DNA from: Lachnospiraceae bacterium
GTDB lineage: Bacteria; Bacillota; Clostridia; Lachnospirales; Lachnospiraceae
DNA: 34,487 nt
Assembly: GCA_030540075.1 (NCBI GenBank)
Contig: JAUNWX010000023.1
Span: 1-34,487 of the forward strand
Direction of reading: 5' to 3'
Part shown: in pieces, positions 1 to 34,487 of the stretch
How the letters are laid out: each line of letters begins with the position of its first letter
How positions within the stretch are numbered: the first letter of the stretch is position 1
Translations under genes and position numbers: made by a program
Notes under the pieces: generated by a model
Databases searched by the model: none
What the model was told of the DNA's origin: nothing
Seen by the model: the letters and a program-made list of their open reading frames with translations, nothing else

Positions 1-43
1 AAATTTAAATTTCAGCGATCTAACCAACGCTGGAACTACCAGT

Positions 44-53
44 GAACAGTAAC
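44..53 (-). repeat. GTTACTGTTC dispersed decamer, copy 1
   Basis: The minus strand reads GTTACTGTTC here. The same ten bases recur at 25600, 26317 (minus) and 29919, always outside genes. The function is unknown. Confidence 0.5.
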
Positions 54-83
54 GCGCCCGATTCTGAACTTTCTGTGAAGTGA

Positions 84-180
84 TTGAAATGTTGCACGCA
101 ATGTTTTAATATAGTAAAGTTTCGCGAAAAGCAGGTGTTTTCAGCGTATACTATATATGAAAGAGAGGCGTGAGCGCCTC
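84..180 (+). promoter_or_regulatory. Possible promoter and leader of the ABC exporter operon
   Basis: TTGAAA at 84-89 and TAATAT at 107-112 are separated by 17 nt. A second -10-like TATACT lies at 147-152 without a clear -35. A short hairpin (GAGGCG, loop TGAG, CGCCTC) follows at 165-180. These are sequence matches only and the transcription start is uncertain. I see no gene in bases 1-268. Confidence 0.3.
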
Positions 181-268
181 GCGATTCCTGAGCCGGGGAT
201 ATAGGGTCGGCTGCGGGGATCATACACTGCTTTTCGCCGCCTATCGTTTACACCTACAGGAGGAATTT

Positions 269-2188
269 ATGGACGTTATTAAGACGCTCTCGAAATCCAT
301 CCGCGAGTTTAAGGGGCCGAGCCTGCGCGCGCCGCTGTTTGTGCTGATCGAGGCACTGATCGAAACCGCCATTCCGTTTGTGACGGCGATGCTGATCAAC
401 CAGATTAAGGATGGCGCCGGCATGGGCACCATCGGGAAGTACGGTATCGTGCTGCTCGTGCTGGCGACCCTGTCACTTCTTTCCGGCGTCGCGGCCGGCA
501 ACAACTGCGCGACCGCATCCACCGGCTTCGCGCGCAACTTAAGAAAAGACCTCTTCTATAAGATTCAGGACTTTTCCTTCGAAAACATCGACCACTTCCA
601 GACGAGCTCCCTCGTCACCCGTATGACCACGGATATCCAGAACCTGCAGCAGGCCTACATGATGCTGATCCGACTCGGCTTCCGTGCGCCGGCGATGCTG
701 ATTTTCTCCTTCGCCGCGGCCTTTCTCATGGGTGGACGCATGGCCTGGATCTTCGTCGCGGTCATCCCGATCCTCGGCGTCGGCCTCGCCGTCATCATCC
801 GCACGGTTATGCCGATCTTCCGCCGCGTTTTCCGGAAGTATGACCGTCTGAACGACTCCGTGCAGGAAAACATCAACGGCATGCGCGTCGTGAAGTCCTT
901 CGTTCGTGAGGACTTCGAGATGCAGAAGTTCGACCGCGCCGCGACCGACGTCCAGCGCGACTTCACGAAGGCCGAGCGCTTCCTCGCGCTGAACAACCCG
1001 CTGATGCAGTTCTGTATCTACACCGTCATGCTCTTCGTCCTGAGCTTCGGCTCCTACACGATCATCACGAGCCACGGTGCCGACCTCGACGTCGGACAGT
1101 TCTCCTCGCTCCTGACCTACAGCTTCCAGATCCTCATGTCCCTCATGATGCTCAGCATGATTTTCGTCATGGTGACCATGTCGGCCGAGTCTGCCGAGCG
1201 TATCGCCGAGGTCCTGAACGAGACGAGCACCCTCACGAATCCGGCATCCCCGGTGACTGAGGTGAAGGATGGCTCCATCGATTTCGACCACGTGAGCTTT
1301 AAGTATCAGGCCAATGCTGAGAATTACGTCCTCTCGGACATCGATCTTCATATCAAATCCGGTGAAACCCTCGGCATCATGGGCGGTACCGGCTCCTCGA
1401 AGTCCTCGCTCATCCAGCTGATTTCCCGCCTCTATGACGCAAGCGAGGGCGAGGTGCTGGTCGGCGGTGTCGACGTACGAAAGTACGACCTCAAGCTCCT
1501 CCGTGATCAGGTCGCCGTCGTACTTCAGAAGAACGTCCTCTTCTCCGGCACCATCGCAGAGAACCTCCGCTGGGGCAACCCGCAGGCGAGCGACGAGGAG
1601 ATCATCGCCGCATGTAAGCTCGCCCAGGCGGACGAGTTCGTCCAGAACTTCCCGGACAAGTACGACACCTTCATCACCCAGGGCGGTACCAACGTCTCCG
1701 GTGGTCAGAAGCAGCGTCTCTGCATCGCCCGTGCGATCTTGAAGAAGCCGAAGGTGCTGATCCTCGACGACTCCACCTCCGCGGTCGACACGAAGACCGA
1801 CGCCATGATCCGTAAGGGCTTCCGCGACTTCATTCCGGAGACCACGAAGATCATCATCGCGCAGCGCGTATCCTCCGTCCAGGACGCCGACCGCATCCTC
1901 ATCATGGAGGGCGGCCGCATCGCGGACATCGGCACCCACGAGGAGCTCCTCAGCCGCAACGCGATGTACCAGGACATCTACTACAGTCAGAATAAAACCT
2001 CGGAAGAGGCCAATGCAGTCGACCCTGTACGTGTCGTGGCCACCCCGGAGGCGATGGCGGCAGAGCTCGCGCAGCGCGACGGTGTGAAGCCGGAAGCATT
2101 GGCAGAAGCAGACGGAAGTGCGCAGCAGCGCGACGATGTGAAGCCGGAAGCATTGGCAGAAGCAGGGAAAGGAGGAGAGCAGCGATGA
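269..2188 (+). CDS. ABC exporter half-transporter, degenerate-site subunit
   Basis: This is a type IV (exporter-fold) ABC protein of 639 residues: six membrane segments (about residues 20-310), then a nucleotide-binding domain. Its Walker A (residues 372-380) reads GGTGSSKSS, with Ser where Gly normally precedes Lys. The signature SGGQ is intact near 477. Walker B is followed by Asp instead of the catalytic Glu (DDSTS, near 501), and the H-loop His is Gln (IAQR, near 532). These changes are typical of the non-catalytic site of heterodimeric exporters, so the partner is the next gene, which overlaps by 4 nt. The C-terminal tail holds a duplicated 18-residue repeat. The ATG at 269 is chosen because AGGAGG lies just upstream; a longer in-frame reading to 170 lacks a ribosome site. 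The substrate cannot be told from sequence; drug, lipid or peptide export are options. Confidence 0.93.
   Translation: MDVIKTLSKSIREFKGPSLRAPLFVLIEALIETAIPFVTAMLINQIKDGAGMGTIGKYGIVLLVLATLSLLSGVAAGNNCATASTGFARNLRKDLFYKIQDFSFENIDHFQTSSLVTRMTTDIQNLQQAYMMLIRLGFRAPAMLIFSFAAAFLMGGRMAWIFVAVIPILGVGLAVIIRTVMPIFRRVFRKYDRLNDSVQENINGMRVVKSFVREDFEMQKFDRAATDVQRDFTKAERFLALNNPLMQFCIYTVMLFVLSFGSYTIITSHGADLDVGQFSSLLTYSFQILMSLMMLSMIFVMVTMSAESAERIAEVLNETSTLTNPASPVTEVKDGSIDFDHVSFKYQANAENYVLSDIDLHIKSGETLGIMGGTGSSKSSLIQLISRLYDASEGEVLVGGVDVRKYDLKLLRDQVAVVLQKNVLFSGTIAENLRWGNPQASDEEIIAACKLAQADEFVQNFPDKYDTFITQGGTNVSGGQKQRLCIARAILKKPKVLILDDSTSAVDTKTDAMIRKGFRDFIPETTKIIIAQRVSSVQDADRILIMEGGRIADIGTHEELLSRNAMYQDIYYSQNKTSEEANAVDPVRVVATPEAMAAELAQRDGVKPEALAEADGSAQQRDDVKPEALAEAGKGGEQR
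2071..2165 (+). repeat. Tandem 54-nt duplication in the exporter gene 3' end
   Basis: Two 41-nt copies (2071-2111 and 2125-2165) differ at one base and lie exactly 54 nt (18 codons) apart, so the frame is kept. They encode the repeated motif VKPEALAEA in the C-terminal tail. Each copy contains the octamer GCATTGGC. Confidence 0.85.
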
Positions 2189-4104
2189 AGGGAAACAGAA
2201 ATATGCGCGGCCCGGTCGATAAGACGACGCTGAAGGACGGCACCCTCGGACGGCTGATCCGAATGATCTTTTCGTTTTATCCGGTGCTCCTGCCGTTTAC
2301 GCTCGCGTGCATCCTCGTGAATGCGATCATCACGGCGATCCCGTCCCTGTTCCAGCAGCGCATCATCGCGCTGATCGAGCAGAACTGGCAGAGTGGTGAC
2401 TGGGCCGGTGTGTCCGCCCAGATCCTGAGCCTCGTGCTGACGCTGGCAGTCCTCTATGCGCTGTCGCTCATCGCGGGCACCACCTACAACCAGTGCATGG
2501 CGGTGATCACGCAGGGCTCGCTCAAGAAAATCCGTACGAAGATGTTTGACGGCATGCAGAAGCTGCCGATTTCGTATTTCGACCACAACGAGCACGGCGA
2601 CATCATGTCCTACTACACGAACGACGTCGATGCGCTGCGCCAGATGATTTCGCAGTCGATCCCGCAGCTCCTGAACTCGGGCATCATCCTCGTCACCGTT
2701 TTCTCACTCATGCTGTACTACAGTGTGTGGCTCACGATCCTCGTGGTCGGTGGTATCGTCATCATGACGAAGGTCGTGAAGAAGGTCGGTGGCAGCTCCG
2801 GACGCTACTTCGTGAAGCAGCAGGCGGCGGTTGCACAGACCGAGGGCTTCATCGAGGAGATGATGAACGGTCAGAAGGTCGTGAAGGTCTTCAACCACGA
2901 GGATGCGGCGAAGCGCGACTTCGACCGGATCAACGACGAGCTTTTCGCGGTGTCGGAGAAGGCGAACCGCTACGCGAATACCCTGATGCCGATCCTCGGC
3001 AATATCGGAAACATGCTCTATGTCGTGCTGGCGTTCGCCGGCGGCGTGCTGCTCTTCCTGAAGGTGCCGAACCTGAGCCTGAGCGGTATGGCCCTCAGCA
3101 TCAGCATCACCGTGCCGTTCCTCAACATGGAGCGGCAGTTCGCCGGCCAGATCGGCGGTATCTCGCAGCAGATCAATGCGATCGTCATGGGTCTCGCGGG
3201 TGCGCGTCGTATCTTCGCGCTGATGGATCAGCAGCCGGAGAAGGATGAGGGCACGGTGACGCTCGTGCGCTGTCATGAGCAGAACGGTCAGATCGAGGAG
3301 TGCAGTGAGCGCACCGAGCAGTGGGCCTGGAAGAAGGTCGAAACGGACGGCAGCGTGAGCTATAAGCGCCTCGAGGGCGACGTCGTCCTGCAGGATGTGG
3401 ACTTCTCTTACGACGGGAAGCACACGGTACTGCATGAGGTCAATGTCTACGCCCGTCCGGGTCAGAAGGTCGCGTTCGTCGGTGCCACCGGTGCCGGTAA
3501 GACGACCATCACGAACCTCATCAACCGTTTCTACGAGATCCAGAAGGGCACCATCACCTACGACGGCATCGATATCCAGGACATCGAGAAGGCTTCCCTC
3601 CGGAAGTCCCTCGGCATCATCCTGCAGGATACCGTGCTTTTCACCGGTACCGTCATGGAGAACATCCGTTACGGCAAGCTCGATGCGTCCGATGAAGAGT
3701 GTATGGCCGCCGCGAAGCTCGCCGGTGCCGACAGCTTCATTCGTCGACTGCCGAAGGGCTATGATACGATGCTGATTGCGAACGGCGCGAACCTCTCGCA
3801 GGGCCAGCGCCAGCTGCTCTCCATCGCGCGTGCCGCGGTCGCCGACCCGCCGGTGATGATCATGGATGAGGCTACCTCCTCCATCGATACCCACACCGAG
3901 GCCGTGGTCCAGAAGGGCATGGACGCCCTCATGGCCGGACGCACCGTCTTCGTCATCGCCCACCGCCTCAGCACCGTCCAGAACTCCGACGTCATCATGG
4001 TCCTCGACCATGGCCGCATCATCGAACGCGGCTCCCACGACGAGCTCATCGCCGCCCGCGGCAGCTACTACCAGCTGTACACCGGCGCCTTCGAGCTGGA
4101 GTGA
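2185..4104 (+). CDS. ABC exporter half-transporter, catalytic subunit
   Basis: This is the partner of the preceding gene, also 639 residues with six membrane segments and an ATPase domain. Its motifs are canonical: Walker A GATGAGKT (433-440), signature LSQGQ (537-541), Walker B MIMDEATS with Glu 562, and the H-loop His 593. It therefore supplies the catalytic residues of a heterodimeric exporter. An insertion of about 45 residues (about 355-398) separates the membrane and ATPase domains; from memory, related Firmicutes transporters have a similar insert. The start codon overlaps the upstream stop as ATGA, indicating translational coupling. A strong hairpin terminator follows. The substrate is unknown. 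Confidence 0.93.
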   Translation: MKGNRNMRGPVDKTTLKDGTLGRLIRMIFSFYPVLLPFTLACILVNAIITAIPSLFQQRIIALIEQNWQSGDWAGVSAQILSLVLTLAVLYALSLIAGTTYNQCMAVITQGSLKKIRTKMFDGMQKLPISYFDHNEHGDIMSYYTNDVDALRQMISQSIPQLLNSGIILVTVFSLMLYYSVWLTILVVGGIVIMTKVVKKVGGSSGRYFVKQQAAVAQTEGFIEEMMNGQKVVKVFNHEDAAKRDFDRINDELFAVSEKANRYANTLMPILGNIGNMLYVVLAFAGGVLLFLKVPNLSLSGMALSISITVPFLNMERQFAGQIGGISQQINAIVMGLAGARRIFALMDQQPEKDEGTVTLVRCHEQNGQIEECSERTEQWAWKKVETDGSVSYKRLEGDVVLQDVDFSYDGKHTVLHEVNVYARPGQKVAFVGATGAGKTTITNLINRFYEIQKGTITYDGIDIQDIEKASLRKSLGIILQDTVLFTGTVMENIRYGKLDASDEECMAAAKLAGADSFIRRLPKGYDTMLIANGANLSQGQRQLLSIARAAVADPPVMIMDEATSSIDTHTEAVVQKGMDALMAGRTVFVIAHRLSTVQNSDVIMVLDHGRIIERGSHDELIAARGSYYQLYTGAFELE

Positions 4105-4122
4105 GCTGAATAGAGTTATTTT

Positions 4123-4154
4123 AAGAGGATGTCGCCTGCGCGACATCCTCTTTT
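4123..4154 (+). terminator. Rho-independent terminator of the exporter operon
   Basis: GAGGATGTCGC (4125-4135) pairs with GCGACATCCTC (4140-4150) around a 4-nt loop, followed by four T. It lies 20 nt after the second exporter gene. Confidence 0.85.
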
Positions 4155-4279
4155 GGGCTGGAACCAATAAAAAGCAGATGGAGTGCTTCCACCTGCTTCG
4201 AGTTTATAAATATGTTTGTGGCGTCAAAGCCCAGCGCCGCAGGCCCGGAAATTTTTCTCTGTGCTCTGGGGAAGAAATG

Positions 4280-5170
4280 TCAGCGGCGGATGTATGCGCC
4301 GCCTTCCTGGGCGACGACTTCGGAAGCGACCTGGTTTGCGAATCGCATGGTGTCTTCTTCGGTCCAGCCGAGCGTGAGGCCGGTGAGGACCGCGCCGCAG
4401 TGCGAGTCGCCGGCGCCGATGGTATCGACGACGGTCGATGGCACGGATGGTGCGCTGTGCACGGAGCCGTCTGCGGAGATCCAGAGCACGCCGTCCGCAC
4501 CGCGTGTCACGATGACCATGTTTTGCGTCTTCGCGTGCAGCGTCTGCGCTGCGGAGAGAACGGGATCTGTCTCCGCGCCGGCGAGGGCCTGCGCTTCCTG
4601 CTCGTTCAGGTGGAGGATCGGATGCATCGCGAGGATGCGTTCCGTACGATCCGCGTCGACTTCGATGCCGCGTGGGCCCGGTGCATACACGACGGTGCCG
4701 GCGATGTCCGGGTGCGCCTCGAGCCAGGCGACGAGCTCGCCGCCGGTCGTTTCCTCGACCTCGAGTCCGCAGATGTAGGTGTAATCGAAGCGCTCGCCCG
4801 CGAAGGCGTCCATGTACTCCGCATGGAAGCTGTACTCGACGCCGTGGACGGAGAGGAAGGTACGTTCGCCGCTCCGCTCCACGAGACAGTAGCAGCAGCC
4901 ATTTTCACTGTCCGGCACGGTGATCGGGCCCCGGAAGCCAGCATTGCTGAGATGTGCGCGCACGAAGTCGCTGAACACGCCGTGGTCGCCGATCGGCGTC
5001 ACGAAGCGCAGATCGACATCATAGGCCTTCGGCACCTGCGCCACGTTGAACGCACAGCCGCCCATCGCAAAGCGCTGCACCGGATGCATGTCCTCGCCGG
5101 TCGTCGGCAGGTGGTCAAGTCGGAGAATCACATCCACACAGGTGGAGCCGATGATGAGAAGTCGTTTCAT
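4280..5170 (-). CDS. PfkB-family sugar or nucleoside kinase
   Basis: A 296-residue carbohydrate/nucleoside kinase of the ribokinase (PfkB) family, the usual length. The N-terminus carries the expected strand and Gly-rich substrate segment (GSTCVDVILRLD, then MGGCAFNVA near 36-44). The C-terminal ATP/anion-hole motif DTIGAGDS (249-256) includes the catalytic Asp 255. The product should be a cytoplasmic enzyme phosphorylating a sugar or nucleoside hydroxyl; the substrate cannot be assigned. The start is supported by GGAGG 8-9 nt upstream of ATG. It is transcribed away from abgA, with repeat array 1 between them. No clear terminator follows; the 4123-4154 hairpin might also stop transcription from this side. 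Confidence 0.88.
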   Translation of the reverse strand: MKRLLIIGSTCVDVILRLDHLPTTGEDMHPVQRFAMGGCAFNVAQVPKAYDVDLRFVTPIGDHGVFSDFVRAHLSNAGFRGPITVPDSENGCCYCLVERSGERTFLSVHGVEYSFHAEYMDAFAGERFDYTYICGLEVEETTGGELVAWLEAHPDIAGTVVYAPGPRGIEVDADRTERILAMHPILHLNEQEAQALAGAETDPVLSAAQTLHAKTQNMVIVTRGADGVLWISADGSVHSAPSVPSTVVDTIGAGDSHCGAVLTGLTLGWTEEDTMRFANQVASEVVAQEGGAYIRR

Positions 5171-5242
5171 AATATTCCTCCATGATTTCAGGGTGGTATT
5201 TTCAACCTGCGTTTACTATACTACTTCACGTAAGGGGATTCT

Positions 5243-5592
5243 CGCAATACAGAGTTTTTCACATGTCATGACATTATAAAATTTCCAAAGTTATACAATA
5301 TGGGTGTTTTAAGGATGAGTGACATTAAGTCATTTTTACAAAAGTGTGGATTTAAAAAGATATGACATTATGTATTTCACAGATTAAGACATTTCAGAGA
5401 TGATGACATTAACTATATGGAGTGGATTTTCGCAATACACTTAACTTTTTCTGGTGTGACATTATCTGACCTAATGTCACTGGAAGCGGAAACCGGCAGT
5501 TTGTTACAAAACTTAAAAAATCTAATGTCATCGGGGCAGTCAAACAGTGAATTGCGAAAAAATTCCCGATGCTCAAAGAAAATCTAATGTCA
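5243..5592. repeat. Repeat array 1: TGACATTA words with 94-nt period, second half inverted
   Basis: TGACATTA occurs in direct orientation at 5269, 5320, 5363, 5404 and 5457, and as its complement CTAATGTCA at 5471, 5522 and 5584. Spacings 51 and 43 alternate at the start, giving exact 94-nt steps (5269, 5363, 5457). CGCAATAC recurs at 5243 and 5431, which is 188 nt or two periods. Related cores (GTGGATTT at 5346 and 5422, TTGCGAAAAA near 5553) lie between the words. The array fills the divergent gap between the pfkB-type kinase and abgA. I see no gene in it. It is homologous to array 2. Confidence 0.85.
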
Positions 5593-5652
5593 TACGCTAA
5601 GAAAGCCCGGATATTGCGTCAAACACAGTGCCGAGGAGGCCGGCGCGCAGGA

Positions 5653-5680
5653 TTTACAGGATAAACAGAACATATAGAAT
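5653..5680 (+). promoter_or_regulatory. Candidate promoter of the abgA-like gene
   Basis: TTTACA (5653-5658), 16-nt spacer, TAGAAT (5675-5680), ending about 23 nt before the ATG. It lies just outside repeat array 1. Confidence 0.45.
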
Positions 5681-5703
5681 ACACAGACTATACAGGAGTA
5701 ATC

Positions 5704-7041
5704 ATGGAAACAGAGAAGAAGAACATCTACGAAGAATTTGCGGCGGAGGCGACGGCGATGCAGGCGCGTTCGGTGGCGCTGCGGCGTGATCTTCACCGGC
5801 ATCCGGAGACGGGGTGGCTCGAGATGCGGACGACGGCGATCATCGTGCGGCGGCTCCGCGCGCTCGGCTATCAGGTGCTGACGGGGCGCGAGGTCTGCCT
5901 TGCATCCGCGCGGCTCGGGCTCCCGGATGCGGACATCATGGCGGCACACGCAGAGGCGGTGCTGCAGCAGGGCGTGACGGAAGAGGAGCTGACGCCAGAT
6001 CTCCGCGAGGGCTTCACCGGCGCGATCGCTATCCTCGACTGCGGCCCAGGCCCGGTGGTGGCGCTTCGCTTTGACATCGACGCGCTCGGCATGGTCGAGT
6101 GCCCGGAGGCGACGCATCGCCCGACCCGCGAGGGCTTCGCCAGTGTCAATGCAGGTATGATGCACGCCTGTGGCCATGACGCGCATGTGACGATCGGCCT
6201 CGGTGTGGCGGAGCTTCTCATGAAGCATCGCGACGCACTTCATGGCACGATCAAGCTGATTTTCCAGCCGGGCGAGGAGGGCGGTCGCGGCGCTGCGGCC
6301 ATCGTGGCCCACGGACACCTCGACGACGTCGACTATCTCATCGGAAATCACATCGCCCCGACCGGCTCGCTCGACGACGGCGACATCACACCGGGCACCT
6401 ACGGCTCCCTCGCGAACACGAAGTACGACGTCTACTACACCGGCACGGCAGCCCACGCAGGCGGCTTCCCGGAGCGCGGACAGAATGCGCTCCTCGCGGC
6501 GGCCCAGGCAAGCCTCGGACTCTACGCGATCCCGCGCCACTCCGCCGGCATTACCCGCGTGAACGTCGGGACGCTCCACGCAGGCACGGGGCGCAACGTC
6601 ATCCCGGACCGCGCGAAGATGGAGATCGAGGTGCGCGGCGAGACGACCGAGATCAATGAATACATGATGCAGCAGGCGGAGCAGATCTGTCAGGGCGCCG
6701 CCACGATGCATGGCTGTCGCTGCGAGATGAAGATCGAAGGCCGCGGCGAGTCACAGCACAGCGACGAAGCGCTCTGGCAGCGCATCGCGACGCTCGTGCA
6801 GACGGAACTCCCGCAGTACCGCGTGAGCTCCACCCCGAACGCGCAGAACTGGGGCTCCGAAGACATCTCCCTCATGATGAACCGCGTCCAGAGCCACGGC
6901 GGCCAGGCAACCTACATGCGCACCATGACCGACATGGCGAGCGAGCAGCACACCGTCCGTTTCGATTTCGACGAGCAGGTGCTCGCGCGCGGCATCACCC
7001 TGTTCAGCGCGATCGTCTACGATCTCGCCGGTCGTGCGTGA
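5704..7041 (+). CDS. abgA: M20 metallo-amidohydrolase, AbgA-like (p-aminobenzoyl-glutamate hydrolase subunit A family)
   Basis: A 445-residue M20-family peptidase/amidohydrolase. Landmarks: HRHPETGW (31-38); GREVC...ARLGLPD (61-75), an insertion typical of AbgA that shorter hippurate hydrolases lack; RFDIDALGM (122-130); metal-binding HACGHDAH (154-161); Glu-Glu at 191-192; His 216; and FDFDEQVLA near the C-terminus. From memory these match E. coli AbgA closely along the whole length. AbgA with AbgB cleaves p-aminobenzoyl-glutamate, a folate breakdown product, in the cytoplasm. No abgB or abgT is in this window, so a different N-acyl amino acid substrate or a homomeric enzyme is possible. AGGAG precedes the ATG. 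Upstream lies repeat array 1; downstream is an MtaD-like gene after 217 nt. Confidence 0.88.
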   Translation: METEKKNIYEEFAAEATAMQARSVALRRDLHRHPETGWLEMRTTAIIVRRLRALGYQVLTGREVCLASARLGLPDADIMAAHAEAVLQQGVTEEELTPDLREGFTGAIAILDCGPGPVVALRFDIDALGMVECPEATHRPTREGFASVNAGMMHACGHDAHVTIGLGVAELLMKHRDALHGTIKLIFQPGEEGGRGAAAIVAHGHLDDVDYLIGNHIAPTGSLDDGDITPGTYGSLANTKYDVYYTGTAAHAGGFPERGQNALLAAAQASLGLYAIPRHSAGITRVNVGTLHAGTGRNVIPDRAKMEIEVRGETTEINEYMMQQAEQICQGAATMHGCRCEMKIEGRGESQHSDEALWQRIATLVQTELPQYRVSSTPNAQNWGSEDISLMMNRVQSHGGQATYMRTMTDMASEQHTVRFDFDEQVLARGITLFSAIVYDLAGRA

Positions 7042-7092
7042 CGCTGCGGCATCTGCCTGCGGCCAATGTCTCTGCCACTCATCCGATGGCGC

Positions 7093-7113
7093 GCCGGATC
7101 GAGTTCGACCGGC
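7093..7113 (+). other. Intercistronic hairpin between abgA and mtaD
   Basis: GCCGG-A-TCGA pairs with TCGA-C-CGGC around a 2-nt loop. No T tract follows, so it is more likely an RNA-stability or processing hairpin than a terminator. Confidence 0.4.
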
Positions 7114-7258
7114 GGAAGTGCGATGAAAGATTTCCGGAATTCCGGTCATCCGTCGTCCGCAGTCAGTGAAAGATAGAACGACGACAGATTTTCTGAAATC
7201 CCGAGCTTCCGTAAGCGATGTGGGAGATGAATGCGAGAAAAGAAAGGCTTCTTACGAT

Positions 7259-8668
7259 ATGAAAACACTGATTAAAAATGTGACCATCCTGACGATGGAT
7301 GACGCCGACCGCGTGCTTCGCGACGGCTGGCTCCTCATCGACGGCGAGAAAATCGCCGCGCTCGGTGAAGAAGAGCAGAAGCAGGCGGAGACCGCGCTCG
7401 ACGATCGTACGGTAGCTTCAGCGCAGACCAACGCCGCTGCCGAGCCGATCGAAAGCCTGCAGCAGGCGGAAGCGGTGGCGGACGAGGTGATCGACGGGGC
7501 AGGCGGCATCCTGCTGCCGGGCTTCGTAAACACGCACTGCCATGTGTCGATGGTGCCGTTTCGTTCGATGGGCGACGACTGCCCGGACCGTCTGCGCCGC
7601 TTCCTGTTCCCACTGGAGCTGGAGGCGATGACCCCGGAACTCGTGTACTGGGGCGCGCTCTACGGCATCGCCGAGATGCTTCTCTCCGGCACTACGACCT
7701 TCCTCGATATGTACTACTTCGAGGACCGCGTCGCGGAGGCCTGCGAGCAGGCCGGCATCCGCGGCTACCTCGGCGAGACCCTGATCGGACAGAAGACCTG
7801 CGACAGCCCGGACGAAGAGTATGGCGGCTTCGCTTACCAGAAGGACTTCTTCGCGGAGTATCACGGGGCACGACACCCGCGCATCTACCCGATCATCGCG
7901 CCGCATGGCACGACGACCCTGTCACCGGAGAAGCTTCGCGAGGCGCATGAGCTTGCGGTGAAGTACGACACGATCTTCACCCTGCATGCCTCCGAGATGG
8001 ACTACGAAATGGAGCATTTCCGTGCGATGGGCATGACCCCGACCGCCTTCCTCGATTCGATCGGCGCGCTGGACGCGCATACGCTTGCGGCGCACTGCAT
8101 CCACATGACTGAAGAGGACCTGCAGCTTATGAAGCGCCGCGGCGCCGGCATCGCCCACTGCATCTGCAGCAACACGAAGGCCGGCAAGGGGGTGGCCCCG
8201 ATGGAGCGGGCACGCCAGCTCGGTATCAGCTTCGGCCTCGGCACGGACGGCCCGTCCTCCGGTAACACGCTGTCGATGTTTGACCAGATGCGGATGTTCC
8301 CGAATGCCCAGAAGACGGCGAACCATGATCGTTCGCTCTTCCCGGCCCGGACCATCGTCCGCGCGGCGACCCGCGGTGGTGCCGAAGTACTGCATGGCAG
8401 CGACTACGGTTACCTCGCCCCGGGGATGGCCGCCGACCTCACGCTCGTTTCGACTGAGGCCGCCCATATGTTCCCGGTATACAACCCGTTCTCAGCATTG
8501 GCCTACGCCGCGAACGCGGCCGATGTCGACACGGTGTTCGCAAACGGCCAGATGGTCGTCCGCCACGGACAGCTCACGACGCTCGATCTCGCGGAAATCC
8601 GCGCACAGCTCGTGGAAAAAATGAAGCCGTTTATGGCCGCCGCGGAGAAGTACAGCGATATTATTTGA
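7259..8668 (+). CDS. mtaD: MtaD-like amidohydrolase (5'-methylthioadenosine/S-adenosylhomocysteine deaminase family)
   Basis: A 469-residue member of the AtzA/TrzN-type amidohydrolases. Metal-site motifs are present: NTHCH (His 93, His 95), His 243 in LHASEMD, AAHCIH (His 279, His 282) and GLGTDGPSSGN with Asp 330. In this family such enzymes deaminate adenosine-like compounds (MTA, SAH, 5'-deoxyadenosine) to inosine analogues. The exact substrate is inferred; a guanine- or triazine-deaminase-type activity is possible. The start at 7259 is chosen because MKTLIKNVTILT is the family's usual beginning; a longer in-frame reading begins at 7166. Oddity: about 38 extra Ala/Glu/Gln-rich residues (37-75) separate KIAALG from DEVIDG, where relatives have only a few. 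A polyamine-type uptake operon follows, and MTA is a by-product of spermidine synthesis. Confidence 0.82.
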   Translation: MKTLIKNVTILTMDDADRVLRDGWLLIDGEKIAALGEEEQKQAETALDDRTVASAQTNAAAEPIESLQQAEAVADEVIDGAGGILLPGFVNTHCHVSMVPFRSMGDDCPDRLRRFLFPLELEAMTPELVYWGALYGIAEMLLSGTTTFLDMYYFEDRVAEACEQAGIRGYLGETLIGQKTCDSPDEEYGGFAYQKDFFAEYHGARHPRIYPIIAPHGTTTLSPEKLREAHELAVKYDTIFTLHASEMDYEMEHFRAMGMTPTAFLDSIGALDAHTLAAHCIHMTEEDLQLMKRRGAGIAHCICSNTKAGKGVAPMERARQLGISFGLGTDGPSSGNTLSMFDQMRMFPNAQKTANHDRSLFPARTIVRAATRGGAEVLHGSDYGYLAPGMAADLTLVSTEAAHMFPVYNPFSALAYAANAADVDTVFANGQMVVRHGQLTTLDLAEIRAQLVEKMKPFMAAAEKYSDII

Positions 8669-8686
8669 TAATATACAAAATAGGGT

Positions 8687-8715
8687 TTGAATCCGCGCGC
8701 TACCTATGTTATAAA
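8687..8715 (+). promoter_or_regulatory. Candidate promoter of the Pot-type uptake operon
   Basis: TTGAAT (8687-8692), 17-nt spacer, TATAAA (8710-8715), with TG at 8707-8708 forming an extended -10. It starts 19 nt after the mtaD stop and about 230 nt before potB. Confidence 0.6.
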
Positions 8716-8781
8716 TATCGATGTTTTAAAGTATCCCGTTTACTATTTACAAATCTTTTGCTTAGATTTTATGAACATCGT

Positions 8782-8875
8782 CTGATCGAGGGCCGGTGCG
8801 GCCACGACTGCCGAAGCGCCTGAACGAGGGCCGGCGCGGCTATGCATGTCGGCGCGTCTGATCGAAGAGGGCAGT
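8782..8875 (+). repeat. 38-nt tandem repeat in the pot leader
   Basis: CTGATCGAGGGCCGG (8782), CTGAACGAGGGCCGG (8820) and CTGATCGAAGAGGG (8858) begin three imperfect units exactly 38 nt apart; the third is shortened. The repeat lies in the likely 5' untranslated region of the transporter operon. Confidence 0.7.
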
Positions 8876-8941
8876 GATGCATCATGAAGCAAAGAGGAAA
8901 CCCGCGGCCTTTGCGAGGAGGTCGTCGACTGGAGGGTAATC

Positions 8942-9775
8942 GTGCAACTTTTCAAGAAAAATATCTGGTTTTTCATGATCCTGCCGGGCGTGCTGTTCCT
9001 GGTGGTATTCATGCTCATCCCGCTGTGTTCACTGCTGCTCACTACAGTATTTCCGGACCAGGGGGATTTCTCTATGTCCGCTTACGCGACGGTACTTCAG
9101 AGCACCTACTTCCAGCAGGTGTTCCTCCGCAGCCTGAAGCTGAGTATCCTGAGCACCATCCTGTGTGCGCTGCTCGGCTATCCGGCGGCTTACTACATCG
9201 CGAAATTCGCGAAGAACAAGGGCATGCTGATGGCCTTCGCCGTCTTCCCGATGTTCACGAGCCCGGTCATCCGCTCCTTCAGCTGGATGGTCATCCTCGG
9301 AAAGAAGGGTATCGTCAACAAGTTCCTGGTGGCGATCGGACTCTTCGCGAAGCCGCAGAGCCTTCTCTATAACGAATTTTCCATCACCATCGGTTTCATA
9401 CAGCTCTTCCTCCCGCTCATGATCCTGTCGCTGATCGGCGTCATCGAGAGCATCCCGGAGGACCTGACGCTCGCCGCCGAAAGCCTCGGCTCCACGAAGC
9501 TCGGCAGCTTCCTGCGCGTCACCCTGCCGCTGAGCGTATCCGGTCTCGTCACCGGCTCCGTGCTCGTGTTCACCGGCTGCATCACTGCGTACACCACGCC
9601 GCAGCTTCTCGGTGGCACCGACACCCGCGTGCTCTCGACCATGATCTATCAGTATGCGATGAGTCTCGGTGACTGGGTCAATGCTTCCGTCGTTGCGGTC
9701 GTCATGATCGTCGTCACGATGATCGTCTCTACGATCGTGAATGGTGTGAGCCGCAAGGTGAACCCGCTCGCCTGA
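8942..9775 (+). CDS. potB: ABC transporter permease, PotB-like
   Basis: A 277-residue inner-membrane permease of the spermidine/putrescine (PotB) type with six predicted membrane segments. The coupling (EAA) loop is visible in the second half as AAESLGSTKLGSFLRVTLPL. It would pair with the PotC-like permease and the PotA-like ATPase to import a small cation or related solute. Translation starts at GTG, 8-12 nt after GGAGG. It begins the order permease, ATPase, binding protein, permease, which differs from E. coli potABCD. Polyamine specificity is inferred from family resemblance; other substrates are possible. Confidence 0.87.
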   Translation: MQLFKKNIWFFMILPGVLFLVVFMLIPLCSLLLTTVFPDQGDFSMSAYATVLQSTYFQQVFLRSLKLSILSTILCALLGYPAAYYIAKFAKNKGMLMAFAVFPMFTSPVIRSFSWMVILGKKGIVNKFLVAIGLFAKPQSLLYNEFSITIGFIQLFLPLMILSLIGVIESIPEDLTLAAESLGSTKLGSFLRVTLPLSVSGLVTGSVLVFTGCITAYTTPQLLGGTDTRVLSTMIYQYAMSLGDWVNASVVAVVMIVVTMIVSTIVNGVSRKVNPLA

Positions 9776-9785
9776 TGAAGAAAAA

Positions 9786-9804
9786 ACTTCGGCGCCGGCG
9801 AAGT
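9786..9804 (+). other. Intercistronic hairpin between potB and potA
   Basis: ACTTCG (9786-9791) pairs with CGAAGT (9799-9804), enclosing a G/C-rich loop, just after the potB stop. There is no T tract. It may tune relative expression within the operon. Confidence 0.4.
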
Positions 9805-9893
9805 CCGGGCGTCCGAGCCATCTGATGAAGGTCGCCTGCATTGGCATAAGAAAAGGTCGATGCAGCCACTTGTTTCCTGAAGGAGGAAATACC

Positions 9894-10931
9894 GTGTCAT
9901 TACTTGAGTTAAGAAATATCACCGCAGGATATGGAAAGAACATCATTCTGAAGGACCTGAACCTGAACGTCGAGAAGGGCGAGCTGGTCAGCCTCCTCGG
10001 CTCCAGCGGCTGTGGCAAAACCACGACGCTCCGCCTGATCGGCGGCTTCTCTGAGCCGATGCAGGGCGACCTCCTCTTCGACGGAAAGGACTACACCCAT
10101 GTGCCGCTGCATAAGCGGAACTTCGGCTTCGTGTTCCAGAGCTACGCGCTGTTCCCGCACATGAACATCTTCGAGAACGTCGCGTTCGGTCTGCGTCGCC
10201 GCAATCTGCCGGAGGCCGAGATCCAGGAGCGCGTGATGAAGATGCTCCACACGGTCGACCTCGACGGCTTCGAGAAGCGCCTGCCGAAGGAGATGTCCGG
10301 CGGACAGCGTCAGCGTGTCGCCCTCGCCCGTGCGATGGTTATCGAGCCGGATCTCATGCTCTTCGACGAGCCGCTCAGTAACCTCGACGCGAAGCTCCGC
10401 GTGCAGATGCGTGTTGAGATCCGTAAGCTGCAGCAGGAGCTCGGCTTCACTGCGATCTACGTCACCCATGACCAGGAGGAGTGCTTCGCGATCAGTGATA
10501 AGGTCGCGATCATGAACCACGGCGTGATCGAGCAGCTGGATCGCCCGGAGGAGATCTACACTCACCCGAAGACCGAGTTCATCGCGCACTTCGTCGGCTT
10601 CGAGAACTTCATCGATCTCAAGCACAGTGAGGGCACGCGCTGGACAGCGGCCGACGGCAGCGTTCTCGAGATCGCACATCCGGAGGACGGCCGTGACACG
10701 ACCCGCGCCTGCATCCGTCCGGACGACATCCTCGTCGCGGCAGCGGGAGAGGACGTAGCCAATGCTGTCGCCGGTAAGGTCGGTGTGCGTACTTACCTCG
10801 GCAAGCGCATGCAGTATAACGTGGAGACCGCCCTCGGCGAGCTCGTCGTCAACACCTCGAACGACCGTCTCTTCGACGTGGGAGAGAACATCACGCTTTC
10901 CCTCGACGCGCATAAGATCGTCATGGTGTGA
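9894..10931 (+). CDS. potA: ABC transporter ATP-binding protein, PotA-like
   Basis: A 345-residue ATPase of the polyamine/iron/sugar uptake class. Walker A is GSSGCGKT (36-43), the signature MSGGQRQR is near 134-141, Walker B LMLFDEP is 154-160, and the H-loop VTHD follows near 190. The last 100 residues form a TOBE-type regulatory domain (CIRPDDILV). It should energise import with the flanking permeases. GTG at 9894 is preferred because AGGAGG lies 7-12 nt upstream and the protein then starts at the family's usual point; a longer in-frame reading begins at 9825. It is separated from potB by 118 nt containing a hairpin and one GCATTGGC octamer. Confidence 0.88.
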   Translation: MSLLELRNITAGYGKNIILKDLNLNVEKGELVSLLGSSGCGKTTTLRLIGGFSEPMQGDLLFDGKDYTHVPLHKRNFGFVFQSYALFPHMNIFENVAFGLRRRNLPEAEIQERVMKMLHTVDLDGFEKRLPKEMSGGQRQRVALARAMVIEPDLMLFDEPLSNLDAKLRVQMRVEIRKLQQELGFTAIYVTHDQEECFAISDKVAIMNHGVIEQLDRPEEIYTHPKTEFIAHFVGFENFIDLKHSEGTRWTAADGSVLEIAHPEDGRDTTRACIRPDDILVAAAGEDVANAVAGKVGVRTYLGKRMQYNVETALGELVVNTSNDRLFDVGENITLSLDAHKIVMV

Positions 10932-11033
10932 GGTGTCGGGGGGCCGGTCCATCCGGGGCTTGGCGTCATGTAAATATGTCGTTCGGCGCTACGTATAAGG
11001 CGCTTGATATATCATTATTTAGTGGAGGAAATT

Positions 11034-12191
11034 ATGAGAAAGACATTATCCCTTGTGCTTGCAGCTGCTATGCTGAGCACCACCATCGCTGCGTGCGGTT
11101 CATCGAACAACACCGCTACAACCACCGCTGCCGCTGCTGAGACGACAGCCGCTGCTGAGACTTCAGCTGCTGAGACCACCGCTGCTGCGGGAGAGACTGC
11201 AGACGCGTCTGTTGCCCAGGACTTCGCCGGCCAGACCCTGACCATCTCGACCTTCTCGTTCAACGCAGAGCTTCTTCAGAAGAACGTTTATGATCCGTTC
11301 ATGGAGCAGACCGGCGCGAAGATCGTCGTAGAGACCGGTAAGAACGCAGAGCGTGTAACGAAGATCGAGGAGTCTCCGGAGAACTACGATGTGGTCATCA
11401 TCGGCGATTCCTTCGCAGCGCAGCTTGCAAATGACGGTATCCTCGAGAACATCGATCGTTCGAAGATTGCGAACCTCGATTCCATCTATGATGTCGCGAA
11501 GGCACCGATGGGCGAGGAGTACGGCCCGGCTTACACCTTCAACCGTCTCGGTATCGTTTATGATCCGTCGATGATCGACGTGGAGATCAAGAGCTTCGCA
11601 GACCTCTGGAACCCAGAGCTGAAGGACTGCATCGCTGTTCCAGATATCACCACCACTTCCGGTATGCTGTTCTACTATGCAACCGCAGCTGCCTTCGGTC
11701 TGACCCCGGGCCAGGACGATGACGCCATCTTCGCAAAGCTCGAGGAGCTGAAGCCGAATGTCGTAAAGACCTGGACGTCTGCCAACGACACCATCACCAT
11801 GCTGAACCAGGGTGAGGCTTCCGTTGCGGCCCTCCTCGACTACAGCTACACCACTGCGAAGCAGGCAAACCCGGACTATGTATGGGTAAATCCGAGCGAG
11901 GGTAACTTCGCCGGCTTCAACATGCTGAACATCACGAAGGGCTGCAAGAATAAGGAGCTCGCGGAGGCGTTCATCGACTTCTACCTTTCCAAGGACGTAC
12001 AGCAGGCCGAGGCACTCGACGGTGTCGACTCTCCGGTAAATACCGAGGTCGAGCTCACCGAGGAGCAGGCTGCAAACTTCACCTATGGCCAGGAGATGGT
12101 CGACAGCCTGATCCTTCCGGACTGGTCCCTCATCACAGAGAAGAAGGCGGACTGGATCAACCGCTGGAACGAGCTGTTCTCAGTTCAGTAA
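11034..12191 (+). CDS. potD: Extracellular solute-binding lipoprotein, PotD-like
   Basis: A 385-residue lipoprotein. Residues 1-20 are a signal peptide ending in the lipobox IAAC with the lipidated Cys 21. An Ala/Thr/Glu-rich linker (22-60) follows, then a periplasmic-binding-type fold of the PotD/PotF class, including a NRLGIVYDPSMI segment and the motif SFADLWNP near the middle. It should be anchored outside the membrane and deliver substrate to the PotB/PotC-like permeases. GGAGG is 9 nt before ATG. Codon use is somewhat less G/C-rich than its neighbours (more GCA, GTA), as is common for highly expressed secreted proteins. The ligand is not determined by sequence; polyamines are the first guess. 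Confidence 0.88.
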   Translation: MRKTLSLVLAAAMLSTTIAACGSSNNTATTTAAAAETTAAAETSAAETTAAAGETADASVAQDFAGQTLTISTFSFNAELLQKNVYDPFMEQTGAKIVVETGKNAERVTKIEESPENYDVVIIGDSFAAQLANDGILENIDRSKIANLDSIYDVAKAPMGEEYGPAYTFNRLGIVYDPSMIDVEIKSFADLWNPELKDCIAVPDITTTSGMLFYYATAAAFGLTPGQDDDAIFAKLEELKPNVVKTWTSANDTITMLNQGEASVAALLDYSYTTAKQANPDYVWVNPSEGNFAGFNMLNITKGCKNKELAEAFIDFYLSKDVQQAEALDGVDSPVNTEVELTEEQAANFTYGQEMVDSLILPDWSLITEKKADWINRWNELFSVQ

Positions 12192-12303
12192 TATACGCAT
12201 CTGGCCAGCGTTCGGAAAATCTTGTGAAGAGCATGCGGCATACCTGTATGAGCGAATGCTTTTTACGTATATATCTCATGGACGTTGGAACATGCGTTTC
12301 TAT

Positions 12304-12378
12304 GCTTCGGAGGCACGATGAGCGTGCCCCGAAGCGAAGACCGGGTAACTTTATGGTATACGAGCAGCGAAGCTGCTC
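12304..12378 (+). other. Two hairpins upstream of potC
   Basis: First hairpin: GCTTCGG-A-GGCACG pairs with CGTGCC-CCGAAGC (12304-12335). Second: GAGCAGC, loop GAA, GCTGCTC (12362-12378), ending just before the potC ribosome site. Neither is followed by a T run. They may protect RNA ends or moderate potC translation. Confidence 0.5.
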
Positions 12379-12393
12379 TGTGGAGAGAAAGAA

Positions 12394-13173
12394 ATGAAAA
12401 AGAACAAAGCCCTGCTGCTGATCACCATCCTGGTATACGTCTTTCTGATCGGACCGCTCCTGATTATCATGGCGGCCTCCTTCAGTGACACGAATTATCT
12501 GACGTTCCCAGGCCATGGATTCACACTGAAGTGGTATGCACAGGTGCTGACGATGAAGTCCTTCATCTCCGCAGCACAGACCTCGGTGATCGTCGCGATC
12601 GTGTCGACCCTGCTCGCCCTGGTACTCGGACTGCCGGCGGCCTATGCGCTGAACCGCTATTCGTTCCGCGGCAAGGACGCCATCAAGACCGTCTTCCTGT
12701 CACCGGTGCTGGTTCCGGTCGTCGTACTCGGTTTCGTCATGCTCCGTTATGTTGTCAATGTGCTGAAGCTTCCGGTGATGCCGAGTCTTCTGATCGGCCA
12801 CACCCTGCTCGGTATCCCATACGTCATGCGTGTGGTGACCGCGAGCCTCGCGAACTTCGACTTCGCGATCGAGGAAGCGGCCGGCAGTCTGGGTGCGACG
12901 AAGGTATATTCCTTCTTCCATATCATCCTGCCGAACATCAAATCCGCCATCGCATCGGCCTCGATCATGGCGATGATCAACTCCTTTAACAACGTATCGC
13001 TGTCGGCCTTCCTGACCGGCCCGGGCGTCAATGTACTCCCGATTGAGATGATGAGCTACGTAGAGTATCACTTCGACCCGACCATCGCCGCCCTCGCGAC
13101 CCTCATGATGGTCATCACCCTCGGCATCATGCTCCTGATCGAGAAGACCCTCGGACTGAAGTCGGTGGTGTAA
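12394..13173 (+). CDS. potC: ABC transporter permease, PotC-like
   Basis: A 259-residue membrane permease with six predicted segments and the EAA loop EEAAGSLGATKVYSFFHI. It is the second permease of the uptake system that starts at 8942. It starts with MKKNKALLLIT after GGAGAG. It is 202 nt from the binding-protein gene, a gap holding two hairpins, so lower or separate expression is possible. A strong hairpin follows the stop codon. Confidence 0.88.
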   Translation: MKKNKALLLITILVYVFLIGPLLIIMAASFSDTNYLTFPGHGFTLKWYAQVLTMKSFISAAQTSVIVAIVSTLLALVLGLPAAYALNRYSFRGKDAIKTVFLSPVLVPVVVLGFVMLRYVVNVLKLPVMPSLLIGHTLLGIPYVMRVVTASLANFDFAIEEAAGSLGATKVYSFFHIILPNIKSAIASASIMAMINSFNNVSLSAFLTGPGVNVLPIEMMSYVEYHFDPTIAALATLMMVITLGIMLLIEKTLGLKSVV

Positions 13174-13197
13174 GCATCTAAAACTGAACAAGAATCG

Positions 13198-13237
13198 GAA
13201 ATGGGTGATGATCACATGATCATCACCCATTTGCTTT
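13198..13237. terminator. Bidirectional terminator between potC and the dinB operon
   Basis: A 15-bp perfect stem (13198-13212 with 13218-13232) closes a small loop. T-rich sequence follows on the plus side, and ATTTCCGATTCTTG lies on the minus side. The stop codon of the minus-strand 104-residue gene lies inside the hairpin. Confidence 0.75.
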
Positions 13238-13526
13238 CGGCGGGGTAGTAGACCAGCCGGAAGCTCTGCTCCAGGCCGCCGAGGACGGCGGTGCAGCTGA
13301 AATCCCGGCTGGGGATGCCGGCGTAGTGCTTCTCCTCAGAGGACTTCACATGGATGTTCTGGATGTAATGGATCTCGCCGTCGTCTCCTTCGAACTTGAA
13401 GGAGAGCGGGATGATCGTACCGGAGCTGGTGAACCAGCTCTTGACAGCGATGGGGTATGGGCGGCCCTTACGGGTGCCGCTGTCGATGTGCGGGAGCACA
13501 TCACTGATGGCAGTGAAACCGGTCAT
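13212..13526 (-). CDS. Hypothetical protein coupled to the Y-family polymerase
   Basis: A 104-residue protein I cannot assign to a named family. It is soluble, with no membrane segment or signal, and has several aromatic and basic residues (WFTSSG, HYIQNIHVK, SFRLVYYP). Its start overlaps the polymerase stop by 4 nt, so the two are translationally coupled and should share SOS control. In other Firmicutes the gene beside a UvrX-type polymerase is often the small YolD-like protein; this one may fill the same place but I see no clear YolD signature. Its stop codon lies inside the terminator hairpin. Confidence 0.75.
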   Translation of the reverse strand: MTGFTAISDVLPHIDSGTRKGRPYPIAVKSWFTSSGTIIPLSFKFEGDDGEIHYIQNIHVKSSEEKHYAGIPSRDFSCTAVLGGLEQSFRLVYYPAESKWVMIM

Positions 13527-14875
13527 GATATTGTTTCCTTATGGTAGTCCACCGTCCGCCGCTCGCGGGAGATCCCGCCGTTCATGTGGTCGATGGCGTA
13601 CGGATCCGCGCAGCCGGGGGCGGAAACGAAGCGGGCGCGCTTGATCGCGTCGTTTCCATAGCGGGTACGGATCTCATCAACGGCGCACTCGGCCTGGCGA
13701 AGCTTCCCATAGTCGTAGCGGTCGAAGAGGTCCACCTGTCGGCCGACGGCGTGGCTCACCTTACTGGTGTGGATACCCAGGTGGCGGATCGGGTAACCGG
13801 TCCACAGCTCATCGAAGCAGCGGCACGCGGCATCGTAGATTTCCAGCGTCAGGTCCGTCGGTGAGCGGAGCTGCTTCTGATGCCCGTAGAAGCGAAGCTC
13901 GCTGTCGCGAATGCTGATATCCACACAGCTGACGCGAACCTCATCGGCACGGATCCGCTGGGAAACCGTCTCTGCGAGGGAGAGAAGATGCCAGTAGGCC
14001 TCCTGTCGGTCCGTCACGTCATGGATGGTCGTGCAGGAGTTTCCATAGCCCTTCGGCGGGGCCTCCATGAGCTGCGGGATGACCGGACTGTCGTCGATGC
14101 CGCAGGCGAACTGCCGTACCAGAAGTCCATGCGATTTCATGCGGTGATAGAGTATGTCCGGGTCGAACTGCGCGAGCGCACCGATGGTATGGATGCCCAG
14201 GCGATGCAGCTTCGGAGCCGTCGCGTAGCCGACATAGAAGAGATCCTCCACGGGGAGCGGCCACATCTTATGCTCGATTTCGGATGGCCAGAGTGTATGC
14301 ACCTGATCTGGTTTCTGGAAGTCGGAGGCCATCTTCGCAAGCAGCTTGTTACTCGAGATGCCAATGTTCACCGTGAAGCCGAGCTCCTCCCGGATCCGCT
14401 CCTTCAGCTGCCAGGCCAGCAGTACCGCCCGATGCTCGACCTCGTTCTGCCACGTGGCGTCGATCTCCGCCGGTAACCGGATCGCATCGAAATCCCGGAT
14501 GCGGTCCGAGAGTGCGTTCGTCATGTCAAGGAAGGCCTCGTCGATGCTGTACTTCTCGATGGTGTCCGTGTACTCCTGCAGGATCTCGATCATCGCCCGG
14601 CTCGCGTGGCTGTAGAGCGTGTAGTTCGGCGGGACGATGACGAGCTCCGGACACTTCCGCCGCGCATCCACGATGGGCTCACCGGTCTTAATATGATATT
14701 TCTTCGCCGGAATCGACTTCGTGAGGATGATCCCGTGACGCTTACTCTGGTCGCCGCCCACCGCACTCGGAATCGTGCGGAGATCGAGCGTACCGCCGAG
14801 ATGGTGAATCCGATAGCACGCCTCCCAGCTGAGAAACGCAGAATTCACATCGATATGAAAAATAATCCGTTCCAT
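13523..14875 (-). CDS. dinB: Y-family translesion DNA polymerase (UmuC/DinB/UvrX type)
   Basis: A 450-residue error-prone DNA polymerase. Palm catalytic acids are in HIDVNSAF (Asp 9, with Phe 14 as the probable steric gate) and YSIDEAFLD (Asp 112, Glu 113). SSNKLLAKMASDFQKPD (174-190) is the conserved thumb/palm segment, a helix-hairpin-helix region follows near 207-240, and QVDLF at 380-384 fits the beta-clamp-binding consensus. It should copy past DNA lesions at forks via the clamp. GGAGG lies about 9 nt upstream of the ATG. The promoter (TTGACA, 17 nt, TATCAT) is bracketed by two LexA-type boxes, indicating SOS induction. Length and motifs fit the Gram-positive UmuC/UvrX group better than short DinB. 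Confidence 0.93.
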   Translation of the reverse strand: MERIIFHIDVNSAFLSWEACYRIHHLGGTLDLRTIPSAVGGDQSKRHGIILTKSIPAKKYHIKTGEPIVDARRKCPELVIVPPNYTLYSHASRAMIEILQEYTDTIEKYSIDEAFLDMTNALSDRIRDFDAIRLPAEIDATWQNEVEHRAVLLAWQLKERIREELGFTVNIGISSNKLLAKMASDFQKPDQVHTLWPSEIEHKMWPLPVEDLFYVGYATAPKLHRLGIHTIGALAQFDPDILYHRMKSHGLLVRQFACGIDDSPVIPQLMEAPPKGYGNSCTTIHDVTDRQEAYWHLLSLAETVSQRIRADEVRVSCVDISIRDSELRFYGHQKQLRSPTDLTLEIYDAACRCFDELWTGYPIRHLGIHTSKVSHAVGRQVDLFDRYDYGKLRQAECAVDEIRTRYGNDAIKRARFVSAPGCADPYAIDHMNGGISRERRTVDYHKETIS

Positions 14876-14976
14876 AATCTATCCCTCCCCGGTGGCATGA
14901 TCGGCTCCGACGACATCGCCGGAAGCTGTGATTCCAGTACGATCACTGAATATGAATGCGAAAGTATCTGAAACGC

Positions 14977-15006
14977 TTGACAAACATCTGTTCTATTTAT
15001 TATGAT
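14977..15006 (+). promoter_or_regulatory. Candidate plus-strand promoter for the membrane CapA gene
   Basis: TTGACA (14977-14982), 18-nt spacer, TATGAT (15001-15006). A LexA-type box lies inside the spacer. The -10 overlaps the -10 of the minus-strand dinB promoter. Confidence 0.55.
14982..14993. promoter_or_regulatory. LexA-type SOS box 1
   Basis: AAAC-ATCT-GTTC is one mismatch from the Gram-positive consensus GAAC-N4-GTTC. It covers about +2 to +13 of the dinB transcript and the spacer of the opposing promoter. Confidence 0.65.
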
Positions 15007-15030
15007 AGCCGTGAACGGAACGGATGTCAA
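15002..15030 (-). promoter_or_regulatory. dinB promoter
   Basis: On the minus strand: TTGACA (15030-15025), 17-nt spacer, TATCAT (15007-15002). A near-consensus sigma-A promoter about 127 nt before the dinB start. Confidence 0.7.
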
Positions 15031-15040
15031 TCATAAAAAC

Positions 15041-15052
15041 GAGCAGATGTTC
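15041..15052. promoter_or_regulatory. LexA-type SOS box 2
   Basis: GAGC-AGAT-GTTC, one mismatch from GAAC-N4-GTTC. Its reverse complement GAAC-ATCT-GCTC resembles box 1. It lies just upstream of the dinB -35. Confidence 0.65.
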
Positions 15053-15106
15053 TAATTAATTTTTATAACAGCGCCCGACGCAGGGCGGGAAAATAGAGGG
15101 AGCGGG

Positions 15107-16651
15107 ATGGATCAGGAGAATCGGAGAGAGCACGGGCGGACGGGGTATCAGGGCCCGCGTGCGGAGCGACAGCAGCATAAAGAAGAGATAGAGATGCATT
15201 CGGCCAATGCAGGTAACCGGGACCCGGGACCTTCGCATCAGGTGGAGGACAGCTGCAGTGAACGTGGAAAAAGCCGTCGGAAGTCCGAAAGCCAGCAGAT
15301 GGTGAGGACGGAACAGCGGAGAGAAGCTTCGGCAGAAGTGCAGCAGGCACCGCGTGGAACGAAGCGCTGGGTTGGGCTGTGGAGTGTCCTTCTGCTCGGC
15401 ATCCTCGTGGCGTTGGGCGTGATGACGCTGCGCCCGGAGAGTGGGGAGCGTGTGTCATCAGATGTTGGAAATATGGGAGAAAGTCTGCCTGTTTCCGATG
15501 ATGCCACAGGTACGAATGGAGAGGCTGATGCAGCCGGAGCCGGTTCGACGGGAAAGGATGAAGGCGGATCCGCTGAAAGTGAGAGCGCAGCGGACGACAC
15601 CACGATCATGATCGAGAATCCGGCGGAGGCAGATGCTGCCGGGAACGATGACAGCGCGGGTACTGCAGATGCGGATGCCGCTACGGATGGTACGGAAGCC
15701 GTGAGGGCAGCAGTGCGCCTTCTGTTCGCGGGCGATGTGTATCTCAGTGACCATGTGCTGGAAGCGTATGACGCCGCCGGCGGCATCGACGGTGTCCTGT
15801 CGCAGGGCTACCAGGCGGAGATTCAGGCGGCGGATTATTTCGTGACCAATGAAGAATTTCCGTTCAGTACGCGCGGAACGCCGGCACCGGACAAGCAGTT
15901 CACTTTCCGTGTGCATCCGGAGAAGGTGAAGCTGATGCAGGAGATGGGCATTGACCTCGTCACGCTCGCAAACAACCATGCGCTTGACTATGGGCGTGAC
16001 GCGATGCTCGATACGATCGACACGCTGGATCATGCGGGGATCCGTCACGTGGGTGCCGGAAAGAACCTTGCGGAGGCACGGAAGCCGGCCATCGTCGAGC
16101 TGAACGGGCGGACCTTCGCCTTCATCGGCGCGACGCGCGTGTATCCGGAGGCGGACTGGGCAGCGGGTACGGATTCTGCCGGCATGTTTTCGGCCTATGA
16201 TGGCGGTGCAGCGCTCGCGGAGGAAGTGAAGGCAGTGAAGCAGCAGGCAGACTATGTCATCGCCTATGTACACTGGGGCATCGAGCGCGAGGAGATGCCG
16301 AACGAGGTGCAGAAGAGCATCGCGCATCGCCTCGTGGATGCAGGCGCAGATCTGGTGGTCGGCGCACATCCACACGTCCTGCAGGGCCTCGAATACTATC
16401 AGGGCGTGCCGATCGCGTACTCCCTCGGAAACTTCGTGTTCGGCAGCTCGATTCCGAGCACCGCACTGCTGCAGGCAGACGTCGATGATGAGGGCATCCG
16501 GCTTCGCCTGATTCCGGGTACCTCTGCGGCCGGATACACGCGGAAGCTGGACGATGCGGAGAAGATTGCCGCCTTCTATGAGAAGATGAGCGGACTCAGC
16601 AGCGGCGTGAAGATCGACGCGGACGGGTATTTATGTTATGATGAAAGCTGA
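15107..16651 (+). CDS. Membrane-anchored CapA-family protein
   Basis: A 514-residue protein with three parts: a basic, Gln-rich cytoplasmic N-terminus (1-87), one membrane segment (about 88-107), and a low-complexity Ala/Gly/Asp/Ser linker (110-200). A CapA/poly-gamma-glutamate-biosynthesis-type metallophosphoesterase domain (about 203-480) follows. Domain motifs: RLLFAGDVYLSD (203-214), NEEFPF, LANNHALDYG, YVHWGIE, GAHPHVLQG, YSLGNFVFG. The domain should face outward. CapA proteins take part in poly-gamma-glutamate or other envelope polymer metabolism; the substrate here is unknown and no capB/capC is present. A possible SOS-linked promoter lies upstream, and yitT follows after 24 nt, so the two form an operon. 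Confidence 0.87.
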   Translation: MDQENRREHGRTGYQGPRAERQQHKEEIEMHSANAGNRDPGPSHQVEDSCSERGKSRRKSESQQMVRTEQRREASAEVQQAPRGTKRWVGLWSVLLLGILVALGVMTLRPESGERVSSDVGNMGESLPVSDDATGTNGEADAAGAGSTGKDEGGSAESESAADDTTIMIENPAEADAAGNDDSAGTADADAATDGTEAVRAAVRLLFAGDVYLSDHVLEAYDAAGGIDGVLSQGYQAEIQAADYFVTNEEFPFSTRGTPAPDKQFTFRVHPEKVKLMQEMGIDLVTLANNHALDYGRDAMLDTIDTLDHAGIRHVGAGKNLAEARKPAIVELNGRTFAFIGATRVYPEADWAAGTDSAGMFSAYDGGAALAEEVKAVKQQADYVIAYVHWGIEREEMPNEVQKSIAHRLVDAGADLVVGAHPHVLQGLEYYQGVPIAYSLGNFVFGSSIPSTALLQADVDDEGIRLRLIPGTSAAGYTRKLDDAEKIAAFYEKMSGLSSGVKIDADGYLCYDES

Positions 16652-16675
16652 TTTATATAGCTGGGAGGACTGAAC

Positions 16676-17554
16676 ATGCTGATGAAACGAACACCGATGC
16701 GAGATTATATACTGATTGCGCTGGGCGCGCTGCTGATGGCAATCGGCAGTAAAAATATCTATGATCCGAATCAACTGGTCGTCGGTGGTGTGACGGGTCT
16801 CGGCATCATCCTGCGCAGCTGGATCGGTATGCCGCTGTGGCTCAGTAATACGCTGCTCAATATCCCGCTGTTTCTTGCGGCGTGGAAGTTTCTCGGCGCG
16901 AAGTTTATCGGTCGGACGCTGTATGGTGCGGCGATGCTGTCCTTTTTCCTCTGGCTGCTGCCGGGCATCAGTCTGATTCCGGATGGGGATCTGCTGCTGG
17001 CGGCTGTATTCGGCGGTATCCTGTCGGGGCTTGGCTTCGGTCTGATCCTGATCGGACAGGCGACGACCGGCGGTACGGATATCCTGGCGGCGCTCCTGCA
17101 TATTCCGTTTCCGCAGTACAGCATCCCGCAGATTCTGCAGGTCATCGACTGGGTGATCGTCGCCATCGGTGTCGGTGCGTTCGGCGGCATCCATGCGCTG
17201 TATGCGATCATTTCTGTCTATGTCGTGACGAAGGTGTCGAACGGCCTCATGGAAGGTATGCACTACGCAAAAGCCGTCTGGATCATCACTTCGGAGCCGG
17301 CGCAGATTTCGGATGCCATCCTGCAGAAGCTGGATCGTGGTGTCACCGGTGTCCACGCGATCGGTATGTACTCCGGTAAGGAAACGACGATGCTCTACAG
17401 CATCATGTCGAACCGCGAGATCACCTACCTGAAGGATCTCGTACATGAAATCGACCCGAACGCCTTCGTGATCCTTTCGGATGTCCGCGAGGTCATGGGA
17501 GAGGGCTTCTCCCGCGAGAAGCCGATCCCGAAATCCGGTAGTGATGTCAGCTGA
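16676..17554 (+). CDS. YitT-family membrane protein
   Basis: A 292-residue protein with about five N-terminal membrane segments (residues 8-190; opening motif GSKNIYDPNQLVVGGVTGLG) and a cytoplasmic C-terminal DUF2179 domain (about 205-280). This is the standard YitT/YqfU architecture of Gram-positive bacteria. The biochemical function is not established; a transporter or gated regulator is often supposed. The ATG follows GGGAGGAC. It sits 24 nt after the CapA gene and is probably co-transcribed with it. Confidence 0.9.
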   Translation: MLMKRTPMRDYILIALGALLMAIGSKNIYDPNQLVVGGVTGLGIILRSWIGMPLWLSNTLLNIPLFLAAWKFLGAKFIGRTLYGAAMLSFFLWLLPGISLIPDGDLLLAAVFGGILSGLGFGLILIGQATTGGTDILAALLHIPFPQYSIPQILQVIDWVIVAIGVGAFGGIHALYAIISVYVVTKVSNGLMEGMHYAKAVWIITSEPAQISDAILQKLDRGVTGVHAIGMYSGKETTMLYSIMSNREITYLKDLVHEIDPNAFVILSDVREVMGEGFSREKPIPKSGSDVS

Positions 17555-17658
17555 AGCTCATAGCGCTGCAATGTGGATTCTCTGAAACTGGAGTCGAGTG
17601 GAAGTTCGTTTGACAAGTCACTTCGGCGGCTGGCGTTTGTGGACTGTGAGAATTCCGC

Positions 17659-17687
17659 TTTACATTTGGCGGGTGACGTGCTATATT
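17659..17687 (+). promoter_or_regulatory. tRNA-Thr promoter
   Basis: TTTACA (17659-17664), 17-nt spacer, TATATT (17682-17687), ending 22 nt before the tRNA. Confidence 0.6.
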
Positions 17688-17709
17688 GTAATGGCGTTTT
17701 GAGGCGCAT

Positions 17710-17782
17710 GCTACTGTAGCACAGTCGGTAGTGCATCTGATTCGTAATCAGAAGGTCACCGGTTCGAATCCGGTCAGTAGCT
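17710..17782 (+). tRNA. tRNA-Thr (anticodon CGU)
   Basis: A full cloverleaf: the acceptor stem GCTACTG pairs with CAGTAGC, the D stem is GCAC/GTGC, and the anticodon arm TCTGA-TTCGTAA-TCAGA gives anticodon CGU (reads ACG). The T arm is ACCGG-TTCGAAT-CCGGT. The 3' CCA is not encoded. No repeat of the 3' end is visible nearby, so there is no sign of an integrated element. Confidence 0.95.
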
Positions 17783-17863
17783 CGATATTCTCTTGTGACA
17801 GCAGTGTCAATCTGAAATAGAGTGACTACCGTTAAATCGTAAAGCGAATATTACCGAAGACAG

Positions 17864-17901
17864 AGTCCTGGTTTCAGATGCGAGAAACCAGGACTTTTTT
17901 T
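17864..17901 (+). terminator. Terminator after tRNA-Thr
   Basis: AGTCCTGGTTTC (17864-17875) pairs with GAAACCAGGACT (17884-17895), followed by a run of seven T. It lies 82 nt after the tRNA and upstream of the NlpC/P60 gene. Confidence 0.9.
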
Positions 17902-17991
17902 GTAACACAGCTGACGGACGCGTCGGCGTTACTGCGCAAACGTTGTTCAGTCAAGGCTGCCCTCAGGGGCGTCTATGCAAAGGAGATTCCA

Positions 17992-18813
17992 GTGAAAAAA
18001 ATAATGAGTGCAGCCATAGCGACCGCGGCTCTGACCATCACAGCGACGATGACAGCATTGGCCGGAAGTTGGACGCAGCAGAACGGTTCGTGGGTGTATC
18101 TGAACGACGCCGGACAGCTTCAGACGGGCTGGGTGTGGATCGATGGCAACCAGGATGGCATCGCCGAGTCGTATTATTTCGACATGAGCGGCAAGCTGTC
18201 CACCAGTACGACGACACCGGATGGTTATACCGTGAATTCGGATGGTGCCTGGGTACAGGATGGAAGCGTGCAGACGAAGGTGATTCCGCTGTCGGATCCG
18301 AATGCGCTCGGTCGTCTCGGGACAGTGGCCGGCAGCTCATCGATGTCAAGTGACAGCTTTCTGGTTGCGGGCAGTGCATACGAGAATGGCAAGAATTATA
18401 TGCAGTCAGAGGAGGCGCTGCAGCAGGTGACGGGCAGGAAGGATATCGTGAACTTCGCGCGCCAGTATGTCGGTGCAGGCAAGCTCCGCTATGGTGCCGG
18501 CACGAATCTGAACGGTGGCCCGGTGGACTGTTCCGGTTTCGTGCTCGCGGTCTTCCGTCAGTTCGGTATTTCGCTTCCGAGAACTTCCGCCGAGCAGTGC
18601 GCAGCCGCTCCGCGTTATGTTTCCGAGGCAGAGATGCTTCCGGGCGATCTGATTTTCTATGGCAACGGTGGTCGCGTGAACCACGTCGCCATCTACACCG
18701 GTGAGAATTCCATCGTCCATGCGACGAACAGCTCCCGCGGCTGGGTCTTCGAGGACAGCGGCTCTTCCGCGATGCACTACGCGCCGATCGTCGCCATCGG
18801 GCGGTACTGGTAA
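17992..18813 (+). CDS. Secreted NlpC/P60 (C40) cell-wall hydrolase
   Basis: A 273-residue exported protein. Residues 1-24 form a signal peptide (ALA before GSW). A choline-binding-like or cell-wall-binding repeat region follows (about 25-90, aromatic/Gly rich: WVYLNDAGQLQTGW). The C-terminal NlpC/P60 domain (about 150-273) carries Cys 180 in PVDCSGFV, His 231 in VNHVAIY and a third polar residue near 243 (IVHATN). It should cleave peptide stems of peptidoglycan outside the cell. The start is GTG at 17992, with AAGGAG upstream; a longer in-frame reading from 17878 would begin inside the terminator hairpin and lacks a ribosome site. The signal-peptide end codons contain one GCATTGGC octamer. 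Confidence 0.9.
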   Translation: MKKIMSAAIATAALTITATMTALAGSWTQQNGSWVYLNDAGQLQTGWVWIDGNQDGIAESYYFDMSGKLSTSTTTPDGYTVNSDGAWVQDGSVQTKVIPLSDPNALGRLGTVAGSSSMSSDSFLVAGSAYENGKNYMQSEEALQQVTGRKDIVNFARQYVGAGKLRYGAGTNLNGGPVDCSGFVLAVFRQFGISLPRTSAEQCAAAPRYVSEAEMLPGDLIFYGNGGRVNHVAIYTGENSIVHATNSSRGWVFEDSGSSAMHYAPIVAIGRYW

Positions 18814-18934
18814 TAGAACACCGATGCGTGGTATGAATGAACTGCCGGGTGTTGGAACTTCGTGGGTACGAAAATCCAGCGCGCAGTGAACCCGCAGAGG
18901 TCGACAGCATTGGCGGAAGCACGTGGAGGTGCAC

Positions 18935-19420
18935 ATGTTTTTCTTCTTTGGAATCATGAATGATCAGAAGAATCTCAATTTTCATCAGCCGATGACCTGC
19001 GATGTGTGCGGGCGCATGGGGCAGTACCAGGTGTTTGTGACGTACATGGTGCTGTCGATTTTCTTCATTCCGATTTTTAAGTGGGGGCGTACGTACTATG
19101 TGCGCACGAGCTGCTGCGGTTCGCTGTATCAGCTTCGCCCGGAGGTCGGCCGCGCGATCGAGCGTGGGGAGAATGTCACGATACAGCAGACAGACCTCTA
19201 CCTCGAGCTGCGTGGACAGGCCGGCGCGCAGAATCGTTCAGCGGGTGCACAGAATGGCGCAGCGTATGGACAGAATGCGGCAGGAAGTACCCAGCAGCGG
19301 CTTCTGGAGCAGCAGGGCAAGTGGACGAAGGTCTGCTACAACTGCGGTTACACCACGACGGAAGACTTCGAGTATTGCCCGAAGTGCGGGAAGAAGTTCG
19401 AGTATACAGAACAGGAGTGA
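18935..19420 (+). CDS. Zinc-ribbon membrane-associated protein
   Basis: A 161-residue protein. The N-terminal part has CDVC (22-25) and a CC pair (60-61) around one hydrophobic segment (33-49). A Gln/Ala/Asn-rich spacer (95-127) follows. The C-terminus is a classic zinc ribbon (CYNC at 134-137, CPKC at 148-151). The function is unknown; such proteins are common in Clostridia. The ATG at 18935 follows GGAGGT by 5 nt; a GTG 12 nt earlier is less likely. The next small gene starts 5 nt downstream. Confidence 0.75.
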   Translation: MFFFFGIMNDQKNLNFHQPMTCDVCGRMGQYQVFVTYMVLSIFFIPIFKWGRTYYVRTSCCGSLYQLRPEVGRAIERGENVTIQQTDLYLELRGQAGAQNRSAGAQNGAAYGQNAAGSTQQRLLEQQGKWTKVCYNCGYTTTEDFEYCPKCGKKFEYTEQE

Positions 19421-19425
19421 GCATC

Positions 19426-19536
19426 ATGAGTAAAGTGGTTCTGGCCAGCGTCTTTATCATCATCTGCCTGAGTGTCATGATCGGCATCCCGGTGTATCTG
19501 TACAGGAAATACAAGAAACTGCAGCAGAAGAAGTGA
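19426..19536 (+). CDS. Small single-span membrane protein (36 aa)
   Basis: A 36-residue product: MSKVV, then a hydrophobic span of about 20 residues (VLASVFIIICLSVMIGIPVY) and a basic tail (RKYKKLQQKK). It starts 5 nt after the zinc-ribbon stop; AGGAG overlaps that stop region, and a terminator follows. The layout suggests a real coupled small gene, perhaps a partner of the zinc-ribbon protein. The family is not recognised. Confidence 0.6.
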   Translation: MSKVVLASVFIIICLSVMIGIPVYLYRKYKKLQQKK

Positions 19537-19566
19537 AAGCTGAAGCATATCGAAAGAAGTAAGTGG

Positions 19567-19596
19567 AAGACCATCGCAGACGCGGTGGTCTTTTTT
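19567..19596 (+). terminator. Terminator after the zinc-ribbon operon
   Basis: AGACCATCGC pairs with GCGGTGGTCT (with one G-T pair), loop AGAC, followed by TTTTTT. Confidence 0.9.
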
Positions 19597-19662
19597 GAGT
19601 TTGCAACAAAATATTTTTTTGGATGTCAAAAAGTGGGTTTCGGCGCAGAAACCTGTCCTTTT

Positions 19663-19691
19663 CTATAGTCTGTCTGGCGACTATAGTCTGT
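19663..19691 (+). repeat. Direct repeat CTATAGTCTGT upstream of the nuclease gene
   Basis: CTATAGTCTGT occurs at 19663-19673 and 19681-19691, 18 nt apart, 77 nt before the nuclease start. It could be a regulator-binding pair. Confidence 0.45.
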
Positions 19692-19767
19692 TTTCAGACG
19701 TTTTCAGATTTCACAAATCACGTTACACTCGAATAAAACATCAAGAAACTGTGAAAGGAGAGATGTA

Positions 19768-20568
19768 ATGGTGATTTCATTGGAAGAGCATGCGAAGCGA
19801 GAACTGGAGCGTTTGGGAAAGGATATTAAAGAGCTGGAGCGGAGGCTGAAGCATTATCCGGAAGGAAGGCTGGTGGTTTATGTGATCGATGGGTATCGTC
19901 GCTGCTACCAGGCGTATCAGGATCCGAAGACGCATAAGCGTGTGCGTAAGTACATTTCGAAAGCGGAAAGGGTGAAGCTGGAGAGGCTGGCGCAGAAGAC
20001 GCTGGGGATGGAGGATCTGCAGGAGAAAAAGGCGGAGTATAAGCGAATTCAGGCGTATCTGGACGGGTGTACGGAGGGGCTTCCGGCGGTGGAGAGGCGC
20101 GTTTCCGACGTTCCAGAAATATGTGCGATGACGGATTATGTCGCGCCGCTGGCACAGGAGTATAAGGAGTGGGAGGCGGAGGATTTTCCGACCAATGCGT
20201 ATCCGAACAAGACACCGGTGGCGAGTGTTCTGGGGGTTGAGGTGCGGTCGAAATCTGAAGCGTATATCGCGGCGAGACTGAAGGCCCGCGGGTTGGCCGT
20301 GCGGTATGAGTGTGAGCTGCAGCTGAATCACTCGAAGGTATATCCGGATTTTACGATCATGGATCCGCGCACGAATCGAATCTACTATTGGGAGCACCTG
20401 GGGCGTATGGACGCGGAAGATTACGCTGCGCATGCGTCGTACAAGATGGATGAGTATGCGAAGGCTGGGTATTATCCGATGAAGAACCTGATTGTCACGA
20501 GTGAAACAGATGCAGAACCACTGGATCTGAAATTTGTTGATTACCTGATCGATTATTTCTTTGCGTAG
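19768..20568 (+). CDS. Predicted PD-(D/E)XK-type nuclease
   Basis: A 266-residue protein I do not recognise by name. The N-terminal half is highly charged and probably coiled-coil (5-30 and 65-95), with a basic patch (KTHKRVRKYISK, 54-65). The C-terminal half has the layout of a restriction-endonuclease-like fold: Glu 164 in SKSE, Asp 194 in VYPDFTIMD and Glu 209 in YYWEHLGRMD. It is likely a DNA or RNA nuclease; the motif order supports this but activity is inferred. GGAG precedes the ATG. It is a single-gene unit ended by a hairpin, and repeat array 2 begins about 300 nt downstream, which raises the possibility of a functional or mobile link. Coding bias is less G/C-rich than the neighbours. 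Confidence 0.7.
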   Translation: MVISLEEHAKRELERLGKDIKELERRLKHYPEGRLVVYVIDGYRRCYQAYQDPKTHKRVRKYISKAERVKLERLAQKTLGMEDLQEKKAEYKRIQAYLDGCTEGLPAVERRVSDVPEICAMTDYVAPLAQEYKEWEAEDFPTNAYPNKTPVASVLGVEVRSKSEAYIAARLKARGLAVRYECELQLNHSKVYPDFTIMDPRTNRIYYWEHLGRMDAEDYAAHASYKMDEYAKAGYYPMKNLIVTSETDAEPLDLKFVDYLIDYFFA

Positions 20569-20679
20569 AGTTGAACTTGAAACTAAAAGAATCTTGAATG
20601 GCTTTTTTCGAAATCCACAAGAGGCAAATGATAGAAAACAGAAACACTAAAATAGTTCGAGACAGAGATGGAAATAAAA

Positions 20680-20732
20680 AAGAAACGAGCAAGCCACATC
20701 ATGAAGTGTGGTGAAAACCCGTTTCTTGTTTA
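20680..20732 (+). terminator. Probable terminator of the nuclease gene
   Basis: The outer stem AAGAAACG (20680-20687) pairs with CGTTTCTT (20720-20727), the inner stem CCACA (20694-20698) pairs with TGTGG (20706-20710), and TTGTTT follows. Confidence 0.55.
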
Positions 20733-20875
20733 GGATAATATTGTGAATACTCATATTTGTCAAGAAAAATGGAAAGGCAGATGATGAAAGGCAGACGGTG
20801 AAAATAGCTGTGACCCAAATAGCTGTGAGTCATGAAAAAGGGAAGATTTCACAGATTGTAGATTTTCAGGCGCTC

Positions 20876-21530
20876 TGCCATTAGATTTTCTGGAGTTTGT
20901 AACAGACGGGCGGTTTCTGGAATTTGTGACATTAGGTGGCTTTCGCAAAGAGTGGATTTTGAAGGGCGATGCCATTAGATTTTCTGGAGTTTGTAACAGA
21001 AGGGGCGATTCGGGACTTCGTGACATTAAGTGACTTTTACAAATCGTGGATTTCGGGGAGGTGTGCCATTAGGTTATTTCACAGAAAGGGAAATATTCAG
21101 AGCTGTGACATTAAGTATCTGGCTTAGAGGTGGGAATAAGCGGTGATTTACGAAGAAAAGTCTGGGCGGAGATAAAGTCACAGCTTCTGAAAATGGCGGT
21201 TTTGCGTCAAAAACCGGGATTTTACTCGGGTGGCGCAGGACGCGAGTGACGTGACTTAATGTCACAGGCTCGCCAGAAGAGGAAAATGCGAAAAAGCCTA
21301 ATGGCATATGATCGAGGGAAGGCTGGTTTGTGAAAAAGTCGGGCGACGGCAGCCAGACGAAATCAGAGGGAGAGTGATGACTGTGAAATATCTAATGGCA
21401 TACGAGCGAGATAAGGCTGGTTTGTGAAAAAGCCGGGCGACTATGGCCGTCCGGGATCAAGGGTGAGAGAGGCGACTGGATATATCTAATGGCTTCCAAT
21501 CGAGAAAAGGCTGGTTTGCGAAAATGTCGG
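20876..21530. repeat. Repeat array 2: TG(A/C)CATTA words with 94-nt period, second half inverted
   Basis: In the direct half, TGCCATTA at 20876, 20970 and 21064 (exact 94-nt steps) alternates with TGACATTA at 20927, 21021 and 21106. The 31 bases at 20876-20906 and 20970-21000 are identical. In the inverted half, TTAATGTCA is at 21256, and CTAATGGC at 21298, 21392 and 21486 (exact 94-nt steps), each followed by AGGCTGGTTTG(T/C)GAAAA. The centre is near 21180. No gene is visible between 20569 and 21899; this array and the citF leader fill the gap. Sequence and spacing match array 1. Confidence 0.88.
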
Positions 21531-21646
21531 GTAGCCGGAGAGCATCTGGGATGCATTCCATCGGTTCATGTTTATGCATGATGCTTTTCCATCGTTCAGG
21601 CTTCGGTGTCGGCGTTTCTGGTGTGGAGACTGTGGCGTGCAGATGC

Positions 21647-21652
21647 TATAAT
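21647..21652 (+). promoter_or_regulatory. Extended -10 promoter of citF
   Basis: A consensus TATAAT preceded by TGC (extended -10). A weak -35 (TGGAGA, 21624-21629) lies at 17-nt spacing. It would give a leader of about 240 nt before citF. Confidence 0.55.
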
Positions 21653-21668
21653 AGACGCAAATCATCAT

Positions 21669-21899
21669 GCGACGGGCGGTCCAGCTAGCCGCCATCCGGG
21701 GAAGCTTCCGGGGCGTCGCACAGCCATCGTGGCGACGGTGTGCCGCGCAGTCTGCGCAACACGTAAGGTGCCAGATATACCACGAGAACGGACACTGGTG
21801 CCACGAACGCAGTCTGCGCGCACATGAGGTGCCACGCAAGCACAAATTTTAGCCTGCGCAGCAGGCAAAAACCACACTACACTACAGGGGGACACAATT
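21669..21899 (+). other. Structured citF leader
   Basis: GCGACG (21669-21674) can pair with CGTCGC (21714-21719), enclosing two hairpins: GGCGG/CCGCC (21675-21679 with 21689-21693) and GGAA/TTCC near 21700-21709. This gives a three-way-junction-like fold. Further on, CGCAGTCTGCGC and the following AGGTGCCA recur about 61 nt apart (near 21747 and 21808), and GCCTGC/GCAGGC forms a hairpin at 21852-21866 near the ribosome site. I do not recognise a known riboswitch. Confidence 0.4.
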
Positions 21900-23471
21900 A
21901 TGTTAAATGCAGTGGGCCGGGACATCCCGGACGAGATTCTGAAGCGCTATGGGAAGGAGCCGTTCCGGGGCAGCAGCTACCGGGATGACAAGCCGTATAC
22001 GAAGGCGGCGCCGACGGTGCGCGGCATGGTCGATCCGAAGAGAAGCAAGATGGTCGGCAGTATCCGCGAGGCACTCGAGAAGTGCGGTGCGCGGGACGGC
22101 ATGGTCTTTTCCTTCCATCATCACTTCCGCGATGGTGACCACATCGTCAACATGGTGCTCGAGGCCGCACAGGAGATGGGCCTCCGCGATCTGACGATCT
22201 GCGCGTCGTCGCTCGGCAAGTCGCACAGCCGCGTCGCACAGATGATCGAAGAGGGCACCGTCATCGGCATCCAGACCTCCGGCATCCGTGACCGTATCGG
22301 CGAGGATGTATCCTTCGGCCGGCTCGCGACGCCGGCGATCATCCGGAGCCACGGCGGCCGCGTGCGCGCCATCGAAGAAGGGGACGTGCACATTGACATC
22401 GCGTTTATCGGAGCGCCGACCGCGGACGAGTATGGTAACCTCCGCGGCGTCGGCGGCAAGAGCGACTGCGGCGTGCTGTCCTACAGCGTCGTGGATTCCC
22501 GCTACGCCGACCACGTCGTCGCGATCACCGACACCATGGTGCCATTCCCGAACTTCCCGCCATCCATCCCGATGGTCGACGTCGATTATGTCTGTGTCGT
22601 CGACGAGATCGGTGATCCGGCGAAGATCGCGAGCAACGTCATCCGTATGACGCAGGACGTCCGCGAGCTGAAGATGGCCGAAGACTGCGCCCGCGTTATG
22701 GCCGCGACCCCGTACTTCCGCGACGGATTTTCCTTCCAGACCGGTGGCGGCGGCGCCTCCCTCGCCGCGACCCGCTTCCTCGAGCCGTTCCTCGCCGAGC
22801 GCCAGATCCAGATGAGCTTCGCCATCGGCGGCATCACGAAGCCACTCGTCGACCTCCTGCACAAGGGCTACATCCGCACGATCGTCGATGCTCAATGCTT
22901 CGATCAGACGGCCATCCAGTCGATCCGTGAGGACCCGCAGCACTACGAGATCTCGACCTCCGAGTACGCGAATCCGCTGAACAAGGGTGCCTTCGTCAAC
23001 AAGCTCGACTTCGTCATCCTCGGCGCGCTCGAGATCGACACCGATTTTAACGTGAACGTCACCACCGGCTCCGATGGCGTGCTCCGCGGTGCCCCGGGCG
23101 GACATCCGGATACGGCAGCGGGATGCCAATGCTCCATCATCGTGGCACCCCTGATCCGTGGTCGTATCCCGACCGTCGTGGATCGCGTCGTGACCTGCGT
23201 CACACCGGGTGAAGACATTGACGTCCTCGTCACCGACTACGGCATCGCCGTGAACCCGCGCCGGAAGGACCTCCTCCAGTGGCTCCGTGATGCGAAGCTT
23301 CCGCTCATCACCATCGAAGAGCTCCGTGACATCGCGTACAGTATCGTCGGCAGACCGGACCCGATCGAGTTCCACGACGACGTCGTCGGCATCATCGAAG
23401 CCCGCGACGGCAGCATCATCGACGTCGTGCGCCGCGTCGAGCCGCAGAAGCCGCTGCACTGGATCGTTTAA
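21900..23471 (+). CDS. citF: Citrate lyase alpha subunit-like CoA-transferase (CitF)
   Basis: A 523-residue protein matching the citrate lyase alpha chain in length and order. It starts MLNAVGRDIPDEI and has a CoA-transferase-type fold with FHHHFRDGDHIVN, GGVGGKSDCGVLSYS-like Gly-rich segments and APGGHPDTAAG near residue 400. In the citrate lyase complex this subunit exchanges citrate onto the acyl-carrier protein CitD before cleavage by CitE. Here no citC, citD, citE, citX or citG lies beside it: the neighbours are a repeat array and a phosphate transporter. It may work with subunits encoded elsewhere or as a stand-alone acyl-CoA transferase. An AGGGGG ribosome site precedes the ATG, and a hairpin terminator follows. 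Confidence 0.88.
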   Translation: MLNAVGRDIPDEILKRYGKEPFRGSSYRDDKPYTKAAPTVRGMVDPKRSKMVGSIREALEKCGARDGMVFSFHHHFRDGDHIVNMVLEAAQEMGLRDLTICASSLGKSHSRVAQMIEEGTVIGIQTSGIRDRIGEDVSFGRLATPAIIRSHGGRVRAIEEGDVHIDIAFIGAPTADEYGNLRGVGGKSDCGVLSYSVVDSRYADHVVAITDTMVPFPNFPPSIPMVDVDYVCVVDEIGDPAKIASNVIRMTQDVRELKMAEDCARVMAATPYFRDGFSFQTGGGGASLAATRFLEPFLAERQIQMSFAIGGITKPLVDLLHKGYIRTIVDAQCFDQTAIQSIREDPQHYEISTSEYANPLNKGAFVNKLDFVILGALEIDTDFNVNVTTGSDGVLRGAPGGHPDTAAGCQCSIIVAPLIRGRIPTVVDRVVTCVTPGEDIDVLVTDYGIAVNPRRKDLLQWLRDAKLPLITIEELRDIAYSIVGRPDPIEFHDDVVGIIEARDGSIIDVVRRVEPQKPLHWIV

Positions 23472-23485
23472 TAATAGAAGAGTAG

Positions 23486-23513
23486 AAAAGCAGCTCCGCG
23501 AGGGCTGCTTTTT
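23486..23513 (+). terminator. citF terminator
   Basis: AGCAGC (23489-23494) pairs with GCTGCT (23504-23509), flanked by A4 and T5. Confidence 0.8.
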
Positions 23514-23659
23514 CTATGACACAAATTCTTTACAGTTATAGAAAAACGTCCGGTTAGTCGCGTTTAATTAGCGAATATCACCCGAAACATCGTAAAAAAT
23601 CCGTAAAGATTGTGTATAGATCATATAAAATCCCTGTTTTTTCTTCCATATTCATGCTG

Positions 23660-23804
23660 TATAATGAAACAAACTGGGCTTTCGACAGTGGTGCGTTTTT
23701 GTGCCGGCTACGTTAAAAAAATAACGAAGCAGACATCGGAAACGTTCCCGCCCGGTATCACATAAAGCAAGACTGAACCGAACATCCTGTGGCGATGACG
23801 CCAC
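23660..23804 (+). promoter_or_regulatory. Promoter -10 and leader of the Na/Pi cotransporter gene
   Basis: TATAAT at 23660-23665 with no good -35. The leader to the start codon is about 150 nt and contains a hairpin (GTGGCG, ATGA, CGCCAC; 23789-23804). The stretch 23514-23659 is A/T-rich and I see nothing else in it. No clear PhoP box is visible. Confidence 0.4.
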
Positions 23805-23823
23805 GAATATTAAGGGAGAAACC

Positions 23824-25500
23824 ATGCTGACAATACTAGTGAGTCTTTTGGGAGGCCTCGGCCTGTTTATCGCAGGTATGTACATGATGAGCCACGGTAT
23901 CGAGAAGGTCGCCGGCGCGAAGCTGCGTAACATTCTCGAAACCTGCACCCACAACCGCCTGACCGGCCTTCTGGTCGGACTGTTCTTCACCGCCGTGATC
24001 CAGTCCTCCAGCACCGCCACCGTCATGGCCGTCACCTTCGTGAACTCCGGCCTCATGGCGCTGAACAACGCCTGCGGCATCATCCTGGGCGCGAACATCG
24101 GTACCACCGTCACCGCGCTCCTCGTCGCCTTCCGCCTCTCCGCGATCGCACCGATCTTCGTGTTCGCGGGTGCCGTGATGATGAACTTCATCCCGAACCA
24201 GGTGGTGAAAAAATCCGGCGAAATCGTGATGGGCTTCGGCCTCCTCTTCGTCGGCATCTCCACGATGTCGGCGGCGATGGCCACACTCCGTGACATCCCG
24301 GAGGTCATCCGCTTCCTGTCCTCGTTCACGAACCCGATCCTCGGCGTGCTGATGGGCTTCGTCATCACCTCGATCGTACAGTCCTCGTCCGTCACCGTCT
24401 CGATCCTCGTCGTCATGGGCGCACAGGGCCTCGTCGACCTCCGGATCTGCATGTTCATCATCCTGGGCTGCAACATCGGCGCATGCTCGAGCGCGATCCT
24501 CACCGCGATTCCGTGCAAGAAGGACGCGAAGCGCTGCGCCCTCATCCATCTGCTGTTTAATGTCTTCGGCACCATACTGATGTTCGTCCTGCTGCTGCTT
24601 TTCGCGCCGCAGATCGAGATGATCATCCGGACGATCGCCGGTACCGGTGACGACGCCGGCTCCCTCGGCAGAAGCATTGCCTTCGCACACTTCCTCTTCA
24701 AGGTGTTCCAGGTGATCGTGTTCTACCCGTTCATGGACCAGATCATCCGCCTCACCTACGTGCTCGTGAAGGGCGAGGACGAGGTGCAGAAGGATGGCGC
24801 GTACGAACTCCAGTATATCAACCTCAGCAAGCTCCCGAACCCGGCCGTCGCGATCTACATGGCGCAGCAGGAGATGGAGCGCATGGCCCGTATGGCCTTC
24901 GAAAACTTGAACGGCGCAGTTCAATGTCTCCTGCGCGATGACGCAGATGGTCTCGCGAAGATCTACGAAAACGAGCATTATATCGACTGGCTCTCCGAGC
25001 AGATCAGCACCTACCTCACGCGTATCAACCAGAACGCGATCCCGCTCCGTGACGCCGACCTCATCGCCGGATACTTCCATGTGAACTCCGACATCGAGCG
25101 TATCGGCGACCACGCAGAGGACATCGCGGACATCCTGAAAGACTTCAAGCTGAGGAACGTACAGCTGAGCGACGAAGGGAAGGCAGATATCAAGGGCATG
25201 CTCGACGTCGTCAACAAGCTCATGAAGGACTCCCTCGACATCTTCGCCACCGGTGATATGACCCACCTCGAAGAGGTGCGTGTCCTCGAGGATCGGACCG
25301 ACGAACTCGAGACCAGCCTCCAGGATCGTCACATCCAGCGCCTCAGCGCCGGCAAGTGCTCCGGCGAAGCCAGCGTCTCCTTCTCGGACCTCGTATCCGG
25401 CCTCGAGCGCGTCGGCGACCACGCCATCAACATCGCCTTCTCACTCTACGAAGCAAAATCACACACCCAGCCAGGCACCGCGAAAATCGCGAAACCGTAA
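23824..25500 (+). CDS. Na+/phosphate cotransporter with PhoU-like C-terminal domain
   Basis: A 558-residue NptA/PhoU-type membrane protein. Two inverted Na/Pi repeats carry the QSSS signature (residues 60-63 and 186-189), each within a pair of re-entrant segments, and about eight membrane spans end near residue 320. A cytoplasmic PhoU-like helical domain follows, with NSDIERIGDHAEDIADI and GLERVGDHAINIAF. It should import phosphate with sodium and be modulated by its PhoU tail. GGGAGA precedes the ATG. It is a single-gene unit with a terminator. Confidence 0.93.
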   Translation: MLTILVSLLGGLGLFIAGMYMMSHGIEKVAGAKLRNILETCTHNRLTGLLVGLFFTAVIQSSSTATVMAVTFVNSGLMALNNACGIILGANIGTTVTALLVAFRLSAIAPIFVFAGAVMMNFIPNQVVKKSGEIVMGFGLLFVGISTMSAAMATLRDIPEVIRFLSSFTNPILGVLMGFVITSIVQSSSVTVSILVVMGAQGLVDLRICMFIILGCNIGACSSAILTAIPCKKDAKRCALIHLLFNVFGTILMFVLLLLFAPQIEMIIRTIAGTGDDAGSLGRSIAFAHFLFKVFQVIVFYPFMDQIIRLTYVLVKGEDEVQKDGAYELQYINLSKLPNPAVAIYMAQQEMERMARMAFENLNGAVQCLLRDDADGLAKIYENEHYIDWLSEQISTYLTRINQNAIPLRDADLIAGYFHVNSDIERIGDHAEDIADILKDFKLRNVQLSDEGKADIKGMLDVVNKLMKDSLDIFATGDMTHLEEVRVLEDRTDELETSLQDRHIQRLSAGKCSGEASVSFSDLVSGLERVGDHAINIAFSLYEAKSHTQPGTAKIAKP

Positions 25501-25523
25501 AAGCGAGGGCAGTAAAAGAACAG

Positions 25524-25572
25524 GGGCTGTTGCACGACCAGATTGAAAAATCTGGTTGTACAGCAGCTTTTC
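25524..25572 (+). terminator. Terminator of the Na/Pi cotransporter gene
   Basis: A long stem of about 19 bp with some G-T pairs (GCTGTTGCAC... with ...GTACAGCAGC), loop GAAA, followed by TTTTCTTT. Confidence 0.8.
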
Positions 25573-25599
25573 TTTCGAATAAAGCACGCGTGTCCAGCC

Positions 25600-25609
25600 G
25601 TTACTGTTC
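25600..25609 (+). repeat. GTTACTGTTC dispersed decamer, copy 2
   Basis: An exact copy of the decamer also found at 44, 26317 and 29919. It lies 28 nt after a terminator at the left edge of a non-coding stretch that ends in a toxin-antitoxin locus. Confidence 0.5.
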
Positions 25610-25646
25610 GGGCAAGGCGATGTCTTCATCCTCGTTTGATTTTTAT

Positions 25647-25763
25647 GAGACGTCTATGCCGAGCGTCTCTTTTTGTTTGTTTGCCCACCCCATTCGACTG
25701 CCTTTATCTGTTTACATATCGGTCCCGCCCCGTGCAAACAAACAAAAAAATCGACGATTTTTT
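25647..25763. other. Nested inverted repeats, terminator-like
   Basis: GAGACG/CGTCTC followed by TTTTTG (25647-25675) is a terminator-like hairpin. TTTTTGTTTGTTTGC (25670-25684) is the perfect complement of 25734-25748, and AAAAAATCG/CGATTTTTT (25745-25763) forms a further hairpin. No convincing gene is present. Confidence 0.5.
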
Positions 25764-25827
25764 CTTTGCGCGCGGCCCGGAAATTCTTACTGGCGAACTG
25801 GGTGAAATAGATGAAGATGGATGGCAC

Positions 25828-26227
25828 TATCCAATAACCAGTTGTTTTCGAAATCGTGGATATTTTTAACACCATCTATCATTTTTGTGTACGGAGCTAA
25901 ACTATCTAAGATTTTCAAATAGGGCACTTATTGGATAGTTTTCTGCGAAATCAGGCATACGCATATAAGCGTACTATCGAATAATCCTCGCTTTTTTAAA
26001 TGGTGGATATGTATTTCTGACTTCAGAGACGAGTTTCTTTCGGCTGATATCCAATAAAACTTCTTTTTTTAAATACTGGATATGCGAGCCCGGATTCCTC
26101 TTAGGAAATAAGGCTATTCGTATCCAGTATTTTTGAAATCGCCTAACAGTGGATAGTTTGCAGCCACCTGTCATGCTTACAGTCAAAAAACATATCCAGT
26201 ATTTTTATAATCAAACCATATTGGATA
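25828..26227. repeat. Repeat array 3: six 35-nt inverted-repeat units at 72-75-nt intervals
   Basis: Units begin with TATC(C/T/G)A(A/G)TA-like words at 25828, 25903, 25975, 26048, 26121 and 26193. Each ends in TGGATA exactly 35 nt from its start (25862, 25937, 26009, 26082, 26155, 26227). Unit starts are 75, 72, 73, 73 and 72 nt apart. Only the ends are conserved; unit interiors and the 37-40-nt spacers differ. The core TTTTCGAAATCGTGGAT in unit 1 resembles the cores of arrays 1 and 2. No gene is seen from 25501 to 26458. Confidence 0.85.
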
Positions 26228-26246
26228 GGAACGCCAGGGGCTACGA

Positions 26247-26286
26247 AGGGGCGGCAACGGAATACTGTTCCTACGTTGCCGCCCCT
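26247..26286. other. 13-bp G/C-rich hairpin
   Basis: AGGGGCGGCAACG (26247-26259) pairs perfectly with 26274-26286; the loop contains ATACTGTTCC, close to the dispersed decamer. No T tract follows. Confidence 0.55.
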
Positions 26287-26316
26287 CCGGCTCCTGCCTG
26301 AATCCGGTTGACGATG

Positions 26317-26326
26317 GAACAGTAAC
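26317..26326 (-). repeat. GTTACTGTTC dispersed decamer, copy 3
   Basis: GAACAGTAAC on the plus strand. A near copy (GGACAGTAAT) follows at 26331. It lies immediately upstream of the hicAB operator region. Confidence 0.5.
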
Positions 26327-26342
26327 GTTTGGACAGTAATAT

Positions 26343-26395
26343 GCGCGCGGATGCAACTATATTTAGTTGCATCCGCGCGCTTGAAAGTATATACT
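26343..26395 (+). promoter_or_regulatory. hicAB promoter with perfect 17-bp palindrome (candidate operator)
   Basis: TTGCAT (26367-26372), 17-nt spacer, TATACT (26390-26395). The -35 lies in the right arm of a perfect inverted repeat: 26343-26359 pairs with 26364-26380 around a 4-nt centre. HicB antitoxins with a ribbon-helix-helix domain usually bind palindromes over their own promoter, so this is the natural operator. Confidence 0.6.
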
Positions 26396-26458
26396 ACTAC
26401 CAGAGCCTATTTCTTTATATGAGCACTGCTTATTATATTGCCACATGGAGTATGCCTT

Positions 26459-26713
26459 ATGGGACAGAAGGAAAAACTTATTCAACGATTGAAATCAAAA
26501 CCGAAAGACTTCACTTTTGATGATGCCGAAACATTACTTAAGTATTTAGATTATGTTCGTTCCAATAAGGGTAAAACAAGCGGTTCGCGTGTTATGTTTA
26601 TCAACGAGGAACATGGAAGTATTTTACTTCATAAGCCACATCCACAGAAAGAGCTGAAATCTTATCAAATCAAACAATTGATAGAAATATTAGAACAGGA
26701 GGAACTCATATGA
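26459..26713 (+). CDS. hicA: HicA-family toxin
   Basis: An 84-residue HicA-type mRNA interferase with the small dsRBD-like fold (short helix, three strands, C-terminal helix). HicA toxins normally have GSH at the start of the second strand; here it reads SGSR (41-44), so the usual catalytic His is Arg, while LLHKPHP (57-62) offers other His residues. From memory, a clostridial subfamily shares this pattern. It would cleave or block mRNA when free of HicB. GGAG precedes the ATG. Its stop overlaps the hicB start (ATGA). Codon use is A/T-rich, unlike the chromosome around it, suggesting transfer. Confidence 0.85.
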   Translation: MGQKEKLIQRLKSKPKDFTFDDAETLLKYLDYVRSNKGKTSGSRVMFINEEHGSILLHKPHPQKELKSYQIKQLIEILEQEELI

Positions 26714-27057
26714 ACAATACGATTCAATATAAAGGATATGTCGGAAGTGTTGAATTTTCTGAAGAAGATGGTATTTTTTACGGGAAAGTTCTCGGCATCC
26801 GTTCATTGATTTCCTACGAGGGGGAAAATGCGAAAGAACTTTTAGATGATTTTCACGGTGCAGTGGATGATTATCTGGAGTCCTGTAAAGAGCTTGGGAA
26901 AGAGCCTGAGGTTGCCTTTAAAGGCAGTTTCAATATCCGCCTTTCTCCTGACCTCCATAAAAAAATATTTATTTACACCGCTGCACATCACATGACGATA
27001 AATAAGTATATCGAAAAAACGCTTGAAGATTCCCCAGCAGCTCAAGTTGTAATTTGA
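26710..27057 (+). CDS. hicB: HicB-family antitoxin
   Basis: A 115-residue antitoxin: an N-terminal HicB partial RNase-H-like fold (YKGYVGSVEFSEEDGIFYGKV and DDFHGAVDDYLE, about 7-57) and a C-terminal ribbon-helix-helix DNA-binding domain (about 73-106; FNIRLSPDLHKKI). It should neutralise HicA and repress the operon. It overlaps hicA by 4 nt with AGGAGG inside the hicA end. It is A/T-rich like hicA. Confidence 0.9.
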   Translation: MNNTIQYKGYVGSVEFSEEDGIFYGKVLGIRSLISYEGENAKELLDDFHGAVDDYLESCKELGKEPEVAFKGSFNIRLSPDLHKKIFIYTAAHHMTINKYIEKTLEDSPAAQVVI

Positions 27058-27120
27058 AATTTCTCGTATGACCAATACCATTCAGAATAACAGTAAAGTC
27101 TAGCTTATCAAGCATCAAAA

Positions 27121-27155
27121 CAGGGATTGACCACAGCGGTCAATCCCTGCTGTTA
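27121..27155 (+). terminator. hicAB terminator
   Basis: CAGGGATTGACC (27121-27132) pairs with GGTCAATCCCTG (27138-27149), followed by the weakly T-rich CTGTTATTTTG. Confidence 0.75.
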
Positions 27156-27189
27156 TTTTGCCCCTATCGCCCGTGGAATACCGCCGGTG

Positions 27190-27227
27190 AAATAAAAATC
27201 AGGGCGGCCGCGCAAGCGGTCGCCCTG
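27190..27227 (-). terminator. Terminator of the DUF819 gene
   Basis: On the minus strand CAGGGCGACCGC pairs with GCGGCCGCCCTG (one mismatch), followed by ATTTTTATTT. It lies 27 nt beyond the stop codon. Confidence 0.8.
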
Positions 27228-27253
27228 TTCCTTACTATACGATATTCGATTGT

Positions 27254-28405
27254 TTACAGGAACATCTGGAGCAGTGCGCCCATGCCGAGTCCCATGAAGT
27301 TTCCGACGGCGCTGCCGAGTACACCCATGAGTACGCCGATACCCGCGTAGGAGGCGTCATACGCAGTCGCGATGATCGGAGCGGTCGCGGTACCACCGAT
27401 GCAGGCTACAGAAGCGGTCGAGCACATGCAGAGATCCCAGTGGAAGAGCTTCGACAGGATGAACATGAGCACGACGTGTACAACGATGATCGCGATACCA
27501 TAGACAACCCACATCGGAGCTGCGAGGAGGTCGACGAGCGTCGAGGTTGAAGCCAGCATGGAGATGACAGTGTAGAGGTATAAGCCGGAAAGCTCAGAAA
27601 CGCCCGGGAGCTTACCGATCGGCGTCATCGCAGAGATCAGACCGAGAATCGTGACGAAGAGCGTCGTGCAGGTTCCCTTATCAAACATCGAGAGGCCGAC
27701 ACTCTTGAAGAAGGCACCCATCTGTGCACCGACGAACTGACCGAATACCGACACCATCAGGCTGACGCTGAGCAGGATGACGAGATCATTGGCAGTTGGA
27801 TGCACATTCTTCTCACGCTTAACCTCTTCATTTGCAACTGCAGCGATCGCATCGAGCTTCGAGGTATCTGCCTTGGTTGCCTTGTTCCACTTCGGAGCGA
27901 ACTTTACAGCGAAGAGGAGCAGCGCGATCCACATGGAGTAGCACGCAGTATCGAGTGCCAGCGCACAGGAGTAGGCACCACCGTCGACCGGAAGGGCATC
28001 CTGCATCGCCGCCATGTTCGCAGAACCGCCGACCCATGATGCATAGAGCGCAGCCGTCGCACCCCAGGTCTTCTCTGCGCCACCGAGGGCGTTCATGAAG
28101 AGTGGGTAGAGCGCGAAGAAACCGACGCCGAGTGTGACCGCACTGCCCATGAAGATGCAGATCATACGCGGTCCGAGCTTCGCGAGCTTACGGAAATCGC
28201 AGCGCAGCAGCATGATGAAAATCATCGCATACAGAAGATTATTCTTGACTGCACCGTACGCCGCGCGGCATCCGTCGGAATCGTAGAAACCGATGGTGCA
28301 GAAGACCATGTTGATGATGTAGACCCACACGATCGCCGGAACGTAGTTGAAGATCTTCCACTTCGCGTACTTCTCCAACGCGAGGATGATGCCGGGCAGC
28401 GTCAC
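27254..28405 (-). CDS. DUF819 (YjcL-like) integral membrane protein
   Basis: About 383 residues with ten or more membrane spans. Typical DUF819 blocks are present: ALYASWVGGSANMAAM in the middle and CIGGTATAPIIATAY near the end. The function of this family is not established; a transporter is supposed. Start: GTG at 28405 overlaps the upstream CapA stop by 4 nt (GTGA); an in-frame GTG at 28456 is the alternative. In the relatives I recall, 13-20 further hydrophobic residues precede the LPGIILALEK-like segment. Here that part is missing or replaced by sequence overlapping the CapA gene, so the N-terminus may be truncated. Confidence 0.8.
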   Translation of the reverse strand: MTLPGIILALEKYAKWKIFNYVPAIVWVYIINMVFCTIGFYDSDGCRAAYGAVKNNLLYAMIFIMLLRCDFRKLAKLGPRMICIFMGSAVTLGVGFFALYPLFMNALGGAEKTWGATAALYASWVGGSANMAAMQDALPVDGGAYSCALALDTACYSMWIALLLFAVKFAPKWNKATKADTSKLDAIAAVANEEVKREKNVHPTANDLVILLSVSLMVSVFGQFVGAQMGAFFKSVGLSMFDKGTCTTLFVTILGLISAMTPIGKLPGVSELSGLYLYTVISMLASTSTLVDLLAAPMWVVYGIAIIVVHVVLMFILSKLFHWDLCMCSTASVACIGGTATAPIIATAYDASYAGIGVLMGVLGSAVGNFMGLGMGALLQMFL

Positions 28406-29682
28406 ATCTGACGCAGAATATGCTCCTTCACCGCGTCGAGCGGGCTCTCTTTCCACGCGCCCTTTTCAGCTTCGGCCGCGAGCGCCATGATGACGCTTAA
28501 GTCCATGTGCGCGCCCTCGACGTAGCCGTCCGGCTCCGAGCTGTAGAAGTAGCCGTTCCAGGTCTCCTCCGACGCATCCCGGAAGCGCTCCGGCTCGAGA
28601 TAGAGCATCTTGCGACGCTCCTCCGCGATGAACGCCTGCGCCGACAGTGGCGCGAGCCGCGCATACTCAGCGGCAGAGACATTGGCAAAAATGGAAGGAA
28701 GCGGGGCCACATCGATCCGCTCCTCACCACGCACGATCCGGATGCCGAGCGCCTCGAAATCCATGCGCTCCTCCGTGAACAGAAGCTTCAGCAGCACGCC
28801 GGTGTCCGTGTACGGATGCACACGCTGATAATCGGTGTCGAAGATGAAGTTACCGAGGGAGTAGAAGATGGCCTTGCCGTCATCGAAGAGCTCATAATTC
28901 TCCGGAACATGCGGGTGATGCGCCACGACGACGTCCGCGCCGAGCGCGAGATAGCGGAGATAGCGATCGCGCGTGTACGGACTCGGCAGACTCGTGAACT
29001 CCTCGCCGCCGTGCGACACGACCACGCACCAGCGACAGCGCGCCTTGATCTCCGCGATACGCCGCGCGATCAGCTCGAAATCATCCCAGCGGAAGGTGCC
29101 CGGCTCCGTCGCCGTGGCTGGGATACACTCGGCCTGGTACGCCACGCAGATCATGCCGATGCCGCCCGCCTCCTCGAGGTAGACCGGCTCCGACGCCTCC
29201 GTCTCGTTCATGCCCGCACCCAGCGTCCGCGCCCCGATCGACGCCGCACACTGCTTCGTGCTCCGCACACCCTCGACGCCCGCGTCCATCGTGTGGTTAT
29301 TGCCAATGCTCCAGATATCTGCGTGCATGGCTTCGAGGACGCGCGTCGCCGCCGGATCCATACTATGGAAGAAGACCCCGCGGGAGCCGTCATCCACCGC
29401 GTCGATCAGCGCACCCTCGACGTTCGCGACGGTGTGGTCCGCGCTGTGGAAAAACGCAAGCACCGGCTGCGCGAGCAGATTCGGATCCTCCCAGCGCTTA
29501 TCCATGTACCGGTCGAAACCGATATCCCCGGTGAACACGATGGAAGTGGAAGATTTCGGATGATTACCAGCACCCGCCGCAGCGTGAGGTGCGCCCGCCT
29601 CGTGACCACGCGTGCTGCTCGTCGTGTGGGTTGTGCCTGCCTCGTGATTGCACGCGCTGCTCGTCGTAGGATCGAGAGCCAT
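28402..29682 (-). CDS. CapA-family protein without signal or anchor
   Basis: A 426-residue protein with a CapA/poly-gamma-glutamate-type metallophosphoesterase domain (about 46-330). Motifs: SIVFTGDIGFDRYM, VANVEGALID, SIGNNHTMDAG, VVVSHGGEEF, AHHPHVPENYELF and YSLGNFIFD. Residues 1-42 are low-complexity with two copies of a HEAG(T/A)-type repeat. There is no membrane segment, so unlike the CapA protein at 15107 it is probably cytoplasmic. About 100 C-terminal residues (about 325-426) lie outside the usual domain. AAGGAGG precedes the ATG. It is coupled to the downstream DUF819 gene. Substrate unknown. Confidence 0.85.
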   Translation of the reverse strand: MALDPTTSSACNHEAGTTHTTSSTRGHEAGAPHAAAGAGNHPKSSTSIVFTGDIGFDRYMDKRWEDPNLLAQPVLAFFHSADHTVANVEGALIDAVDDGSRGVFFHSMDPAATRVLEAMHADIWSIGNNHTMDAGVEGVRSTKQCAASIGARTLGAGMNETEASEPVYLEEAGGIGMICVAYQAECIPATATEPGTFRWDDFELIARRIAEIKARCRWCVVVSHGGEEFTSLPSPYTRDRYLRYLALGADVVVAHHPHVPENYELFDDGKAIFYSLGNFIFDTDYQRVHPYTDTGVLLKLLFTEERMDFEALGIRIVRGEERIDVAPLPSIFANVSAAEYARLAPLSAQAFIAEERRKMLYLEPERFRDASEETWNGYFYSSEPDGYVEGAHMDLSVIMALAAEAEKGAWKESPLDAVKEHILRQM

Positions 29683-29918
29683 AGAACCTCCTTATGCAAA
29701 AAAAGAAGCAGGAACGGAAGAGCAACGCAACAATGCGCCATGGTCATGGGTTCTTACTTCTGCCAGGTTATCGAAATGCTATGTGGATATCTGAACACAG
29801 TTTATCTGAAATGAACAAAACCGGATAGACATCAAATTTTATTTTAATTAAATTTAACATTCCTGTCAATAACATTAGGAATTCCAGGGATCTGCCAGGG
29901 ATCTGGTGCGACAGCTCT

Positions 29919-29928
29919 GTTACTGTTC
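29919..29928 (+). repeat. GTTACTGTTC dispersed decamer, copy 4
   Basis: An exact decamer copy, followed 7 nt later by a perfect G/C-rich hairpin, at the left flank of the second toxin-antitoxin locus. Confidence 0.5.
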
Positions 29929-29935
29929 GGTCGTA

Positions 29936-29964
29936 GCTCGGCGGACGGCTGCCGTCCGCCGAGC
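29936..29964. other. Perfect 13-bp hairpin
   Basis: GCTCGGCGGACGG pairs with CCGTCCGCCGAGC around the 3-nt loop CTG, with no T tract. An 11-nt tandem repeat (CCAGGGATCTG twice) lies at 29884-29905. I see no gene from 29683 to 30181. Confidence 0.6.
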
Positions 29965-30121
29965 CACGACTTGAATTAACTACATCTGAACTGTAGCAAG
30001 CGGAAAACGCTGGTGCATTGGAGAGATCTATTAAAGATGTCGCTTTCTGAAATTTAATATATACAAGGGCAGACACTTGAGCGAAAATGTACGAAATGAA
30101 AACTCTATACTTTAGATCACG

Positions 30122-30155
30122 TTGACTGTGTATATACGGTGTAATATAATATACA
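30122..30155 (+). promoter_or_regulatory. Antitoxin-fic promoter with inverted repeat
   Basis: TTGACT (30122-30127), 17-nt spacer, consensus TATAAT (30145-30150). TGTATAT (30129-30135) and ATATACA (30149-30155) form an inverted repeat across spacer and -10, a candidate operator for the ribbon-helix-helix antitoxin. Confidence 0.7.
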
Positions 30156-30181
30156 TATAATTGATTGAGGAGGTAACATTT

Positions 30182-30505
30182 ATGGAACCAATGGGAATTG
30201 TTCAGGCGCGTACTCCGGAGAGCGTTAAAACGGACGCGATTAATATTTTAGATAAACTTGGATTAAATATGTCGACTTATATTAACATGGCGCTAAATCA
30301 GTTGATCATCCAGGAAGGAATTCCATTTGCTGTAAAACTGTCAAAAACATCTTACACAAACGCGGAGAAAATCAGTGAGGTGGCTGCCACATTAAGACTT
30401 GAAGGCATGAATTTGGATAACGATGACATCCAGATGATGAAAGAAATACAACGTGGCACGCTCAGTTTTGACCAAGCTAGAGAACAGATCTTAAAAGAGG
30501 TATGA
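30182..30505 (+). CDS. DinJ/RelB-type antitoxin with VbhA-like Fic-inhibitory tail
   Basis: A 107-residue protein. Residues 5-50 look like a RelB/DinJ ribbon-helix-helix domain (VQARTPESVKTDAINILDKLG, then MSTYINMALNQLI). Residues 60-105 resemble VbhA-type antitoxins and contain TLRLEG (70-75). This fits the Fic-inhibitory consensus (S/T)xxxE(G/N), with Glu 74 as the predicted inhibitory residue. It therefore probably both represses the operon and inhibits the Fic toxin encoded 1 nt downstream. AGGAGGT lies 7-13 nt before ATG. A/T-rich coding suggests transfer. Confidence 0.82.
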   Translation: MEPMGIVQARTPESVKTDAINILDKLGLNMSTYINMALNQLIIQEGIPFAVKLSKTSYTNAEKISEVAATLRLEGMNLDNDDIQMMKEIQRGTLSFDQAREQILKEV

Positions 30506-30506
30506 C

Positions 30507-31079
30507 ATGTCAGATGCAAAATATTGCTATCCAAATTCTGAGGTACTGATTAACAAATTAGGCATTAAAGATTTGGATAAACTGCACACAGTGGAGCGCA
30601 AACTCACATTGGTGCGGCTGATGGAACTTCTGGAAAAACCGATCAATGGAAACTTCGACCTTAAGCATTTGCAGGCGATTCATAAGTATATTTTCCAAGA
30701 TATATACGATTGGGCTGGAAAAATCAGAGTTGTGGATATTGCAAAGGGAAATATGTTTTGCAATGTCCGGTTTATCGAAGATCAGGCTGAACAGATTTTT
30801 TCGAAGCTCCAACAGGAAAAGTATTTGGTCGGACTAGATGAGGAAACATTCGCTAAGCGATTGGCGTACTATTTTTCCGAAATAAACGCACTCCATCCGT
30901 TTCGAGAGGGTAACGGCCGCAGTCAAAGAGAATTTGTGCGTTCTTTGGCGTTGCGGAATGGGTACTTAGTGCATTTCGATCGAATTTCAGAAGAGGAAAT
31001 GATCTTGGCTAGCCAGCGATCATTTCTTTGTGATTACAAAGCAATGGAAGAAGTTATGTGTAAATGTATTTGCAGGTAA
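30507..31079 (+). CDS. Fic-domain toxin (predicted AMP-transferase)
   Basis: A 190-residue Fic protein with the complete active-site motif HPFREGNGR (130-138), including the catalytic His 130 and the phosphate-binding GNGR. The flap region (GKIRVVDIAKGNMFC) is near 71-85. Fic enzymes of this class transfer AMP to target hydroxyls. No inhibitory (S/T)xxxE(G/N) helix is seen in the toxin, in line with inhibition by the separate antitoxin (class I arrangement). A ribosome site (AGAGG) overlaps the antitoxin end; the genes are 1 nt apart. A strong terminator follows. Confidence 0.9.
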   Translation: MSDAKYCYPNSEVLINKLGIKDLDKLHTVERKLTLVRLMELLEKPINGNFDLKHLQAIHKYIFQDIYDWAGKIRVVDIAKGNMFCNVRFIEDQAEQIFSKLQQEKYLVGLDEETFAKRLAYYFSEINALHPFREGNGRSQREFVRSLALRNGYLVHFDRISEEEMILASQRSFLCDYKAMEEVMCKCICR

Positions 31080-31124
31080 TGAAGGCAGGATGAGCCATTT
31101 TGGTTAATATCATGCCTGATATTA

Positions 31125-31158
31125 CAGAAGAGCTGTCGCATGTGCGACAGCTCTTCTG
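31125..31158. terminator. Bidirectional terminator between fic and the SGNH-like gene
   Basis: CAGAAGAGCTGTCGCA (31125-31140) pairs perfectly with 31143-31158 around a 2-nt loop. It lies between convergent genes, 2 nt from the minus-strand stop. T tracts are weak on both sides. Confidence 0.75.
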
Positions 31159-31160
31159 CA

Positions 31161-33473
31161 TTAGCCGTTTGCGGCTTCACTGGTCTTCATTCTGTCGAGG
31201 ATCGCGAGGCGTTCCTCCTCTGTGAGGACATGCTTGCCTTCGGAGGTTTCACGCGGGCCATCCGCTGGGATTTCGATGACGCCTGGGATCGTGCCGTGTG
31301 GTTTATCAGCTTCTGTGGTTGATTCGGCAGCAGTGGAGGAGGCAGTGGTTCCCGCTTCTGAAGAAGCAGCGCTCTCGCGGGTGTTTCCGTCACCGGTATG
31401 GGTAGAAGATTTCGGAGTGCCGTCCTGTGCACCGGTGGTCTCCGTGCCTGTAGAAGCTGCGCTGTGGTTCTTATCAGCTGCCTGCTCGGATTTCGGCTTG
31501 TCTGTGCCGTCAGAGGTTTTGCTTCCCTTCGTACGATCGGTTCCAGAGCCATTTGTTGACTGCGCTGCGCCCGCCTGCGCGTTCCCAGCGGCCCCACCAG
31601 CCAGGTTTGCGGCACCGGCCTGTCCGGCTGTGCCCGGCTTCTTCGCAGCCTTCATGGTTTCCGGCGCGGTCTCCGCAGTGGTTTCGGCGATCCTTCCATC
31701 CTCGTCGAGCGGGAGACGCTTGCCGCTTTCGTCGGTCGGGCCGACGTAAGCTACGGTCTTGAAGTCATCGAGTGCAGTCGGGAGCTCGAGGTCACCGCCG
31801 AAGATGAGACCCTGGAGGCCCGCGGCCTGCTCCTTCGTTCCGAAGCTGATGATGAGATTACCATCACGGTCGGCGGAGAAGTGGTCGTTCACCGGCACCA
31901 CCGAGCGGGTAGAAGAGCTGTACGGATTGTTCGCTGTGATGCGACCAAACGGCTTCGTGCCGTCACCGGTCGCGATGTAGAGATCATTGTCACCGGAAGC
32001 CAGCATGTAATCGACACCGACGATGCCACGGAAGAAGTCGCCGGCCACATGCTCGCTGTGACGAACGATACTGCCGGATTTCCTGCCACCAGCTGCGCCA
32101 GCAGCACCCACACCAGCCGCACCGGTACTGTCAGTCGCGCCCGCATCACCCGTGCCATCCGCACCAGAACCAGCACCCGCACCAGTAGTATCAGCCGCCC
32201 CGCCAGTCACTGTGCCACCGTCTGCGCCATCCAGCGCCGCATCATCCGCGCTGTCATCCGCCAGTCGCATCTGGTTCTTCCCGAGTGCATAGGTGTAATC
32301 ATTCAGGCGGTTCAGCTCCGTGACCGGGATATAGTGGAACTCATCGAGGGCTTCCACCGCCGGATCCAGCAGCGTCACCTCGCCCGCAGTATAGCCCTGT
32401 GCGTTCGCGACCTTCTGATCGATGAACTTCTGCAACGTATCGGCCAGGAAGCCCTGGCCAGCGTCGTTCAGGTACAGGCCCTCGACGGTGTATTTCTGGA
32501 TCGCCGCCTGGGCCGCCTTTACCTGCTCATCCGCATCACCAGCCTCTCCCGTAGCCGCAGCCCCGGCCCCGGCGGCTCCAGAGCCAGCGGCCATCGCGAC
32601 GGCCTTCTGTGCGATCTCCGACGTCGTGGCTTCTTTCTCCGCGCCCTCCGGGTCCAGCATCTCCATGCCGACGTTCACGACATCCGCGTGGTACTGATTC
32701 GAAATCGTGCGGAGCGCCTCCGTGTTCTCATCCGCGAAGCCGAGCTCCGGGCTCGTCAGCGCCTGGCTGGAGAGGAGAGAAATCACCGAGCACTGCCGGT
32801 ACTTCTCGCGCAGACCGCGGAGCACCGCCTCATACCAGGTCGGGAACTGCGACGGATCATCCGTCATCCCGAGGCTCACGATCGCGAGATCGTACTCATC
32901 CTTTCGGAACGCGTGGGACATCGTGTTGTTCCAGCCCTCCGCCGAGATCGTCCCGTCCTTCGACACCTCCGCGCGGCCGTCCCCGACCATCTCCGCGAGC
33001 ATCGCCGTCGCTGCGCCATCCGGCTGCTGCCGAAGCGCCGCCCACGCTCCGAAGCCGCCATTCTGCTCAGACAGCGAAACATTCGTCAGCTCCACGGTCA
33101 CACCGTACTTCATCGCCAGTGACGCCTTCAGCCGCTGTGCCCAGGAACGCGCCACCTGCGACGCCCCCATCCCGGCACCATAGCCATCACCGACCACCAG
33201 CACACGCACCGGCAGCTGGTCCTGCAGCCGCTGGTAGAAGCTGTCGTTCAGCTGCCGCTCGAGCGAAAGCAGCTGCTGATCCGAAAGCCGCTGCTGCGTC
33301 GCCTGATCGAACACCTTTTTATTTTCCGCGCGCGCCCACTCCTGGTACGCCGCCTGCGTCTGCCGGTCATGGTAGAGCACGACCCCCGTCGCACCCACGA
33401 TCAGCACCGCCAGCACGACCCCGCCGGCCTTCAGCAGCCCCGGATTCACCGAACCACGCTTATCACTTCTCAT
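31161..33473 (-). CDS. Membrane-anchored SGNH-like protein with degenerate active site
   Basis: A 770-residue protein with a short basic start, one membrane segment (about 15-34) and a Gln-rich stretch (40-87). An SGNH/GDSL-like domain (about 88-355) follows, then low-complexity Ala/Gly/Thr-rich linkers (near 445-495 and 615-735) around a further globular part (about 495-610). The SGNH nucleophile block reads VVGDGYGAG, with Gly 97 in place of Ser. Block III is SLGMTDDP without the usual Asn, and the Asp-x-x-His block reads EGLY before LNDAGQ. It may be a non-catalytic envelope protein. ATG at 33473 is chosen for GGAGG 12 nt upstream. It is divergent from the LCP-like gene. Confidence 0.75.
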   Translation of the reverse strand: MRSDKRGSVNPGLLKAGGVVLAVLIVGATGVVLYHDRQTQAAYQEWARAENKKVFDQATQQRLSDQQLLSLERQLNDSFYQRLQDQLPVRVLVVGDGYGAGMGASQVARSWAQRLKASLAMKYGVTVELTNVSLSEQNGGFGAWAALRQQPDGAATAMLAEMVGDGRAEVSKDGTISAEGWNNTMSHAFRKDEYDLAIVSLGMTDDPSQFPTWYEAVLRGLREKYRQCSVISLLSSQALTSPELGFADENTEALRTISNQYHADVVNVGMEMLDPEGAEKEATTSEIAQKAVAMAAGSGAAGAGAAATGEAGDADEQVKAAQAAIQKYTVEGLYLNDAGQGFLADTLQKFIDQKVANAQGYTAGEVTLLDPAVEALDEFHYIPVTELNRLNDYTYALGKNQMRLADDSADDAALDGADGGTVTGGAADTTGAGAGSGADGTGDAGATDSTGAAGVGAAGAAGGRKSGSIVRHSEHVAGDFFRGIVGVDYMLASGDNDLYIATGDGTKPFGRITANNPYSSSTRSVVPVNDHFSADRDGNLIISFGTKEQAAGLQGLIFGGDLELPTALDDFKTVAYVGPTDESGKRLPLDEDGRIAETTAETAPETMKAAKKPGTAGQAGAANLAGGAAGNAQAGAAQSTNGSGTDRTKGSKTSDGTDKPKSEQAADKNHSAASTGTETTGAQDGTPKSSTHTGDGNTRESAASSEAGTTASSTAAESTTEADKPHGTIPGVIEIPADGPRETSEGKHVLTEEERLAILDRMKTSEAANG

Positions 33474-33617
33474 CACAACGAAACCTCCCCATATCAGGCC
33501 AATGCATCTGTCGCCGACATCGTCGTCTTCCGACCATGTACCGTCCCCGGGAAAACCCATGAAGCGGTCATACCTGTACCCGTTTTCTACCCCTCATTCT
33601 AGCGCAGTCCACGCCCG

Positions 33618-33689
33618 AAAGGAACCCATAAGGCAGGCAAAAACTGAGTCTGTCCCAAGGAGCCCATAAGGCAGGTAAAACTGAGTCTG
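33618..33689 (+). repeat. Tandem repeat of about 37 nt
   Basis: Two near-identical copies (33618-33652 and 33656-33689) share CCCATAAGGCAGG and ACTGAGTCTG. They lie in the divergent intergenic region 33474-33898. Confidence 0.75.
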
Positions 33690-33747
33690 CTCAAATCAGT
33701 GCGCTGCCTGCACATCAAAAACCTATGGAAAATCCCGCCCACTGCGG

Positions 33748-33753
33748 TATACT
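33748..33753 (+). promoter_or_regulatory. Possible -10 of the LCP-like gene
   Basis: TATACT followed by ATAAAG; the -35 is weak (TGGAAA at 33726, 16-nt spacer). It lies about 145 nt before the start codon. Confidence 0.3.
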
Positions 33754-33767
33754 ATAAAGTCAAGGCT

Positions 33768-33867
33768 CGTCCGCACGGCCCCACAACACGACATCCCGGT
33801 CCGTCTGCATGGCTCGTGACATATCATCCCGATCCATCCGCACGGCCTCGCCACACGTCATCCCGCT
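33768..33867 (+). repeat. 33-34-nt tandem repeat in the LCP-like gene leader
   Basis: Three imperfect units start with CGTCCGCACGGCC (33768), CGTCTGCATGGCTC (33802) and CATCCGCACGGCCTC (33835). Each has ATCCCG about 20 nt on. It resembles in style the 38-nt leader repeat before potB. Confidence 0.65.
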
Positions 33868-33898
33868 GCCACGCGCAGCTCAGCATAGGAGAGAGTAT

Positions 33899-34487
33899 AT
33901 GAAAAACGAAAACCACTCGAAGGAACAGCTTCGTCACCAGCGCCGCCGCCCGATGCGCATCTTCGTCGGCGCGATCCTCTGCATCGCCGCCGTCGGCAGC
34001 GCCTGGACGATCAGCCAGTACCGCGCGCGTAAAGCCACAGAGGCGGCCAATGCAGACAACCCGGTCTACGGGACCGAGGACACAGCTGCACTGGCGAACC
34101 AGCAGCTCGCAGATGCCGGCATGACCGAGGACGCCGACGGCAAGCTCGGCCTCGAGGGCGTCACCCTCGACACCGACTACCTCGCGCAGATGCTCGAATC
34201 CGCAGCGGCAGAGCAGCAGGCGAACCAGTCGAAGCTCGTCGAGATCAACTGCACGAAGAACGCCGACGGCACCCTCAGCTATACCGTGAACGGCGACGCT
34301 ACCGCGCGCCCGCACCTCTTCAACCTCGACGAGTTCAGCTACAACGGCGTACATTATAAAAGGAACAGTGCCGTCAAGGCCTGGCTCATCCTCGGCGTCG
34401 ATAATAAGGGCTCGCTCCAGTACGACCGTGACATCTCGGAGATCGGACTCTCCGACGGTATCTTCCTCGTCGCAGAGAACACCGCGA
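33899..34487 (+). CDS. LytR-CpsA-Psr (LCP)-like envelope protein, 3' end cut by the window
   Basis: The first 196 codons of an open frame that runs off the window. It has a basic cytoplasmic N-terminus (1-20), one membrane segment (about 20-38), an extracytoplasmic Ala/Asp/Glu-rich region (40-150), then KAWLILGVDNKG and LSDGIFLVAEN. The last two resemble the first strands of an LCP domain (LLLGVD...R(S/T)D...L). LCP proteins attach wall polymers to peptidoglycan. The assignment rests on the short visible start of the domain. AGGAG precedes the ATG. One GCCAATGC octamer lies at 34046. Confidence 0.6.
   Translation, partial: MKNENHSKEQLRHQRRRPMRIFVGAILCIAAVGSAWTISQYRARKATEAANADNPVYGTEDTAALANQQLADAGMTEDADGKLGLEGVTLDTDYLAQMLESAAAEQQANQSKLVEINCTKNADGTLSYTVNGDATARPHLFNLDEFSYNGVHYKRNSAVKAWLILGVDNKGSLQYDRDISEIGLSDGIFLVAENTA

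Follow-up and report, generated by a model that had tools for sequence, protein, structure and literature searches.

Interspersed repeats in bacteria are commonly attributed to hairpins or to the ends of transposons. The ends of Mu and Tn7 carry repeated inward sites in unequal arms, and IS66 elements habitually make 8-bp target duplications and have ends starting with GTAA. IS21 ends are described as usually containing at least two direct repeats each, and IstA as requiring two complete repeats (PMC10122671). The BOX elements of Streptococcus pneumoniae are described as interspersed repeats that are composite, modular and nearly species-restricted (PMC3049150).

The locus described here, array 2, lies in a 34,487-nt stretch of DNA from a Lachnospiraceae bacterium (contig JAUNWX010000023.1; hereafter the window). 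Our preferred reading, to which we give a probability of about one half, is that array 2 is one instance of an intergenic module present in multiple copies, a putative protein-binding scaffold that has spread partly as the cargo of MITEs.

A sequence-only reading of the window had placed array 2 at 20876–21530. The array is real and is larger than described, spanning 20847–21523. Its unit is a 37-bp bipartite site, TTTYRCAAA-N20-TGNCATTA, in which alignment of the copies places the TTTYRCAAA word 29 bases ahead of TGNCATTA. The unit thus consists of a 9-bp word, a T-rich middle and an 8-bp word starting with TG, and is not palindromic; in 87 units with up to three mismatches from the loci examined, the T-rich stretch occupies unit positions 17–20. 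Six direct copies are followed by one variant inverted copy in the core and then by four inverted copies:

20847–21523: array 2, entire extent; six direct units, core and inverted units
20847–20883, + strand: unit F1, TTTCACAGA-N20-TGCCATTA
20898–20934, + strand: unit F2, preceding linker 14
20941–20977, + strand: unit F3, preceding linker 6
20992–21028, + strand: unit F4, preceding linker 14
21035–21071, + strand: unit F5, preceding linker 6
21077–21113, + strand: unit F6, preceding linker 5
21173–21209, − strand: core unit, variant words TGACGCAAA-N20-TGACTTTA; same position in seven other arrays of the same plan, including the divergent C6:33090
21257–21293, − strand: inverted unit R1
21299–21335, − strand: inverted unit R2, 42 from R1, mirroring F5–F6
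21393–21429, − strand: inverted unit R3, 94 from R2
21487–21523, − strand: inverted unit R4, 94 from R3

The left-arm linkers are therefore 14, 6, 14, 6 and 5, and the alignment of copies shows that the short steps differ solely in the linker between units. As first noticed, the word TGCCATTA recurs at 94-nt intervals (20876, 20970 and 21064), and the 31-nt block at 20876–20906 is repeated exactly at 20970–21000; an alternate word, TGACATTA, stands at 20927, 21021 and 21106. The proposed alternation of 51- and 43-nt steps holds for 51, 43, 51, 43, but the final step of the left arm is 42 rather than 43. Similarly, the inverted words are 94 nt apart as claimed, but start one base later than had been given, since a preceding C had been included: TAATGGCA at 21299 and at 21393, with a one-letter variant, TAATGGCT, at 21487. 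An additional inverted word, TAATGTCA, begins at 21257, and the variant inverted unit at 21173. We rejected array 2 as a coding repeat, since its period of 94 nt is not divisible by three.

The window contains a second member of the same family (family 1):

5240–5621: array 1; direct units at 5240, 5291, 5334, 5375 and 5428, inverted units at 5472, 5523 and 5585

Array 1 is a looser version, with five direct and three inverted units at steps of 51, 43, 41, 53 and then 51, 62, and it does not have the core of array 2. The homology that had been proposed for the two arrays is borne out: their DNA match is real but weak (76% identity at 5319–5420 and 74% at 5469–5530, reversed), and the 37-bp unit makes the kinship clear. 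All 19 matches to a unit profile at E ≤ 1 in the window fall within arrays 1 and 2, from whose units the profile was itself partly built.

In the host assembly (93.6% complete, 69 contigs), the unit pattern has 78 matches at up to two mismatches, compared with 2 for a reversed control pattern, and the exact three-word pattern has 12, compared with 0. Nine arrays contain 67 of the 78 matches and four more lie at C10:17215, C18:9571 and C29; the remaining seven, isolated matches with two mismatches, are taken for chance. The unit profile (R1), built from 46 units (87 thinned to 50 by removal of near-duplicates, with four more left out), gave 85 matches at E ≤ 1, and its match at C7 (E 0.69) is probably chance. 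Some units found by the unit scan at three to four mismatches overlap others and are noise. What had been seen as two kindred loci is thus one family, as claimed, but with nine arrays and four small sites:

Window 20847, window 5240, C6:74006, C41:32773 (reversed), C68:1028 (reversed), C64:13594, C66:227, C40:50368 and C6:33090: the nine multi-unit family-1 arrays
C29:8740–8830: small site, inward-facing pair of units
C18:9571: small site, one good unit and two weak ones
C10:17215: small site, single unit
C46:31: small site, both words present with 26 rather than 20 bases between them (E 0.02)

The isolated units at C10, C18 and C29 retain the internal word distance. At C18:9623–9703, two variant units overlap with a perfect hairpin, AAAAAGGACATTACC/GGTAATGTCCTTTTT, which resembles a two-way terminator.

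The half-direct, half-inverted layout, whose conservation had been raised as a question, recurs in all nine multi-unit arrays of the host genome. Eight of them share one plan with identical order and steps, apart from differences of one to two bases in the core or right arm: six direct units at steps of 51, 43, 51, 43 and 42, a variant inverted unit 96–98 further on, and inverted units 84 and then 41–42 beyond it. Array 1 is the one that departs from this plan. At C6:33090, the middle inverted unit is too weak to register at four mismatches, although its TGNCATTA word is present, and units R3 and R4 of array 2 have no counterparts in the other arrays scanned. In pairwise BLAST, the copies other than C6:33090 and array 1 are 75–87% identical across 400–900 bases. 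The gene adjoining C6:33090 (C6:33612–34917) fuses an HTH_3 domain to a nucleotidyltransferase domain, and the next gene beyond it appears similar to an AbiEi-type antitoxin.

C6:33090 is the most divergent copy. With the six direct units in register, array 2 and C6:33090 are equal at 84 of 96 word positions and 40 of 126 spacer positions, and their linkers (14, 6, 14, 6 and 5) are identical. The corresponding values are 89/96 and 64/126 for array 2 and C64, and 86/96 and 39/126 for C6:33090 and C64. The word conservation is inflated, since units are recognized by their words, a bias that does not affect the identical linkers and saturated spacers; the argument from a divergent copy depends on this one copy. 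Because C6:33090 keeps the linkers and words while only 40 of 126 spacer positions agree, words and geometry are, judging from these alignments, the conserved part of family-1 arrays. Conserved words and spacing, set against saturated spacers, point to the geometry of a protein.

Six of the nine family-1 arrays (C6:74006, C41, C68, C64, C66 and C40) lie inside MITE-like elements with ends GTAACAGTTCAGCC. Pairwise BLAST revealed that several copies share longer flanks, which constitute modules, the left one ~165 bp and the right one ~126 bp in length, with the GTAACAGTTCAGCC ends. Eight elements of 523–1231 bp have both GTAACAGTTCAGCC-like ends (0–3 mismatches) and thus terminal inverted repeats; among the six family-1 carriers, four have both ends, and C41 and C66 have one clear end, C66 lying at a contig start. 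The 8-bp flanks of the eight elements agree at 8, 8, 7 and 7 of 8 positions in four and at 3, 3, 1 and 1 in the other four, and none of 56 crossed-flank controls reached 7 of 8. The carrier family makes 8-bp target duplications. Among the family-1 carriers with both ends, C40 alone is duplicated (7 of 8), with C6, C68 and C64 matching at 3, 1 and 3 of 8.

One MITE-like element lies in the window, 4 kb downstream of array 2, and carries an array of another family (family 2):

25600–26326: MITE-like element; left module 25600–25756 (83% to the C64 copy), ends GTTACTGTTC and GAACAGTAAC
25828–26227: family-2 array of six units, each within one letter of the pattern, at 25828, 25903, 25975, 26048, 26121 and 26193

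BLAST found no right module in this element. Its left-module copy has 27 matches in the host genome at E ≤ 0.001, itself included and some of them short. In 299 genomes of the family, the C64 left-module copy matched the host and, over 38 bases, G316 (best two candidates per genome, at which weak copies may be missed). Near array 2 there is neither a left nor a right module, the sole match in the window being 25600–25756. Array 1 and C6:33090 also lie outside MITE modules, and BLAST found nothing at C6:33090 that matches the other copies' flanks. Target duplications are not evident at these three arrays: the longest word shared by the 60-base flanks of array 2 is 5 bases, as common in random pairs, and the direct repeats flanking array 1 and C6:33090, also 5 bases each, are no longer than those of random flanks. 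Two contig-end pieces of the host assembly contain IS66 DDE sequence; they are bounded by GTAAGCGCTCAG, which differs from the carrier ends GTAACAGTTCAGCC, so that IS66 is at most a candidate mobilizer of the carriers. At 93.6% completeness in 69 contigs, the assembly may lack an autonomous element. Self-BLAST of the window also detects near-perfect inverted repeats at 13199–13232, 26343–26380, 29930–29970 and 31125–31158, possibly terminators.

Three more array families, similar in geometry but with other words, occur in MITE-like elements of this type. Family 2 has the form TATCCA-N23-TGGATA at steps of 72–75, family 3 the form AGGCA-N25-TGCCT (words AGGCAYG and CRTGCCT) at steps of 55–66, and family 4, in both orientations, the form GTTRGCATC-N20-TGATRC (words GTTRGCATC and TGATRCAG) at steps of 64–65:

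L034:1335–1555, L093:1906–2126 and L013:6207–6427: family 3, adjoining the right MITE module
L033:3586–3751, L034:11296–11524 and L093:1619–1784: family 4

Often, the left module is followed first by an array of family 4, 2 or 1, then by one of family 3, and finally by the right module. There are departures: the left module at C40:97209 and at C60:2481 adjoins other sequence in which these arrays are lacking, and in C56 a family-4 array is represented by its start alone. In all four families, the CA and TG of the two words are 22–25 bases apart, on either side of an A/T-rich middle, and the units follow one another at regular steps in both orientations. For this apparent likeness, the informative parts are the comparison between families and the middle only, as spacing inside a family was set by the search expressions and the palindromic families 2 and 3 were counted on both strands. 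Because of this shared layout, it is conceivable, although we hold the idea only tentatively and consider it rather doubtful, that the four families are docking platforms for related proteins of differing specificity and are interchangeable cargo of one MITE family. If so, and if related proteins with matching specificities exist, the genome would show a mobile element that carries docking sites as cargo; we know of no description of a modular mobile protein-docking element.

How far does the family extend? Array 2 had been offered as part of a general element, to be sought in related genomes; it proves general within the host genome but, as far as our searches reach, not within the genus. The exact three-word pattern was present in none of 149 other genomes of the family (host only, 1 of 150) and, with up to two mismatches, in none of 16 congeners (host only, 1 of 17 of the genus); it was also absent from GTDB contigs, a set in which the host records may be missing. 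In the 16 congeners, the unit profile gave weak matches, 0–4 each with a best E of 0.0212 (150 candidates scored per genome), and the unit pattern at up to two mismatches gave 249 matches compared with 175 for the reversed control, a slight excess. BLAST with array 2 against 61 genomes returned the host and one 25-base match in G016 (best nine candidates per genome), and blastn found no member of the family in plasmids or in phages. A looser two-unit pattern had no matches in viral contigs and matched 15 stretches across GTDB contigs, all of which we read, from their word layouts, as outside the array 2 family. Nine are 52-bp head-to-tail repeats of Pisciglobus halotolerans containing TGTCATTA, in which the first word differs and an inverted half is lacking; two are tandem repeats of 49–50 bp in Bacteroidetes; and four are single pairs. 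The Pisciglobus halotolerans TGTCATTA repeats are dispersed over several contigs and are a separate repeat family. A shallow search of the literature gave nothing pointing to these arrays.

Several other explanations can be envisioned. Array 2 might be a small non-autonomous transposon, its arms being ends with multiple inward transposase sites, as in Mu, Tn7 or IS21-type elements. Inward bipartite sites, fixed spacing and unequal arms (six direct units on one side, two to four inverted units and the core unit on the other) all fit such ends, as do the stand-alone arrays, which show that the module can occur outside MITEs. However, six of the nine arrays have the module within an element whose ends are different, and target duplications are not conspicuous at array 2, array 1, C6:33090 or C29. 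The integrase core (rve, PF00665) has 0 matches in the host genome, an absence that is not final at 93.6% completeness, in a search that was positive in 6 of 14 genomes as a control. The congener citF loci offer no reading of an empty site either way, as none has the window's upstream gene or upstream DNA within the up to 1.5 kb covered. We consider a transposon of this kind unlikely. Nor do we find it probable that the array is functionless filler, the interior of an old MITE family, with array 2 a copy whose ends have decayed. Such an origin would suit the six arrays in MITE-like elements, the 75–87% identity over 400–900 bases of all copies except C6:33090 and array 1, and the failure to find the family in the relatives searched. 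Yet array 2 and C6:33090 combine saturated spacers with conserved words and base-exact linkers, and neutral decay should hit words and spacers equally, unless the copies stem from long-diverged active masters.

Distinctly less probable is an operator array that regulates the flanking genes, citF and its neighbors. Array 2 is intergenic and ends ~100 bp before a promoter-like site (21624–21652) upstream of citF, one of four such sites where 1.8 are expected. Other copies, however, adjoin unrelated genes, including those for an amidohydrolase and a Polbeta-type nucleotidyltransferase and, from reading the translations, what we take to be ftsY-ylxM and hisH. Moreover, no units are present up to 1.5 kb upstream in 16 citF loci of 15 congeners, of which eight are 79–82% identical to the window citF and the rest more distant. 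Lowest in probability, in our view, is a BOX- or REP-like element, a hairpin or structured RNA whose inverted halves would pair. In its favor, array 2 folds better than shuffled sequences (z −5.5 and −4.5; 25–40 shuffles for each score given here), as do the C29 pair (−3.4, −5.2), families 2–4 (−4.3 to −5.6) and the left MITE module (−6.5, −3.9), and the core contains a terminator-like site at 21197–21216 (two found in the region, 1.2 expected). Against it, array 1 and two other family-1 arrays (L015 and L016) have z-scores of only −0.7 to −2.4, and the half-sites of families 2 and 3 show no more pairing than shuffled ones do (best P 0.197 over six column pairs for each family; 22 units in family 2 and 21 in family 3). 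Neither the window nor ten loci matched Rfam at the curated threshold; the lone sub-threshold hit, to a microRNA model (E 0.78), is outside array 2. Because half-site pairing is lacking in families 2 and 3 and folding is weak in three family-1 arrays, we favor protein half-sites for family 1, against which the folding of array 2 itself speaks.

If array 2 is a protein-binding scaffold, each unit would be bound by a putative DNA-binding protein that touches the two words and the A/T-rich middle, and several such proteins, held at fixed spacing and facing one another across the core, could form one nucleoprotein assembly. Counting against a scaffold, not every step corresponds to an integral number of helical turns (~4.9 for 51, ~4.1 for 43 and ~6.2 for 64–65), and the two words at C46:31 are separated by 26 bases. 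The modules may have spread mainly as MITE cargo, with stand-alone copies such as array 2 left by older events, the ends from which can no longer be discerned. The assembly might aid transposition, or it might shield or organize the local chromosome. Since the modules travel in a mobile element, help to that element would be our first guess. The 37-bp unit is a short, fully specified probe with which to fish out a putative binding protein.

How do the arrays and their carriers compare with known systems? The carrier family is like IS66-type MITEs in its 8-bp duplications and GTAA-starting ends, but the IS66 pieces in this genome are bounded by GTAAGCGCTCAG and the carriers by GTAACAGTTCAGCC. 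Repeated inward sites and unequal arms are shared with IS21 ends (PMC10122671). Unlike in IS21, Mu and Tn7, the array is not at the element end where boundaries are known, and the genome has no rve match. BIME/REP clusters likewise have regular units in both orientations and are extragenic, mosaic and reported to bind protein (PMC2817692). REP units, however, are imperfect palindromes in alternating orientation, usually in more than 100 copies, whereas the family-1 unit is not palindromic, its orientation switches a single time if the core is set aside, and the loci found number 13. The likeness to BOX lies in a variable tandem array set between end modules, and in the presence of terminal inverted repeats as well as target duplications (PMC3049150). 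BOX elements differ in measuring 67–637 bp and having a predicted RNA fold. To our knowledge, they do not contain bipartite 37-bp sites. The system described here, in contrast to BOX, has base-exact inward-facing arrays, four word families, and an array that also occurs outside the element.
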